From positions 124,001 to 188,000 of the forward strand of contig NZ_WTKP01000001.1 of NCBI RefSeq assembly GCF_009793355.1: a stretch of DNA of 64,000 nt, in the 5' to 3' direction. How positions within the stretch are numbered: the first letter of the stretch is position 1; the number at the start of each line of letters is the position of its first letter. Positions 1-64,000 of this stretch are shown here, in pieces. A program made the position numbers and the translations under genes. This DNA is from Vreelandella zhuhanensis. GTDB lineage: Bacteria; Pseudomonadota; Gammaproteobacteria; Pseudomonadales; Halomonadaceae. A model generated the notes under the pieces. That model was not told the DNA's origin, did no database searches, and was given only the letters and a program-made list of their open reading frames with translations.

Positions 1-94
1 TCAGGTAGCCCTTGTAGGCCACCGGCTCGGCCGCTTCGGGGCTTTGTGCATTGCTTTCGGCGTTGAACAAGCCGGAAAAAAGTTTTTTCAGCAT
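1..94 (-). CDS. HlyU-family-like protein, N-terminal part only
   Basis: A minus-strand frame opens with ATG at 94 and runs off the left edge, giving 31 residues. A GGAGGG-type ribosome binding site lies just upstream. The visible peptide starts MLKKLFSGLF and has a PVAYKGYL segment, which resembles the start of the short HlyU-family proteins (PF10115, about 95 residues, typically PVEYKGY). The rest is outside the window, so the family is tentative and no function can be claimed. It is co-directional with argG but lies downstream of it, 68 bases after the argG stop. Confidence 0.5.
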   Translation of the reverse strand, partial: MLKKLFSGLFNAESNAQSPEAAEPVAYKGYL

Positions 95-162
95 CCTACC
101 CTCCATGTCGCCGGCTGCATCGGCGGGCAACCCCACCGATGCAGAGGCATCAAGGCAACGGA

Positions 163-1383
<1,221 letters not shown>

Positions 1384-1588
1384 TCTCTGCTCCTTCGTTC
1401 ACCGGAAACCGACACCCTGATAGCGGTGTCAGGACATTGGGATAAACCCCAAGTATAGCGCTCTGAATGCTCAGCGAATACCGCCGACGACGATCCTGCA
1501 TCAAAGCTGCTAGAATCGATTACCGAGGCGCGGATTCGCGCCACTCATCATCCGCCGACTCGTTACCCCGCCTCACAAGGAGAGCTGC

Positions 1589-2257
1589 ATGAGCGAGGCA
1601 ATCGCCCGCGACTTAATGGCCCAACGTTTTCGCAGTTATTTGCCGGTCGTGATCGACCTGGAAACCGGCGGTTTCAATGCCCAAGGGGATGCAATTCTTG
1701 AGATTGCCGCGGTCACGCTGACCATGGACCCGGAAGGCAATCTGCTACCCGACGCCACCTATTCCTACCACACCCACCCCTTCGAGGGGGCCAATGTGGA
1801 GCAGTCGGCGCTCGATTTTACCGGGATAAACCTGGATGATCCCTTGCGGAGTCAAGTCGCGCTGACCGAAGCTCAGGCCCTGGGAGAGATCTTTCGCCCG
1901 GTACGCAAGGCACTCAAGGCGCATGGCTGCACAAGGGCGGTGTTGGTTGGCCATAACGCCGCCTTTGACCATGGTTTCCTGAATGCGGCGGTGAATCGCT
2001 GTGGCATCAAGCGCAATCCGTTTCATCCGTTTTCGAGCTTCGACACCGCCTCTCTGGCCGGACTGGTCTATGGCCAGACCGTACTGGCGCGTGCCTGTCG
2101 AGCCGCAGGTATCGAGTTCGACAACCAGGCAGCACATTCAGCGCGTTACGATACCGAACGCACCGCTGAGCTGTTTTGCGCCATGGTAAATCGCTACAAG
2201 GATCTGGGTGGATGGCAACTGGCCCAGCGTGAACAGGGCATGGAAGACACCGACTGA
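1589..2257 (+). CDS. rnt: Ribonuclease T
   Basis: Ribonuclease T is a DEDD-type 3'-5' exoribonuclease that trims the CCA end of tRNAs and matures the 3' ends of 5S and 23S rRNA. The 222-residue protein shows the DEDDh residues: Asp23 and Glu25 in VIDLETGG, Asp127 in GHNAAFD, and His183 with Asp188 in HSARYDTE. The length matches the family. The start follows AAGGAGAG with normal spacing. A TAGAAT -10-like hexamer sits at 1511-1516 without a clear -35. Confidence 0.95.
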   Translation: MSEAIARDLMAQRFRSYLPVVIDLETGGFNAQGDAILEIAAVTLTMDPEGNLLPDATYSYHTHPFEGANVEQSALDFTGINLDDPLRSQVALTEAQALGEIFRPVRKALKAHGCTRAVLVGHNAAFDHGFLNAAVNRCGIKRNPFHPFSSFDTASLAGLVYGQTVLARACRAAGIEFDNQAAHSARYDTERTAELFCAMVNRYKDLGGWQLAQREQGMEDTD

Positions 2258-2425
2258 GCGGATGCAGGCACCCAGGCTTTGCGCTAAACTCCCGCATTTT
2301 GGCCTTTCGCCTTGCAGTGCAGCACCGGTTCGATTGCCTTTACTAGCATTGTCGTTATTAACATTATCCTTATTAACATCGTCCTTACTACCGTCTTTAC
2401 TGTCTCAGGAGCATCAGACGTCCCC

Positions 2426-3685
2426 ATGGCCCAGCACAATGCCTTTTATGCCCAATCCGGCGGCGTTACCGCCGTAATCAACGCCACTGCTTGCGGTGTC
2501 ATTGAAGCCTGCCGCCAGGCGCCCGACCAGATCGGCAAGGTCTACGCCGGCCACAATGGGATTATCGGCGCCTTGACCGAGGACCTGATCGACGTCAATC
2601 AGGAAAGCGATGAGGCAATCGCCGCCCTGCGCCACACCCCGGGCGGGGCGTTTGGGTCCTGTCGCTACAAGCTCAAGGACATCGAAACCCATCGCGCCCA
2701 ATATGAACGTCTGATCGAGGTATTCAAGGCCCATGACATTCGTTATTTTTTTTACAATGGGGGCGGCGATAGCGCGGATACCTGCCTGAAGGTCTCTCAA
2801 CTCTCAGAAAAAATGGGTTATCCGTTAACCGCTATTCATGTGCCCAAGACCGTGGATAACGATCTGCCGGTGACCGATAACAGCCCTGGGTTCGGCAGCG
2901 TCGCCAAGTATATCGCCACCTCCACTCTTGAAGCGTCTCTCGACATCGCCTCGATGTGTGCCACCTCGACCAAGGTGTTCGTGCTCGAAGTGATGGGGCG
3001 CCATGCAGGCTGGATTGCCGCCGCGGGCGGGCTGGCCGGTGAAGCGGAAGGCGAGCCGCCGCATATGATCATCTTTCCGGAAGTGGCATTTGACCGTAAG
3101 AAAGCGATGGCGCGAGTGGATGAAAGCGTCAAACGCTACGGTTACTGCGTGATCGTGGTCTCCGAAGGGGCTCGCTACGAAGACGGTACCTTCCTTGCCG
3201 ATGCCGGCAACACCGATGCGTTCGGCCACCGTCAGCTGGGCGGTGTGGCACCCACGCTTGCCGGTATGGTCAAGCAGGACCTGGGCTATAAATACCACTG
3301 GGCGGTCGCCGACTACCTTCAGCGCTCCGCACGGCATCTTGCGTCAAAAACCGACGTTGAACAGGCCTATGCAGTCGGCCGCGAAGCTGTCGCACTGGCG
3401 TTGGCCGGCAAGAATTCGATGATGCCGGCGATTCGCCGTATCAGCGAAACGCCCTATCAGTGGGATATCATTGCGACACCGCTGGCCGATGTCGCCAACC
3501 GCGAAAAATTCATGCCGCCCTCGTTTATTACCGAGGATGGTTTCGGCATTACACCGGATTGCCGTCAGTATCTGCTGCCCTTGATCCAGGGCGAAGACTT
3601 CCCGCCGTTTGAAAACGGCTTGCCCAAGGTCGCTCGTCTTTCGCTGACCCTGGCGGAACGCAAACTGCCTGATTTCACGCTCTAA
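2426..3685 (+). CDS. pfp: Pyrophosphate-dependent 6-phosphofructokinase
   Basis: The protein phosphorylates fructose 6-phosphate reversibly, probably with pyrophosphate instead of ATP. From the ATG at 2426 it has 419 residues. The open frame continues upstream to 2312, but that part is low-complexity leader, while family similarity starts at MAQHNAFYAQSGG. The subtype rests on the active-site segments GGGDS (112-116) and PKTVDND (140-146): the lysine in PKT occupies the position that is glycine in ATP-dependent enzymes. A weak AGGA lies 15 bases before the start. Inorganic pyrophosphatase lies about 2 kb downstream, so two pyrophosphate-handling enzymes are near neighbours, though not in one operon. 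Confidence 0.9.
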   Translation: MAQHNAFYAQSGGVTAVINATACGVIEACRQAPDQIGKVYAGHNGIIGALTEDLIDVNQESDEAIAALRHTPGGAFGSCRYKLKDIETHRAQYERLIEVFKAHDIRYFFYNGGGDSADTCLKVSQLSEKMGYPLTAIHVPKTVDNDLPVTDNSPGFGSVAKYIATSTLEASLDIASMCATSTKVFVLEVMGRHAGWIAAAGGLAGEAEGEPPHMIIFPEVAFDRKKAMARVDESVKRYGYCVIVVSEGARYEDGTFLADAGNTDAFGHRQLGGVAPTLAGMVKQDLGYKYHWAVADYLQRSARHLASKTDVEQAYAVGREAVALALAGKNSMMPAIRRISETPYQWDIIATPLADVANREKFMPPSFITEDGFGITPDCRQYLLPLIQGEDFPPFENGLPKVARLSLTLAERKLPDFTL

Positions 3686-3721
3686 TTTTGATCGAGACCT
3701 TTCTTTGCACGGAGGCACTGA

Positions 3722-5437
3722 CTAGCGCAGCAGCCAGGAAAGCACCAACAGCAATAATAGAATACCGGCCACACCCTGCCAGAAGCGGCGTGGCTCACGG
3801 CTTTGCACCTCATGATCTTCCTTGCGCCCCAGCGACACCTGCAGGGCATGCAGAAACTCCGACATTCGACGAAAGCGCAGCGCCCGTTGCGGGTCCAAGG
3901 CTCGGCGCAACGCATCATCCAGAGCCTGGGTGATCTCGGGATTGAAACTCCGCGCACTGCGATAGCTCAGTTGCTCCAGATCGGTATGGCTGCGCAACCG
4001 ATTGGGGGTCAGGACGTAAGGCAGCTCACCGGTCAATAACCAATAGGTCGTCGAGGCCAGGGCATACTGGTCACTGCGCCTTCCCAAGCCGTCCCCAAGC
4101 GCATACTCCGGCGCGCTATGTTCGTTGATACCGACTTGCCCGAGCAGCTCCCGAGACTGGCGCTGATTGTCTATTTCACGAAAATGGCAGGCACTGAAAT
4201 CCGCCAGCACCACCTTCCCATGATTATCGATCAACACATTGTCAGGATGAATCTGCTGATGCAGCACATCACGATGATGCAATGCCTTGACGGCCTTGCC
4301 TAGTTGATTGGCAATATCCAGACGCTGGTTCAAGCTCGCCTGAGGATGGCGTTCGGCCCATTGACGCAACGTCTCGCCCTCCACGTGCGCCATGAGATAG
4401 TACAGATAGCGACGTGGCCGGGAAGGCTCCATGACCCGCACCACAAAGGGTGAATTGATTCGCTCCACCACCCATTGCTGTAACAGAAAGTGCTCCAGAT
4501 AGGCATTGCGCAACGAAAGCTCCGGACTGGGGGCCTTCATCACCATTTCGCGCTCAGTATGAATATCGCGCACCCGGTAGACACGTGATTGGGCGGTTCT
4601 AGAAAGCACCTCCTGCACTTCCAGCCCATCCAGGCGTTCACCGGGCGATAGCTCCGGCGGAATTGGCAAATCACCGTACAACCGGCCGGGATGATCCTCC
4701 TCCTCTTCGGGCAGCTCATCGATTCGCACCAGCTGAAAGCAGAACTGGTCACCACCATAGCCACGGTCCTGGGCCCGTGTCCGAGCTTCATCCGCCAGAC
4801 GGTCACAGGCAGCGTCCAGATCACTGGCATCCAACCGAATCAGACGCACATAATCGGAAGGCAGTAAGGTGCCGCGCACCGCCTGAGTCGTGAACAGGAA
4901 AATATCCCCCTGCTTGAGCGGCATCCGGCTGTAGTCAATCTCCAGGCTGCAATCCATGCCCAGCGCTCGAGAGGGATAACGATAGCCCCCGAGATCAGTC
5001 ACATGGTCCTGCGAAAGTTGCTCGAACTCAGCCCCACGCAGGCGAAATACCAAGGTATCACCCATGTGAAACAGATGTGCCTCACGCCCGCGGAATACCA
5101 ATGCGGAAAGCGAGGAAACGAAACTGCCTTCCTTGACATGCTGACTCTGGCTGTAACACCAACTATTGAGTGACCGCAGCACCCGGGTGGCTGATGTTTT
5201 AACCTCCCAGTGGTCGGGAGTGGAAAAATAATCAGCCAGAAAGCCTCTTACACTCAGGTCGCCGGCTTGCTTGGCCATGACATTGCGCGACACGGAATCA
5301 CTGATCACCGCACATGCCCCCTTGGCTCGCAACAAGGTCGGCTCCGGCATCCGCACCGCCATCGAACTGCGATGTTTTCGCCGTTCCGGTGCCACGAATG
5401 CCTGGCCGTAACTCAACAATAACTGGGCATGTGCCAA
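3722..5437 (-). CDS. PP2C phosphatase / protein kinase fusion with degenerate catalytic sites
   Basis: The 571-residue protein has an N-terminal PP2C-like domain (about 1-240), a protein-kinase-like domain (about 265-535) and one C-terminal membrane helix (552-570). This is the layout of the bifunctional Ser/Thr kinase/phosphatase family known from pseudomonads and halomonads. Key residues are missing. The PP2C motif normally read TDGV is TQAV (Gln185), and the early Asp pair is replaced around residues 22-25 (HRSS). The kinase catalytic loop normally ending HxD is HQQ (Gln395). The ATP lysine (Lys301), DFS (Asp413) and HPDN remain. It may be a membrane-anchored pseudoenzyme or scaffold. It is convergent with pfp and divergent from ppa. 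Confidence 0.85.
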   Translation of the reverse strand: MAHAQLLLSYGQAFVAPERRKHRSSMAVRMPEPTLLRAKGACAVISDSVSRNVMAKQAGDLSVRGFLADYFSTPDHWEVKTSATRVLRSLNSWCYSQSQHVKEGSFVSSLSALVFRGREAHLFHMGDTLVFRLRGAEFEQLSQDHVTDLGGYRYPSRALGMDCSLEIDYSRMPLKQGDIFLFTTQAVRGTLLPSDYVRLIRLDASDLDAACDRLADEARTRAQDRGYGGDQFCFQLVRIDELPEEEEDHPGRLYGDLPIPPELSPGERLDGLEVQEVLSRTAQSRVYRVRDIHTEREMVMKAPSPELSLRNAYLEHFLLQQWVVERINSPFVVRVMEPSRPRRYLYYLMAHVEGETLRQWAERHPQASLNQRLDIANQLGKAVKALHHRDVLHQQIHPDNVLIDNHGKVVLADFSACHFREIDNQRQSRELLGQVGINEHSAPEYALGDGLGRRSDQYALASTTYWLLTGELPYVLTPNRLRSHTDLEQLSYRSARSFNPEITQALDDALRRALDPQRALRFRRMSEFLHALQVSLGRKEDHEVQSREPRRFWQGVAGILLLLLVLSWLLR

Positions 5438-5593
5438 GCCATCCTCCTCGATTTAACAGCAAATGCGCCTAATTTACCGGCGATTGCACCTGACAGTGGG
5501 CATCATGATACACGTCGTTGCCTGGAAACGATGCTCCCAGCCCCACTCACTATCCTATCTATCGCCAGCTTATTCATCCCAACCTATGTCGCA

Positions 5594-5623
5594 TTGGTAA
5601 TCCCGCAGTCATGTTCGTATAAT
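5594..5623 (+). promoter_or_regulatory. Sigma-70-type promoter of ppa
   Basis: TTGGTA (5594-5599) and a perfect TATAAT (5618-5623) are separated by 18 bases, about 60 bases upstream of the ppa start. This is the best core promoter match in the divergent gap 5438-5684. Confidence 0.6.
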
Positions 5624-5684
5624 CCTTGCCAATTAACGCCGACTCGCGCACTCCTCGAGCCCCTGCAACAGCAAGGAATTCACG

Positions 5685-6215
5685 ATGAACTTCGATAACA
5701 TTCCCGCCGGTAAAGAACTTCCCAATGACGTCTACGTGGTTATTGAGATTCCGGCCCATCATTCGCCTATCAAGTACGAGATCGACAAGGACATGGGCGC
5801 CTTGCTGGTGGACCGCTTCATGGCCACCCCGATGTTCTACCCGGCCAACTACGGATTTATTCCTCACACCCTGGCCGATGACGGCGATGCCCTGGATGCG
5901 CTGGTGGTAACACCCCACCCTGTTCAGCCCGGCTGCATCATTCGTGCTCGCCCGATCGGCATTCTCAATATGACCGATGAAGCCGGTGAAGACGCCAAGC
6001 TGGTGTGTGTACCTCACGCCAAGCTGAGCAGTCTTTACGACGACGTTCAGGAAGTTACCGACCTTCCCGAGCTTCTGCGCCAGCAGATCGCCCACTTCTT
6101 CGAGAACTACAAGGATCTCGAAAAAGGCAAATGGGTCAAGGTCGAGTCCTGGGAAGGTGCTGAGGCCGCGCGCAAAGCAATCGAAAAATCAGTGATCGCT
6201 TACGAAAAAACCTGA
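5685..6215 (+). CDS. ppa: Inorganic pyrophosphatase
   Basis: The enzyme hydrolyses pyrophosphate to phosphate in the cytoplasm and so drives biosynthetic reactions. Its 176 residues fit the family I soluble pyrophosphatases. The substrate and metal segments are present: [14 protein letters not shown] near residue 25, YPANYGFIP near 50, and DGDALDALV near 65 with its metal-binding aspartates. AAGGAA precedes the ATG. It is monocistronic, with its own promoter and a hairpin after the stop codon. Confidence 0.97.
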
Positions 6216-6246
6216 ATTAAGCTGATTTTCGAGATTGAATGTCGCT

Positions 6247-6274
6247 ATGGAAGCCGCCCAAGGGCGGCTTCCAT
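6247..6274 (+). terminator. Hairpin downstream of ppa
   Basis: ATGGAAGCCGCCC and its exact reverse complement face each other around a two-base centre, about 30 bases after the ppa stop. The stem is strong, but no clear T tract follows, so termination is likely rather than certain. Confidence 0.6.
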
Positions 6275-6501
6275 GTATTAAATCGCTAGAAAAGACGCTC
6301 CCGCGACATGAGCGCGCATCGCCTGCGTATTGCGCCTGGCTGCGGTATTCTGATGCAGTTGAAGGGAACCTCCCGAGCTTATGTATTTCGAAAGCACGCC
6401 GGCTTTTGGATAATGAGCATTAAAAACGTTGAGTTTTAAATGCCCAAGTCAGCAATGCCTAAGTCAGCTACCCTGTCAAGCTTTCGGTTTGAGGAAACGC
6501 T

Positions 6502-8358
6502 GTGTCGATAGTTAAACGTCTTACCTGCCTGTTACTGCTTTTTGTTCCGCTTCTGGCTCAGGCTCAATGGTTCAATTCGTCGGGTGGCGAGGATGATTTC
6601 CTGCCTGTGATGCAAGCATTTCAGCCTAGCGCCTGGCATGACGGAGAGACGTTATATATCGGCATGCAAAGTGCCGAAGGGTATTACCTCTACCGGCACC
6701 AGTTCGCGGTGGAAAGTCTTGATGAAGAAGTCATCCTAGGTGAACCTCAGCTACCGGAAGGCAACTTCACCACCGATGAATTTCTAGGCGATGTTTACGT
6801 CTTCCGCGACACCCTGGTCTTCGAGACACCTTTACAAGACAGCCACTCCGGGCCATTCGAGCTGCAACTGACCTTTCAGGGCTGTGCGGACGCAGGCCTC
6901 TGCTATCCGCCGGAACGCACCACATTGCAGGCGGCTCAGACCCGTGCGCCCCCCGCCTTTACCGACTGGACTCCCCAGGCATCGTCTTCTTCTGCGGTTA
7001 AGCAATCATCACCGAGTCGAGACAGCAACAGCTTTGCTCCCCCGCAAAGTGAAGACGGTCGTTTCAGTGCACTGATACATGACGCCAGCTTACCGCTGGC
7101 GTTGGGGCTGTTCTTTCTCGCCGGGCTAGGGTTGACGTTCACTCCCTGCGTACTCCCCATGATTCCGATTCTTTCCTCGATTATTGTCGGCCAGAATCCT
7201 TCACGACCCAGAGCTTTCGTGCTTTCGGCAAGCTACGTCCTCGGGATGGCCTTTACCTACGCCTTGGTGGGCGTCTTGATGGGATTGTTCGGTGCCGGGC
7301 TCAATTTGCAGGCTCACCTGCAATCCGCACCGGTGCTGATCACCTTCAGTGTCTTATTCAGTCTTTTTGCCCTGGCCATGTTCGGGGCGTTTGACCTGCG
7401 CCTTTCTCCCCGGCTGGCCGGGCGCATCGATGCTTGGCAGAATCGTGCCCAACGCAGCGGGCCTGCCGGGCTTGCCGTCGCTGGCGCGCTTTCGGTGCTA
7501 GTGGTCTCGCCTTGCGTGACCGCACCGCTGGCCGGCACGCTTGTCTTCATCTCCAGCACCGGCGATGCCTTCATGGGCGGTGGCGTACTGCTGGCGCTCG
7601 GCCTAGGCATGGGTGTGCCGTTGCTATTGGTCGGCACCTTCGGCGCTACCTTCCTGCCGCGCTCCGGCGCCTGGATGAATGGCATCAAGATCACCTTTGG
7701 CATCTTGCTACTGGGCGTGGCGATATGGATGGTGGAGCGCTTGCTTCCCGCCGCACTGATCATGCTTCTTTGGGCGGCATTGGCTATCGGTACGGCTCTG
7801 GCGCTGGGTGCCTTGACCTTCAATCAGCCCCAAGGGTGGCCGCGCGTACGTCAAGCGCTCGGCATTGTGTTGCTGACTTGGGGCGTCGTGCTGCTTGTCG
7901 GGGCCGCCCAAGGGGGCCATGACCCACTACGCCCTCTAGGCAACCAAATGGCGGGCAGCACAGAGGGAAACGCCAAAGCGGTGCCTGTTGAAGCCATTAC
8001 CGTGAACCGCCTCGACGCCTTGGAACGGGAACTGGCACGCGCCCAGCAGCAAGGACGCCCAGCGTTCGTGCATTTTACTGCCGACTGGTGCATTTCCTGC
8101 AAACTGATGGAGCGCAATGTCTATCCCGACCCGAGGGTTGTTCAAGCCATGGCACGCTATGTACGAATCAATGTGGACGTTACCCAGACGGACCCTGTCA
8201 GCCGTGAATTACTCGATCATTTCAGTCTTTTCGGCCCCCCCAGCCTATTATTCTTTCATGCCGGCGAGGAAATTCGTGATGCGCGAATTCAGGGCGAGGT
8301 GAATGCCGACCACCTGAGCGAGCATCTGGATAATCTGAACACCTGGCTGGCCAGCTAG
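6502..8358 (+). CDS. dsbD: Thiol:disulfide interchange protein DsbD
   Basis: DsbD carries electrons from cytoplasmic thioredoxin across the inner membrane to periplasmic DsbC/DsbG-type proteins. The 618-residue protein starts with GTG after GAGGAAAC. It has a signal peptide ending near AQAQ, an N-terminal domain with a paired-cysteine segment (GCADAGLCYPP), a block of hydrophobic helices containing LTFTPCVLPM and VVSPCVTAP, and a C-terminal thioredoxin domain with the CISC active site (Cys530, Cys533). All three redox modules are therefore intact. No cutA or other partner gene is adjacent. Confidence 0.95.
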   Translation: MSIVKRLTCLLLLFVPLLAQAQWFNSSGGEDDFLPVMQAFQPSAWHDGETLYIGMQSAEGYYLYRHQFAVESLDEEVILGEPQLPEGNFTTDEFLGDVYVFRDTLVFETPLQDSHSGPFELQLTFQGCADAGLCYPPERTTLQAAQTRAPPAFTDWTPQASSSSAVKQSSPSRDSNSFAPPQSEDGRFSALIHDASLPLALGLFFLAGLGLTFTPCVLPMIPILSSIIVGQNPSRPRAFVLSASYVLGMAFTYALVGVLMGLFGAGLNLQAHLQSAPVLITFSVLFSLFALAMFGAFDLRLSPRLAGRIDAWQNRAQRSGPAGLAVAGALSVLVVSPCVTAPLAGTLVFISSTGDAFMGGGVLLALGLGMGVPLLLVGTFGATFLPRSGAWMNGIKITFGILLLGVAIWMVERLLPAALIMLLWAALAIGTALALGALTFNQPQGWPRVRQALGIVLLTWGVVLLVGAAQGGHDPLRPLGNQMAGSTEGNAKAVPVEAITVNRLDALERELARAQQQGRPAFVHFTADWCISCKLMERNVYPDPRVVQAMARYVRINVDVTQTDPVSRELLDHFSLFGPPSLLFFHAGEEIRDARIQGEVNADHLSEHLDNLNTWLAS

Positions 8359-8670
8359 CTTCAAGTCGTTCGCCAGAGCGACCCAACGCACAATCTTCGC
8401 CAAACGCACGCCAAAAGCACATATCAGGTCATGCTCTTGCACGACTGGACATCATGGGTATTTTTCGGCAAACTCGGCTGCCATATTTCAAGGTAAAGTA
8501 CGGCTTTTAGAGCGGACTACCAAGCAATGTGCATCATCTTGCAGGTTTCTCTTCAAATTTGATGCCGGTTTACTGCGAGTTTAGAACTCGTTCCAACATG
8601 ACGTAATCATGGGCCATGCCTTGTTCAACCCATGAAGCTACAGTCGCTACCACCTAACTGGGATAATGAG
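8359..8670. other. 312-base intergenic stretch before accBC
   Basis: No credible coding frame is visible. The stretch presumably holds the accBC promoter and leader, but I cannot defend a -35/-10 pair. In many gammaproteobacteria aroQ lies immediately upstream of accB; it is absent here. Confidence 0.4.
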
Positions 8671-9123
8671 ATGGATATTCGCAAAGTCAAAAAACTGATT
8701 GAGTTACTCGAAGAATCCAATATCAGCGAAATCGAAATTCAGGAAGGTGAAGAATCCGTTCGCATCAGCCGACACCCCAATGGCACCAACTGGCAATCGC
8801 AGCCGATGCCGCACTATCCGGCACCCACTTCACCCATGCCTGCGGCACCCATGCCTGCAGATGCCGAGCCGGCAGAACAGCAATATCGTGGCGAAGCGCT
8901 CAAGTCACCCATGGTAGGCACCTTCTACCGTAGCCCGGCGCCGGGTTCCAAATCGTTTGTCGAAGTTGGCGACACCGTCAAGAAAGGCGACACCGTCTGT
9001 ATCGTGGAAGCCATGAAAATGATGAACCAGATCGAAGTGGATCGCGACGGTGTCGTGGAAGCCATTCTGGTCGAGGATGGCGAGCCGGTCGAATTCGATC
9101 AGCCGATGATCGTGATTGCCTGA
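8671..9123 (+). CDS. accB: Biotin carboxyl carrier protein of acetyl-CoA carboxylase
   Basis: BCCP carries the biotin that shuttles carboxyl groups between AccC and AccAD in the first step of fatty acid synthesis. I start it at the ATG at 8671 ([13 protein letters not shown]), which gives 150 residues, the usual length; the frame is open 13 codons further upstream. The protein has an N-terminal helical region, a Pro/Ala/Met-rich linker (about 45-75) and the biotinyl domain with VEAMKMM, where Lys116 is the biotinylated residue. accC follows 31 bases downstream, forming the conserved accBC pair. Confidence 0.95.
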
Positions 9124-9154
9124 TCTTTCATTTCTGACACGGGTGTATTCTCCC

Positions 9155-10495
9155 ATGCTCGACAAGGTACTTATCGCCAATCGTGGCGAGATTGCTCTGC
9201 GCATCCTGCGGGCCTGTAAAGAACTGGGCATCAAGACCGTTGCGGTACATTCCAAGGCGGACCGCGAGTTGATGCATGTTCGCCTGGCGGATGAGGCTGT
9301 CTGTATCGGCCCCGCCTCCTCGGCCCAATCCTATCTCAATATCCCGGCGCTAATCAGCGCGGCCGAAGTGACCGACGCAAGCGCCATTCACCCCGGCTAT
9401 GGCTTTCTTTCAGAAAATGCCAACTTTGCCGAACAGGTGGAACGCTCCGGCTTTACTTTCATCGGACCGCGCGCCGACACCATTCGCCTGATGGGCGATA
9501 AAGTCAGTGCCATCGAATCGATGAAAAAAGCCGGTGTACCCACGGTGCCGGGTTCCGACGGCCCTTTGGGTGACGATGAAAGCGCCACTCTGGAAACCGC
9601 GCAACGCATTGGCTACCCCGTCATCATCAAGGCCGCTTCCGGTGGTGGTGGACGCGGCATGCGGGTGGTGCATACCGAAGCCCACCTGCTTTCCGCGGTC
9701 AACATCACCCGTACCGAAGCCCATTCGGCGTTTGGAGATGGCACGGTATACATGGAGAAATTCCTGGAAAAGCCACGCCACGTGGAAGTTCAGGTACTTG
9801 CCGACGGCCAGGGCAACGCTATCCATCTGTATGACCGTGACTGCTCCTTGCAGCGTCGTCATCAGAAAGTCCTCGAAGAAGCCCCCGCCCCCGGCATCGA
9901 TCCCGAGGCGCGCGCCAAGGTGCTCGAAGCCTGTCGCCAAGCCTGTATCACGCTCAATTATCGTGGCGCCGGCACGTTCGAGTTTCTTTACGAAGACGGT
10001 AAATTCTTCTTTATCGAAATGAACACTCGTGTTCAGGTCGAGCATCCGGTCACCGAAATGGTCACCGGTGTGGATATCGTCAAGGAGCAGTTACTGATTG
10101 CTTCCGGCCAGCCACTTTCCTATCGCCAGGAAGATATCACGCTCAACGGCCACGCTTTCGAATGTCGTATCAACGCCGAAGATGCCCGTACCTTCATGCC
10201 GTCTCCCGGCAAGGTCACCTTGTATCACGCCCCAGGCGGCCTGGGTGTGCGCATGGACTCGCATCTTTACACCGGTTACACGGTACCGCCCCACTACGAC
10301 TCCCTGATCGGCAAGCTGATCACCTGGGGAGCGAGCCGCGACATTGCCCTGACCCGTATGCGCAATGCACTGGACGAGCTGTTGGTGGAAGGCATCAAGA
10401 CCAATATCGATTTGCAGAAAGACCTGGTGCGCGACGGCTACTTCCGCCAAGGCGGAGTCAACATCCATTATCTGGAAAAAAAGCTCGCCTCCTAG
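9155..10495 (+). CDS. accC: Biotin carboxylase subunit of acetyl-CoA carboxylase
   Basis: AccC uses ATP and bicarbonate to carboxylate the biotin on AccB. The ATG at 9155 gives [17 protein letters not shown] and 446 residues, the family length; the longer open frame from 9116 overlaps accB and is unlikely. The glycine-rich ATP-grasp loop SGGGGRGM (near residue 165) and the [16 protein letters not shown] segment (near 290) are visible. The ribosome binding site is weak, so translation may be coupled to accB. Confidence 0.96.
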
Positions 10496-10561
10496 CTTTT
10501 CGTACCAAACCTAGCTGGCAAGTGTCGTCGTCTTATCGCTCGTTTCATAGGGAGATCACCC

Positions 10562-11479
10562 ATGGCCTGGCTGCAGTTGAAAGCCCACGTCGCGCCGGAG
10601 CAGGCCGACCGTCTGGAAGAGTTGCTGCTTGCCGAAGGTGCCACCGCCATCAGCTTGCAGGACGCTCACGACGATCCGGTATTCGAGCCCGAGCGGGGCA
10701 CCACCCCCTTATGGCAGGACACCATCCTGACCGCGCTTTACGATGACCTGGAAGCGGTGGACAGCATGCTCGAACGGCTGAACGCCGCCTGGTCCGTACA
10801 GCTGCCGCAAGAACCCTGCCCGGAAATCGAGTATGAATTGCTCGCCGACCGCGACTGGGAGCGAGAGTGGATGGACGACTTCCAGCCGTTGCGGATGGGT
10901 CAGCGTCTATGGATCGTACCCAGCTGGCACGAACCACCCGACGCCGAGGCGGTCAATCTGGTGCTCGATCCCGGCCTGGCCTTCGGCACCGGAACCCACC
11001 CTACGACGGCCTTGTGCCTGGAATGGCTGGATTCCCTGGCCGTCAACGGCGAGCTCGAAGGCAAGCGGGTACTCGATGTAGGCTGTGGCTCGGGCATTCT
11101 GGCCATTGCCGCCCTGAAATTGGGTGCCGCCCATGCCCAGGGCACCGATATCGATCCCCAAGCACTTCAGGCCAGCCGCGATAACGCCCTGCGTAACACA
11201 TTGCCGGAAAGCAGCTTGACACTGTGCTACCCCGAACAGCTATCCGGCGATGTTTATCCGGTCGTGCTGGCGAATATCCTGGCAGGGCCGCTGATACAAC
11301 TGGCCCCTACGATTGCCGGCCACGTGGCCGCGGGCGGCTACCTGGCACTTTCGGGAATTCTGGCCCATCAGGCTGATGAGGTGATCACCGCTTACAGGGA
11401 CCAGGGCTTGATCATGGACGATCCTGTCATTCGCGAAGGCTGGGCACGCCTCACCGGGCATCGCGCTGTCCTGAACTGA
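10562..11479 (+). CDS. prmA: Ribosomal protein L11 methyltransferase
   Basis: PrmA trimethylates amino groups of ribosomal protein L11 using S-adenosylmethionine. The 305-residue protein has an N-terminal substrate-recognition domain and a C-terminal Rossmann-type methyltransferase domain with motif [10 protein letters not shown] (near residue 175) and the [15 protein letters not shown] segment before it. GGGAG precedes the ATG. The gene follows accC by 66 bases, the usual accBC-prmA order, and is likely co-transcribed. Confidence 0.95.
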
Positions 11480-11614
11480 ACCGACTTTCAAGCCAAAGGA
11501 ACCCCGTTGCTGGACAGCAGAGCAGACGCTTCGGCCTTCACCCTGCTGCCCAGTCGGCGTATCATATGTTTCCTTGAAACCCACCTGCCCTTCAATTACA
11601 TAGCTACTAATGCC

Positions 11615-12655
11615 ATGAGTCTTGCAAGCCCTGCCTTACCCGCCATTGGCCCTTATGCGCTGCCCAACCGGGTTATTCTAGCGCCGATGGCCGGTGTCAC
11701 TGACCGCCCGTTCCGTCAATTATGTCGGCGCCTGGGGGCTGGGCTGGTGGTGGGGGAAATGGTGACCTCAGACCCCAGCCTTTGGCATACCCGCAAATCA
11801 CGCCTGCGCATGGATCACCAGGGCGAACCCTCGCCGCGCATCATCCAGATCGCCGGCGGCGATGCAGCCATGCTGGCCGAGGCCGCACGCCTCAATGCCG
11901 CTCAGGGTGCCCAGATCATCGACATCAACATGGGCTGCCCGGCCAAGAAGGTCTGCAACAAGGCAGCGGGATCGGCCTTGTTGCGTGATGAAGCTCTGGT
12001 GGCCGAAATCCTTGAAGCGGTGGTTGCTGCCGTGGATATTCCCGTTACCTTGAAAATTCGCACGGGCTGGTGCGAACAGAGCAATAACGGCGTAGTGATT
12101 GCGTGTCTTGCCGAGCAGGCAGGCATACAGGCCCTTGCCGTCCATGGCCGGCATCGCCAGCAGCGCTACACCGGGCAAGCCGAATACGACACCATCGCCG
12201 ACATCAAATCCCGGGTGTCGATCCCGGTATTCGCCAATGGCGATATCGACAGCCCCGAAAAAGCTGCCGAAGTGCTGGCTTATACCCAGGCCGATGCCCT
12301 CATGATCGGGCGAGGCGCTCAAGGCAACCCTTGGATTTTTCGCCAAATCGAATATTTTCTGGTCCATGGCAATCACGTGGCGGCGCCCTCTTTGCGCGAA
12401 CGCCGCACTGTCCTGAGCGAACACATTAGCGCTCTGCATACATTTTACGGCAGCCATATGGGTGTGCGTATCGCGCGTAAGCATCTAGGCTGGTATCTAA
12501 TGGCTGACCCCCAGTTTAGCCCCACTCAGCAACACAGCCTCAAACGTCATTTCAATGCCATTGACACGCCCCTTGCGCAACTTGACTGGATTCAGGCCGT
12601 CATGGCTGAGGACCCCAGTTCGCGTCTATTACCCAAAGGAAGCCATGCCGCATGA
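11615..12655 (+). CDS. dusB: tRNA-dihydrouridine synthase B
   Basis: DusB is an FMN enzyme that reduces specific uridines in the tRNA D-loop to dihydrouridine. I choose the ATG at 11615 ([12 protein letters not shown]), which gives 346 residues; the open frame starts at 11507, but its first 36 codons look unlike the family. The sequence [12 protein letters not shown] near the start, the catalytic-cysteine segment MGCPAKKVC (near residue 105) and [13 protein letters not shown] (near 230) are family signatures. The stop overlaps the fis start (ATGA), the classic dusB-fis operon. Confidence 0.95.
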
Positions 12656-12978
12656 CACACCGCCAAGCTCTGTCGAGTGCGCCGTCTTCCAGTGATACGC
12701 CGGAAACGATGGCGACATCCCCCCTCGCACCACGCCCTCAGCCTCTTCGTGAAGCGGTCGAAGTGTCCATGCGACGTTACTTCGAACATCTTGACGGTAG
12801 CGAGGCAAGTGATCTTTACGCCATGGTAATGGCGGAAGTCGAAGCTCCCTTGCTGGCCTGTGTGCTGGAACACACCCAAGGCAATCAGACGCGCGCCGCC
12901 AACGTATTGGGGTTGAACCGCGGCACCTTGCGCAAGAAGCTGAAACATTACGGACTCATCGACAGTGAAGCGCCCTGA
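12652..12978 (+). CDS. fis: DNA-binding protein Fis
   Basis: Fis is a nucleoid protein and regulator of rRNA, tRNA and growth-phase genes. The 108-residue protein ends with the conserved helix-turn-helix [20 protein letters not shown] and the KHYGL tail. The N-terminal 30 residues are Ser/Pro/Thr-rich and make it slightly longer than the 98-residue E. coli protein. It shares four bases with dusB and is probably translated by coupling. Confidence 0.95.
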
Positions 12979-13038
12979 TCGCAAATTGACGCGAGCCAGG
13001 CCTTTGCTTTCCTTTCATCGTCTCACACGAGCACCTTC

Positions 13039-14619
13039 ATGGCTGAAACCACCCCATCTCCTGTTCGCCGCGCCCTGATCAGCGTCTCCGACAAAAGCGG
13101 CATTGTGGAATTCGCTCGCGGATTGAGCGAGCGTGGCATTGAACTGCTATCTACCGGCGGCACCTTCCGCTTACTGCAACAGGAAGGTATTGCGGTAAAG
13201 GAAGTCTCCGAGCATACCGGCTTTCCGGAAATCATGGATGGCCGAGTCAAAACCCTGCACCCCAAGATTCACGGCGGCATTCTGGCTCGTCGCGGCCAGG
13301 ACGATGCGGTGATGGCCGAGAACGATATCGTCCCGATTGATATGGTCGTGGTGAACCTGTATCCCTTCGCCGATACCGTGGCCAAGCCGGACTGCAGCCT
13401 GGACGACGCCATCGAGAACATCGATATCGGCGGTCCTACCATGGTCCGCGCCTGTGCCAAGAATCACGCTTACACGACGATTGTGGTAAATGCGAGTGAC
13501 TATGCCCGCGTACTGGGCGAGCTTACCACTCTGGATGGCAGCGTCAGCGATGCAACGCGTTTTGATCTGGCGGTCAAGGCTTTCGAGCATACCGCCGGTT
13601 ATGATGGCGCCATTGCAGACTACCTGGGCCGCCGGGTCCCCGAAGGTGAAGAAGGCTTTCCGCGCACCTTCAATATGCAGTTACATAAAAAGCAGACCAT
13701 GCGCTACGGTGAAAACCCCCACCAGCGCGCCGCTTTTTATGTCGATGAAAACGCTCAAGCGCCGAGCGTGGCAACCGCCGAAATCCTGCAAGGCAAGCCC
13801 TTGTCGTTCAACAATGTAGCGGACACCGATGCAGCGTTTGAGTGCGTCAAGGCGTTCAACGACACTGCTTGCGTGATCGTCAAGCATGCCAATCCTTGTG
13901 GCGTTGCAGTCGGCAAGACGGCGTTGGATGCCTATGACAAGGCATTTGCAACCGACCCCACCAGTGCCTTTGGCGGCATTATCGCTTTCAATGTGCCACT
14001 GGATGCCGACACAGCCCGGGCGATTGTCGATCGCCAGTTCGTGGAAGTAATTATTGCTCCGGGGGTCTCGCAAGAAGCCGCAAGCATCGTGGCGGAAAAG
14101 AAGAACGTGCGCTTATTGGATGTCAGTGCTCACTGGCCAGGCACTCAGCAAGCTGGACTGGACTTCAAGCGAGTCAATGGCGGCTTGCTGGTACAGGAAC
14201 GTGATGTGGGCATGGTCACCCGGGAAGAACTCACCGTAGTCAGCCAGCGCACACCCACCGAGCAGGAACTCCGCGACCTGGCATTTGCCTGGCGAGTCGC
14301 CAAATTCGTCAAGTCCAATGCAATTGTCTATGCCATGAACGGTCAAACCATCGGTGTCGGCGCTGGCCAGATGAGTCGCGTCTACTCTGCGAAGATCGCG
14401 GGTATCAAAGCCGCCGACGAAGGTTTGTCGGTACCCGGCTCCGTGATGGCGAGTGATGCTTTCTTCCCCTTCCGCGACGGCATCGATGCCGCCGCCGCTG
14501 CCGGGATTACAGCGGTCATCCAGCCGGGGGGGTCCATGCGCGACCAGGAAGTCATCGACGCCGCCAACGAAGCGGGTATTGCCATGGTCTTCACCGGCAT
14601 GCGCCATTTCCGCCATTAA
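13039..14619 (+). CDS. purH: Bifunctional AICAR formyltransferase / IMP cyclohydrolase
   Basis: PurH catalyses the last two steps of purine synthesis, formylation of AICAR and closure to IMP. The 526-residue protein has the N-terminal MGS-like cyclohydrolase domain ([11 protein letters not shown] at 13-23, [20 protein letters not shown]) and the C-terminal transformylase domain with [10 protein letters not shown] and the closing FTGMRHFRH. Size and order match the family. It lies 60 bases after fis, and a strong bidirectional terminator follows. Confidence 0.97.
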
Positions 14620-14670
14620 GCGATTTTTGCTATCAAGACATTTTCGCCACTCAAGTAAGCGGACCTAAAA

Positions 14671-14704
14671 AACCTCCCGTCGAACACGTGACGGGAGGTT
14701 TTTA
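14671..14704. terminator. Bidirectional terminator between purH and the gabD-like gene
   Basis: AACCTCCCGTC pairs exactly with GACGGGAGGTT around an eight-base loop. A run of A lies on the left and TTTTT on the right, so it can terminate both convergent genes. Confidence 0.85.
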
Positions 14705-14766
14705 TGGGCAAGGTGTTTGAACCAAAATCTCTTGAACCAAAGTTTTCTAGAAACAAGAACCTTTGT

Positions 14767-16224
14767 CTAGCCCAGATCGATGCACATATATTTGGTTTCC
14801 AGATATTCCTCCAGACCTTGATGGCCGCCTTCACGGCCCAAGCCTGATGCCTTGACCCCACCGAAAGGCGCCGCCGCATTGGAAATCAATCCGGTATTGA
14901 TACCCACCATGCCGTACTCCAGCGCTTCCGCCACACGCCATACGCGTGCCATGTCTCGAGAGTAAAAATACGAGGCCAGACCAAATTGGGTATCGTTGGC
15001 CATTTCCACAGCCGTTTCTTCGTCATCGAAAGGAAAAACTGCCGCCAAGGGACCGAATGTTTCCTCCTTGGCCACTTTCATGTCAGAGGTGGCAAAACTG
15101 ACCAGCGTTGGGGTGAAAAAATTCCCGCCCAAGGGATGAGGATGGCCACCCAGCAACAGCTCGGCCCCGCGATCGACCGCATCCTGAACATGCTCACTGA
15201 CCTTCTTCACGCCGTCTTCATCGATCAACGGGCCGATGTTGACACCGGATTGCGTGCCATCACCGACTTTCAATTCGCTGTTCATGGCGACGGCGAGCTT
15301 CTCACAGAATGCATTCACCACGCTCGACTGCACCAGAAAGCGGTTGGTACAGACGCAGGTTTGCCCTGCATTACGGAATTTAGCGGCCATTGCGCCTTCC
15401 ACTGCGGCATCCAAGTCAGCATCTTCAAAAACGATAAAAGGCGCATTGCCGCCCAGTTCCAGCGAAATTTTTTGGATATGCTGCGAAGCTTGAGCCATCA
15501 ATTTACGACCGACTTCAGTGGATCCGGTGAAAGTGATCTTGCGAACTAACGGTGACTCCGTTAATGCCTGGGCTATTTCGCTCGCCTTTCCCGGCACCAC
15601 ATTGAAGACGCCGCGAGGAATGCCTGCCCGTTCAGCAAGATACGCAAGCGCGGTTGCGGAAAACGGGGTCTGGCTGGCCGGTTTGACCACAATGGTGCAA
15701 CCCGCGGCCAAGGCCGCGCCTGCTTTGCGCGTTATCATCGCCGCAGGAAAGTTCCAGGGAGTGATCGCCCCCACCACTCCTACCGCTTGCTTGGTCACCA
15801 CAATGCGCTGATTGGGATTGGCCGCTGGCACGGTTTCGCCATACACACGCCGGCCTTCTTCGGCAAACCAGCGCAGGAAACTGGCCGCATAGGCAATCTC
15901 CCCCGCAGCCTCCTTGAGAGGCTTACCCTGCTCAAAGGTCATCAACATGGCAAGATCCTGCTGGTGTTCCAGCATCAGGTCATGCCATTTCAGCAACATG
16001 TCGGCACGTTCTTGCGCAGTCAATCCCCTCCAGGCAGGCAGGGCGGCATTCGCTGCGGCAATAGCTCGCTCGGTTTCCGCCCGGCCCAAGCGAGGAACAT
16101 CTCCCACCTGCTCACCGGTGGCCGGGTTGAGCACGTTGATCTGCTCGCCGCTGTCAGCGGCTACCCAACTGCCGTCTATATAGGCAAAGGGGCAATATAG
16201 CTGTGTTTCCTTGAGGGCTTCCAT
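14767..16224 (-). CDS. gabD: NAD(P)-dependent succinate-semialdehyde dehydrogenase
   Basis: This aldehyde dehydrogenase probably oxidises succinate semialdehyde to succinate at the end of GABA degradation. The 485-residue protein shows the family signatures: ITPWNFP (near 150), FTGSTEVG (near 230), the general base in LELGGNAPFIV (near 253) and the catalytic cysteine in NAGQTCVCTNR (near 287). CTIVVKPASQTP lines the cofactor pocket. Substrate assignment rests on overall resemblance to GabD; glutarate semialdehyde dehydrogenase is an alternative. A GGAG precedes the start. No gabT is adjacent. Confidence 0.85.
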   Translation of the reverse strand: MEALKETQLYCPFAYIDGSWVAADSGEQINVLNPATGEQVGDVPRLGRAETERAIAAANAALPAWRGLTAQERADMLLKWHDLMLEHQQDLAMLMTFEQGKPLKEAAGEIAYAASFLRWFAEEGRRVYGETVPAANPNQRIVVTKQAVGVVGAITPWNFPAAMITRKAGAALAAGCTIVVKPASQTPFSATALAYLAERAGIPRGVFNVVPGKASEIAQALTESPLVRKITFTGSTEVGRKLMAQASQHIQKISLELGGNAPFIVFEDADLDAAVEGAMAAKFRNAGQTCVCTNRFLVQSSVVNAFCEKLAVAMNSELKVGDGTQSGVNIGPLIDEDGVKKVSEHVQDAVDRGAELLLGGHPHPLGGNFFTPTLVSFATSDMKVAKEETFGPLAAVFPFDDEETAVEMANDTQFGLASYFYSRDMARVWRVAEALEYGMVGINTGLISNAAAPFGGVKASGLGREGGHQGLEEYLETKYMCIDLG

Positions 16225-16345
16225 GAAAAACTCCTGGCCGGGTTGAGGCCTAACGGCAAATTGGTCTTCTCATGCTAAGACGAAAACCGGTGTTTAACCA
16301 AGTTCTGCTTTACAGCATGGCCCGACACCCAGCCCTATTCCACCC

Positions 16346-16897
16346 TCAATTCACCAACATGAGGAATTCGTGACGCGTTGCCTGGTCATCACGAAAAGCA
16401 CCCAACATCACCGAGGAGGTCATGCTTGAGTTCTGCTTTTCCACGCCGCGCATCATCATGCATAGATGACGCGCTTCGATGACCACAGCAACCCCTCTTC
16501 CCTGTGTCACTTGCTGAACAGCTTCGGCAATCTCGCGGGTAAGATTTTCTTGTATCTGCATGCGCCGAGCGAACATGTCGACGATTCGCGCAAACTTGGA
16601 GAGTCCCAGCACCTTGCCATCAGGCAAGTAAGCAATGTGACATTTTCCAATAAAGGGCAACAGATGGTGTTCACACATGGAATACAACTCAATATCTTTT
16701 ACCAGCACCATTTCATCGGTCTGGGAGGCAAATACTGCTCCATTGACGATTTGCTCGAGTGACTGATGATAACCAGCGTTGAGAAACTGCATTGCCTTGG
16801 CAGCTCGTTTGGGGGTCTCTCTCAAGCCCTCCCGGTCAGGATTTTCTCCCAACCCCGCAATGATATGGCGATAGTGGTGGGCAAGTTCATCGGTCAT
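16346..16897 (-). CDS. folE: GTP cyclohydrolase I
   Basis: FolE converts GTP to 7,8-dihydroneopterin triphosphate, the first step to folate and tetrahydrobiopterin. I start it at the ATG at 16897 ([13 protein letters not shown]), giving 183 residues, the usual size. The open frame extends 40 codons upstream, but AAGAGG precedes this ATG and family similarity starts here. The zinc ligands are visible in MCEHHLLP and RHLCMMMRG, so this is the zinc-dependent IA type. The AT-rich upstream region carries a spaced inverted repeat at 17016-17048. Confidence 0.95.
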
Positions 16898-17015
16898 GTC
16901 GGGCCTCTTGAGATTACGCTGCGACACAATGAACCATTTAGCCCGGTTCACTGCACTCGGCATAGGTAATGCTGTGTCAGGCGGTGCTTCATGCGAGCAC
17001 CACTCATTCTTTACC

Positions 17016-17048
17016 ATACAATAACTATACCTTAATTTATTATTGTAT
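17016..17048. promoter_or_regulatory. AT-rich inverted repeat upstream of folE
   Basis: ATACAATAA (17016-17024) and its exact reverse complement TTATTGTAT (17040-17048) are separated by 15 bases. A second, overlapping dyad TTATTAT/ATAATAA lies around 17038-17054. The stretch is far more AT-rich than its surroundings. It sits in the 325-base gap between the folE start (16897) and the exported-protein gene (17223), so it could be an operator or promoter for either. The regulator is unknown. Confidence 0.4.
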
Positions 17049-17222
17049 AATAAAACAGTGTTCTTCTGATTATTCTAACGCACCTCACCTGTCTGTGGCA
17101 GAGTGCCACGCCATGGCAGCCCCATCGACTTGGCCTGTGCTATCATTACTTTGCATACACTAAGCTTGCGTTCATTGATCTTTGTGCAGCTTAGATACAG
17201 GTTTCACTATCGAGAGTCCGTC

Positions 17223-17813
17223 ATGATGCCAATATCTCCTTCCCTCTGGTTATCCGCTCTGAGCGTTTCACTGCTTGCCTTGCCCTTGAATGCTGCAGGA
17301 GCGACGTTAACATTGCCCAGCGATGCTCGGATTGGCGTTGAAGTCATCAATACTCTGAGCCTGAGTGCATCTACGCCCGAACACAACGAAATATTGCTGC
17401 ATCCTGCGGAAGTTGCCGGAACCACACACACACTTCCAGATTATTGTGTGCTAGTGGCAAATGCACGCTTTGAAAACCAGCGGGTACGTATCACCACGCA
17501 AGACGTCACCTGCATCAAAGCGACATCCAACGAGAGTGAGGTTTTCTCGGGAGAAATCAGTGCCGCTGCCTATGCAGAAGATGGAAGTTATGGTCTGCCC
17601 TGTGGCGATAATGGCTGTACGTTAAAACCCGGCCAAGGCTTTCTCCTGCGCTTATCCGAGGATGTAGCAATCGAGGCACAAGAAAACGTTTCCGCCAAAA
17701 TCAATCAAGAACGGCGCCAAGCTGATGGTACCGGTGTGGCTAACCCGATTCCCGCCGACAGCCCCTCTCCTGAAACAGCTATTGAAGCGCTCGGTGATCC
17801 AGACGCCGAATAA
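17223..17813 (+). CDS. Exported hypothetical protein
   Basis: From the ATG at 17223 the protein has 196 residues and a signal peptide (hydrophobic stretch about 7-22, cleavage likely after LNAAG). The mature part has four cysteines (in DYCVLV, VTCIKA, LPCGDNGC), a YGLPCGDNG segment, and a Pro/Glu-rich tail from about 170. The cysteine spacing and the order of a Cys-Val-Leu strand, a RVRI strand, a second Cys and a final GEDG-like turn faintly recall the periplasmic domain of TraB/VirB10 proteins, but no membrane anchor or conjugation genes are present. I do not recognise a function. It is convergent with srkA. Confidence 0.7.
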   Translation: MMPISPSLWLSALSVSLLALPLNAAGATLTLPSDARIGVEVINTLSLSASTPEHNEILLHPAEVAGTTHTLPDYCVLVANARFENQRVRITTQDVTCIKATSNESEVFSGEISAAAYAEDGSYGLPCGDNGCTLKPGQGFLLRLSEDVAIEAQENVSAKINQERRQADGTGVANPIPADSPSPETAIEALGDPDAE

Positions 17814-17826
17814 CCGCTAAGCCTCC

Positions 17827-18813
17827 TCAAGCCAACCACGGCTGGTGTCGATCGAGCACCAGCCGCTGCTGTTCCAATTGGCGAATATGCTGATCCCAAT
17901 AGCCACTGTCAGCCAACCAAGGAAACGCTGCCGGAAAAGCCGGGTCAGACCAGCGTGAAACCAGCCAAGCACTGTGACGAATCAAGCGGAGACTGCGCAG
18001 GGGCTCGATCAGCGCCAATTGGTCATACGGAAATTCACCAGCCTGTTCATATCCTTCTGCCATTTCACTCAATTGGGCGCGCCACTCTGCCGGGTTACCG
18101 ATAGGCAACAACATCCATATATCCTGTATGGCTGGCCCCATCAGGCAATCATCGAAATCCACCAAGGTAAAATCTTCGCCCCGTCCGAGAATATTGCCCA
18201 AGTGGCAATCGCCATGACAGCGAATCAATTGGTCGGCAGGCCAGGCAATATTCTTCAGCACATTATGTAAATTATTGGTAATGGTCTCATAGGCACGGCG
18301 CTGATGACGCCCCAACCAGTTACTGGCAAGTACCCGCTGCTGAGCCTCGATAACCTGGCCGTCCAAGTCGAGTACCGGCCGGTGCTGAAAACGTTTGCGT
18401 CGGGAGACCTGGTGCAAGCTCCCCAAGAGCTCCCCCAACGCATAGAGATGAGCAGGGTTATCCAATTCAGGCGCCTGGCCAACTTTCTGAGCGAACAAGG
18501 CAAATCGAAACGTTCGAAAATGATGCAAGGTGCGGCCTTGCTCATCTTTCCAGGGAGCTGCTACCGAAACCCCTGCCGCTGCCAGCTCCAGCAGAAAATC
18601 ATGCTCTTCCTGGATACAGGCATCGCTCCAGCGCTGGGGACGGTAGAACTTGATCACCCAGCCCTGTCCTTTTTCATCACGAAACAACAACACACGATTT
18701 TCGTAACTGTTCAGTGCGAACGGCTCTCTTTCCGGCCATATACCCACTGACTCGGCAGCGGCCATGACATACTCGGGCGAAAGCTCGCCAAAAGGATGAA
18801 TTACTTGAGACAT
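17827..18813 (-). CDS. srkA: Stress response kinase A (YihE/RdoA family)
   Basis: SrkA is a Ser/Thr protein kinase of the aminoglycoside-phosphotransferase fold linked to protection against stress-induced death in E. coli. The 328-residue protein matches the family size. LNSYENRVLLF and WVIKFYRP (ATP-binding lysine) lie in the N-lobe; the catalytic loop is CHGDCHLGNIL (near 205) and the metal motif VDFDDCLMGP follows (near 225). The dsbA gene that follows srkA in E. coli is absent here. Confidence 0.92.
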   Translation of the reverse strand: MSQVIHPFGELSPEYVMAAAESVGIWPEREPFALNSYENRVLLFRDEKGQGWVIKFYRPQRWSDACIQEEHDFLLELAAAGVSVAAPWKDEQGRTLHHFRTFRFALFAQKVGQAPELDNPAHLYALGELLGSLHQVSRRKRFQHRPVLDLDGQVIEAQQRVLASNWLGRHQRRAYETITNNLHNVLKNIAWPADQLIRCHGDCHLGNILGRGEDFTLVDFDDCLMGPAIQDIWMLLPIGNPAEWRAQLSEMAEGYEQAGEFPYDQLALIEPLRSLRLIRHSAWLVSRWSDPAFPAAFPWLADSGYWDQHIRQLEQQRLVLDRHQPWLA

Positions 18814-18851
18814 TATCCGTCAGCCTATCCTGTGCTAATTGCTCTATCGTA

Positions 18852-19637
18852 TCAGGCCTGCTGCAAGGGTGTTCGAGCAATTGCCCACACATCGACTCGC
18901 TCAGCACCGGCTTGCTTGGCAGCGGCTGCCAGCGCATTGACCGTGGCGCCGGTCGTCATCACGTCATCGACAATCGTTACATGCAACGGAAGCGGCGCCT
19001 CAAGATAAAATGCCCCCTGCAAATTCTTGAAACGTTGCCGCCGATTGAAGGCACGCTGACTCTGGGTGCTGTGCAGGCGCTCAGCATGGATCAAAGGCAA
19101 GCGGTACTCACCGGCTAATTTCTCTGTCAACCATACCGCTTGGTTGAAGCCTCGCTCGCGTGCCCGGCTCATGTGCAAGGGAACAGGCAACAAGGCATCG
19201 GGCAAGCCTCCCTCCTTTCGACCACTCAAGAAAAGCTCAAGGAGCAAATTTCCCGCACGCGGAGACGCCTGGAACTTGAAGGCCTTGAGCAAGGCACCCA
19301 CAGCACCCTGATACAACAAGGGCACATCGGCAGTGTCGAATTGTGGTGCTGATAGCAGACAATGCCCGCAGCGGCGTCGAAAACTCGATGTGCCAACGCT
19401 TATATTTGGCCCTAGGGGTTCGGCACATTGGTAGCAAGCGGTGTGATTCCAGGCCAATCCTCGATAGCACGCCTGACACCAAGGCGATCCTGCTGCGGTT
19501 GCCGTCAAGCAAAATTCACAATAGCCCGGCAAGCTGCGTCGTAGCCAACCCTGAGCCGCTTCTTGCCATCGCTGAGCCTTCAACCACTCTTGAATAGCTG
19601 CTGCGCGGCTCCGGCATCCTGCCAGTGTCTGGTGCAT
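18852..19637 (-). CDS. comF: ComF-family phosphoribosyltransferase-like protein
   Basis: ComF proteins help natural transformation in some bacteria; the domain is of the type I phosphoribosyltransferase fold. The 261-residue protein has an N-terminal double zinc ribbon with cysteine pairs CEFC, CQAC, CYQC and CGHC between about 40 and 95, and the PRPP-binding loop VDDVMTTGAT (near residue 225). Several starts are possible; the longest is given. In many gammaproteobacteria comF sits beside bioB, but here a tRNA gene and the island junction are next to it. Confidence 0.9.
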   Translation of the reverse strand: MHQTLAGCRSRAAAIQEWLKAQRWQEAAQGWLRRSLPGYCEFCLTATAAGSPWCQACYRGLAWNHTACYQCAEPLGPNISVGTSSFRRRCGHCLLSAPQFDTADVPLLYQGAVGALLKAFKFQASPRAGNLLLELFLSGRKEGGLPDALLPVPLHMSRARERGFNQAVWLTEKLAGEYRLPLIHAERLHSTQSQRAFNRRQRFKNLQGAFYLEAPLPLHVTIVDDVMTTGATVNALAAAAKQAGAERVDVWAIARTPLQQA

Positions 19638-19756
19638 CAGGTCTCCCTAGCATAGCGCCCCATCGTCTTACTCTTTGCTTATAGTTGCTGTTTGCTTATA
19701 TTAGCACCTTAGCCAAATATAGCGGCGAACTCACTACCCAAGGCAGCATTTTCAAA

Positions 19757-19784
19757 TTGACTTTTTCCTTAAAACCAGTAGAAT
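19757..19784 (+). promoter_or_regulatory. Promoter of tRNA-Leu
   Basis: TTGACT (19757-19762) and TAGAAT (19779-19784) are spaced by 16 bases, and the -10 lies 13 bases before the tRNA. Confidence 0.65.
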
Positions 19785-19797
19785 TCGCTTCGATTAT

Positions 19798-19882
19798 GCG
19801 GATGTGGTGGAATTGGTAGACACGCTAGATTTAGGTTCTAGTGCCGTAAGGCGTGGGAGTTCGAGTCTCCCCATCCGCACCA
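19798..19882 (+). tRNA. tRNA-Leu (anticodon UAG)
   Basis: The 85-base sequence starts GCGGATG and ends CATCCGC A CCA, giving a perfect seven-pair acceptor stem with an encoded CCA. The anticodon stem CTAGA/TCTAG encloses the loop TTTAGGT, so the anticodon is UAG. The long variable arm is typical of leucine tRNAs, and the T arm contains GTTCGAGTC. It forms the left border of the accessory island, whose integrase begins 166 bases downstream. Its 3' part is the likely attachment sequence, left intact by insertion. Confidence 0.97.
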
Positions 19883-20047
19883 AATCGAAAAACCCCGCCT
19901 CACCAGAGCTACTCCAAGCCTCTATAAACCCCGATAAATCCAGCACTTTCTTTAACCACAGCTAACCTGAATTACCCCCACCTACCGCTTGCTTTATGTA
20001 CACCACGATGTACCCTTTAGTTCGTAGGGTACACAGGGTACACAGAA

Positions 20048-21283
20048 ATGAAGCGCTCACAGATAAAGCGGCGGCCTCTGGCCGACACCGTACTGGCCTC
20101 TCTTGAGCCGGAAAGCGTCGACTACCGCGAACGCGATGGCGGCGGGCTGTATTTCCGTGTGAAAAGCAACGGCAGCAAGTCTTGGAATCTGCGCTACAAG
20201 CGCCTTGATGGTCGCTGGGCATGGCTCGGGCTGGGCAGCTTTCCCTTCGTATCGGGCAAGGCGGCGCGCAAGAAGGCTGACGATCTGCGTAAACTGGCCG
20301 CCGACGGCATTGATCTCCAGGTGTACAAGCAAGGGGTACAAGGCAAGCCGACGTTCAAGGCGTCAGCCGAGGAATGGTATCAGCGCAAACTGGACGCTGG
20401 GCGATCCCTGGGCACCACGCGACAGATGCGCCTTTATCTCGACAATGACATCCTGCCCGCTATCGGAAAAAAAGCGCTCGACCAGATAACCCGCGCCGAT
20501 TGCGCCGCGATCCAAAAGGCGATCGAGGACCGTGACGCGCATAGCGTTGCCAAGAAAGTGCGGTCATGGATTGGTCAGACGTTTTCGCTGGCCGTCGCTC
20601 AGGGAAAGTGCGACCTGAATCCTGCGTCAGAGCTTAGGCATATTGCTGCGCAGGCCCCCAAAACAACCCAATACCCTCATCTTCTAGAGCCTGAGCTGCC
20701 CGCCTTTCTTGCTGCTCTGAAAAAGTCCCCCAGCAGGGCGATTACTCAGGCGGCGGTCTGGCTGGTGCTGCGCACTGCCTCGCGCCCCGGCATGGTACGG
20801 TTATCAGAGTGGGCGGAGTTCGATCTGGATGCCGCTCTCTGGTCAATACCGGGAGTCAGAATGAAAACGCGGCACGACCATCTGGTACCGCTATCGAGCC
20901 AAAGCGTCAGTGCGTTGCGCGATCTTCATGAGATTACCGGGCGCAGCCGATGGACCTTTCCTGGCAGCGGCCCCAAAAACCCCACGCTCAGCGAGAACAC
21001 GATCAACAAGGCACTGACCTTGGTTGGCTACAAGAACAAGCTGGTTGGTCACGGTTCGCGGCATACGGCATCGACGCTGTTGCGCGAACACGGCTGGAAA
21101 AAAGATTATGTCGAGGCTCAGCTAGCGCATAAAGAGCCCGGCATGTCGGGCGTCTATAACAAAGCGCAGTACATCGAGGGGCGTCAGGTCATGATGCAGT
21201 GGTACTGCGACTATCTTGATGCGCTGGAATGCGGGATAGGCAGGGATGAGCAGCAGGCATTCAAAGAGCGAGTGATGCCCTAA
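20048..21283 (+). CDS. Tyrosine site-specific integrase (P4-like, tRNA-associated)
   Basis: The enzyme would integrate or excise the island at the tRNA-Leu 3' end. The 411-residue protein has the DUF4102 N-terminal arm-binding domain (GGLYFRVKSNGSKSW near residue 35), a core-binding SAM-like domain (about 100-185) and the catalytic domain. Catalytic residues are Arg246 (SRPGMVR), His335 and Arg338 (HGSRH), the QLAHKEP box, and the nucleophile Tyr370 (GVYNKAQY). It appears intact. It is not an IntI: I see no IntI-type additional patch between the Arg and HxxR boxes, and it lies about 2.6 kb from the first cassette. Confidence 0.93.
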   Translation: MKRSQIKRRPLADTVLASLEPESVDYRERDGGGLYFRVKSNGSKSWNLRYKRLDGRWAWLGLGSFPFVSGKAARKKADDLRKLAADGIDLQVYKQGVQGKPTFKASAEEWYQRKLDAGRSLGTTRQMRLYLDNDILPAIGKKALDQITRADCAAIQKAIEDRDAHSVAKKVRSWIGQTFSLAVAQGKCDLNPASELRHIAAQAPKTTQYPHLLEPELPAFLAALKKSPSRAITQAAVWLVLRTASRPGMVRLSEWAEFDLDAALWSIPGVRMKTRHDHLVPLSSQSVSALRDLHEITGRSRWTFPGSGPKNPTLSENTINKALTLVGYKNKLVGHGSRHTASTLLREHGWKKDYVEAQLAHKEPGMSGVYNKAQYIEGRQVMMQWYCDYLDALECGIGRDEQQAFKERVMP

Positions 21284-21675
21284 CTCTTGCCGGTTTTCAA
21301 GACCTATACGTTAAGCAATAAGCCACTATAAATAACTGAATTTAAATGATAATCACGCTGGGCGCAGTGTGTACCGAAACACCGTTATTCTCAATATTAG
21401 GCAGCTAGACACATTAGATTGCAGGCCTCTGGCACAATCTGGACACAGTGCTATTTGTGCGCGCCAGTTAGCCCTGCCAACAGTCGGCGGATTTTGAAGC
21501 CTTCGCTTATCTACTCATCGCGGCACATTGCATTGATCGTGCTAGGTTTTCACCTCATAAATTGTTTGTTTTGGCTCGCAAACGCTCAACGAGGTTGACG
21601 CAATGTGGACACTTTTCACACCCTATCCGATCTCATGCTATCCTCTGAGACTACGTTTACAGCTGGATACCAAGG
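21284..21675. other. 392-base non-coding stretch after the integrase
   Basis: No convincing gene, RNA or promoter is visible. The stretch is AT-richer than the core genome. I looked for a copy of the tRNA 3' end here and found none. Confidence 0.4.
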
Positions 21676-22182
21676 ATGATGTTCAAGCTAATCGCTTTCA
21701 TGCTTTTGTTTACTTTTTCCCCCTTCGCTTCTGCACAAATTCACAAATGTGTCATTGCCGGGGTTACCACCTTCCAGGACAGCCCTTGTCCATCTTCTGC
21801 TCAAGTGTATAAACCGCGTAATTCCAGCGGCAGTACTTTCTCGACCTACTCTGCACCGGATCGGGTAATTACTCGACCTTCGTCACCTTCCGCACGTTCT
21901 CCCCAGGTTGTCGACTCTAACGTTCGAAATACCTCTAAACCGTCTGAAACCACTATAGAACGCCGAAACAGAGAAACCAGCTCACGCGCTCGAGGCATCC
22001 TTACGCCGGGTATGTCCCGTAGCAAAGCAATCATTACATTTGGTCTACCTGACAGTACTTCCGCTTTTACACGTAACGGCCAAAGCTGTGAGCGCTTAAC
22101 CTGGTACAACCCTCGCTTCCATGAGGGCACTCATCGTGCCACTGTATGCGATGGGGAAGTCACACAGTTTTCTAGCTATTAG
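21676..22182 (+). CDS. Exported DUF4124-like protein
   Basis: The 168-residue protein has a signal peptide (hydrophobic about 4-20, cleavage after ASA) followed by IHKCV..VTTFQDSPCP, which fits the DUF4124 pattern of a short exported domain with two cysteines. A Ser/Pro/Arg-rich linker (about 45-105) leads to a C-terminal module with GMSRSKAIITFGLPDS and two more cysteines, similar to the start of BamE/SmpA-type domains. Adjacent ATG codons at 21676 and 21679 are both possible starts. Function is unknown. It is followed after 57 bases by the first copy of the 95-bp repeat. Confidence 0.7.
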   Translation: MMFKLIAFMLLFTFSPFASAQIHKCVIAGVTTFQDSPCPSSAQVYKPRNSSGSTFSTYSAPDRVITRPSSPSARSPQVVDSNVRNTSKPSETTIERRNRETSSRARGILTPGMSRSKAIITFGLPDSTSAFTRNGQSCERLTWYNPRFHEGTHRATVCDGEVTQFSSY

Positions 22183-22239
22183 CGTTTCTTGTTTCTTTTG
22201 CGTTTTGGCGAATCTGGATCGCCCGCGTTGATGTTCCAG

Positions 22240-22334
22240 GGCCGAGCTTGCTACCGGCCTTTACTTCAAAATCAACCGCTTGTAACGTCACACTGATTAC
22301 ATATACAGAACAGATTTCATACCCTCTGCGACCA
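22240..22334. repeat. 95-bp direct repeat, copy A
   Basis: This segment matches 23166-23260 in 89 of 95 positions without gaps. It lies in the 410-base non-coding stretch between the DUF4124-like gene and the HEPN-like gene. Copies A and B each begin about 50-57 bases after a stop codon. I see no inverse-core/core boxes, so it is not an attC. The rest of the gap (22335-22592) shows nothing I can name. Confidence 0.85.
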
Positions 22335-22592
22335 AGCGGCAATTTAAGAGACTGGCTAAGGGATAGGTTCCGCGTTCTTAGCGCCCTTGCAACCCCATTT
22401 TGCCGCGCTTCGCCCAGTATCCTGTTGATTTTAAATAAATACCTGCCTTATTCAGCACCAGCCGATACGGCTAATTCGCTCTATAAATATCAATAAGTTA
22501 CAGCCTAGTTTTCAGTTGGCAGGTGGCATCGATTCGTGTCGGTGCCACACTGCTGGTAGAAAAATTCATATCAAGCACGCCAGGGTGACAAG

Positions 22593-23114
22593 ATGGAGCG
22601 TTTTTTTACGTCAATCGAAAAAGCAATCGAAGCACAAGACTGGTACGGAGCGCTTTCGACCGCTCTTACGATACCTGATATTGCAGGCAAACTAGAGAAC
22701 CCTGAACTCGGAGTGGGCGCAAGGTACAAAGGATGGTACCGAAACTGGCTGCAAGATAAATATACGGGCTCTGGCCCTGCTGGAAACCATATATTCTTGA
22801 GTGATGAAGATTGTTATGGCTTGAGATGCAGCTATCTTCACGCTGGTGGTGGAGAGCTTGAGCGTAAGGCGAAACATACTCTTGAAAGATTCCATTTTAT
22901 CCAACCCCCCAAATGGGGACGAGCTCATCTAAATCAGCTCAACAATGTTCTTCAGCTTCAAGTAGATGAATTCTGCAATGACATGGTCGAAGCGGGTAGA
23001 CGCTGGTTTCATTGGACTCAAACAGAGCGGCCGGATGTTGTGCAGCGCATGGATGCTCTACTGATAATCCATAACGCCGATAACGGTATTCCCGGCTTGA
23101 TAAACTTCGGGTAA
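22593..23114 (+). CDS. Hypothetical protein with HEPN-like Rx4H motif
   Basis: The 173-residue, mostly helical, soluble protein contains DEDCYGLRCSYLHAGG, in which Arg78 and His83 form the Rx4H motif typical of HEPN ribonucleases and HEPN-like domains. Conserved-looking flanks are DWYGAL near the start and HFIQPP and NNVLQLQVDEFC in the second half. I know of similar stand-alone proteins in accessory regions but of no experimentally defined role. No nucleotidyltransferase (MNT) partner is adjacent. The start is the first ATG; a GGGTGAC stretch lies before it. A short terminator hairpin follows. Confidence 0.65.
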   Translation: MERFFTSIEKAIEAQDWYGALSTALTIPDIAGKLENPELGVGARYKGWYRNWLQDKYTGSGPAGNHIFLSDEDCYGLRCSYLHAGGGELERKAKHTLERFHFIQPPKWGRAHLNQLNNVLQLQVDEFCNDMVEAGRRWFHWTQTERPDVVQRMDALLIIHNADNGIPGLINFG

Positions 23115-23134
23115 TTAAAACCTGTTTGTCGCGG

Positions 23135-23155
23135 CGGATTTTGAATCCGTTTTTT
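23135..23155 (+). terminator. Terminator of the HEPN-like gene
   Basis: CGGATT, a three-base loop and AATCCG are followed by TTTTTT, 20 bases after the stop codon. The stem is only six pairs. Confidence 0.55.
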
Positions 23156-23165
23156 AGTAATATAA

Positions 23166-23260
23166 GGCCGCGCTTGCTACGGGCCTTTGCTTCAAAATCA
23201 ACCGCTTGCAACGTCACACTGATTACATACACAGCACAGATTTCATACCCTCTGCGACCA
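23166..23260. repeat. 95-bp direct repeat, copy B
   Basis: Second copy of the repeat at 22240, with six mismatches. It lies just after the terminator hairpin and ends 86 bases before the DUF1654 gene, so it could overlap that gene's promoter. In one frame both copies encode nearly the same peptide (SKSTACNVTLITYT then ISYPLRP); two of the four differences inside that frame are silent. Confidence 0.85.
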
Positions 23261-23346
23261 AAACGCGACCAAGCACCTTATCCCCATGGAAATTCCTTCG
23301 CTCACTACTGTATAAATGCACACACAGCAACCAACCAGGAAACTCC

Positions 23347-23592
23347 ATGGCTAAACCTACCCAGCCCACCAGCTACGAACGCCTGGGGCAGCGCATCCAG
23401 CGCGTGATCAACTCGCCCAAGGCACAATCTCAGCGGTGCGCGGAGATCTCCAAGGCACCAGATGAAAGCAATGATGATTGGCGCCAGCTACTGGAAGAGT
23501 TGGGCACGCTCGGCCACGTGACGATGATCCCGCTCGATGAATCCGGCGAGCACATTCGCCTACGCTGGAACCCCGAGGAGTCGATGGCATGA
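23347..23592 (+). CDS. DUF1654-like protein
   Basis: From the ATG at 23347, preceded by AGGAA, the protein has 81 residues. TSYERLGQRIQRVINSPKAQ, then DDWRQLLEEL and a closing IRLRWN strand resemble DUF1654, a short family I know from Pseudomonas genomic islands and phage-like regions. The open frame reaches back to 23206 through repeat copy B, but that part has no ribosome binding site. Function is unknown. Confidence 0.65.
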   Translation: MAKPTQPTSYERLGQRIQRVINSPKAQSQRCAEISKAPDESNDDWRQLLEELGTLGHVTMIPLDESGEHIRLRWNPEESMA

Positions 23593-23637
23593 GTATGCAC
23601 AAGTGCTACTCTATTTTCTTTGACACAGGAGAAACCC

Positions 23638-23859
23638 ATGCAAGATATAAGTCGCCTTGAAGTTGGCATGACCACAAAGATTGGCACGGATCAGGTGGAG
23701 GGTCCTGATGTGGGCAGAGAATATGTACGGGCGCTCGATTCCAATACCTGGCTCCCGTTTACCGAAGGTGCGGCTGAGGATCGTCCACTTGTTGTTCGCA
23801 TTGATAATATCGATGGCGATGTGTGCCACTGCACGGTCACAAGAAAGCCAAGTTTATAA
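23638..23859 (+). CDS. Small hypothetical protein
   Basis: The frame from ATG 23638 encodes 73 residues and has a good AGGAGA eight bases upstream. The product is acidic and soluble, with no motif I recognise; it ends VCHCTVTRKPSL. It follows the DUF1654 gene by 45 bases and may share its transcript. Its stop codon is four bases before the core-site box that opens the cassette array at 23863, yet I find no attC attributable to this gene. Confidence 0.5.
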   Translation: MQDISRLEVGMTTKIGTDQVEGPDVGREYVRALDSNTWLPFTEGAAEDRPLVVRIDNIDGDVCHCTVTRKPSL

Positions 23860-23903
23860 GTAGTTATGCACAAATAAGCGCGTATAAATAGCTCATAACC
23901 CCC

Positions 23904-24134
23904 ATGCTTTTTATTCCTCTACATGACGCGAAAACTTATGTAGAGGCACTTCGTTTTAACTTTAAGATGGCTCTGCCCCTTTCCATCAGCTTCATAGACT
24001 TGATTCTCCAATTATTGGCTATGGCAATACCTGATTTTTATACAGCATTATTGAAAATGACAAACCGCGCACGCTCGCGAATTTTGGATATGCTGCCAAA
24101 TTTGGCTTTGCTCCCAAGGGAATCAATGAGGTAG
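23904..24134 (+). CDS. Small hypothetical protein, cassette 0
   Basis: This 76-residue frame fills the first predicted cassette (23864-24215). It contains a hydrophobic segment about residues 25-45 and a basic tail, and could be a small membrane protein. There is no clear ribosome binding site, so coding status is uncertain. It is listed because its position between GTTATGC (23863) and the putative attC0 (24152-24221) is that of a cassette gene. Confidence 0.35.
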   Translation: MLFIPLHDAKTYVEALRFNFKMALPLSISFIDLILQLLAMAIPDFYTALLKMTNRARSRILDMLPNLALLPRESMR

Positions 24135-24151
24135 ATTTGATCGATTCGGCT

Positions 24152-24221
24152 GCATAACCTCAATAAACGTGCCGGCATTTTCATTAAGGTTATGCTGTTG
24201 GCCGTATAATCACTGTTAGGC
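24152..24221 (+). other. attC0, putative cassette recombination site
   Basis: The site starts with GCATAAC (24152-24158) and ends with the core site GTTAGGC (24215-24221). GCATAAC is the exact reverse complement of GTTATGC at 23863-23869, the box opening this cassette. Inside lies an inverted repeat, GCATAACCT/AGGTTATGC (24152-24195). The central pairing toward GTTAGGC is weaker than in the later sites, so this is the least certain of the internal attC sites. Confidence 0.5.
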
Positions 24222-24233
24222 AAGGAGAGTACA

Positions 24234-25013
24234 TTGTTTTTTCGGGCAATCGACAAAGCTCTTGAGAAGCCTTCGCCAGGTTCAATACCATTAAGTGGAC
24301 CGAGAGCTCTCGAGAATGATTTTTACTCGGTTCATCTTGAGGACAGCACCGGGAAAGATCAGGTATGGCTCAAAGGAAAGGCCGATCAAGGGTATGAAGC
24401 GCTTGTAAGAGCGGATAATGATTCAGGCAATGACAAAATTCTTACCCAAAGGGAAATCGAAAACACTGGATATACCCTGAGAATTGAACACTACTACAAA
24501 GGGTACCAGTTCAATTACTCAAGCCCCCTGAAATTCCTATTGGCTTATTATTTTCGGTGGCATCGTTGGGTAATTTTTCGAGATAGGAATTCTCAGAAAA
24601 GATTTAACCGACAGCCGCTGATCAGAATGGAGCGTATGAATCTCCTCCAATATCTTGTTGAACGTAGTATCCAAAAACCCAGAGAAAAATTTGACCCATT
24701 GTTTCTTGGTATGCAGCTATACACAAGGAGGTGGTTTTTTCACCCTGGCAAAGATGAACAGAAGGAGCATCTAAAGCTGTTGTTGGAGTCCTTTGCCGAG
24801 TCTGGTGAGTTAAAGCGGGATAATGGTGGATATGTATTGTCAGGCAAAGCCCTCGAAACGCTGTCCAATCATGAGCTGGAAAAACAGCAACATCGGGATA
24901 ACCTTGCGACTGCCAAAGTCGGCAATAATCTGACTTGGGCTATTGTAGTCGTCGGGCTCCTTGGTATTGGTGCTCAGTCAGTTATGTGGTGGCTTGAAAA
25001 TGGTGCACAGTAG
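24234..25013 (+). CDS. Hypothetical protein with C-terminal membrane helix, cassette 1
   Basis: The protein has 259 residues and starts with TTG, supported by AAGGAG seven bases upstream and 13 bases inside the cassette. The first 230 residues look cytoplasmic, with charged and aromatic-rich stretches (YYFRWHRW, YTRRWFFHPG). A single hydrophobic helix at about 233-252 makes it a likely tail-anchored membrane protein. I recognise no domain. Codon use is AT-richer than in the core genes. Its stop codon lies one base before the attC1 inverse core. Confidence 0.75.
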   Translation: MFFRAIDKALEKPSPGSIPLSGPRALENDFYSVHLEDSTGKDQVWLKGKADQGYEALVRADNDSGNDKILTQREIENTGYTLRIEHYYKGYQFNYSSPLKFLLAYYFRWHRWVIFRDRNSQKRFNRQPLIRMERMNLLQYLVERSIQKPREKFDPLFLGMQLYTRRWFFHPGKDEQKEHLKLLLESFAESGELKRDNGGYVLSGKALETLSNHELEKQQHRDNLATAKVGNNLTWAIVVVGLLGIGAQSVMWWLENGAQ

Positions 25014-25014
25014 T

Positions 25015-25098
25015 GCCTAACCAACGCAGGCACGGCGACGCCCTTTCCATTGCGCCTTCGGCTCCATTTCAAGGGCGCGCATGCTGCAAGCGTTATAT
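25015..25098 (+). other. attC1, integron cassette recombination site
   Basis: The 84-base site runs from GCCTAAC (25015-25021) to GTTATAT (25092-25098). GCCTAAC is the exact reverse complement of GTTAGGC at 24215, which opens the same cassette. The interior is imperfectly palindromic around CGCCTTCGGCTCC, with CGCCCTT pairing AAGGGCG, and CTGCAAGCGTTA forms the usual 3' end. Confidence 0.85.
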
Positions 25099-25124
25099 CA
25101 TTTTTGCATTTCGAGGACTTTTGG

Positions 25125-25472
25125 GTGTATAAATTATTAATATTGTTGTTTTTTCCGATTATCGTTGGTGGCTGTGCGACGGTTGATCCTGCTTTCTATG
25201 AGGTAAATGCTGGTGACAGTAAGTCCGAGGTAATCAGTAAGCTGGGAAATCCAGAAAATCGTCAATTTAATGGTAAAAATGAGGCATTTCAGTACTGTAC
25301 GACTGGAACAAGTTTTGGGGTTAGCACATATAATGTTATCCGGTTTTTCGATGGCGAAGTAACTGGCGCTAATTCGTATAATTTGTCGCGTGCCGGCTCG
25401 TGCTCTGGTCACTTTCAAACACTGAAGTGGGAAGATGCACCTGATACAACCATCGAGCTTCGAGACCGATAA
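25125..25472 (+). CDS. Small lipoprotein with BamE/SmpA-like domain, cassette 2
   Basis: I start this at GTG 25125, eight bases after GAGGA and 32 bases inside the cassette; the frame opens earlier at 25050, but that part lies within attC1. The 115-residue product begins with a lipoprotein signal ending VGGC, so it should be lipidated. The mature part has VNAGDSKSEVISKLGNPEN, the hallmark of SmpA/OmlA (BamE-like) domains, and two cysteines. The true BamE works in outer-membrane protein assembly; this cassette copy is probably a divergent relative of unknown role. Confidence 0.75.
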   Translation: MYKLLILLFFPIIVGGCATVDPAFYEVNAGDSKSEVISKLGNPENRQFNGKNEAFQYCTTGTSFGVSTYNVIRFFDGEVTGANSYNLSRAGSCSGHFQTLKWEDAPDTTIELRDR

Positions 25473-25528
25473 TATAACCAATCGCACCAGTACGCGGCCT
25501 GTGGCCGCCGCTGTGCTCCGCGTTAGCG
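25472..25528 (+). other. attC2, integron cassette recombination site
   Basis: The 57-base site runs from ATATAAC (25472-25478) to GTTAGCG (25522-25528). ATATAAC is the exact reverse complement of GTTATAT at 25092. GCGGCC/GGCCGC, CAG/CTG and GCAC/GTGC pair symmetrically, a textbook short attC fold. Its first base is the last base of the cassette 2 stop codon. Confidence 0.88.
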
Positions 25529-25541
25529 TGCAGGAGAAAAG

Positions 25542-26255
25542 ATGGAAGATCTGCCGGTGCATACCCGAATTATCGAGGAAAACAGAGAAGGCGGACTCCT
25601 GCTCTGCGGCATCAACCACGGCTACAGTAAACATGACGAGCGACAGGATGCCACGGGAATAGACCGATCGGACTCGCACAAGTCGTTCTTCTCTGATAGT
25701 GAGGTCAACGACTACCCCTTCAGAAACAAAATTGTTTCTTGGTTCGATCTTTGGGGTTACGAATTGGCGCGGAGCAAACGACTAGCGGGTCGGTTCGAGC
25801 GATCGATCATCCAAACCAACTGGCTACAGACCTGTTCAAACAATGTGCGTGGCGTGAACACTCAGCGTGCATGCATCGAGGAGCACAAGTCATTCCTAGA
25901 GACGTGTTCCGCCTTGAAACCTGGCATCATATTTTTCTTCGGCCAGGAACCGCTGTGGGCGTTTACCTCGCCGGCGCTCAGTCCGAAGGTGGAGACAATC
26001 TTCGGTGCCCGAACAGGTGAGATCCAATGGCTTCAGAAAACCATTTACTACAACGGAAAGCGCTGCACGCGATTCCGTTTCGGATTTCAGCAGTATGAAC
26101 GGCTTGCTGTTGTCGCTCTACCGCACCCAACGGGTGCCCGAGGCATAGCAAGCGATTACATTGCCGCTTTCAAACCTGAGATGTCGAAAATCATTGATGT
26201 TTGGTGGGCGAAGCACGAAGAGACACTAACAAGGCGGTCGAGAGCGACCGGGTAA
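25542..26255 (+). CDS. Uracil-DNA-glycosylase-superfamily-like protein, cassette 3
   Basis: The 237-residue soluble protein starts 20 bases inside the cassette, five bases after AGGAG. GLLLCGINHGYS (18-29), a TNWLQTC segment, LKPGIIFFFGQEP and VALPHPTG (His195) occur in the order seen in uracil-DNA-glycosylase folds: a GxxPG-like loop, an Asn-containing strand, a LKP..I..LG strand and a terminal HP(S/T) loop. The catalytic residues cannot be assigned with certainty, so enzymatic activity is inference. The last 32 bases of the gene lie inside attC3, a common cassette arrangement. Confidence 0.7.
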   Translation: MEDLPVHTRIIEENREGGLLLCGINHGYSKHDERQDATGIDRSDSHKSFFSDSEVNDYPFRNKIVSWFDLWGYELARSKRLAGRFERSIIQTNWLQTCSNNVRGVNTQRACIEEHKSFLETCSALKPGIIFFFGQEPLWAFTSPALSPKVETIFGARTGEIQWLQKTIYYNGKRCTRFRFGFQQYERLAVVALPHPTGARGIASDYIAAFKPEMSKIIDVWWAKHEETLTRRSRATG

Positions 26256-26287
26256 AGCGCTCGCGCGCCTCACCGATGGCGTTAAGT
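26224..26287 (+). other. attC3, integron cassette recombination site
   Basis: The 64-base site runs from CACTAAC (26224-26230) to GTTAAGT (26281-26287). The expected inverse core for this cassette is CGCTAAC (from GTTAGCG at 25522), so six of seven positions match. AACAAGGCG at the left and GGCGTTAAG at the right are typical flanks, with CG-rich arms between them. Confidence 0.8.
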
Positions 26288-26291
26288 TTTT

Positions 26292-26753
26292 ATGGCGAGA
26301 ATTTCAGAGAAGAACGCACGTTTCAGGTCGAAAGAGACCATTTGTAATGATTTGGCTCGAGTGCTTAGCGCAGACCTGAGCTACGGAACCAAGTTCGCTG
26401 TTGTCTCCGAAATCACTTGGGTTTGGTCTGAATTTGACGGCAAGCACAAAGGCTGTAAATATTGGTCCAGTAAGGCATTGCAGTCAGGACTTCCGTACAG
26501 GGAGTTAGTTCACGAACATATTGTTCCAAAGAAGATTTTGATCAACTCTATTATCAACGATATCGAAAACTCGCCGCAGAAGATCTATGGCTTCCTTCAG
26601 CGTTTTTGCGTCGGGGTCGTTGTAACTAGGGATGAGGATTTTCTCCTGAACGCTGCTGGTTTGAGATCCAAGATGCCGGAAAATTGGGATGGTAGAGATC
26701 CTTGGGCCCGGTACAGCGAAGTCGAGATAAGAGTTGAGAAATTAGATACTTAA
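26292..26753 (+). CDS. Hypothetical protein with HEHIVP motif, cassette 4
   Basis: The 153-residue soluble protein starts only 10 bases inside the cassette and has no ribosome binding site (TTTTT precedes ATG). It carries LVHEHIVPKKIL (His74-Pro79), then VVVTRDEDFLLNAAGLRSKMP and WDGRDPWARY. The HEH..P motif resembles the first part of HNH-type nuclease motifs, but a full HNH set is not apparent. I recall similar cassette proteins without known function. The stop codon is within the attC4 inverse core. Confidence 0.7.
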   Translation: MARISEKNARFRSKETICNDLARVLSADLSYGTKFAVVSEITWVWSEFDGKHKGCKYWSSKALQSGLPYRELVHEHIVPKKILINSIINDIENSPQKIYGFLQRFCVGVVVTRDEDFLLNAAGLRSKMPENWDGRDPWARYSEVEIRVEKLDT

Positions 26754-26831
26754 AAAGGAAAATCACGGCAACAGCCTTTCCGTTTCGGCTTCGCCTACGC
26801 TCCAAAGCTGCCCGTGTTGGCAGCGTATGAG
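26748..26831 (+). other. attC4, decayed integron cassette recombination site
   Basis: The 84-base site starts with ACTTAAA (expected ACTTAAC from GTTAAGT at 26281, six of seven) and ends with GTATGAG where a GTTRRRY core site should be. CACGG/CCGTG, CAGC/GCTG and TTT/AAA form a long stem around a TTCGGCTTCGCC centre. Its length and several segments (CACGGC, CCTTTCC, GCTCCA) match attC1. The damaged right box suggests the array ends here. Confidence 0.7.
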
Positions 26832-26923
26832 CCAATCAACATCGAGAGTATGAATGGACGACAGAGTTAAAAAAATAGATACGCCAGAAAATAAATACTC
26901 ATGCATATCTTTGTGATCACTGT

Positions 26924-27211
26924 CTATTCTTTTGGCTCGTCTGCTTCCTTCTTGTCTTTACGGGCTTGCTGCATTTGTTCATCAAGCCTGAGTGATTTCC
27001 GATCAGAAGGGCAGATCATCACAACGCGCTCCTCATCAACGATACTCAAGCGAGGTTTTATAGGAAGTTTAAGTAATTGCCGTGCATTTTCTTCTTCATC
27101 CATTAAGAGAAGAAGATTGTCATATAGACGCTTACGCACCCAGTGGGGCATTTCTTGAGGCTTATGATGGAGACGTACGTGGCTAAACAAACCTCTAAAA
27201 AATTTTTTCAT
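26924..27211 (-). CDS. Hypothetical protein, second gene of a membrane-protein pair
   Basis: The 95-residue, strongly charged protein starts after AAGGAAGG, which overlaps the end of the upstream gene; the two are 11 bases apart and surely co-transcribed. It has HWVRKRLYDNLLLLMDEEENA near the middle, VVMICPSDRKSL, and a lysine- and glutamate-rich tail. It is soluble with no motif I recognise. It lies opposite to the cassette array and immediately beyond it. Confidence 0.6.
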   Translation of the reverse strand: MKKFFRGLFSHVRLHHKPQEMPHWVRKRLYDNLLLLMDEEENARQLLKLPIKPRLSIVDEERVVMICPSDRKSLRLDEQMQQARKDKKEADEPKE

Positions 27212-27222
27212 AGCATCCTTCC

Positions 27223-27738
27223 TTACATCTGAAAAGGTAAAAAGGCATAAGAAATAACAATTATAATGAGAGAAAATAAAATTAGATGTAGCCCATGGGT
27301 ACGGTCTCTAGCAGCCTGTTCATTTGCGGCAAAATACCAGCGATAGACTATATCATAGCTACCCGACATCATTTCCTGCAGTTGGCCAGCTACAGCCTCA
27401 TCACTATTTTCACTGTATCTAAGTATTTTTTCTGCGCTTACAAGCTCTTCCAGATCGGGGGGATCTACGTATATAAAGCTTCTCTCAAGCCTGACTATAA
27501 GTATTGCTCCAGAGAGCAAAAGGACAATGCTTATAAAAAACATAATAGAAATTGCCATGTTTGCCGGGTAAGACCAATTTTCTAAATTTAAATGTGTGGC
27601 TAACGTCGACAAATTAAACACAGTGAAAGCCATCGCGGATACTGGTGTGGCCACGCTACTTCGAATCTGCTCGCGACGATCACGCTGCGACTGATAAAGG
27701 TCACGCATTACCTCAAAGCGTAAACGTATTGGATCCAC
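27223..27738 (-). CDS. Hypothetical three-helix membrane protein
   Basis: I start this at GTG 27738, six bases after GGAGA, giving 171 residues; an ATG six codons upstream (27756) lacks a ribosome binding site. Counted from that ATG, membrane helices lie at about 36-55, 66-89 and 156-174, with a charged cytoplasmic stretch (95-150) between the second and third. A helical basic N-terminus (RFEVMRDLYQSQRDRREQ) precedes the first helix. The layout loosely recalls SLATT-type sensor/effector membrane proteins, but this is only topological. It forms an operon with the 95-residue gene downstream. Confidence 0.6.
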   Translation of the reverse strand: MDPIRLRFEVMRDLYQSQRDRREQIRSSVATPVSAMAFTVFNLSTLATHLNLENWSYPANMAISIMFFISIVLLLSGAILIVRLERSFIYVDPPDLEELVSAEKILRYSENSDEAVAGQLQEMMSGSYDIVYRWYFAANEQAARDRTHGLHLILFSLIIIVISYAFLPFQM

Positions 27739-27816
27739 ACTTATTCTCCGGTTCATAACCAGCTAATTAGTAAACAGTAGGAACGCATCGCTATTTGTTC
27801 AAGCCACCATTACCAT

Positions 27817-27974
27817 GGCCTGTTGCGGCAGTACCTACCCGAGGATACGGACCTCTCCGTCTACAGGCAGGCAGAGCTCGACGATTTTGCCGACTCACTG
27901 AAATACGACCACGCAAGACACTGGACTGGCAAACGCCGCTGAAAGTCTACGCCGAGATGCTCAAGAAAACTCGC
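27817..27974 (+). pseudogene. IS30-family transposase, C-terminal remnant with frameshift
   Basis: One frame from 27817 reads GLLRQYLPEDTDLSVYRQAE followed by LDDFADSLK. Then the reading shifts frame near 27900 and continues RPRKTLDWQTPLKVYAEML. Together these are the C-terminal hallmark of IS30-family transposases. The rest of the gene and the terminal inverted repeats are not visible, so this is a scar near the right edge of the island. It sits in the 493-base stretch 27757-28249 that otherwise holds nothing I can identify. Confidence 0.75.
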
Positions 27975-28249
27975 CGGTCCGAGCACCCTTCAATAGCGTT
28001 GCACCTGGAACTTGAAACCGCCAATCTTTTTGGCGTATCACACATCAGATCATGCAACACTGGGTACTGGAGGAAATGACTCTCTTCCAGAGCAAAGAAC
28101 CTGTCATTCTCGAGCTTAGGGTCATTGCCATTTATGGATCGGAAGGCTCCGCGGCAAGTAAAAAATTGGATTTACGGTATTGAAACGCAACAGCTTAATT
28201 GAGACCGTTCACTGACGGAGAGCCGGTCGCTCATGCAACGAGACGTTCA

Positions 28250-29230
28250 ATGAAGAAGATATTCAGTGCTTGGCTATGTGGAATTTTCAGCTCCATGGCT
28301 CAAGCAGAACCTGTCAACGATAGCGACCTACCCGAATGGGCAGACCGCCATTTTTCTCCGGCCCATGCAAACGTGGCGCGATGGGTAGATACCACGTCAC
28401 GAAACATCGATAGATTTTTCGGCACCGATGATTATCAAGAAGTCGATAACGAGTCTTACCTGCGTATCGGTCAGGAAGTCGATTGGCGAGAGGGAGAAGG
28501 CACTGATGTCGAGCTCAACCTACGTTATCGACTTGATCTGCCTACCTCGGAAGAACGTCTCAGGCTGCTTATCGAAAGTGACCCGGAAGAAGCCCAGGGT
28601 ACCTTGGAAGAACAAGGTTCCGGACGCTTGGCCAGGGATCAGCGCGACCGGAGCACCTCCACCCTGGGCCTCGCCTGGCTAGAAAAGCGTGACAAACGCG
28701 AAACATGGAACAACCGTGTGGATAGCGGGGTGCGTTTGCGGTTACCTCTCGACCCTTACCTTCGTTTTACCAACGAACGGCTCTGGAGCTTGAATGAAAG
28801 CCCTTGGCAACTGGAATCCAACAATCGGCTTTCCTGGTTTAGCCACGATGGTTACTCGGCGAGAACTCGCTGGGACATGGGTCGGCCGCTCAGCAGCAGC
28901 CGGCACCTACGCTTTATCACCAATGTTCAGTGGCGCGAAGAGCACGACACCCTGGAATATAGCGAAACCGCCGAACTCAATCATCGAATCAATCGCCGCA
29001 GTGCGCTGCGTTACTCGGCAATTGCCTTGGGAGAAAGCGTTTCTGACCCGCGCTTGAACGATTACTATCTCCAGACCCGCTATCGTCGCAACCTGCACAA
29101 GGGCATTCTTTACGCCGACGTAATCCCTGAACTGCACTTTGCGCGTGAAGAGGATTACCACCCTCGCTGGGCCATGACACTGCGCCTGGAGATGTATTTT
29201 CACCGTGAATTTGACCGAGACTTTTTTTAA
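28250..29230 (+). CDS. Putative outer-membrane beta-barrel protein
   Basis: From ATG 28250 the protein has 326 residues with a signal peptide (MKKIFSAWLCGIFSSMAQA). The mature part is rich in alternating polar and aromatic strands with Arg/Glu turns, such as LNLRYRLDLP, RTRWDMG and TNVQWREEHDTLEY, and it ends in Phe (REFDRDFF), a typical outer-membrane sorting signal. I recognise no named family; an outer-membrane barrel is inferred. Only weak purines precede the start. It begins the core genome to the right of the island and is convergent with the SDR gene. Confidence 0.7.
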   Translation: MKKIFSAWLCGIFSSMAQAEPVNDSDLPEWADRHFSPAHANVARWVDTTSRNIDRFFGTDDYQEVDNESYLRIGQEVDWREGEGTDVELNLRYRLDLPTSEERLRLLIESDPEEAQGTLEEQGSGRLARDQRDRSTSTLGLAWLEKRDKRETWNNRVDSGVRLRLPLDPYLRFTNERLWSLNESPWQLESNNRLSWFSHDGYSARTRWDMGRPLSSSRHLRFITNVQWREEHDTLEYSETAELNHRINRRSALRYSAIALGESVSDPRLNDYYLQTRYRRNLHKGILYADVIPELHFAREEDYHPRWAMTLRLEMYFHREFDRDFF

Positions 29231-29264
29231 AACCCATTTTAAAGCGCCAACCACACCAACGATG

Positions 29265-29294
29265 TCAAAGTCGGCCTGGTCAGGCCGACTTTGA
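29265..29294. terminator. 30-base near-perfect palindrome between convergent genes
   Basis: TCAAAGTCGGCCTG and CAGGCCGACTTTGA are exact reverse complements around a two-base centre. It lies between two convergent genes and most likely terminates both, although no T tract follows on either side. Confidence 0.6.
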
Positions 29295-29338
29295 GCACTG
29301 CAGTTATCCTTTGATCCCAGATGTTAAGGCGCAAGGCA

Positions 29339-30100
29339 TTAAAGGCGCAAACCCCCATCGCATTCCAGAATACGGCCGGTGTAATAATCGTTTGTAAAAA
29401 TAAACTCCACGCTTTGTGCAATATTATCAGGCTCACCCAAGCGCTTCAGAGGCACACTCGAAGTAATTCTTTCCAGCATGTCCGATCGCATTGATTCGGT
29501 CATTTCCGTCTTCATGAAGCCAGGAGCCACACCTCCTACGCGGATACCATAGCGGGCCAGCTCGTTCGCCCAAGTGACGGTAAGCGACGAAATGCCGGCT
29601 TTGGCTGCGGCGTAATTGCTCTGGCCCATGTTCCCCACTTGGGAAATACTGGAAATATTGACGATTACCCCTTCATGGCCAGCTTCGATCATCTGGGTGG
29701 CGGCTTCACGACCACACAGAAAAACACCGGTCAGATTGATGTGGATAACCTGCTGCCAATCCTTCAACGACATCCGTTTGTCCACCTCACCTTCCTTGGC
29801 TTTAACCAACAAGGCGTCCTTAGTGATACCGGCATTGTTAACCAAGCCATGGATGGGTCCCATCTGCCTGGCAATATCGGCAAATCCTTGTATGACCGAA
29901 TCTTCATTGCTCACATCGATAACAAAGCTCTCGGCCTCGATACCTTCTTCACGTAATTGAGAAACGGCATTGTCCAGCGTCTCGGCACTGATATCCAACA
30001 GCGCCAACCTTGCCTTTTGCTTACCGAGTCGTCTCGCCATGGCGAGACCCAACCCTTGAGCACCACCGGTAATTGCAATGACTGTATTTGCCAATTCCAT
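29339..30100 (-). CDS. SDR-family oxidoreductase, FabG-like (3-oxoacyl / acetoacetyl-CoA reductase type)
   Basis: The 253-residue protein is a classical short-chain dehydrogenase. TGGAQGLG (11-18) binds the nucleotide, LVNNAG is present, and the catalytic Ser (NISSIS), Tyr and Lys (YAAAK) are intact. It ends with the ECDGGLRL tail typical of 3-oxoacyl reductases. The exact substrate (acyl-ACP in fatty-acid synthesis or acetoacetyl-CoA in polyhydroxybutyrate synthesis) cannot be read from sequence, and no acpP, fabD or phaC is nearby. AGGAG precedes the start. Confidence 0.88.
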   Translation of the reverse strand: MELANTVIAITGGAQGLGLAMARRLGKQKARLALLDISAETLDNAVSQLREEGIEAESFVIDVSNEDSVIQGFADIARQMGPIHGLVNNAGITKDALLVKAKEGEVDKRMSLKDWQQVIHINLTGVFLCGREAATQMIEAGHEGVIVNISSISQVGNMGQSNYAAAKAGISSLTVTWANELARYGIRVGGVAPGFMKTEMTESMRSDMLERITSSVPLKRLGEPDNIAQSVEFIFTNDYYTGRILECDGGLRL

Positions 30101-30285
30101 TTTGCGTCTCCTTTCACTTCAACAATTTATCATCGACTCTATGCTTCTTTATCGCCAATCACAGTACTCATTCATTGTGCATCGCAGCATAGCGCATGAC
30201 CTATAAAAAATCGAGCAACCCCCACACCCTTGTTTTTTGGTGGAATGCCACCACATTGACCAAGGACGTTATATTCGGAGCCAGC

Positions 30286-30801
30286 ATGCCCATCTTGTTA
30301 TTTATTTCATTATTTACCCTTATTGATTTTGTCATTCTATTTTCAGTGGGTAGTCAAATCGGCCTCCTGACTACCCTGGTTCTGATATTACTCACCGGTG
30401 TTGCCGGCTTGCACCTTATTCGCAAGGAAGGCGTGGCCACCTTGGCTCGTGCCAAACAACGCATGAATGCAGGAGAACTTCCCTCCGGTGAATTGCTAAC
30501 CGGTGCGGCATTGATTTTCGGAGGTGCCCTGCTGATGGCACCCGGGTTTCTTTCCGACGCCCTGGGCTTTGCCTGCCTGATACCTGCTGCACGTCAGCTA
30601 TTGCTCAAGGTACTGACTTGGCTGGGACTGCGTGCCGGAGGCAAGAAGCGCGCTCCCCATCACGACCAGGAGACTAATTTCACTCAACGGGATCGCCAGC
30701 CACGCCGTGAACAGGAGCCTCATGACCAGGCTTCGGCATCGAACAGCCAGCCTCTTGAAGGCGACTTCATCAGCCGTGACGAACCTTTTCATCGGCGCTA
30801 A
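30286..30801 (+). CDS. fxsA: FxsA-family membrane protein
   Basis: FxsA is a small inner-membrane protein; in E. coli its overproduction eases F-plasmid exclusion of phage T7. The ATG at 30286 follows GGAG by five bases and gives 171 residues; the upstream extension to 30196 lacks support. The hydrophobic N-terminal half (PILLFISLFTLIDFVILF), RKEGVATLARAKQRMNAGELP (a cytoplasmic loop) and LMAPGFLSDALGFACLIPAAR are family signatures. The tail is Arg/Gln/Glu-rich. It stands upstream of groESL, as in many gammaproteobacteria. Confidence 0.93.
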   Translation: MPILLFISLFTLIDFVILFSVGSQIGLLTTLVLILLTGVAGLHLIRKEGVATLARAKQRMNAGELPSGELLTGAALIFGGALLMAPGFLSDALGFACLIPAARQLLLKVLTWLGLRAGGKKRAPHHDQETNFTQRDRQPRREQEPHDQASASNSQPLEGDFISRDEPFHRR

Positions 30802-30873
30802 GGGATACTCTTCGTCGGTGCTCATGAATACTCTGGTCATTTCAGCGAACAGGGATTTTTTTTGTGCCAACCC

Positions 30874-30901
30874 CTTGAAAGACTACGTCCAGCCCCCACT
30901 T
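30874..30901 (+). promoter_or_regulatory. Sigma-32-type heat-shock promoter of groESL
   Basis: CTTGAAA (30874-30880) and CCCCACTT (30894-30901) are separated by 13 bases, matching the consensus CTTGAAA-N(11-16)-CCCCATNT with one mismatch. It lies about 165 bases before groES. Confidence 0.8.
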
Positions 30902-31064
30902 TTGTGGCAGCACACAGTTCAGGTGATAACGCAGTTATCCGCGGTATCACCATCGACAAGGAAGGCGCCCCAGGCACCTTCACTTCCCGGCAGGCACCCC
31001 CTGAGGGAATGACACTTAGATAACCGCCCATGTGGGCCTTGATACTAGTTAGGAGAACGTGAGC

Positions 31065-31358
31065 ATGAACATCCGTCCTTTGCACGATCGCGTCGTTATC
31101 CGTCGCGTGGAAGAAGAACAGAAAACTGCTGGCGGCATCGTGCTTCCAGGCAATGCACAGGAAAAGCCCACTCGTGGTGAAATTCTGGCAGTAGGTAACG
31201 GACGCATTCTGGAAAATGGTGAAGTTCGCCCGCTCGACGTCAAGGTTGGCGACAACGTGATTTTCAAGGATAGCTTCGGGGTCGAGAAACAGAAGATCGA
31301 TGGCGAAGAAGTCCTGATCATGAGCGAATCCGACATTCTTGCGGTTGTTGAAGGCTAA
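31065..31358 (+). CDS. groES: Co-chaperonin GroES
   Basis: GroES caps the GroEL cylinder to form the folding chamber. The 97-residue protein reads [14 protein letters not shown] and contains the mobile loop [12 protein letters not shown] (near residues 20-33). I use the ATG at 31065, nine bases after AGGAG; a GTG two codons upstream is also in frame. groEL follows 57 bases downstream. Confidence 0.98.
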
Positions 31359-31403
31359 GCGACTGCTTTTCTTCACCATCACGTTTCACGAACTCGATTT
31401 TAG

Positions 31404-33059
<1,656 letters not shown>

Positions 33060-33100
33060 TGCTGGCCTAAGCGCCTTTCACCCCGACGTCTCGTCGACTC

Positions 33101-33127
33101 AAGCCCCGCCCATGCGGGGCTTGTTTT
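33101..33127 (+). terminator. Terminator of groESL
   Basis: AAGCCCCGC and GCGGGGCTT form a nine-pair stem with a four-base loop, followed by GTTTTT, about 40 bases after groEL. Confidence 0.85.
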
Positions 33128-33191
33128 TGGCTGCTACGTATTCTATTACCGGTTTTTTGTTACTATCGGCGTTTTCAATCTGGCGCCTCCC

Positions 33192-33941
33192 ATGCTTCCT
33201 TACCCCATACTCAGCCGCATACGTATTGTCCTGGTTCAGACGTTTCATCCCGGTAACATCGGCGCTTCCGCGCGGGCGATGAAAACCATGGGATTGACCG
33301 ACCTGGTGCTGGTAAATCCACGCGCCTTCCCCGACGAAGAAGCCACACGCCTGGCAGCCGGTGCCGAGGACCTGGTAGCCCAGGCGCGTGTCGTCACTTC
33401 CCTGGAAGAGGCGGTAAACGACTGCGTTCAGGTGGTCGGCGCCAGTGCCCGACTGCGTAGCCTGCCGCTGCCGCATTTCGATGAACCCGACGACATGGCT
33501 CAGACGGTGATCCAGAATGCCCATCAGGCACCGGTTGCTCTCGTGTTCGGCCGTGAGCGCTCGGGGCTGACCAATGACGAAATCCGCCATTGCACCCATC
33601 AAGTCAGCATTCCCGCCAACCCTGAGTACGGCATCCTCAACCTTTCCCAGGCGGTGCAGATTCTCGCCTATGAAGTCCATCGTGCCTGGCGCAAGTCTGC
33701 CGACAGTGCATTCACTTATCAGCGCCCGCTCGAAGATACGCCCCCCAGCCGTGAGCAGTTCATGCATTTTCAGGCGCATCTGACGCGAATGATGCAGCAA
33801 AGTGGCTTTCTTACCCAACCCCACGCGCGCACCCAACAACAGCTTCAGGCGCTGTTTACCCGTGCCCAACCCAGTCGCAAGGAGCTTTCCTTGCTGCGTG
33901 GCCTGCTCAACGCTCTGGCCCCCGAGGAAGACAAGCACTGA
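33192..33941 (+). CDS. trmJ: tRNA (cytidine/uridine-2'-O-)-methyltransferase TrmJ
   Basis: TrmJ methylates the ribose of tRNA position 32. The 249-residue SPOUT-class protein shows VLVQTFHPGNIGASARAMKTMG (binding loop, near 12-33), the FGRERSGLTNDE motif (near 120) and the knot segment NPEYGILNLSQAVQ (near 140). The helical C-terminal extension found in TrmJ is present. It stands alone between groEL and an MFS gene; in many relatives trmJ precedes iscR or cysE. Confidence 0.9.
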   Translation: MLPYPILSRIRIVLVQTFHPGNIGASARAMKTMGLTDLVLVNPRAFPDEEATRLAAGAEDLVAQARVVTSLEEAVNDCVQVVGASARLRSLPLPHFDEPDDMAQTVIQNAHQAPVALVFGRERSGLTNDEIRHCTHQVSIPANPEYGILNLSQAVQILAYEVHRAWRKSADSAFTYQRPLEDTPPSREQFMHFQAHLTRMMQQSGFLTQPHARTQQQLQALFTRAQPSRKELSLLRGLLNALAPEEDKH

Positions 33942-33995
33942 AACGCATGCCATAGTAGACAATAAATTAGTCTGCGAACCAATGAGATAACCATC

Positions 33996-35222
33996 ATGCC
34001 TGCCACACCAACCCTGGTCGTCACGCGCCATCATGTGCTTTTACTGATCATCCTGGGGAGCATGGTGATCGCCACCGCCATGGGGCTGCGCCATGGCTTT
34101 GGGCTTTTCATGGCGCCCATGAGCAACGATTTTGGCTGGGGGCGTGAAGTTTTCGCCTTTGCCCTGGCCTTGCAAAACCTGATATGGGGGCTGACCCAGC
34201 CGTTTACCGGCGCCTTGGCGGATCGCTTCGGCGCGGCTCGGGTCATTGTGATCTGTGGCGCACTCTATGCCTTGGGCCTAGTGATGATGGGGCTTTCAGG
34301 CTCGGCCTTGAGCATGACCCTGAGCGCCGGGGTGTTGATCGGCCTGGGCCTTTCGGGTACCACTTTTTCGGTGATCCTGGGGGCAGTCGGACGTGCGGTG
34401 GCGCCGGAAAAGCGCAGCATGGCCATGGGTATCGTGAGCGCGGCGGGCTCCTTCGGCCAGTTTGCCATGCTGCCCGGCACCCTGGGTCTGCTCGAATGGC
34501 TGGGCTGGTCGGCGGCACTATTGGCCATGGGTTGCATGGCGGCCTTGATGGTACCGCTGGGCGCCATGCTGCGGGATAAACCTATGGCGCACCAGGCTGG
34601 GGATCTCAGTCTGAAAGCCGCACTAAATGAAGCTGCCGGCCAGCGAGGCTTTTGGATGCTATGCCTGGGATTTTTCGTGTGTGGCTTTCAGGTGGTGTTC
34701 ATTGCCGTTCATTTGCCGAGTTACTTATTTGATAATGGCTTGGCGATACAGGTGGGCAGTACTGTCCTGGCACTGGTAGGGCTGTTCAATATTTTCGGCA
34801 CCTACCTGGCGGGCTGGCTAGGAGGACACTTTTCCAAGCCACATCTGCTGAGTTGGTTGTATTTGATTCGTGGAGGGGTAATTGCCGCCTTTGTCTTTCT
34901 GCCGTTGAGCCCCATCAGCGCCTACCTGTTCGGTATCGCCATCGGACTCTTGTGGCTTTCCACCGTGCCCTTGACCAATGGCATCGTGGCCTCGGTGTTC
35001 GGTGTACGCCACCTCTCCATGCTGGGTGGCATCGTGTTTCTTTTCCATCAGCTGGGATCGTTCATGGGCGTCTGGATGGGCGGCTATCTTTACGATCTGA
35101 CCGGCCATTATGATCTGGTCTGGCAGATCGCCATCCTGCTTTCGGTAATAGCCGCCGCCCTGCACTGGTTCATCAGCGAGGCGCCCTTGCAGCGCCCCGT
35201 TATCCAAGTGGTTTCTCAATAA
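33996..35222 (+). CDS. Major facilitator superfamily transporter
   Basis: The 408-residue protein has about 12 hydrophobic helices and the MFS loop 2-3 motif GALADRFGAARV (near residue 72). The RHGFGLFMAPMSNDFGWGRE segment of helix 1 resembles the monocarboxylate/oxalate-formate-like MFS branch. The substrate is not evident; ackA is next but convergent, which offers no real link. Membrane location is certain, direction of transport is not. Confidence 0.88.
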   Translation: MPATPTLVVTRHHVLLLIILGSMVIATAMGLRHGFGLFMAPMSNDFGWGREVFAFALALQNLIWGLTQPFTGALADRFGAARVIVICGALYALGLVMMGLSGSALSMTLSAGVLIGLGLSGTTFSVILGAVGRAVAPEKRSMAMGIVSAAGSFGQFAMLPGTLGLLEWLGWSAALLAMGCMAALMVPLGAMLRDKPMAHQAGDLSLKAALNEAAGQRGFWMLCLGFFVCGFQVVFIAVHLPSYLFDNGLAIQVGSTVLALVGLFNIFGTYLAGWLGGHFSKPHLLSWLYLIRGGVIAAFVFLPLSPISAYLFGIAIGLLWLSTVPLTNGIVASVFGVRHLSMLGGIVFLFHQLGSFMGVWMGGYLYDLTGHYDLVWQIAILLSVIAAALHWFISEAPLQRPVIQVVSQ

Positions 35223-35249
35223 ACCAGTCACCAGGCAGGCACTTATCTG

Positions 35250-36488
35250 CTACTCAGCGTTCGCCTTTGCTGACTCGGCTTGCAGATGCTTCGCACTGTG
35301 CCAGGCGATCATGCGTTCCTCATCGGTGGGTATCACCCAGGCGCCTACCCGGCTTTCAGGATGACTGATGCGTGGGGCATTTTGCTGATTAGCCTCGGTA
35401 TCCAGGGTAACTCCCAACCATTCACAGCCATGACAAACCCCTTCTCGCACTGCAGCCGCTTTCTCACCGATACCTGCGGTGAACACCAACTGGTCCAGCC
35501 CTCCCATGGCAGCCGCCAGACTACCGACTTCCCGCACAATACGATAAATGAACAGATCGATGGCTTCTTGTGCCTCGGGGGCATCGCTTGCCAGAAGCTC
35601 ACGCATATCGCTGCTGATGCCTCCCGACACCCCGAGCAAGCCGGAGCGCTTGTAGAGCAGCTCACTGACTTCATCGACACTCATTTTTTCTTCTTCCAGC
35701 AGATGCAGCACCAGGCCCGGGTCAATATTGCCGCAACGCGTCCCCATGGGTAGCCCATCCACGGCGGTAAAGCCCATGGTAGAGGTTACACTCCTGCCAT
35801 TGTGAATGGCGCACATGCTTGCCCCATTTCCCAAGTGAGCCACGATCACCCGTTCAGCTGAGGCGTCTTCTAGATGGCTTTCTAGATAGCCCGGCAAGAC
35901 GCGATTGATATAGTCGTAGGAAAGCCCATGAAAGCCGTAACGCACCAAGCCTTTTTCGGTCAACTCTCGCGGAATGGCAAAGTGCTGGGACACCTCGGGT
36001 TGCGTGGTATGAAAAGCGGTATCGAAGCACGCCACCTGTACCAGGTCCGGGCGCTGTTCGGCAAGCATCTTGACCGGCGCCAGACAAAACGGCTGGTGCA
36101 GTGGCGCCAGAGAAATCAGGGTTTCCAGCGCCTGGGTGTTTTTCTCATCCAGCACTACCGGTGCATGATAATCACGCCCACCATGCACCACCCGATGACC
36201 GACCACGGCGATATCTTCAAGGTCGGGCTGTTGCTCGATCCATGTCAGCAAACGCTCAAGGGCGGCATGATGCTCCATGCCTTCCGGCAGTTCGCGCGCC
36301 TGCTCGGTTTCCACCGGCTCGCCCTGGCCATTCTTGAGAGTAAAGCGCGGCGTCTGACCGAGGCCGGAAAAGTGGCCCTGATAACGCATCTGAAAACGCG
36401 CCAGGCTTTCGTCGTCGTCATCGCCAGGAGCATACAGAGCGAACTTGATGCTGGAAGAACCACTGTTGATGACCAGAATATCCTTCAT
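35250..36488 (-). CDS. ackA: Acetate kinase
   Basis: Acetate kinase interconverts acetyl phosphate plus ADP with acetate plus ATP. The 412-residue protein opens with DILVINSGSSSIKFALY (metal/ATP motif), has VGHRVVHGG (near 97), CFDTAFH (near 155) and LGNGASMCAI, all ASKHA-fold signatures. It is the last gene of a three-gene operon; the gap to the upstream fusion gene is only 11 bases, and AAGGAGCGG precedes the ATG. The neighbouring phosphotransacetylase domain would supply the acyl phosphate. Confidence 0.95.
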   Translation of the reverse strand: MKDILVINSGSSSIKFALYAPGDDDDESLARFQMRYQGHFSGLGQTPRFTLKNGQGEPVETEQARELPEGMEHHAALERLLTWIEQQPDLEDIAVVGHRVVHGGRDYHAPVVLDEKNTQALETLISLAPLHQPFCLAPVKMLAEQRPDLVQVACFDTAFHTTQPEVSQHFAIPRELTEKGLVRYGFHGLSYDYINRVLPGYLESHLEDASAERVIVAHLGNGASMCAIHNGRSVTSTMGFTAVDGLPMGTRCGNIDPGLVLHLLEEEKMSVDEVSELLYKRSGLLGVSGGISSDMRELLASDAPEAQEAIDLFIYRIVREVGSLAAAMGGLDQLVFTAGIGEKAAAVREGVCHGCEWLGVTLDTEANQQNAPRISHPESRVGAWVIPTDEERMIAWHSAKHLQAESAKANAE

Positions 36489-36499
36489 GAAACCGCTCC

Positions 36500-37918
36500 T
36501 TATGATAACGAATGCGTATTCTTCTTTCGATAATCGGACAACAATAGCGCCAGAGCGCAGGAGGCCATGCGCGTTATGGCATCATCGGCCCGGCTGGTGA
36601 GCACGATCGGCACCCGGGCACCCACAACTAGACCAGCCCCTGTGGCGTCGGCCAGATAGGTCAGTTGCTTCATCAGCATGTTGGCCGCCTCCAGATCGGG
36701 CGCGATCAGAATGTCGGCGTTGCCCGCCACCGGCGAGACGATCTTCTTGGTTTCCGCGGCCGTTTCAGAGACGGCATTGTCGAATGCCAGGGGTCCATCC
36801 AGAGTGCCGCCGGTGATCTGGCCACGATCCGCCATCTTGCACAGCGCTGCCGCATCCAAGGTCGAACTGATCTTGGAATTGACTGTCTCCACGGCCGAAA
36901 GAATCGCCACCTTGGGGTCGGTATTGCCCAGGGCGTGGGCAAGTTCGATCACGTTCTGCACGATATCGCGCTTGGTTTCGAGATTGGGGGAGATGTTGAT
37001 CGCCGCATCGGTAATGAACAGCGGCCGAGGATAGGTGGGCACGTCGAATGCCATGACATGGCTGATACACCGCTCGGTACGCAATCCGCCTTCCCGCTTG
37101 AGTACTTGGCGCAATAGCTCATCGGTATGCAGGGCTCCCTTCATCAAGGAGTCGACCTGGCCTTCACGTGTCATGGCGACCGCTTTTTCCGCTGCCGCAT
37201 GGCTGTGAGGCACATCGACCAGTTCGAAATTGGCAATGTCCACTTCCGCTTCGTCGGCGGCCGCCTCGATCTTGGCTTTCGGTCCCACCAGCACCGGTAT
37301 GATCAAGCCCTGCTCGGCGGACTCAGTCGCCCCCAGAATGGAAACTTCATCCACCGGATGGACCACCGCCATACGCACGGCATCCGGATGATCGGCAGCA
37401 GTGAGTATCTCATGCAGCCGCCCACGCTCGGCCAGGCGCACCCGGGGCATGGCGGTGCGCGGACGCCGGATCTTTTGCGTAGGTGCCAATACCCAGGCCT
37501 CGCCTTCGATAACCACCTTGCCTTTCTGGTTCTCACAGCGGCAATCAAAGCGGATATGATGCTTTTCGTCTTTCTTTTCGACGGCCTTGACGCTTACCTT
37601 GAGCACGTCCCCCAGATTCACCGGCGCCTTGAAGGCCAACGTCTGCCCGACATAAACCGTTCCCGGCCCAGGCAACTGGGTGCCCAGCACGGTGGAAATC
37701 AGTGCGCCCCCCCACATTCCATGGGCAATCACTTCATGAAAGGTGCTGCTCTTGGCAAATTCATCATCCACATGGGAAGGATTGATGTCTCCCGACATGA
37801 CCGCAAAGAGCTTGATGTCCTCCATGGTCAGGCGCTTTTCCAAATGTGCCTGATCCCCTACTTGAATTTCATCGAAGGTGCGATTCTCAATGAAACCGTT
37901 TTCCTTTGTCTGTGACAT
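36500..37918 (-). CDS. MaoC-like hydratase / phosphate acetyltransferase fusion
   Basis: The 472-residue protein from ATG 37918 (AGGAG upstream) joins an N-terminal MaoC-type hot-dog domain (about 1-150; GDINPSHVDDEFA and HGMWGGALIS carry the Asp and His of the hydratase motif) to a C-terminal phosphate acetyl/butyryltransferase domain (about 170-470; VHPVDEVSILGA, SLMKGALHTDELL, ITDAAINISPNL). Such proteins are annotated as bifunctional enoyl-CoA hydratase/phosphate acetyltransferase. With ackA and fabI in one operon it probably links acyl-CoA and acyl-phosphate metabolism; in vivo substrates are unknown. Confidence 0.9.
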   Translation of the reverse strand: MSQTKENGFIENRTFDEIQVGDQAHLEKRLTMEDIKLFAVMSGDINPSHVDDEFAKSSTFHEVIAHGMWGGALISTVLGTQLPGPGTVYVGQTLAFKAPVNLGDVLKVSVKAVEKKDEKHHIRFDCRCENQKGKVVIEGEAWVLAPTQKIRRPRTAMPRVRLAERGRLHEILTAADHPDAVRMAVVHPVDEVSILGATESAEQGLIIPVLVGPKAKIEAAADEAEVDIANFELVDVPHSHAAAEKAVAMTREGQVDSLMKGALHTDELLRQVLKREGGLRTERCISHVMAFDVPTYPRPLFITDAAINISPNLETKRDIVQNVIELAHALGNTDPKVAILSAVETVNSKISSTLDAAALCKMADRGQITGGTLDGPLAFDNAVSETAAETKKIVSPVAGNADILIAPDLEAANMLMKQLTYLADATGAGLVVGARVPIVLTSRADDAITRMASCALALLLSDYRKKNTHSLS

Positions 37919-37949
37919 ATTTCGACTCCTAAACGTATTGGCAGGTGAA

Positions 37950-38726
37950 TCAAGCGCGAATGTGATAGCCCGCATCCACGTAATGCGTCATTCCGGAAAG
38001 TGCCGCACCAGAACGTGCCGCTAGATACACCACGGCATTACCGACATCTTCTATCGTCGCCAAGCGTTTGAGGGGCGCGCGGTCTTCGGTGTCTCTAGTC
38101 AGCGCTTCAAACTCTTTCAATCCCGACGCCGCTCGGGTACGAATCACCCCCGGGGATATCGCATGCACCCGGATACCTTTCGGCCCCAGCTCTGCCGCCA
38201 TGTAGCGAGTCGCGGCTTCCAGCGCCGCCTTGACCGGGCCCATCAGGTTGTAGCTATCCACCACCTTATCAGCACCATGATAGGTCATGCTGATCAAACT
38301 ACCTCCGTCCTTCATCAAAGGCTCGGCCAGTTTGTTCATCCGCATAAAGGAATGGCAGGAAATATCCATCGCTTGCAAGAAGCCATCGCGCGAACAATCC
38401 ACTACCCTCCCATGAAGGTCATCAAGCGGGGCAAAGGCAATGCAATGGATAACGAAATCGACCCTTCCCCAACGTTGATCGGCACGCTCGAACAGAGCAC
38501 TTAGTTGCTCATCTTGCTGAACGTCGCAAACCACAAGTTCGGGATCGCCCATATCGGATAATAGTGGCGTTACGAAGCGTTTAGCTTTGGAGGAAGCGCA
38601 AGTCACAAGCATTTCCGCTCCCGCTGCATGGAGTGCCTTGGCACAGCCGTAAGCGATACTGTCTTCATTAGCCAGGCCGGCGACGATGCCCACCTTTCCT
38701 TGCATGGAAAAAGGATGAGAATTCAA
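37950..38726 (-). CDS. fabI: Enoyl-ACP reductase FabI-like SDR protein
   Basis: The protein has the FabI layout of short-chain reductases: GLANEDSIAYGCAKAL near the start, CIAFAPLDDLHGRVVD (near 100) and the widely spaced catalytic pair in SYNLMGPVKA (Tyr-x6-Lys). I propose TTG 38726 as start (eight bases after AAAGGAG), giving 259 residues, the family size; the ATG six codons upstream overlaps that ribosome binding site. FabI reduces trans-2-enoyl-ACP with NAD(P)H. Being first in the operon with the MaoC-Pta fusion and ackA, it may be a pathway-specific paralogue instead of the housekeeping enzyme. Confidence 0.85.
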   Translation of the reverse strand: MNSHPFSMQGKVGIVAGLANEDSIAYGCAKALHAAGAEMLVTCASSKAKRFVTPLLSDMGDPELVVCDVQQDEQLSALFERADQRWGRVDFVIHCIAFAPLDDLHGRVVDCSRDGFLQAMDISCHSFMRMNKLAEPLMKDGGSLISMTYHGADKVVDSYNLMGPVKAALEAATRYMAAELGPKGIRVHAISPGVIRTRAASGLKEFEALTRDTEDRAPLKRLATIEDVGNAVVYLAARSGAALSGMTHYVDAGYHIRA

Positions 38727-38882
38727 AACGGAGACTCCTTTCATTGCTTGCAATGGGCAGTTTACGCTGCGATGCAACAAAGCCTAGTAAAGTCTGTGGG
38801 AAAATGCATGAAATCGTCAAACTTGATTTATCGCTCTCAAGGGCTGTAGTACTATCAAGCTTTATGCTGGGCAACGCTTGGC

Positions 38883-39359
38883 GTGCTGAATCCGGGTTAT
38901 TTAGTGCCTTATTCTGACTATATTATAGTGACATTTGCCACTACCTTTGCAGTCATCATTGCTGTCTTGTTGCATTACGAATCGCTTCTTCTCTTATCGA
39001 GCGGCATAGAGAATTCAAAGCGTCCTCATCGACAGCGCATTTTATCAATGGTCTTTGGCGTCTTGCTCCTTCATATAGGAGAGATCTGGCTATTTGGCTT
39101 TACGGGATGGTGGCTGACGGAAATAGCCGGAATCGGTCAACTCGCTGGCTATGAAACCTTCATATTCATCGATTATGTGTTCTTTTCCGCAGTGAGTTAC
39201 ACCACTGTGGGTTACGGTGAGATATATGCACTAGGCCCGGTGCGCTTCCTGTATGGCACGCTGGCGTTGACAGGCTTTGTTCTCATCACCTGGTCTGCAT
39301 CCTTTACCTTTATCGAAATGCAGAAACACTGGAAATTCAGAATTCCACCCCATCATTGA
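38883..39359 (+). CDS. Two-transmembrane potassium-channel-type protein
   Basis: The 158-residue protein has hydrophobic helices at about 13-40, 55-78 and 122-148 and, between the last two, SYTTVGYGEIY, which contains the K+ selectivity filter TVGYG. It therefore belongs to the ion-channel (PF07885) family. It starts with GTG without a clear ribosome binding site. No regulatory RCK domain is fused, but the next gene is a K+ antiporter with a TrkA-N domain starting 31 bases later, suggesting a functional pair. Confidence 0.85.
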   Translation: MLNPGYLVPYSDYIIVTFATTFAVIIAVLLHYESLLLLSSGIENSKRPHRQRILSMVFGVLLLHIGEIWLFGFTGWWLTEIAGIGQLAGYETFIFIDYVFFSAVSYTTVGYGEIYALGPVRFLYGTLALTGFVLITWSASFTFIEMQKHWKFRIPPHH

Positions 39360-39390
39360 GCCAAGCTTAATTCCCCAAGGAATTTCTATT

Positions 39391-40941
39391 GTGCTAGAAG
39401 CCGTCTCCCTCTCCTTTGCCTTCATATTCGGCATTCTCGTTCGTCAGATCGGCCTTCCGCCTTTGGTGGGATTTCTAGCCGCCGGCTTTGCGCTCAATGC
39501 TTACGGCCCGCTTGTCGGCTTGCCCAGTGACGCCGGTCCTATTCTCGAACATGTCGCCCACCTTGGCGTGCTGCTGCTCCTGTTCACGGTTGGCTTGAAG
39601 CTCAAGTTGCGCAACTTGATTGAACCCGTTGTGGTGGGCGGAGCTTTGATTCATTTCATTCTGACCGTGGGCGTTTTTACGGCCGGATTTATCTGGCTGG
39701 CCGGAATAGCAACCGAAACGGCCCTTTTACTGGGCATCGCCCTGTCCTTTTCCAGTACCGTGCTTGCGGCCAAGGTTCTCGAAGCCAAGCGGGAACTGCG
39801 TGCCTTTCACGGCCGGATAGCCATCGGCATTCTGATTATTCAGGACTTGATTGCACTCGCGGTACTCAGCATCGCTGGCGGGCAATCACCGACTATCTGG
39901 GCCTTGTGGATTTTCGCCTTACCCCTATTACGCCCTGTGCTGTATTGGCTGATGGATATGGCCCGACATGACGAGCTGCTGGTATTAATGGGCGTCGTGC
40001 TTGCCGTGTCAGTAGGTGGCATGGGGTTTGAAGTTGTTGGGTTGAGCTCTGAAGTGGGTGCCTTGGTGATGGGTGTACTGCTGTCCAATCACCCCCGTGC
40101 TCAGGAGCTTGCCCAGTCACTCTGGGGCTTGAAGGAAGTCTTGCTGATCAGCTTTTTCCTACAAATCGGCATGACCGGATTACCTGATACTCAGGCATTG
40201 CTCTTCGCGCTTGTAATGGCGTTGATTTTGCCGCTCAAAGGCCTGTTGTTCTATTTTTTACTAATCGCTTTCAAGGTACGCTCACGCAACGCCTTTCTGG
40301 GCGGCCTGACTCTCACGGCATACAGCGAATTCGGGCTTATCGTTGCTTCCGGCGTGCTTGAGCAATGGCTGGTCCCTTTGGCCATTACCGTCGCTGTGTC
40401 TTTTGTTATCGCCGCTCCCCTGAACCGCTTTGCCCACCCACTGTTTGACCGACTTGAAAACCATCTGATGCGTACTGAGCGTAAGACGTGCCACCCTGAT
40501 GAGCAGCCAGTTTCCCTCGGTACCGCTACCGTTATGGTATTGGGCATGGGACGAACGGGGTCAGCTGCCTATGATTTTTTCCATGAACATGGATTAAATG
40601 TCGTCGGTATCGATGCCGATCCCAATAAAGTTGCAAAACAAGAGACGCACGATAAGCGACATGTCTTGTATGCAGATGCCGAGGATGTCGGCTTCTGGCA
40701 TGGGCTGAATATTTCGCAGCTCAGTGCCGTCACCCTGGCCACACCCGATCTGGAAGGCAAGCTCATGGCAACCCGCCAATTACGCAAGGCGGGGTTTACC
40801 GGGACCATCATTGCAGGCACCACTTACGAAGATGAGGCGGATGTACTGATAAAGGCGGGAGTCAACCAGACCTACTTGATAATGGCAGGTGCGGGTATCG
40901 GCTTGGCGGAAAGAACCTTGGAAGCACTGCAGCGCCCCTAA
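39391..40941 (+). CDS. CPA2-family K+/H+ antiporter (KefB/YbaL-like)
   Basis: I choose GTG 39391, nine bases after AAGGA, giving 516 residues; the frame opens at 39277, but that overlaps the channel gene. The N-terminal 370 residues form the Na+/H+-exchanger-type membrane domain (FTVGLKLKL, SFSSTVLAAKVLE, GILIIQDLIA). The C-terminal part is a TrkA-N nucleotide-binding domain with VLGMGRTGSAAYDFF and VVGIDADPNK. It probably exports K+ against protons. It could be co-transcribed with the upstream channel gene. Confidence 0.9.
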   Translation: MLEAVSLSFAFIFGILVRQIGLPPLVGFLAAGFALNAYGPLVGLPSDAGPILEHVAHLGVLLLLFTVGLKLKLRNLIEPVVVGGALIHFILTVGVFTAGFIWLAGIATETALLLGIALSFSSTVLAAKVLEAKRELRAFHGRIAIGILIIQDLIALAVLSIAGGQSPTIWALWIFALPLLRPVLYWLMDMARHDELLVLMGVVLAVSVGGMGFEVVGLSSEVGALVMGVLLSNHPRAQELAQSLWGLKEVLLISFFLQIGMTGLPDTQALLFALVMALILPLKGLLFYFLLIAFKVRSRNAFLGGLTLTAYSEFGLIVASGVLEQWLVPLAITVAVSFVIAAPLNRFAHPLFDRLENHLMRTERKTCHPDEQPVSLGTATVMVLGMGRTGSAAYDFFHEHGLNVVGIDADPNKVAKQETHDKRHVLYADAEDVGFWHGLNISQLSAVTLATPDLEGKLMATRQLRKAGFTGTIIAGTTYEDEADVLIKAGVNQTYLIMAGAGIGLAERTLEALQRP

Positions 40942-41054
40942 AACCGATAACCCACGAGCCTGGCACGCTAACGCGGCGCGAGTGGCTTAGCTTCTTCCGC
41001 CGCATCGGTACTTTTTAGGCTGTTTTTTAGCTCATGTCCTTTAGCCCCGTTCTT

Positions 41055-43703
41055 CTAACCCGTGTTGCGCAGTCCGGCGGCGATGCCCGCCATGGTCACC
41101 ATCAGCGCCCGGGAAAGGTCGGCGCTGATAACGCCATCGGCATCGCGGTTGCGCTGTAGCAACTCCGCCTGCAACCCATGCAGCGGGTCGATATAGGGGT
41201 TGCGCACATCGATTGCCTGACGGATCAACGGGGTATTTTCCAGTAATCTTTCCTGTTGCAGCACATCCAATACCGCCACTTCCAGTTGCGTGAAGCGCTC
41301 ACGCAGCCTGGTGCCCAATGCCTTCAGGGCCGGCTCGTCAACCAGACGATGCTCATAGTAAGCGGCGATGCTCACATCCGCCTTGGCCAAGAGCATTTCC
41401 AGCATATCCAGGTAAGTGCCGAAGAACGGCCAATGGTTGCGCATTTCCTGGAGCACTTCCCGCCCTCCGGGCTGCTCCAGTCGGCGGGTAAAGGCTTCGC
41501 CACTGCCCAACCAGGCGGGCAACATCAAGCGAATCTGTGTCCAGGCGAAAATCCACGGAATCGCCCGCAAGGTTTCCACTCCGCCCTCCTGGCGACGCTT
41601 GGTGGGACGCGAACCCAACGGCAAACGGCCCAGCACGCCTTCAGGCGTGACCGCCCGGAAATAGGGCACAAAATCCGGATCTTCGCGTACCACACCCACA
41701 TAAGCCCGATGCGCCACGCTGGCCAGTTGGTCCATTTCCTCGCGCCATTGAGGTTCGGGCGCGGGCGGGGGCAATAATGTGGCTTCCAATACCGCGCAGG
41801 CATAGATTTCCATGGAGCGCAGGGCGATTTCAGGCTGGCCGAACTTGAAGCGGATCATCTCCCCTTGCTCGGTCACCCTCAGGCTGCCATTCACCGACCC
41901 CGGCGGCTGGGAAAGTATCGCCGCATGAGCCGGGCCGCCGCCACGCCCCACGGTGCCCCCCCGGCCATGGAACAGGGTAAGGTCCACGCCATGCGATTCA
42001 CACACAGTCACCAGGGATTCCTGAGCACGATATTGCGCCCAGGCGGCCGCTAGCTGGCCGGCATCCTTGGCCGAGTCCGAATAGCCGATCATCACTTCCT
42101 GACGATCGCCTATCAGGGCACGATACCCCGGCAATGCCAGCAATCTATCGATGACCGCTCCCGCATGGTCCAGGTCGTTGAGCGTCTCGAACAATGGCGC
42201 AATCGGCAGGCTGACATCTCCGCCGACTTCCTTCATCAGCAGCGCTACCGTAAGCACATCCGACGGCTGGGCCGCCATCGAGATGATATAGGTACCCAAG
42301 GCTTCGCTATGCTCCTGGGCGATGACCTTGAAGGTGTCCAGCACCTCACGAGACTCGGCCGAACACTCCCAGCGCCGCGGGATCAATGGCCGGCGTGAGG
42401 TCAGTTCATCCAGCAGAAACGCCTGACGCTGCTCTTCATCCCAGTCGCGATAATGCCCCAGCGCCAACGCTTCGGTCAGCTCTTCCAGCACCTGGGCATG
42501 GCGACTGGCTTCCTGGCGCAGGTCGAGTTTGGTCAGGGTAACGCCGAACACCGCGACACGGCGCAACGTATCCAGAAGCGCACCATTGGCGATGGTGTCC
42601 AGGCCTACATCGCACAGCGAGCGGTAACAGGCGAGAAGCGGTGCATACAGCTTATCCCGGGTTTCAATGATGGGGCCGCCAGTGTGGTTGGTACCGTCCA
42701 GCTTGGCCTTGGCCCAGTCACGCGTGGCCTCCATTCGCGTCAACAGACGCTTGAGGATTTCGCGGTAAGGCTCGGCTACATCGCCCGCCTCCGCCTTCAA
42801 CGCACTATTGGCCTTCCACATGGAGAGCTCGGTCTTGAGCTTTTCCAGGTCGCGCAGATACAGATCCGCCGCCATCCAGCGTCCCAGCAACAAGACTTCA
42901 CGGGTGACTCGCGCCGTGACGTTGGGGTTTCCGTCACGGTCACCGCCCATCCAGGAGGCATAGCGCAGTGGCGCAGCATCCAGCGGCAACCGCTCACCAG
43001 CCGTCTCAAGCAGAAGATTATCCAGATCGCGATGAAAATCCGGTACCGCCTGCCACAAGGAGTTTTCGATCACCGCGAAGCCCCACTTGGCTTCATCCAC
43101 CGGGGTGGGCCTTTCGTGACGAATCTCGTCGGTGTGCCAAGCCTGGCTTATCAGCTCTTCCAAACGACCCTGGGCGCGTGTTCCACGCTCGGGATAATCC
43201 TCCGAGCCTTCGATAGCCGAGAGACATTCATCTATCGCATCGTATTTTTGGATCAAGGTGCGGCGAATGACTTCGGTCGGATGCGCGGTCAACACCAGCT
43301 CGACCCGCATGCTGGCCAAGGTTTCGACCAGCTTGCGCGGGGACTTACCCGCCTCGCGGGCACGCGCCAAAAGCTCGCCTAACACCGGTTGCGAGCCCGG
43401 CTTGTAATCCTCTACCCGGCGAAAACGTGCCCGATAGTGCTGCTCGGCGATATTCGCCAGGTTCAAGAACTGGTTGAAAGCGCGGGTAACCGGCAAGAGG
43501 TCCTGTTCGGGTAACTGGCGTAGGTAGTCGATCAGCTCACGTTGATGCAAGACATCGCCCTGGCGCCCTTTCTTGGCATGGGCGCGAATGGCTTCGATCT
43601 TGTCGACAAACCCCTGACCCAGGTCGTCGGCAATGGTACGCCCCAGACTGTCACCCAGAATACGGACGTTATCACGCAGTGATTCGTGCAGGTCGTGACT
43701 CAT
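41055..43703 (-). CDS. ppc: Phosphoenolpyruvate carboxylase
   Basis: Ppc carboxylates PEP to oxaloacetate to refill the TCA cycle. The 882-residue protein matches the bacterial length. The catalytic histidine region LTAHPTEVIRRT (near 140), GYSDSAKDAGQLAAAW (near 545), FHGRGGTVGRGGGPAH (near 585) and the C-terminal tail ending RNTG are visible. GGAGG lies upstream of the ATG. It is downstream of mazG by 33 bases on the other side of its own start, so the order on the minus strand is relA-mazG-ppc with reads from right to left. Confidence 0.97.
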   Translation of the reverse strand: MSHDLHESLRDNVRILGDSLGRTIADDLGQGFVDKIEAIRAHAKKGRQGDVLHQRELIDYLRQLPEQDLLPVTRAFNQFLNLANIAEQHYRARFRRVEDYKPGSQPVLGELLARAREAGKSPRKLVETLASMRVELVLTAHPTEVIRRTLIQKYDAIDECLSAIEGSEDYPERGTRAQGRLEELISQAWHTDEIRHERPTPVDEAKWGFAVIENSLWQAVPDFHRDLDNLLLETAGERLPLDAAPLRYASWMGGDRDGNPNVTARVTREVLLLGRWMAADLYLRDLEKLKTELSMWKANSALKAEAGDVAEPYREILKRLLTRMEATRDWAKAKLDGTNHTGGPIIETRDKLYAPLLACYRSLCDVGLDTIANGALLDTLRRVAVFGVTLTKLDLRQEASRHAQVLEELTEALALGHYRDWDEEQRQAFLLDELTSRRPLIPRRWECSAESREVLDTFKVIAQEHSEALGTYIISMAAQPSDVLTVALLMKEVGGDVSLPIAPLFETLNDLDHAGAVIDRLLALPGYRALIGDRQEVMIGYSDSAKDAGQLAAAWAQYRAQESLVTVCESHGVDLTLFHGRGGTVGRGGGPAHAAILSQPPGSVNGSLRVTEQGEMIRFKFGQPEIALRSMEIYACAVLEATLLPPPAPEPQWREEMDQLASVAHRAYVGVVREDPDFVPYFRAVTPEGVLGRLPLGSRPTKRRQEGGVETLRAIPWIFAWTQIRLMLPAWLGSGEAFTRRLEQPGGREVLQEMRNHWPFFGTYLDMLEMLLAKADVSIAAYYEHRLVDEPALKALGTRLRERFTQLEVAVLDVLQQERLLENTPLIRQAIDVRNPYIDPLHGLQAELLQRNRDADGVISADLSRALMVTMAGIAAGLRNTG

Positions 43704-43736
43704 GGCCAGCGGCCTCCTTGAAAAAAGTCGGATAAA

Positions 43737-44588
43737 TCAGCTTCCATCGACCTCGCCGGTCTTGGCGGCTTGCCAATGCTGCTCCATGCCCAAAAGCCCG
43801 GCCTCTTGGGGTGTTTTTCCTGTTTGGTGCAGGCACTTTTCCACATAACGAAAGCGTCTTTCGAACTTGGCATTCGTGGCCCGCAGGCACTGTTCCGGGT
43901 CGGCCTTCAAGGTGCGCGCTAAGTTGGTCACGGCAAACAGCAAATCTCCCACCTCTTGCCGAGCATGAAGGTGATCACCTGCGGCCAGGGCTTCTTCGAC
44001 TTCCGCGAGTTCTTCACGGATCTTGGCGATCACGCCCTGGCTGTCGGGCCAGTCGAACCCGACCCGGGCGGCACGCTTGGAAAGTTTTGCTGCCCGGGAA
44101 AGCGCGGGCAATGCCAAGGGGACGTCGTCCAGCACGGAAGGCTGCTGATGTTCAACGCCACGTTCAGCACGCTCTTCGGCCTTCAATGTCTCCCAGCGGG
44201 TAGTTACCTGGCGCGTTTCGACATCAGCCGCGCTTACTCCTGCCGGACGCCGAGAGCTCAAGGTGCCATCGGGAAATACATGCGGATGACGGCGTAGCAT
44301 CTTGGCGGTCAGGGCATGCACCACGTCATGAAAATCAAACCGCTGCTGCTCGGCTCCGAACTGGCTGTAGTACACCACCTGAAACAGCAAGTCGCCGAGC
44401 TCGGACGGCAGCTCCTCAAAGGCACGCCGCTCTATGGCATCCGCCACTTCATAGGCTTCTTCCAGGGTATGCGGCACGATCGAATCCCAGTTCTGGGCGA
44501 CATCCCAGGGGCAGCCCTGGCGAGGATCACGCAGTGCTGCCATCAGGCTCAGAAGATCATCCAGAGTATAACGAGGGTAAGACATCAT
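43737..44588 (-). CDS. mazG: Nucleoside triphosphate pyrophosphohydrolase MazG
   Basis: MazG hydrolyses (d)NTPs to monophosphates and in E. coli moderates starvation responses and ppGpp levels. Starting at ATG 44588, which overlaps the relA stop (ATGA), it has 283 residues; the second ATG at 44585 is equally possible. Two MazG domains are visible, each with the EExxE-type metal motif: LPSELGDLLFQVVYYSQ in the first and EVGDLLFAVTNLAR in the second. The opening LRDPRQGCPWD is a family signature. Translation is probably coupled to relA. Confidence 0.93.
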   Translation of the reverse strand: MMSYPRYTLDDLLSLMAALRDPRQGCPWDVAQNWDSIVPHTLEEAYEVADAIERRAFEELPSELGDLLFQVVYYSQFGAEQQRFDFHDVVHALTAKMLRRHPHVFPDGTLSSRRPAGVSAADVETRQVTTRWETLKAEERAERGVEHQQPSVLDDVPLALPALSRAAKLSKRAARVGFDWPDSQGVIAKIREELAEVEEALAAGDHLHARQEVGDLLFAVTNLARTLKADPEQCLRATNAKFERRFRYVEKCLHQTGKTPQEAGLLGMEQHWQAAKTGEVDGS

Positions 44589-46864
44589 GAAAGTCCTTTG
44601 CCGGCTTGCTTGGCGGGTTCGGTGGCATTGCGCAAGCGTCGTACTTCGGTCACGTTGGGTAACTGCTGAATACGCGAGAACAGCCGCCCCAAGGTTTCCA
44701 GGCCATCCACTTCCAGCGTGATCCCCACCCTGGCGATACCTTCCTGGGTATCGGTCAGGGTATTTACCGCCAATACATTGACCTTGTCGCTGCTCAGCAC
44801 ACCGGTGACATCGCGCAACAGCCCGGAACGATCCCATGCCTGTATCTCGATATTGACCGGGTAGCGGGAATGTGCTCGCTCCCCCCATTCGACCTCGATG
44901 ATGCGTTGCGGCTCATCCAGGCGCAATTGCAGAATATTGGGACAATCCTGACGATGAATGGTCACCCCGCGCCCTTGGGTGATGAAGCCGACAATCGCGT
45001 CACCCGGCACCGGACGGCAGCAGTTGGCCATGCTGGTCTTGAGATTTCCTACGCCCAGCACGGTAATGTCACTCTTGCCGGTCTGGCTTTTGCGATGTTT
45101 GGGCTTGGCCAGCAACCGGTCCAGCTGTTCCTGGTCATCGGTTTCCCCAAACAGGTGCTGGGCCTGATTGAGCACCTGCCCGATACGCAAATCCCCGGCG
45201 CCCAAGGCGGCGTACATGTCATCGGCACTCACGTAGTTGACTGCTTTGGCCAAGCGCTTCAAATCCAGACCGTCGACGTCCAGGCGTTTCATTTCCCGTT
45301 CGAACAGCACCCGGCCTTCTTCCAGGTTCTGGTCGCGGGCCTGGTGCTTGAACCAGGCCTGGATCTTGGCCCGCGCCCGGGAGGTACAGACGTAACCCAG
45401 GCTGGGGTTGAGCCAGTCACGGCTGGGACCTCCTCGTGTGGCATTGAGGATTTCCACCTGCTGGCCGGTCTTGAGCTTGTAGGTCAAGGGCACGATGCGC
45501 CCATTGACCTTGGCGCCACGACAGCGGTGGCCGATTTCGGTATGCACCCGGTAGGCAAAATCAATCGGTGTCGCGACATGCGGCAGGTCGATCACATGCC
45601 CATCAGGGGTGAACACATAGATACGGTCCGAGGTCACATCGCTGGAAAGCCCTTCGCGCAAGTCAGCGTAATCGCCGATTTCATCTTGCCATTCCAGCAC
45701 CTGACGCAGCCAGGCGATCTTTTCCTCGTAGCCGCGGCTCTTAGTGTTGGTGTCATGGCCCTTGTAACGCCAGTGCGCGCATACCCCGAGTTCAGCCTCA
45801 TCGTGCATGGCAAAGGTGCGAATCTGGATTTCCAGCACCTTGTTTTCCGGCCCCATTACCGCCGTGTGCAAGGACTGATAACCATTTTTCTTGGGGTTGG
45901 CGATGTAGTCGTCGAACTCGTTGGGCACATGATGCCAGCGCGAATGCACGATCCCCAGCACCGTATAACAATCGGTCACTTCCGGCACCAGGATACGTAC
46001 CGCGCGAATATCGTGAACCTGGGAGAAATCGATGCCCTTACGCTTCATCTTGCGCCAGATCGAATAGATATGCTTGGCGCGGCCGTCGATGTCGTAGTCA
46101 TGAATATGCTGAGCTTCCATCAGCTGCTTGAGCGTTTCCACGACATCGTTGATGTAGTGGTCACGATCGAGACGCTTTTCCGCCAACAGCTTGGCAATCG
46201 TCTTGTATTCGGCTTCATGCAGATAGCGAAACGAAAGGTCTTCCAGCTCCCATTTGATTTGCCCGATTCCCAGGCGATGCGCCAGGGGGGCGTAGATATC
46301 GAAGACCTCCCGGGCCACCTGCAGACTTTTTTCCCGGGGGGCATCCTTCACCTGACGCAACGCACAGGTACGCTCGGCAATCTTGATCAACGCCACCCGT
46401 ACATCGCTGATCATGTTGACCAGCATCTTGCGCAGATTTTCCTGCTGATTATGCTGGCTCATGCCATGATTGGAGGTCTGCGGATAGCTGATGGCGGCCA
46501 TCTGCAATACTCCTTCGATCAGGCTCGCCACTTCGCTACCGAAGCGCTTTCCGACCACCTCCAAGGTGGCTCTCTCCTCGCGCACGGCTCGATAGAGTAC
46601 AGCCGCTTCCAGCGTCGGCTGATCCAGCTTCAACCCCGCCAGAATATCGACCATTTCCAGGCCCATGCGGAAGCTCGAACCCGGCGACAGCCAAGTGCGA
46701 TGCGTTTGAGGCGCTTCCAACTCAAGCTGTTGCGCCCATTCACAGGCCTGCGCCAGCCGATCCGGCTCCTTCAGGCGCACCTCTTCCTGAACTCGCGCCA
46801 ACCATTGCTGGACGTCCACCTTACCGCTCGCTGTCAGCGGCTGTTCGTCACGCACTTTAACCAT
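44585..46864 (-). CDS. relA: GTP pyrophosphokinase RelA
   Basis: RelA makes (p)ppGpp on ribosomes with uncharged tRNA. From ATG 46864 (MVKVRDEQ, the usual RelA opening) it has 759 residues; a TTG four codons upstream is less likely. The hydrolase-like domain (about 40-185) lacks the HD pair, as in true RelA. The synthetase domain has DIRAVRILV and NPKKNGYQSLHT (near 300-325), followed by TGS (YVFTPDGHVIDLP), a zinc-finger-like segment and a C-terminal ACT domain. It sits in the conserved cysM-rlmD-relA-mazG series. Confidence 0.96.
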   Translation of the reverse strand: MVKVRDEQPLTASGKVDVQQWLARVQEEVRLKEPDRLAQACEWAQQLELEAPQTHRTWLSPGSSFRMGLEMVDILAGLKLDQPTLEAAVLYRAVREERATLEVVGKRFGSEVASLIEGVLQMAAISYPQTSNHGMSQHNQQENLRKMLVNMISDVRVALIKIAERTCALRQVKDAPREKSLQVAREVFDIYAPLAHRLGIGQIKWELEDLSFRYLHEAEYKTIAKLLAEKRLDRDHYINDVVETLKQLMEAQHIHDYDIDGRAKHIYSIWRKMKRKGIDFSQVHDIRAVRILVPEVTDCYTVLGIVHSRWHHVPNEFDDYIANPKKNGYQSLHTAVMGPENKVLEIQIRTFAMHDEAELGVCAHWRYKGHDTNTKSRGYEEKIAWLRQVLEWQDEIGDYADLREGLSSDVTSDRIYVFTPDGHVIDLPHVATPIDFAYRVHTEIGHRCRGAKVNGRIVPLTYKLKTGQQVEILNATRGGPSRDWLNPSLGYVCTSRARAKIQAWFKHQARDQNLEEGRVLFEREMKRLDVDGLDLKRLAKAVNYVSADDMYAALGAGDLRIGQVLNQAQHLFGETDDQEQLDRLLAKPKHRKSQTGKSDITVLGVGNLKTSMANCCRPVPGDAIVGFITQGRGVTIHRQDCPNILQLRLDEPQRIIEVEWGERAHSRYPVNIEIQAWDRSGLLRDVTGVLSSDKVNVLAVNTLTDTQEGIARVGITLEVDGLETLGRLFSRIQQLPNVTEVRRLRNATEPAKQAGKGLS

Positions 46865-46872
46865 ATTGGCTG

Positions 46873-48261
46873 TCAACCATGTCGATGCTCGAATAACACC
46901 AGCGTTTCCATGTGCGCGGTATGCAAGAACATATCCGCCACGGCTACCTCAACGACGCGATAGCCTGCTTGCACGAGTTGTGCCGCATCACGTGCCAAGG
47001 TGGCAGGATCACAGGAAACATACACCACTCGCTTGACCGGGTGGCGACCCAGCGCTTGGCAAACGGTCTCCGCACCGCTGCGTGGCGGGTCCAGCACCAC
47101 GGCATCCAATCGTCGCTCGGCAAGCAAGGCCGCCACCGCCTCGGGCTGGTTCAAGTCCGCTTGCATCGCGGCTACCGCCAAATGGTTAGTGTGGGCATTG
47201 GCGGTGATTCTCGCCACCATGGTGGCACTCCCTTCCACCGCCTGTACGGCGGCACCGGCAGCGGCCAAGGGCAAGCTGAAGTTACCGATGCCGGCGAATA
47301 GATCCAATACCTGCTGATCAGGCGTAATCGCCAGCCATGCCAACACCTGGGCAATGACCTTCTGATTGACCTCGGCATTGACCTGAAGAAAATCGCCCGG
47401 GGCGAAGGCCAGCGTCAAGTCATCGTGGATATCCTGCAGAACCGGGGGTGCACCATACCAGTTCAGTTCAGGTGCCTCCCGCCCCAACAAGGTGCCCAAG
47501 GCCACTGCCTGGCTATCGGCGAAGGCCTGCCAGCGCGCTTTATCCGCCGCATGCTCGCGCAGTTGCCTGACCAACACCACACAACTGTCTTGGGTGGAGA
47601 TAAGCTCGATATGGCCCACATGCCGAGGCGCTTCAAGCTGCCCCAACAGCCCATGCAATGGCGCCAGTAGTGCCTGTAATGCCGGCACCAGCACCATGCA
47701 GGTATGAATATTCACCAGGCGGTGCGTGTCCTTGGCCCGAAATCCCAACAGAACCTGGCCATGGGAGTCGACCTTAACGCCCAAGCGCGCTCGGCGCCGG
47801 TAGGCTTGCGTCTGGGTATCCAGTGCCTGAATGGGCCTGTCCAGTGCCACACCTTGGCGGGCGAACAGTTCGCTGACCACCTGCCGTTTGTGGGCACGCT
47901 GGGCATCGATGCTCAGGTGCTGCAAGTCACAACCACCGCAGTGGCCGAAATGCGCACAGGGGGGCTCGATTCGTTGCGGCGATGCCACCTCGATCGCCTT
48001 GAGGTGGGCCTCATCGAAACGCTTGCGCGTGCGATGTATCGCTACCTTGACGGTTTCTCCGGGTAGGGCCTGATCCACGAAAAGCGTCTTTCCGGAAGCC
48101 AGATGCGCCACGCCACGTCCATCGTGGGCCAGGCGCTCGATAGTGACGCGATTGTCTTCCTCAGCGGGAGACGCCTGCGCAGAAGATGCAGCGGGCGAAC
48201 GAGCCAAGCCCGAATGCCCCGAATGACGCCGTGATGGGCGCCGTTTGCCAAGCATGGCCAT
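46873..48261 (-). CDS. rlmD: 23S rRNA (uracil-1939-C5)-methyltransferase
   Basis: RlmD methylates U1939 of 23S rRNA. The start ATG at 48261 shares one base with the cysM stop (TAATG) and follows GGAGG, giving 462 residues. It has an N-terminal basic extension, a TRAM domain (about 38-95), the iron-sulfur motif CAHFGHCGGCDLQH (near 105), and the methyltransferase domain with LDLFAGIGNFSLPLA (near 310), the DPPRSG loop (near 390) and the catalytic cysteine in YVSCDPATLARD. Confidence 0.95.
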   Translation of the reverse strand: MAMLGKRRPSRRHSGHSGLARSPAASSAQASPAEEDNRVTIERLAHDGRGVAHLASGKTLFVDQALPGETVKVAIHRTRKRFDEAHLKAIEVASPQRIEPPCAHFGHCGGCDLQHLSIDAQRAHKRQVVSELFARQGVALDRPIQALDTQTQAYRRRARLGVKVDSHGQVLLGFRAKDTHRLVNIHTCMVLVPALQALLAPLHGLLGQLEAPRHVGHIELISTQDSCVVLVRQLREHAADKARWQAFADSQAVALGTLLGREAPELNWYGAPPVLQDIHDDLTLAFAPGDFLQVNAEVNQKVIAQVLAWLAITPDQQVLDLFAGIGNFSLPLAAAGAAVQAVEGSATMVARITANAHTNHLAVAAMQADLNQPEAVAALLAERRLDAVVLDPPRSGAETVCQALGRHPVKRVVYVSCDPATLARDAAQLVQAGYRVVEVAVADMFLHTAHMETLVLFEHRHG

Positions 48262-49157
48262 TAAACCTCCGGGGCAAAAAGCCCGGTTGACAGATAGCGG
48301 TCGCCGCGGTCGCAAACGATGAACGCAATGACGGCATTTTCACATTGTTCGGCAATGCGCAATGCACCGGCCAGGCCGCCCCCCGACGAGACCCCGGCCA
48401 AAATACCCTCTTCACGCGCCAGGCGGCGCATGTGCTCCTCGGCTTCCTGCTGGCCGATATCCAGGGTGACATCCACCCGAGGGGCTTCGAAAATCGCGGG
48501 AAGATAGGCTTCTGGCCATCGCCGAATACCGGGAATGCTCGCCCCATCGGCGGGCTGCAACCCGACGATCTGAATGGCGGGATTCTTTTCCTTGAGATAG
48601 CGTGAGACGCCCATGATAGTGCCTGTGGTGCCCATGGAGCTGACGAAGTGCGTCACCCGACCTTGGGTTTGCTGCCAGATTTCCGGGCCGGTGGTGCGGT
48701 AATGCGCCAGGGGGTTATCCGGATTGGCGAACTGATCCAGCGGCTTGCCTTCACCTCGCGCAATCATGGCATCCGCCACGTCACGCGCTTCCTCCATCCC
48801 GCCTTCCTTGCTCACGCCAATCAGCTTGGCACCATAGGCAGCCATCGCTTGCTTGCGTTCACTCGAAGCGTTTTCCGGCATGATCAACACCATGCGGTAG
48901 CCCTTGATCGCCGCCGCCATGGCCAGAGCGATACCGGTATTGCCCGAGGTTGCTTCAATCAAGGTGTCTCCGGGCGCGATGTCACCTCTCGCCTCGGCTT
49001 CAGTCAGCATCGAAAGTGCCGGACGATCCTTGACCGACCCCGCCGGGTTATTGCCTTCCAACTTGGCTAACAGGGTATTGTTACGCCCTGCACTGATTCG
49101 CTTCAAGCGCACCAGCGGCGTATTGCCGACCACATCTTCCAGAGTGGAAAAATCCAT
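48261..49157 (-). CDS. cysM: Cysteine synthase B
   Basis: CysM makes cysteine from O-acetylserine and sulfide or thiosulfate using pyridoxal phosphate. The 298-residue protein has the PLP lysine in NPAGSVKDRPA (near 42) and the phosphate-binding loops EATSGNTGIALA (near 70) and VSSMGTTGT (near 173). The shorter length and PADGASIPGIRRWP support CysM over CysK. A purine-rich AGAAGGAA precedes the start. It is divergent from the gacS-type kinase. Confidence 0.94.
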   Translation of the reverse strand: MDFSTLEDVVGNTPLVRLKRISAGRNNTLLAKLEGNNPAGSVKDRPALSMLTEAEARGDIAPGDTLIEATSGNTGIALAMAAAIKGYRMVLIMPENASSERKQAMAAYGAKLIGVSKEGGMEEARDVADAMIARGEGKPLDQFANPDNPLAHYRTTGPEIWQQTQGRVTHFVSSMGTTGTIMGVSRYLKEKNPAIQIVGLQPADGASIPGIRRWPEAYLPAIFEAPRVDVTLDIGQQEAEEHMRRLAREEGILAGVSSGGGLAGALRIAEQCENAVIAFIVCDRGDRYLSTGLFAPEV

Positions 49158-49248
49158 AACGCATTCCTTCTAGTGACCATTGTGCTGCATTATATCGACG
49201 CCGGTGCAGACTGGACAGGCACACCATTTGAATATTGAAGGCGCACCC

Positions 49249-51957
49249 ATGTCACTCAACACTCGACTCCTGCTTGCCTTGCTGGGCATTCCATTGCTGG
49301 TCTACGCCCTGATGGCGACATTGCTGGTGATCAAGGACCATCATCAGTCGCGTCAAGCCTTGCAGTACCGACTGGAGAGCGCAGGCAACTTATTAGCTCC
49401 GGAACTGGGCAATGCCATCCTGGCGCAAGACAACCAGCACATGAAAGCCACGGCGCGTCGTTTACTCGAACGTGAAGGGCTACTTGCCGTGACCCTCTAC
49501 GACGCTGAGCACAACCGTTTGCTCTCCTTGGGCCGACCCACGCTACCCGCTCCCGAGCAGGCCTCGTCGATAGCCCCGGGATTAGCCACCGAACAGAACG
49601 TGTGGCGCCTGCAGGTACCTCTTGAACCAACTCAGGCGATATTGACCAATGACAACTCCCCTGCTGCGGCCCAAGGCTGGCTGGAAGCACAATTCGACAC
49701 CCGTAACCTGACACTTCAGCGCTACCAATTGATAGCCAGCCTGAGCTTGGGCGGCCTGCTGCTGGGGCTGTTCCTGTTCCTGGTGGCTTTCACTCTCAGC
49801 CGGTACGTGACACGCCCCCTGGAAGAGGCCAATGCCATGCTCTATCGCCTCACCAAGGGCGATTATCGCTATCGACTGGCATCACCGACCCCGCCTGAGC
49901 AACAGCGGCTGGCTAATGGAATCAATGCCTTGGCCACTCATCTTCACCAAGCGCAAGTGGATATGCAGACCCAGATAGAACAGACCACCAGCGAGCTGGA
50001 AGAGTCCATGGAAACCATCGAAGAACAGAATATAAAACTGGACTTCGCGCATCGTACAGCGGTGCAGGCCAATGCGGTCAAGTCAGAGTTTCTCGCCAAC
50101 ATGAGCCATGAAATCCGCACCCCACTGAATGGTATTATCGGTTTCTGCCGTCTACTGGGTCGCTCCTCCCTGGACACGCGCCAACGCGAATGGCTGCAAC
50201 ACGTGCATCGCGCCTGTGACAACCTGCTGATGTTGGTCAACGATGTTCTCGATTTTTCCAAGCTTGAAGCCAACCAGCTCACACTCGAGCAGGTCGATGT
50301 GGATATTGTCGCCCTGGTGGATGAAGTACTGGGTTTACATGCACCGGAGGCCCAGCGCAAGCAGCTCAATCTGCTGGCCTTGGTCTATGACGATATTCCC
50401 ACCCCTCTCAGTGGCGATCCCCTGCGCATTCATCAGGTTCTCAGCAATCTGATAAGCAATGCCATCAAGTTCACCTCAGAGGGCGACGTAGTCGTCCGGG
50501 TGATGCTCGAAACCCATGAAGAGCAGCGTCTGATGTTACGTGTCAATGTCAGCGACACCGGCATCGGCCTGAGCGATGCCCAACAGGAACAGCTATTCAA
50601 GGCATTTTCTCAAGCCAAACCCAGCCACAGTCGCCATTTTGGGGGCAGCGGACTGGGGCTGAGTATTTGTCGCCAATTGGTAGAGCGGATGGGAGGGGAG
50701 ATCAGCGTAATGAGTCAGCTCGATCAAGGCGCGACATTCTCTTTCGCCCTGCCGCTTCTAGCTCATGCCGCTTTAGAGCGCCCTCCTGAGCTGATATTAA
50801 GCGGGCAACGGATATGCCTTCACGAAGCGCACACCCTCACTCATCATGTCTACGAACATCTACTGAGACGTTGGGGGGCTGAGGTCTCAAGCTTGGCCGC
50901 TGTGGAATCGGCCTCACTGCTAGTGATTGGATTAAGTAACGAGACACTCTCCCGAGAGCAGCAACAACGCTGGCAAGAAGCCATCAACAATGCCGCTTCT
51001 CCCGCCTTGGTATTGGTCAACCTTACCCCCTTTGAACTTCCCTCCTTCACGCTGCCGCATGGCGGGGAGATCATGTGCAAACCACTTCCCCGAGCAAAGC
51101 TGGCTGCTGCCGTCAAACGCCACCTGGTTACCGCTCCGCTAACGCCATCCAAGCAAGACACCGCATTGACCACGCCTCATCAAGCACAGCCCTTGCAGCT
51201 GCTAGTCGTGGATGACAACGCGCCCAACCGTCAACTTCTCAAGGCACTGCTGACAACTGATGGCGTAACGGTAAGCTTGGCGGAAAGTGGCGAACAGGCA
51301 TTGGAGTTTGCCCGTGGCAGACTATTTGATCTCGTGCTGATGGATATTCGCATGCCGGGCATGAATGGCGTGCAGACCACCCAGGCTTTGCGACGACTGG
51401 GCAATGGCTGGGCCAGTTGTCCGATTGTCGCCGTTACCGCACACGCCATGTTGCCCGAGCGTCAGCAATGGCTGGCCGATGGCCTGGATGAGGTGTTGAT
51501 CAAGCCCATTGATGAAACTCAATTACACCATTTAGTCCAACGCTTTCTAGGCGCCGCCCAACCCGACCTCTTGCCCTCGCCCTCTTCACGGGCCCAGGCT
51601 GGGTTACCCACCCCTCTCCCATCACGCCTGGCCGTGGTTGATCTGGCACTCGGCACCCGTCTGGCGGGAGGCCGGGAAAGTATTGCTCGGGAGCAACTCC
51701 GCGGCTTGATTAATAGTCTCGATGACACGGAAGATGCCATTCGACACGCCTATGCCGCATCAGACGCGGCCGCTCTGTTGGATGCCGTGCATGCACTTAA
51801 CGGTGCGAGTCGCTATTGTGGCGCACCGGAATTGGCGCTGTTGGTGGAAACCCTGGAAACACGCCTGCGATCAGGCGGCATCGAAAGTGCTGCGACGTTA
51901 CTCGACGATCTTTATTCAGCCATGACGCGGCTACGCGCTCAGGGGGACGACTTATAG
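49249..51957 (+). CDS. GacS/BarA-type hybrid sensor histidine kinase
   Basis: This kinase should phosphorylate the response regulator GacA/UvrY, which controls CsrA-binding small RNAs. From ATG 49249 it has 902 residues: a membrane helix (about 8-27), a periplasmic loop, a second helix (about 160-185), HAMP, the HisKA box with His287 (NMSHEIRTP), the ATPase domain (N and G boxes SNLISNAIKF and GGSGLGLSICR), a receiver with Asp699 (LMDIRMPG) and a C-terminal HPt domain with His848 (VHALNGAS). All phosphorelay residues are present. The cysM-rlmD-relA neighbourhood matches gacS/barA loci in pseudomonads. Confidence 0.93.
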   Translation: MSLNTRLLLALLGIPLLVYALMATLLVIKDHHQSRQALQYRLESAGNLLAPELGNAILAQDNQHMKATARRLLEREGLLAVTLYDAEHNRLLSLGRPTLPAPEQASSIAPGLATEQNVWRLQVPLEPTQAILTNDNSPAAAQGWLEAQFDTRNLTLQRYQLIASLSLGGLLLGLFLFLVAFTLSRYVTRPLEEANAMLYRLTKGDYRYRLASPTPPEQQRLANGINALATHLHQAQVDMQTQIEQTTSELEESMETIEEQNIKLDFAHRTAVQANAVKSEFLANMSHEIRTPLNGIIGFCRLLGRSSLDTRQREWLQHVHRACDNLLMLVNDVLDFSKLEANQLTLEQVDVDIVALVDEVLGLHAPEAQRKQLNLLALVYDDIPTPLSGDPLRIHQVLSNLISNAIKFTSEGDVVVRVMLETHEEQRLMLRVNVSDTGIGLSDAQQEQLFKAFSQAKPSHSRHFGGSGLGLSICRQLVERMGGEISVMSQLDQGATFSFALPLLAHAALERPPELILSGQRICLHEAHTLTHHVYEHLLRRWGAEVSSLAAVESASLLVIGLSNETLSREQQQRWQEAINNAASPALVLVNLTPFELPSFTLPHGGEIMCKPLPRAKLAAAVKRHLVTAPLTPSKQDTALTTPHQAQPLQLLVVDDNAPNRQLLKALLTTDGVTVSLAESGEQALEFARGRLFDLVLMDIRMPGMNGVQTTQALRRLGNGWASCPIVAVTAHAMLPERQQWLADGLDEVLIKPIDETQLHHLVQRFLGAAQPDLLPSPSSRAQAGLPTPLPSRLAVVDLALGTRLAGGRESIAREQLRGLINSLDDTEDAIRHAYAASDAAALLDAVHALNGASRYCGAPELALLVETLETRLRSGGIESAATLLDDLYSAMTRLRAQGDDL

Positions 51958-51991
51958 CTCCGTAGCAGTGATAACGGTGCGACTAAAACGC

Positions 51992-52375
51992 TCAGGGCGC
52001 GCATTCCAACACCACGAACGCCAGAGCATAGGCATCTTCATCACTCAAGGAAAGATGGCAGCCGGTAATACCGGCTGCCTGATAAAGCACCTCAGCTTGG
52101 CCACTCAGCTGAAGACAAGGCTTGCCTCGGTCGTCATTGACTACCTGAATCTCGTTCCAGCACATGCCGTGGCGCAAGCCGGTACCCAGCGCTTTGACAA
52201 ATGCCTCCTTGGCAGCAAAGCGTTTGGCCAGAAAGGCCGCCGGTGGCACCTTGTGAGGATAGTACGCCTGTTCGAGAGGTCCCAGAATACGCCTGGCGAA
52301 ACGTGAGCCGTGGCGTTCAAGGGCCAGGGAAAAGCGTTCTATCCGGGCAATGTCAGAGCCGATGCCACTAATCAT
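51992..52375 (-). CDS. acpS: Holo-[acyl-carrier-protein] synthase
   Basis: AcpS transfers phosphopantetheine from CoA to apo-ACP. The 127-residue protein carries the two magnesium motifs GIGSDIARIERF (near residues 4-15) and RFAAKEAFVKALGTG (near 52-66). The length fits the family. It is the last gene of the lepA-lepB-rnc-era-recO-pdxJ-acpS series and starts eight bases after the pdxJ stop. Confidence 0.95.
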   Translation of the reverse strand: MISGIGSDIARIERFSLALERHGSRFARRILGPLEQAYYPHKVPPAAFLAKRFAAKEAFVKALGTGLRHGMCWNEIQVVNDDRGKPCLQLSGQAEVLYQAAGITGCHLSLSDEDAYALAFVVLECAP

Positions 52376-52383
52376 CGTCGCGC

Positions 52384-53178
52384 TCAGTGATCGTGGTCGT
52401 GGTCGTGGTCGTGAACTTCAAGCGAGGCCACCAGACCGGCTTCCTGACCGGCAATGATCAATCGCTTCATCTCGCGTACCGCTTCTTTCAATCCCACAAA
52501 CATCGCACGCGCGATGATCGCATGACCGATATTCAACTCATTGAGGCCGGGAATCGCGGCAACCGCTTCCACGTTATGGTAATTCAGCCCATGGCCGGCA
52601 TTAACCACCAGTCCCACCGCTACCGCATGAATGGCGGCATCGCTCAGACGATGATATTCCTGGATAGCGTCTGTGCTACCCACCACAGCTTCAGCATAGG
52701 CACCGGTATGCAATTCAACGGTCGGTACCCCAAGGCGGGCGGCGGCATCGATCTGTTCAATGTCAGGGTCGATAAACAAGGACACATCACAGCCGGCGGC
52801 CTTCAAACGCTCACAGGCACAAGCCAGGGCATCGAACCCACCGACGACATCCAGCCCGCCCTCGGTGGTCAGTTCTTCACGTTTTTCCGGTACTAGGCAC
52901 ACGTGCGCCGGGCGCAAGCTTTCAGCCAACGACAGCATCTCTTCGGTCACCGCCATTTCCAGATTCATGCGTGTGGCCAATATCTCAGCCAACAGGTGCA
53001 CATCACGCGGCTGGATGTGGCGCCGGTCTTCGCGCAGATGCACCGTGATGCCGTCGGCACCCGCCTCTTCGGCTAACATCGCCGCCTGGACAGGGTCCGG
53101 ATAACGCGTCCCACGTGCCTGACGCAACGTGGCGATATGGTCGATATTGACACCTAAAAGAATACGTGGGGGATGCAT
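52384..53178 (-). CDS. pdxJ: Pyridoxine 5'-phosphate synthase
   Basis: PdxJ closes the pyridine ring of vitamin B6 from deoxyxylulose 5-phosphate and 3-amino-2-oxopropyl phosphate. The 264-residue TIM-barrel protein starts [20 protein letters not shown] and has [13 protein letters not shown] (near 45), [10 protein letters not shown] (near 150) and [10 protein letters not shown] (near 195). AAAGGAG precedes the start. An unusual feature is the C-terminal tail of alternating His and Asp ([10 protein letters not shown]), encoded by a tandem hexamer repeat. Confidence 0.96.
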
Positions 53179-53190
53179 ACAAACTCCTTT

Positions 53191-53889
53191 TTAAGTGGAT
53201 TGATGACGGCGTCGGGCCAGTGCCATCATCAGCTCGCGCGAGCGTAGCGGGCGGGCGCCTAACAAGGGCGCCAACGCCGCCCGCATCACCGCCTTGACCG
53301 GCCCTGCCAGGCCCGGCACTTGCCAGTCTCCCTGGGCAACCAGCCGCAACGTGCGGCCATCGATACCGCGAGAACCGGGAATAAACGCTCGGCTGACGGG
53401 CTCGAACCGATAACGCACCGGCATATCCAGGGCGCCACCGTCCGGGGTCGTGAAACGGGGAGTAGCGTCTAGAGCATCAAGCAAGGCAAACTCATAGCGA
53501 CGCAAAGCCGGCGCCCGTTCGGCAGGCACCGGCAATGCTTCGAGTAGCGCTGAATAAAATGCAAACACTTCGGGGACCGGCAGCTCGTTGGGCAGCAGTC
53601 GAGTGGCTAATTCATTGGCATAAAACCCGCAAAGCAAGCCCTCTCCCACCAGTAACGCTGTCTGCCCCCGCGATTCCATCACTACCAGACGCTTGAGTTC
53701 ATGCTTGCCTTGCCAGCTCACATACAGCGGCGTGAATGGCTGCAAACGCTGACGGCTACGCGAGCTCGGTCGCTGAGCGCCTCGGGCTACGGCGCGTATG
53801 CGCCCCTGGTCGAGAGTAAGAAGATCCACCAGGGCGCTGGTTTCCCGATAGGGTCTGCGATGAAGCAGAAAAGCGGGCTCCGGTTGCAT
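53191..53889 (-). CDS. recO: DNA repair protein RecO
   Basis: RecO helps RecR and RecF load RecA on SSB-coated gaps. The 232-residue protein starts with the OB-fold segment AFLLHRRPYRETSALVDLLT and GRIRAVARGAQR, followed by a helical domain with LLCGFYANELATRLLP (near 85). No zinc-finger cysteines are seen, as in many gammaproteobacterial RecO proteins. It lies between era and pdxJ in the conserved series. Confidence 0.93.
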   Translation of the reverse strand: MQPEPAFLLHRRPYRETSALVDLLTLDQGRIRAVARGAQRPSSRSRQRLQPFTPLYVSWQGKHELKRLVVMESRGQTALLVGEGLLCGFYANELATRLLPNELPVPEVFAFYSALLEALPVPAERAPALRRYEFALLDALDATPRFTTPDGGALDMPVRYRFEPVSRAFIPGSRGIDGRTLRLVAQGDWQVPGLAGPVKAVMRAALAPLLGARPLRSRELMMALARRRHQST

Positions 53890-53915
53890 GCGATACCTCG
53901 GTCTTGAGCCATACC

Positions 53916-54815
53916 TCAGTCGAGGTCGTAGCCCAAACTCTTGAGGGCACGCTCATCATCCGACCAGCCGCGCTTGACCTTGACCCAGAGATTCAGCATC
54001 ACCTTGGTATCCAGCGCGCGCTCCATGTCCAGACGCGCTTCACGTCCAATACTCTTGATCCGCTCACCATTCTCGCCTATCAGAATTATCTTCTGCCCTT
54101 GGCGTTCGACTAGAATCAAGGCGCTGATATGCGTGACACGCTCGGTTTCTCGAAACTCCTCGATTTCCACGGTCATCTGGTAAGGTAGCTCATCGCCTAA
54201 CTGACGCATGACTTTTTCACGTACCAGTTCCGCGGCCAGAAAGCGCATGCTCTTGTCGGTGATCTGATCTTCCGGGAAGAAATGCTCGCTTTGCGGCAGG
54301 TGCTTGGCCACTTCTGCTTCAAGCTCATCGACATTGGTGCCGTGCTTGGCGGAAATCGGCACGATCGCGGCAAAATCGCGTCGTGCGCCCACTTCAGCCA
54401 ACCAAGGCATGAGACCGCTTTTATCGGTCAGGCGATCCACCTTGTTGACCGCCAGGATCACCGGTGCCTTGACGTGTTCAAGACGCGCAAGGACAGCTTG
54501 GTCCTCCTCCGACCAGCGGGTGCGGTCGATGATGAAGACCACGCAATCTACATCACGCAATGCCTGGGTGGCTGCCTGGTTCATGAACCGATTGATCGCC
54601 TTATTGCGATCCTTCGACATGATGTGCATGCCCGGCGTGTCGACGTAAATGAACTGGGCGTCTTCCTGGGTTTTGATGCCTCTGACCTGATGCCGGGTCG
54701 TCTGGGGGCGGCGCGTGGTAATCGACACCTTTTGCCCCAGGATACGGTTCATCAACGTCGATTTGCCTACGTTAGGACGTCCAACGATCGCCACGAATCC
54801 ACAGGTCTGCGTCAT
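53916..54815 (-). CDS. era: GTPase Era
   Basis: Era is a GTPase that binds 16S rRNA and aids 30S assembly. The 299-residue protein has the P-loop [10 protein letters not shown] (11-20), DTPGMH (near 60), NKVD (near 125) and the C-terminal KH domain with [15 protein letters not shown] (near 250). Its ATG overlaps the rnc stop by four bases (ATGA), the usual rnc-era coupling. Confidence 0.97.
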
Positions 54816-55504
54816 TGCTTGTCTCCCTTGCTGGTTTCCAGGTGCAAGAGGGCATCCTCGGCAGCCTGTTGTTCAGCATGGCGGCGGCTCGGCCCCTTGC
54901 CGGTGGTGTGCTCGTCGAGCAGGTCAATATAGCATTCCACTGTAAACATCTGGGCGTGTGCCTCACCTTTCACTAGAACCACGTCGTAACGCGGCAAACC
55001 GGCTTGACGCGACTGCAGAAATTCCTGCAGCCGGGTCTTGGGATCTTTCTGCGTATCTTGCAGGGAAATATTTTCCAGACGCTCGGCGTACCAGGCCAGT
55101 ACGCGCTCTCGCACACTGTCCATGCCCGCATCCAGATAGATAGCCCCAATTATTGCTTCGACGGCATCGGCGAGAATCGATTCTCGCCGATGCCCACCGC
55201 TTTTCATTTCGCCGGAACCCAGGCGCAAACACTCACCAAACGACATTTCACGCGCCAGTTCCGCCAAGGTCTGGCCTTTCACCAGACGGGCACGCAAGCG
55301 CGACAACTGACCTTCGCGAGCTTGCGGAAAACGTTGGTAAAGTGCTTCGGCAATCACGAAATTGACAATGGAGTCTCCTAGAAACTCCAGGCGCTCATTA
55401 TTACGTCCCCCAAAGCTACGGTGGGTCATGGCCAGTTCCAATAGCGCATCATCGCTAAAGGTATAGCCGATTCGTCGGCAAAAAGGGGTTAGGGAGTTAC
55501 TCAC
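54812..55504 (-). CDS. rnc: Ribonuclease III
   Basis: RNase III cleaves double-stranded RNA, including the rRNA precursor. The 230-residue protein has the catalytic signature ERLEFLGDS (near 38-46), a second acidic cluster ([16 protein letters not shown] near 115) and a C-terminal double-stranded-RNA-binding domain (from about 155, [13 protein letters not shown]). The gap to lepB is 51 bases; the DUF4845 gene often found between the two in pseudomonads is absent. Confidence 0.97.
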
Positions 55505-55555
55505 GGGGCTCCTGGGTCATTCTCGACAATAAAAAAGAGTGAAAAACATAAGCGA

Positions 55556-56359
55556 TCATTGTATGCGTCGCACGCTGGTAAAGCTGGGCAAACCATCATC
55601 CCAGTGCATCCAGACAGCAAAGGCACGGCCAACAATGTTGGCTTCCGGAACCACGCCCCAGTAGCGGCTATCGTTGGAATGGTCACGATTGTCACCCATG
55701 GTGAAGTAATGCCCTTCAGGCACTACGATCTCACGCATTTGCGGGCCGGGATCACGCGGGTTGTTATAAATGTTGTGAGGCGTTTCATCGAGAAACTCTT
55801 CAAGTAATAATTCACGCGGCGCCAGCGGCGGACCTTCTTCCAACAACTGCTTGGGGACCGGCTCACCGTTGATATATAGCTGTTTGCCTTCATAGCGAAT
55901 CCGGTCTCCCGGCATACCGATAACGCGCTTGATAAAGTTGACCGAAGGCTGGTCGGGGAAACGAAACACCATCACATCGCCCCGTTCGGGGTCACCGACT
56001 TCCAGGATGCGAGTATGCAATACTGGCAACCGTAAGCCGTAGGCATACTTGTTGACCAAGATGAAGTCGCCTATTTCCAGCGTGGGGCGCATCGAGCCGG
56101 ACGGTATCTGAAAGGGCTCCACGACAAAACTGCGCACCACGAGCACCACCAGCAATACTGGAAAGAATGAGCGCGAGTAATCGACCGGCCACGGCTCCTT
56201 GAGCAGTTTTTCCCGCGTGGGTTGATCCAGGCCTTCCGTGGTGGCCGTCTCGGCAATGGCAAGCTCTCGGCGACGCTTGGGACGCCACCATACAACATCG
56301 AGTAAATAAACAATCCCCGAAACGGCCACTGCCAGAACCAGAAGAAGTGAAAAATCCAT
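55556..56359 (-). CDS. lepB: Signal peptidase I
   Basis: LepB removes signal peptides of exported proteins at the outer face of the inner membrane. The 267-residue protein has two N-terminal membrane helices (about 4-22 and 62-80), the nucleophile Ser89 in IPSGSMRPTL, the general base Lys144 in NFIKRVIGMPGD, and the C-terminal GDNRDHSNDSRYWG box. It lies 15 bases after lepA and is certainly co-transcribed with it. Confidence 0.97.
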   Translation of the reverse strand: MDFSLLLVLAVAVSGIVYLLDVVWWRPKRRRELAIAETATTEGLDQPTREKLLKEPWPVDYSRSFFPVLLVVLVVRSFVVEPFQIPSGSMRPTLEIGDFILVNKYAYGLRLPVLHTRILEVGDPERGDVMVFRFPDQPSVNFIKRVIGMPGDRIRYEGKQLYINGEPVPKQLLEEGPPLAPRELLLEEFLDETPHNIYNNPRDPGPQMREIVVPEGHYFTMGDNRDHSNDSRYWGVVPEANIVGRAFAVWMHWDDGLPSFTSVRRIQ

Positions 56360-56374
56360 GGTTGATGAGATTCC

Positions 56375-58192
56375 CTAGTCGTTGACCCTGAGTACGGCCA
56401 GAAAGGCGTCCTGGGGAATTTCCACCCGGCCGACCTGCTTCATGCGCTTCTTGCCAGCTTTTTGTTTTTCCAGCAGCTTTTTCTTGCGCGAGACATCGCC
56501 ACCATAACATTTCGCGGTGACGTTCTTGCGCAATGCCTTGACCGTGGCGCGCGCCACCACCTGTCCGCCGATGGCGGCTTGAATCGCCACATCGAACATC
56601 TGGCGTGGAATCAACTCCTTCATTTTCTCGACCAGCAGGCGTCCACGTCCATGTGCATGGTCCCGGTGAATGATGACCGCCAGGGCGTCTACCTTGTCAC
56701 CATTAATCAGTACGTCCAGACGTACCAATTTGGCGGCTTCGAAGCGCTCAAAATTATATTCCAGTGAGGCATAACCCTTGGAAATCGATTTCAATCGATC
56801 AAAAAAGTCCATGACTACTTCGCTCATGGGCAATTCATAGACCAGTTGAATCTGATTACCCAAAAACTGCATGTCGAGCTGAGTGCCACGACGCTGCTCA
56901 CACTCGGTAATCACGTTGCCGACATATTCCTGAGGCACCAGGATACCCGCTCTCACCACCGGTTCTCGCATTTCGTCCACATCTGCCATGTCGGGCAACT
57001 TGGACGGGTTGGAAACGTAGACCACCTCGCCATTTTTCATGGCCAGTTCGTAAACCACGGTGGGTGCAGTGGTCAGCAGATCCAGGTTGTATTCACGCTC
57101 CAGCCGCTCCTGAACGATTTCCATGTGCAAGGTGCCCAAAAACCCCACCCGGAAGCCGAAGCCTAGAGCGTCGGAGTTTTCCGGCTCATATTGCAGCGAA
57201 GCATCGTTGAGGGCGAGTTTTTCCAAGGCATCGCGGAAGTCTTCGTAGTCATCGGCGCTAACCGGGAACATCCCCGCGTAGACTTGCGGCTTGATCTTCT
57301 GAAAGCCCGGCAGGCGTTTGACATCAGGCGTCTTGGTATGGGTGATGGTATCGCCCACCGGTGCGCCGTGGATTTCCTTGATACCCGCCACCAGAAACCC
57401 GACTTCTCCCGCCCGCAGAATGTCGGTCTGCTTGCGCAGGGGGGTGAAGATACCCACTTCGGTTGCCCCCCAGTCGCGCCCGGTGGAAACGATGCGAATC
57501 TTCTCGCCCTTGCGCAAGGTGCCGTCAAACACCCGTACCAGAGACACCACACCCAGATAGTTATCGAACCAGGAGTCGATGATCAGTGCCTGAAGCGGCG
57601 CTTCGGGGTCGCCCTGGGGCGGTGGAATATCACGCACCAGCCGTTCCAGCAGTGCATCGATACCGATACCGCTCTTGGCGGAGACCTGACAGGCATCGAC
57701 GGCGTCAAGGCCGATAATTTCCTCGATTTCCTGGGCCACCCGATCCGGATCCGCCTGGGGCAGATCGATCTTGTTGAGCACGGGTAACACTTCAAGACCC
57801 TGCTCGACGGCGGTATAGCAGTTCGCCACCGACTGAGCTTCCACGCCTTGGGCGGCATCGACCACCAGCAAGGCCCCTTCGCAGGCATACAGCGAACGTG
57901 ACACTTCGTAGGAAAAATCCACGTGCCCGGGTGTATCGATAAAGTTCAACTGGTAGGTGTGCCCATCCTGTGCCTTGTAATCAAGGGTGACCGACTGCGC
58001 CTTGATGGTGATACCTCGCTCACGCTCGATATCCATGGAATCAAGCACTTGCTCTTTCAGCTCGCGATTGGTCAAGCCACCGCAGGTCTGGATCAAACGA
58101 TCCGAGAGGGTCGACTTACCATGATCGATGTGGGCAATGATCGAAAAATTGCGAATGTGGCTAAGTTTGCCTTTGGATGCATCGTGGGACAT
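56375..58192 (-). CDS. lepA: Elongation factor 4 (LepA)
   Basis: LepA is a ribosome-associated GTPase of the EF-G family. The 605-residue protein has G1 [10 protein letters not shown] (near 20), G2 [11 protein letters not shown]3 DTPGH, G4 NKIDLP and, in the C-terminal half, the LepA-specific domain ending [17 protein letters not shown], with a tail LAVLRVND. Length matches the family exactly. It begins the lepA-lepB-rnc-era-recO-pdxJ-acpS run, 226 bases downstream of mucD. Confidence 0.97.
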
Positions 58193-58418
58193 CGAATCTG
58201 TTCTACCTTGTCAGTTCACCACCGGCCAAATCCGACGGTCGGGGGTAATAGGTTCGAAGCTCGGAAAGGCTACCAGGGGATGGCGTCACATTACCGGCGA
58301 AAGAATGGCGCCATTGTAGCGATATGCGCGTGATAGGAACAGCAGTCCGGCGGCACAAGGCCGCCGGATCTCGTTATCAAGGTAAGTAATGCCGGTTCAT
58401 CGGCACGTTTGGCAGCGA

Positions 58419-59864
58419 CTATTCACCATTCAGGCGTAATGCCACGAACAGCGAACGGCCGTCACGGTATAGGCGAATCGGTACCGCTCTGTCTGTGGGC
58501 AAGTTCTCAACCACTTCAGCAAGCTCTTGAGGGGTCGACACCGGACGGTTATCGATACTTACCAGAATATCACCTGCAAGTATCCCAGCCTGCGCCGCGG
58601 CACCTTGCGGCTCAACCTGACGCACCAGAACGCCGCCGGGAATCCCCAGGCGTTCACGCAGGGCGTCATCCAGTTCGGCCACGACAATTCCGAGGCGCGC
58701 CGGGCTGTCTTCCCCGCCGGTGGTGGCCGCAGCTTCCTCTTCGCGCGGCCATTCGCCCAGTGTCACTTCTTGAGTCATCTGTTCCCCATCACGCATCAAC
58801 GTCAGGGTGACTTCTTCACCTGGGTCGACACGACCGATCAGGCGCGGCAAGCTGCTGGAACGCTCCACTTCCTCGCCATCGACTTCAAGGATCACATCGC
58901 CCGCTTGCAAACCGCTCTGAGCTGCCGGTCCATTAGGATCCAGATCGGCAATCAGTGCACCACTGGCACTTTCCATACCAAAGGATTCAGCCAGATCACG
59001 TGATACCGGCTGAATCATAACCCCTAGCCAGCCACGCTCGACACGGCCTTCCTCGCGCAATTGCTCGGCCACGTCCATGGCGACATTGATGGGGATGGTG
59101 AACGACAGACCCATGAACCCACCGCTGCGAGTCAATATCTGGGAGTTGATACCAATCACTTCGCCATCGAGATTGAACAGCGGCCCACCGGAATTGCCCG
59201 GGTTGATCGCCACGTCGGTCTGAATGAAAGGCACATAGGCATCACGCGGCAAGGTGCGATTGATCGCGCTGATGATGCCTGCGGTAACCGAGTGATCGAA
59301 ACCAAACGGAGAACCGATCGCCGCCACCCACTCACCGACTTGCATCTTGTCGGAATCCCCCATCGGGAGCATCGGAAGACCGCTCGCTTCCACCTTCACC
59401 ACCGCCACGTCAGTCTGTGGGTCGCTCCCCACCAGCGTCGCCTCCAGTTCACGATGATCGTCCAAGCGCACCAGTATTTCATCCGCCCCTTCCACCACAT
59501 GGGCACTGGTCATGATGTAACCGTCTTCGCTGATAATGAAGCCGGATCCCAGGGATTGGCGCTCATAACCACGGCCTTGGCCACCCCCTTCTCCACCCGG
59601 TGGCATTGGAAAGCGGTCACCAAAAAAATGCCGGAAGATTTCAGGAATTTCCTGCCCTCCAAACCCATGGAATATGGGACCGCCCTGGCGTTGCACCGTA
59701 CGGCTGGTGGAAATGTTCACCACCGCCGGCGCGGCTTCTTCGACCAGCTCGGTAAAGTCGGGCAGGCTACCGGTTTCCTGGGCCTGGACACCTTGCCCCA
59801 TCAGTAGCAGCGCGACAAGACAGACCCAGAAAACTGAGGGGTAAATCAAACGCTTTATGCTCAT
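58419..59864 (-). CDS. mucD: Periplasmic serine protease MucD (DegP/HtrA family)
   Basis: MucD degrades misfolded envelope proteins and restrains AlgU signalling. From ATG 59864, preceded by AAAGGAG, it has 481 residues with a signal peptide ending VQA. The catalytic triad is His122 (TSAHVVEGAD), Asp152 (TDVAVVKVE) and Ser225 (PGNSGGPLFN). Two PDZ domains follow (about 270-360 and 385-475). A glycine-rich loop (MPPGGEGGGQGRGYE) precedes the protease core. It is the last gene of the algU-mucA-mucB-mucC-mucD group. Confidence 0.95.
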   Translation of the reverse strand: MSIKRLIYPSVFWVCLVALLLMGQGVQAQETGSLPDFTELVEEAAPAVVNISTSRTVQRQGGPIFHGFGGQEIPEIFRHFFGDRFPMPPGGEGGGQGRGYERQSLGSGFIISEDGYIMTSAHVVEGADEILVRLDDHRELEATLVGSDPQTDVAVVKVEASGLPMLPMGDSDKMQVGEWVAAIGSPFGFDHSVTAGIISAINRTLPRDAYVPFIQTDVAINPGNSGGPLFNLDGEVIGINSQILTRSGGFMGLSFTIPINVAMDVAEQLREEGRVERGWLGVMIQPVSRDLAESFGMESASGALIADLDPNGPAAQSGLQAGDVILEVDGEEVERSSSLPRLIGRVDPGEEVTLTLMRDGEQMTQEVTLGEWPREEEAAATTGGEDSPARLGIVVAELDDALRERLGIPGGVLVRQVEPQGAAAQAGILAGDILVSIDNRPVSTPQELAEVVENLPTDRAVPIRLYRDGRSLFVALRLNGE

Positions 59865-59988
59865 GTAAAGCTCCTTTTCATGATTGGACCTAGTCCCCAA
59901 GACGCTTTCCAGAGCAGAGGGTTGCCTTGAAAAGACAGTGTCTTGGAAAAATACAGTCTCGGAGAAAATACGGCTCCGGAGGACAATC

Positions 59989-60474
59989 TCAAAAAACCAA
60001 TCGCGGCCGGAAACGTTCCCTTTGTTCCTTCAGGAAATAGTGTAGTCCCAAGATGCTACCCAGCAAACCGACAAAGAAACCGACAGGCGCCATCCAGGGA
60101 GCTTCGAACAGGCCCTGCCCCACTCCAGCAATAATCAAGGCGAATACCAGCGGTAGCGCATAGACGGTGGCTGCCAGCAGAGAAAGCGTCTTGCGTGGCA
60201 GGGCCAGGCTTACCACCTCCCCGATTGCGAGCGGTTTCGGTGCAACCACTTCCAGATGCCAGCGTTGCGAGCGAATGAACAGGCCCGCTCCACAGCCACC
60301 GCCTTGCTCACACCGCGCGCAGCCTTCCTGCCCCATCACCTCGACGATTACCCTATTCCCCTTGCATTCCACCACCTGAGCCGCCCGCACCAGGAGTGAA
60401 CCCTGGCAGCGGGCGATACCCACAGCAGGTTCAAGGTTCTCCTGGCCGGGGTTGCCATGAGGCGCACTGTTCAT
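59989..60474 (-). CDS. rseC: RseC/MucC-family inner-membrane protein
   Basis: RseC/MucC is linked to sigma-E regulation and to reduction of SoxR in E. coli. The 161-residue protein has the cysteine cluster GCARCEQGGGCGAG (near 50-63) and two membrane helices (about 100-117 and 126-146), the family layout. Its ATG overlaps the mucB stop. The first 25 residues, Asn/Pro-rich, may be an extension; a downstream start is possible. Confidence 0.9.
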   Translation of the reverse strand: MNSAPHGNPGQENLEPAVGIARCQGSLLVRAAQVVECKGNRVIVEVMGQEGCARCEQGGGCGAGLFIRSQRWHLEVVAPKPLAIGEVVSLALPRKTLSLLAATVYALPLVFALIIAGVGQGLFEAPWMAPVGFFVGLLGSILGLHYFLKEQRERFRPRLVF

Positions 60475-61442
60475 GGGGGTGTCACTGATTCGGATAATTC
60501 GATGGATTGCGCCACACGTTCCAGTACAGGGACAGGTACCTCTCCTATCACCACCAGTTGCCAGACATCACCTTGATGCTCGCGTTGATGCACAGTGGCA
60601 ATGGAAACCCCAAGACGATGACGCCCGGGCGCAAGAGCACTCTGCTCGGCAAGCGGTTCAACGAAAATACTTATAGCTGCCAAGCCATCACTGAATACCT
60701 GATGCCTCAGCAAGGCGTCAGGATCCGAATGTGTATTGACCGGCTGAGCGACAAAACCCGGGGGTAGCCATTGAGGGCGCCAGGAACGCTCCAACTTCGT
60801 GCGCGGTTCATCTAGTTTTACCTTGCCTTCGTAAAGGCGAGGGGACTGGAGCTGGGTGATTTGAAAGGTTTCCAGCAAGCGGTTCTGGTGATCTACCAAC
60901 ACTTGCTTCAACACAAGGCCACTTGTCTTATCCAGCCACCAACGATGCGCAAAGCGCAAATCATCGTGAGGCGTGATATCCAAGCGAACGGCCTGACGCC
61001 CGGCAATGCGCTCCTCTCCCATCAGGGAGAGCCTGTAATGATCGTTTATATGATTGACGAGGCCGGTGGGAGAAGCGTTTACACTATCATCCGAGCCTTT
61101 GGCCCAACGGACGAGGCCCACACGTCCCTGACGTTCGAAATTGACCGAGGGACCATCCAGAAACTGCACGACCTGCTGCTGCAAACCGTCCTGGATCTGA
61201 TGGGAAAGTGCTAGCGTTCTCACTCCTACATCGCTGATATTGACCGCGCGCGCCTGAAAGATATAGCAATGACTCGCCCACAGGGTACGTTCAAGCCATT
61301 GCTCTTCTGTTGTCGCTTTTTCCATCTCACGTAGCATTTCACAATCAAATGCTTGCTCGGCCTCCTGGGCAGCAACCCCCTGAGACACCATGATAAAGAC
61401 GGCAATTCCTGTCAGCACGGCTCTCACCAAGCGCATTCTCAT
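60471..61442 (-). CDS. mucB: Sigma-E factor regulatory protein MucB/RseB
   Basis: MucB/RseB is a periplasmic protein that binds the anti-sigma factor and shields it from proteolysis. ATG 61442 follows GGAGA by eight bases and gives 323 residues with a signal peptide ending VAAQ. The mature protein has the two-domain MucB layout with FARHRWWLDKTSGL-like motif (here FAHRWWLDKTSGL near 175) and VFSDGLAAISIFVEP (near 265) in the C-terminal domain. It is unusual for the family in having two cysteines near the N-terminus (CEMLREM, SHCYIF). Confidence 0.92.
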   Translation of the reverse strand: MRMRLVRAVLTGIAVFIMVSQGVAAQEAEQAFDCEMLREMEKATTEEQWLERTLWASHCYIFQARAVNISDVGVRTLALSHQIQDGLQQQVVQFLDGPSVNFERQGRVGLVRWAKGSDDSVNASPTGLVNHINDHYRLSLMGEERIAGRQAVRLDITPHDDLRFAHRWWLDKTSGLVLKQVLVDHQNRLLETFQITQLQSPRLYEGKVKLDEPRTKLERSWRPQWLPPGFVAQPVNTHSDPDALLRHQVFSDGLAAISIFVEPLAEQSALAPGRHRLGVSIATVHQREHQGDVWQLVVIGEVPVPVLERVAQSIELSESVTPP

Positions 61443-61517
61443 CCGGCATTCTCCTTTCTTTCTGGTGCGGCTTTTATTGCGGCCAAGCAAGAGAAGCACG
61501 GCTTACCATAAAAATCA

Positions 61518-62264
61518 TCAACGCTGGCTCTGCGGCTCAATGCTCGAAGAGGAGGCGCGCAGCAATGGCATCCAGCTGTCACCGCTACCATAGGCGGCGC
61601 CTTGCGCATGGCGATCAAGGTAGGATTGCAGCAACCTGATCTGTTCGATGTCACTCTGCTCCGCCTGCCGGCGCGATAGACCTTGAGGTGCCTGAGAAAC
61701 GGAAAAACCACTCTCGGTGACATTCATCAAGCCGCTGCGACCTGCTTGCCCACTCACACGGAAGGGGGTTTGCTCGAACATGGGCACATTGTTTGCCATT
61801 CCGGCGGATTGCGCCCCGGAAGCAGTGCCCAGGTTGACGGGCCGCACCTGGCGTTCGGCGTCCCCTGAAGGCAAGTAAGGAGACTGCGGCGAAGAAGCCA
61901 CCAGATTGTCGCCATCTTCCGATGCGCCGCCTCCATAGAACTGCACCCCAGCCAACACCATCAACGAGACCGCCGCAGCAACGCCAGCGCCTCGAACAAA
62001 GGAAACACGATGGCCAGTCTGCGGCGGCGCCTGTGCGGCCGGAGCAGGCTCCTCTTGCAAACGTGCCATGATGCCCGCGGAAAGGTCGGTGGACACATCC
62101 ACGCCATGTTCGCGCTGCATCAGGCTACGTGCCAGATGGTAGCGTCGCCAAGTATCCGCGGCGTCTGTATCGCTCGGCAATGCTTTCAGCACCCGCCGCA
62201 ATTCTAGCTCGTCACCTTCATCATCCATCAAGGCGGAAAGCGATTCCCGTGTGTCATGACTCAT
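61518..62264 (-). CDS. mucA: Anti-sigma factor MucA/RseA
   Basis: MucA/RseA holds AlgU at the inner membrane until regulated proteolysis frees it. The 248-residue protein opens with the anti-sigma domain ESLSALMDDEGDELELRRVLK and WRRYHLARSLM (about 8-50), has one membrane helix (about 90-110, AAAVSLMVLAGVQFY) and a periplasmic tail that ends in a Ser/Glu-rich stretch. A Pro/Ala/Gln linker precedes the helix. It lies 176 bases after rpoE, a rather long gap for this operon. Confidence 0.93.
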   Translation of the reverse strand: MSHDTRESLSALMDDEGDELELRRVLKALPSDTDAADTWRRYHLARSLMQREHGVDVSTDLSAGIMARLQEEPAPAAQAPPQTGHRVSFVRGAGVAAAVSLMVLAGVQFYGGGASEDGDNLVASSPQSPYLPSGDAERQVRPVNLGTASGAQSAGMANNVPMFEQTPFRVSGQAGRSGLMNVTESGFSVSQAPQGLSRRQAEQSDIEQIRLLQSYLDRHAQGAAYGSGDSWMPLLRASSSSIEPQSQR

Positions 62265-62440
62265 ACTTCACACCCTCACACTCGATAAGGCCAATGCCTG
62301 TGTCGCGTCAACAACAACCCGATTACTGTGCGGGCTGACTCATATTGCTCTGACGTCATGCGCGCCGGACAGTTCAGCGCATCGATCAAAAACAGCCGCA
62401 ATATGTGATCTGGCACAATTTATCACCCGGTTTCGTTCAG

Positions 62441-63040
62441 TCAAAGTTCGCGGCTGTTACGGGCAGTGGATATCCACGGCTTGATATGCTCATCGACCGC
62501 CTCTCGGGCGCGAAAGATGCGTGACCGTACCGTCCCCACCGGGCACTGCATGATCTGGGCGATATCTTCGTAGGCCAAGCCATCGAGTTCACGCAGCGTG
62601 ATGGCTGTGCGCAGATCTTCCGGTAGTTTTTCGATAGCATCGAAAACCGCTGCTTCCAGTTGATCGCGCGCCATTGCCGATTCCGGCGACTCCGGATCAG
62701 CCAGGCGGCCACTCTGATCGAGTACTTCAGCATCCCCGATATCCAGGTCACTGCCCGGTGGGCGGCGCGCCCTGGATACCAGGTAGTTCTTCGCAGTATT
62801 GATAGCGATACGATACATCCAGGTATAAAACGCACTTTCGGAGCGAAAGCTCCCCAAGGCACGGTATGCCTTGATAAACGCTTCCTGAGCGACATCCTGA
62901 ACCTCGGAGTGGTCGTGCACATAGCGCCCGATAAGGCCGATGATCTTGTGCTGGTATTTTTTCACCAATAAATCAAAAGCGCGGGTATCCCCTTGTTGAG
63001 CACGTTCGACAAGCTGTTGGTCCGTTTCCCGAGTGCTCAT
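62441..63040 (-). CDS. rpoE: RNA polymerase sigma factor RpoE/AlgU
   Basis: This is the envelope-stress sigma factor. The 199-residue protein has region 2 (RAFDLLVKKYQHKIIGLIGR, VQDVAQEAFIKAYRAL, FYTWMYRIAINTAKNYL) and region 4 (LPEDLRTAITLRELDGLAYEDIA with GTVRSRIFRAREAV). It directs mucABCD genes downstream. I looked for a sigma-E-type promoter (GAACTT with a TCNAA-like -10) on its strand in the 411-base upstream gap and did not find one. Confidence 0.96.
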   Translation of the reverse strand: MSTRETDQQLVERAQQGDTRAFDLLVKKYQHKIIGLIGRYVHDHSEVQDVAQEAFIKAYRALGSFRSESAFYTWMYRIAINTAKNYLVSRARRPPGSDLDIGDAEVLDQSGRLADPESPESAMARDQLEAAVFDAIEKLPEDLRTAITLRELDGLAYEDIAQIMQCPVGTVRSRIFRAREAVDEHIKPWISTARNSREL

Positions 63041-63451
63041 TCACGCGCTCCCTTCGGCTCGACGCTGGGCGTCGGACAATGTTCCTGTTGGCCCTGAAAG
63101 ATGGGCAATTGCAGCATGCAGCATAGTGTCCCTTGGGCATCCAGTGGGTAACGAAGCGGTAATTGAACTTCAAGCGCATAGCAATGCGACAAGACTTACC
63201 AAATGAAAAATGTGGTGTAACCACAAACCGCCAATAGCAAAATATCTACAAGTGTTACGTGTTCCCGACGACTCATCAAGCGCAAGGTGGCTCTCTGTGT
63301 GCCAAATGGTGACTTCTCATCGCTATCTGCCTGCACCTATTATTCTACCGTCGCGGTTATTCTATAGTGGGATGAGAATTGATTTTTACCACCCGAGCGC
63401 GCCATAGTAGGACCTTATAATCGCCACTCGCGCAAGCCTACAGGTAGCAAG
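63041..63451. other. 411-base divergent regulatory gap between rpoE and the DAHP synthase gene
   Basis: No gene is visible. It must hold the rpoE promoter(s) on the minus strand and the aroG-type promoter on the plus strand. A perfect TATAAT at 63416-63421 lies 30 bases before the DAHP synthase start, with no good -35. TGTGGT-GTA-ACCACA (63211-63225) is a small perfect dyad of unknown role. Confidence 0.4.
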
Positions 63452-64000
63452 ATGTCCCAACAGCAGGTCAACAACCTTAACGTTCTCGCACAGGATGTGC
63501 TCATTACGCCGGAATCCCTCAAGGAAGCCGTACCCCTGACCGATTCCGCCGAGCATGCCGTGATCGAGGGACGCAATACCATACAGAACATACTCGATGG
63601 CAAAGATCCTCGCCTTCTCGTGGTGGTCGGCCCCTGTTCGATTCACGATGTCGAGTCCGCCCTCGATTACGCCCGCCGTCTGCGTCGCCTGGCCGATGAG
63701 GTCAAGGACAGCCTGTACATCGTGATGCGCGTCTATTTTGAAAAGCCACGCACCACCGTCGGCTGGAAAGGCCTGATCAACGATCCCCATCTCAATGATT
63801 CGTTTGAAATCGAGGAAGGGTTGCATATCGCCCGCAAGCTATTGGTTGATCTGTCGGAAATGGGTTTGCCGTTAGCAACGGAAGCGCTTGACCCCATTTC
63901 CCCGCAGTACATGCAGGACTGCATCAGCTGGTCGGCGGTCGGGGCACGTACCACCGAATCCCAGACCCACCGCGAGATGGCCTCCGGCCTTTCCTGCCCG
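63452..64000 (+). CDS. DAHP synthase (class I, AroG/AroF/AroH type), 5' part
   Basis: The enzyme condenses PEP and erythrose 4-phosphate, the first step of aromatic amino acid synthesis. ATG 63452 opens a frame that is still open at the window edge, giving 183 residues. Signatures are [10 protein letters not shown] (PEP/metal loop, near 55), [16 protein letters not shown] (near 92) and [17 protein letters not shown] at the edge. Which allosteric isoenzyme it is cannot be told from this part. Confidence 0.95.

Follow-up and report, generated by a model that had tools for sequence, protein, structure and literature searches.

The window analysed here, a 64-kb stretch of the genome of Vreelandella zhuhanensis, probably a salt-loving bacterium, contains a tRNA-Leu island in which an attI site is followed by four gene cassettes and preceded by the decayed start of an integron integrase gene. 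The features are listed below, where R1 and R2 are models of attC and R3 is a model of attI.

19798–19882, + strand: tRNA-Leu, left edge of the island (ARAGORN, Rfam)
19883–28200, no strand: island, from tRNA-Leu to the next conserved chromosomal gene, about 8.3 kb, right edge approximate
20048–21283, + strand: tyrosine integrase of phage/P4 type, 411 aa, not IntI (Pfam Phage_integrase, Phage_int_M, Arm-DNA-bind_3; phrog_1 integrase)
23939–23995, − strand: intI relic (start of the gene), 19 decayed codons and then a stop, just upstream of attI
24057–24222, + strand: attI, R3 match of 135 bits; conserved block, hairpin 24148–24199, TATAAT 24205–24210, crossover at the G of GTTA at 24215
24216–25092, + strand: cassette 1, ORF 24234–25013 (259 aa, C-terminal hydrophobic stretch), attC 25015–25098 (R1, R2)
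25093–25522, + strand: cassette 2, ORF 25125–25472 (115 aa), attC 25472–25528 (R2 E 1.2e-4, R1 E 0.12)
25523–26281, + strand: cassette 3, ORF 25542–26255 (237 aa), attC 26224–26287 (R2 E 5.5e-5, R1 E 0.25)
26282–26825, + strand: cassette 4, ORF 26292–26753 (153 aa), attC 26748–26831 with a decayed right box (R2 E 7.5e-7, R1 E 1e-5)

R1 and R2 are covariance models built without any window sequence, R2 having been trained on attC sites of other genomes and plasmids only. When both strands of the 64-kb window were searched at E≤10, the four attC sites were the sole matches of either model, all on the + strand in a 1.8-kb run (25015–26831), with R2 E-values from 9e-13 to 1e-4. In order, they score 57.9, 16.0, 14.7 and 32.2 bits with R1 and 55.9, 26.3, 27.4 and 34.3 bits with R2, the second and third being weak under R1 alone (E 0.12 and 0.25). 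Eleven records of a plasmid collection match, their best place being the first attC in nine and the last attC in two, and never the genes. None of the four sites folds much more stably than its shuffles (z −1.1 to −1.5), and the two short sites lack the canonical stem in their minimum-energy folds; a scan by motif and minimum-energy fold missed the real sites of the window and picked chance ones, and the covariance models were used instead.

A preliminary description, made from the letters alone, had proposed a genuine cassette array with all genes in one direction, and had suggested a covariance-model search over 23.5–27 kb as a check. The array and its single gene direction are borne out, by four attC sites under both models and by four ORFs on the + strand. 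The box pairs GTTAGGC/GCCTAAC and GTTATAT/ATATAAC are exact, and GTTAGCG/CACTAAC and GTTAAGT/ACTTAAA imperfect, just as described; three cassette boundaries are exact or near-exact, and the last right box has decayed (GTATGAG). The proposed number of five cassettes, however, stands for the four units matched by R1 and R2 and falls for the first (23863–24221). This unit was rejected as a cassette, being attI plus its left flank: what was taken for its attC (24152–24221) is matched by neither model and is the hairpin of attI, and the GTTATGC at 23863 is a box that closely follows a 79-aa ORF and lies beyond the attI homology. Behind attI there are thus four cassettes, not five.

The segment 24057–24222 is an attI of the genus type. 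It is 72–79% identical to the attI adjoining full-length intI in six relatives; in relatives the block lies directly upstream of intI, and in a 28-row alignment attI conservation stops at GTTA, the crossover. The box near the crossover is TATAAT, replaced by TAGAAT in a few rows of the alignment. In attI no −35 box was recognised, and the region is no richer in promoter-like sites than its shuffles. The hairpin is well paired, with two-sided pair changes no commoner than in shuffles. The array is joined to this attI, and not to a non-attI site as insertion at attG would entail.

The intI relic shares 10 of its 19 residues with IntI of relatives and scores 44, against a maximum of 21 among 50,000 random stretches of the window. 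A search of the whole genome found no intI above the curated cut-off, in agreement with the earlier claim that an integron integrase is lacking. Of the parts of a complete integron, the locus therefore has attI and cassettes ended by attC (four sites), and of the intI gene only 19 decayed codons beside attI. It is very probably an integron that has lost its integrase gene and kept attI and four cassettes. The label CALIN, under which the array had been described, applies formally (at least two attC sites, intI not nearby) and is apt for an attC array without intI, but what we see is a truncated integron, headed by attI and retaining an intI relic, not an attC-only cluster. IntegronFinder would probably still call the locus a CALIN, because attI goes undetected outside class 1 integrons (PMC9024848).

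The placement of the array in a tRNA-Leu island that also encodes a phage-type integrase is confirmed by ARAGORN and Rfam, by Pfam and by the short interval in relatives. The same tRNA-Leu is present in 15 of 15 same-genus relatives examined, and the corresponding interval measures 0.3–1.6 kb in 14 of them, the remaining one having no downstream match. Comparison of this locus thus supports an island that 14 of 15 relatives lack or have in much shorter form, and finds no credible attC in their corresponding interval. The island has an integrase beside a tRNA, and its far edge carries no direct repeat of the sequence that ends the tRNA. With up to three mismatches allowed, the final 20 bases of the tRNA match only the tRNA itself, with no copy at the right edge, and no exact direct repeat of at least 12 bases occurs at the far edge of the island. 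Since the tRNA end is not repeated there, it is unproven that the phage-type integrase effected a transfer.

For the cassette genes, neither Pfam nor PADLOC pointed to a convincing function. The ORF of cassette 1 matches phrog_7611, a family of unknown function, and has homologues in 28 plasmid records, each below 60% identity; that of cassette 3 has homologues in 22 such records, likewise each below 60%. The ORFs of cassettes 2 and 4 have no match in the plasmid collection, and the product of cassette 2 appears, by eye, lipoprotein-like.

The attI of the window is one of many. R3 was built from 28 copies, 22 of them at loci without full intI, and in this genome it finds four full attI copies, of which the three outside the window each have attC downstream, and four antisense matches. 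Because the hairpin also matches antisense, per-genome copy counts are inflated, and the listed places were used instead. Matches to attI occur in 78 of 82 genomes from the genus and intI above cut-off in 19 of these 82. Among the 150 attI matches listed, seven adjoin intI above cut-off, a share that is understated since R3 rests mostly on copies without full intI, and that has to be set against the mere 19 intI above cut-off in the 82 genomes; second-subtype attI sites beside intI (L048, L049, L052, L054) reach only 43–55 bits with R3 and fall below the list. Of 44 copies without full intI, 40 are followed by attC on the same strand and none by attC on the other. At several orphan attI in conserved chromosomal loci no trace of intI was seen.

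At one conserved locus without intI (locus C), flanks and attI are conserved and the cassettes after attI differ between species; today no intI match at E≤1e-40 exists in the genomes compared there, a point against service in trans. Judged by comparison of genomes, the orphan attI copies look used, with conserved surroundings and different cassettes, so that an IntI from elsewhere probably acted on them in trans. One cassette, 99% identical, stands behind the attI of two species, in first place in one and in second place in the other. When vacant sites were sought among nine locus C loci with R3, attI was decayed or truncated in L212, L213, L216 and L219, fuller in L217 and L218, and absent from L214, L215 and L220; with such mixed states the boundary of attI insertion is not readable. 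A 1.84-kb segment common to the arrays of three genomes was rejected as a travelling cassette and dropped as evidence because it contains an ORF for a 527-aa transposase, has inverted ends and is placed at the GTT box. One attI query gave no match in plasmids and phages and a second-subtype query matched one Halomonas plasmid; with searches this close to empty, no dispersal vehicle was found.

How else might the locus be read? That these are chance repeats and no integron at all can virtually be dismissed: single-site attC folding is not significant and the boxes of two units are imperfect, but all four model matches from both strands of 64 kb fall in one 1.8-kb, one-strand run, the plasmid matches are confined to attC, and attI and an intI relic are present. 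A plain five-cassette CALIN lacking attI would account for four attC sites and the absence of intI; with its first unit being attI accompanied by an intI relic, and its first attC unmatched by R1 and R2, it is highly improbable. Only slightly less improbable is that the "attI" belongs to a scattered promoter-hairpin repeat that has nothing to do with integron recombination, the array having been inserted next to it at attG. Such a repeat would fit the block's presence in numerous genomes, for the most part not beside intI, and the hairpin, which is unusual for an attI. It would not explain why relatives have the block immediately upstream of intI, why conservation stops at GTTA, or why same-strand attC follows 40 of the 44 copies that lack full intI.

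A more substantial possibility, to which we give some though limited credence, is that each dispersed attI is what is left of a different ordinary integron that once had its own intI beside it, and that no service in trans is needed. In its favour, 13 of 18 intI-less loci of a first set retain 35–113 N-terminal intI residues, and short relics persist at the window copy and at another copy (C18); tblastn can overlook such relics, having missed these two at E≤0.01. However, no intI piece was seen at the other 5 of these 18 loci or at any of 13 further loci, and the places of intI coincide with none of the locus C places among the matches listed. Moreover, two genomes with full intI 0.5–1.4 Mb away (G242, G230) have a common orphan attI locus with different inserts.

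The many attI scattered through the chromosomes of relatives without an adjoining integrase suggest that a single integrase may supply cassettes to more than one docking site. Whether the integron of this family is split, with one intI locus, often lost, and dispersed attI that each head a small array filled in trans, is to us an evenly balanced question. On this model, the orphan attI copies would be docking sites in use, served in trans by an IntI encoded elsewhere. At the window locus, whether or not the split model holds, the cassettes were probably inserted successively at the attI crossover, between the G and TTA, by an IntI either intact here at the time or supplied from elsewhere, and intI was probably deleted afterwards. 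The phage-type integrase of the island may have carried the attI–cassette block. Cassette 1 is perhaps still transcribed, from a candidate promoter with TATAAT four bases before the crossover, and the cassettes would be frozen in this genome until an IntI arrives.

If orphan attI are filled in trans, cassettes could stand close to a promoter at several places of one genome simultaneously, and how CALINs at conserved loci arose could be tested directly; if the integron is split, many CALINs called by software would be attI-led satellite integrons and not decayed ones. Arrays led by attI without intI would escape notice, overlooked because attI is not detected outside class 1 (PMC9024848). Among the matches listed in a search of titles and abstracts in open-licence PubMed Central, none concerned dispersed attI or the integrons of this family.

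The locus shares with CALINs an attC array without nearby intI, but that label disregards attI, and the array here is attI-led with an intI relic. Chromosomal integrons of Xanthomonas with inactivated or lost intI likewise combine an ancestral integron with repeated intI loss, and also have cassette clusters at conserved loci away from intI (PMC12444791). Those clusters are ascribed to ancestral integron activity, the available part of that source not mentioning attI copies, whereas here attI heads the clusters. Insertion at attG also places cassettes away from the integron platform, but attG sites (Loot et al. 2024, as described in papers citing it) are neither attC nor attI, and here the cassettes adjoin a copy of attI. 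Delta-attI-type cassettes of class 1 and 2 mobile integrons share attI sequence outside its usual place; there attI fragments replace attC inside mobile arrays (PMC12901181). Unlike those, the attI copies described here are about 160 bp long and head separate chromosomal arrays.

The simplest account of the locus in the window is an integron that lacks its integrase gene (intI), has kept its cassette docking site (attI) and is carried in a tRNA island. The features concerned, with the cassette-end recombination sites (attC) matched by two covariance models, R1 and R2, are:

19798-19882, tRNA-Leu
20048-21283, phage-type integrase, next after the tRNA-Leu
25015-25098, + strand, attC 1 (R1, R2)
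25472-25528, + strand, attC 2 (R1, R2)
26224-26287, + strand, attC 3 (R1, R2)
26748-26831, + strand, attC 4 (R1, R2)

The preliminary description read 23863-24221 as the first of five cassettes, which is not borne out: this segment is an attI, like those that immediately precede intI in relatives. When the DNA of 23600-27000 was searched against 275 family genomes, 24034-24231 (in some genomes from 23977) matched sequence immediately upstream of intI in G216, G266, G242, G257, G261, G230 and G224; in G208 the matched sequence lies immediately upstream of an intI fragment. Across 28 aligned attI copies the mean column identity is 81%, and beyond GTTA the rows diverge, the pattern expected of an attI crossover at G|TTA. 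The copy in the window is 72–79% identical to six aligned copies beside full-length intI genes (counting that of G216, which has an internal TAG); its closest copy lies in another species (L151, 83%), and the three other copies of its own genome are less similar (67–74%). In a hairpin at 24148-24199, 87.4% of cells pair over the 28 rows versus 31–37% with the partner slid, and its covariation score lies above 500 of 500 shuffles; pairs changed on both sides are not commoner than in shuffles (5 versus 6.5). A TATAAT (24205-24210) stops four bases short of the crossover G, and no -35 box was recognised at the attI.

Left of the attI, on the - strand, an intI relic of 19 codons followed by a stop (23939-23995) shares 10 of 19 residues with IntI of relatives, scoring above every one of 50,000 stretches drawn at random from the window. 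The lack of an integron integrase extends to the whole genome surveyed (3.25 Mb, 23 contigs, 99.49% complete), in which no intI exceeds the curated cut-off; the best match (77 bits, a 298-aa frame) we take to be probably a Xer recombinase. Among named relatives of its ComF, the best found are from Salinicola (47–48% identity), which makes a Halomonas-like bacterium likely. Just left of the relic stops a small unit (23600-23858) that holds a 79-aa ORF and is found at 75–90% identity in many family genomes and at the tRNA-Leu of G231.

R1 was built from 14 attC on the array side of intI genes of other family genomes, and R2 from 101 R1 matches, 87 in 18 intI loci and 14 in four plasmid stretches; window sequence is absent from both models, the plasmid stretches having originally been found by likeness to the window's attC. 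Strand agrees with intI orientation for all 87 matches in the intI loci, training sites included. In the window at E≤10, R1 and R2 return the same four matches, all on the + strand; two are weak by R1 (E 0.12 and 0.25) and all four fall below 2e-4 by R2. Thus four of the five attC originally proposed stand, the first unit being the attI. Single-strand folding does not single out the window attC (z -1.1 to -1.5). In 11 plasmid records matched by blastn of 23600-27000, the best place is always an attC, not a gene: the first attC in nine (five Providencia, and Salinivibrio, Halomonas, Enterobacter and Marinobacter) and the last in two (Stutzerimonas, Marinobacter).

Comparison of the tRNA-Leu locus in relatives, which had been suggested, covered 15 of the 81 other genus genomes. 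From the tRNA to the next matching chromosomal DNA (28319-29340 onward in the window) the interval is 0.3–1.6 kb in 14 of them and about 8.5 kb in the window; for the fifteenth no downstream match was found. R2 found no credible attC in these 15 loci and three Salinicola loci (a single match, E 0.57). The most similar locus, that of G231 (90% over 17501-18920), has both the tRNA-Leu and the 23600-23858 segment, with no blastn match to attI, cassettes or phage-type integrase and no attC by R2. A tRNA-end repeat was looked for at the island's right edge and not found. Towards its right end the island is itself a mosaic, since 26893-27105 and 27754-27820 match a contiguous stretch of contig C101 of G231 that is without 27105-27754. 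Within the island a 96-bp direct repeat (22240-22335 and 23166-23261, 94% identical, 926 bp apart, inverted arms nearby) flanks an ORF of unknown function (22593-23114, phrog_18591); 22180-23640 had no match in plasmids.

A sequence model of attI (R3) finds four full copies in this genome (window and contigs C7, C18 and C19), all followed by attC on the same strand, together with four antisense hairpin matches. The C18 copy has a short intI relic (12 of 17 residues), and its flank matches intI loci of other species. Elsewhere on C18 (L145), two attC (191116-191186 and 192897-192944) lie in a 16.5-kb stretch with no attI match, and by that test form an attC-only cluster. R3 matches occur in 78 of 82 genus genomes, and at E≤1e-6 in 202 of 275 family genomes; an intI match is present in 24 of the 82 at E≤1e-40 and over the cut-off in 19. 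Among 150 attI matches listed (67 genomes, biased towards the attI subtype used to build R3), seven have an intI over the cut-off within about 2.5 kb, and ten have an intI piece of any kind that close; among these matches, at least 48 genomes have two or more attI, and at least 13 of the 19 with intI over the cut-off have an attI away from any intI piece. Two loci, L199 (at 4275, 11514 and 16605) and L200 (at 2465, 7093 and 16700), each hold three attI with their own cassettes within 13–15 kb; the copies have about 200 bp of upstream DNA in common, and between those of L199 stand genes that look like ordinary chromosomal ones.

Orphan attI copies, those without intI beside them, look used. By R2, 40 of 44 copies without full intI in the fetched loci are followed within 3.5 kb by at least one attC on the same strand; on the opposite strand none of the 44 has any (L058, which carries intI and lay outside the R2 search, is excluded). 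At one conserved chromosomal locus with an orphan attI, six genomes, the window's own included (L147, L206, L207, L205, L204 and L201), have upstream flanks (67–93% identity) and attI in common. In L147, L206 and L207 the match breaks off inside the final 30 bp of attI, to restart 2.2 to 5.1 kb downstream; between the inserts no match reaches 120 bp, and each holds two or three attC. L204 and L201 share a later part of the array, with no attC detected within reach of their first attI copy. None of the intI places of the genus survey coincides with the listed places of this locus. G242 and G230, whose full intI genes are 1.4 and 0.5 Mb distant, differ in their inserts at an orphan attI locus that they share (L210 and L211). 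A cassette that is 99% identical over 530 bp, with boundaries at its GTT boxes, occupies the first place after an orphan attI in G194 and the second place in G257. A 1.84-kb element with inverted ends and a 527-aa transposase-like ORF occurs in the arrays of three genomes (L055, L164 and L207), each time at an attC's GTT box.

These comparisons suggest that IntI may serve dispersed attI in trans. The main rival is that many ordinary integrons decayed separately, which fits the ancestral locus; of a first set of 18 intI-less loci, 13 keep 35–113 N-terminal IntI residues. Separate decay fits less well at loci where no intI trace was found, as in the other five. A further 13 loci gave no intI piece at E≤0.01, in a search that did not pick up the short relics at the window and C18 copies either. 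As to a vehicle for dispersal, one attI query had no match among plasmids or phages; a second attI subtype matched one Halomonas plasmid.

In the open-licence PubMed Central literature we found no paper that describes attI copies dispersed in this family; a table in one paper gives one cassette array without an integron integrase (CALIN) for Halomonas sulfidaeris (PMC10295459). According to a review, the paradigm for how CALINs originate is that the integrase is lost or translocated (PMC11389934), and in Xanthomonas, CALINs away from ilvD at seven loci are read as support for ancestral integron activity (PMC12444791).
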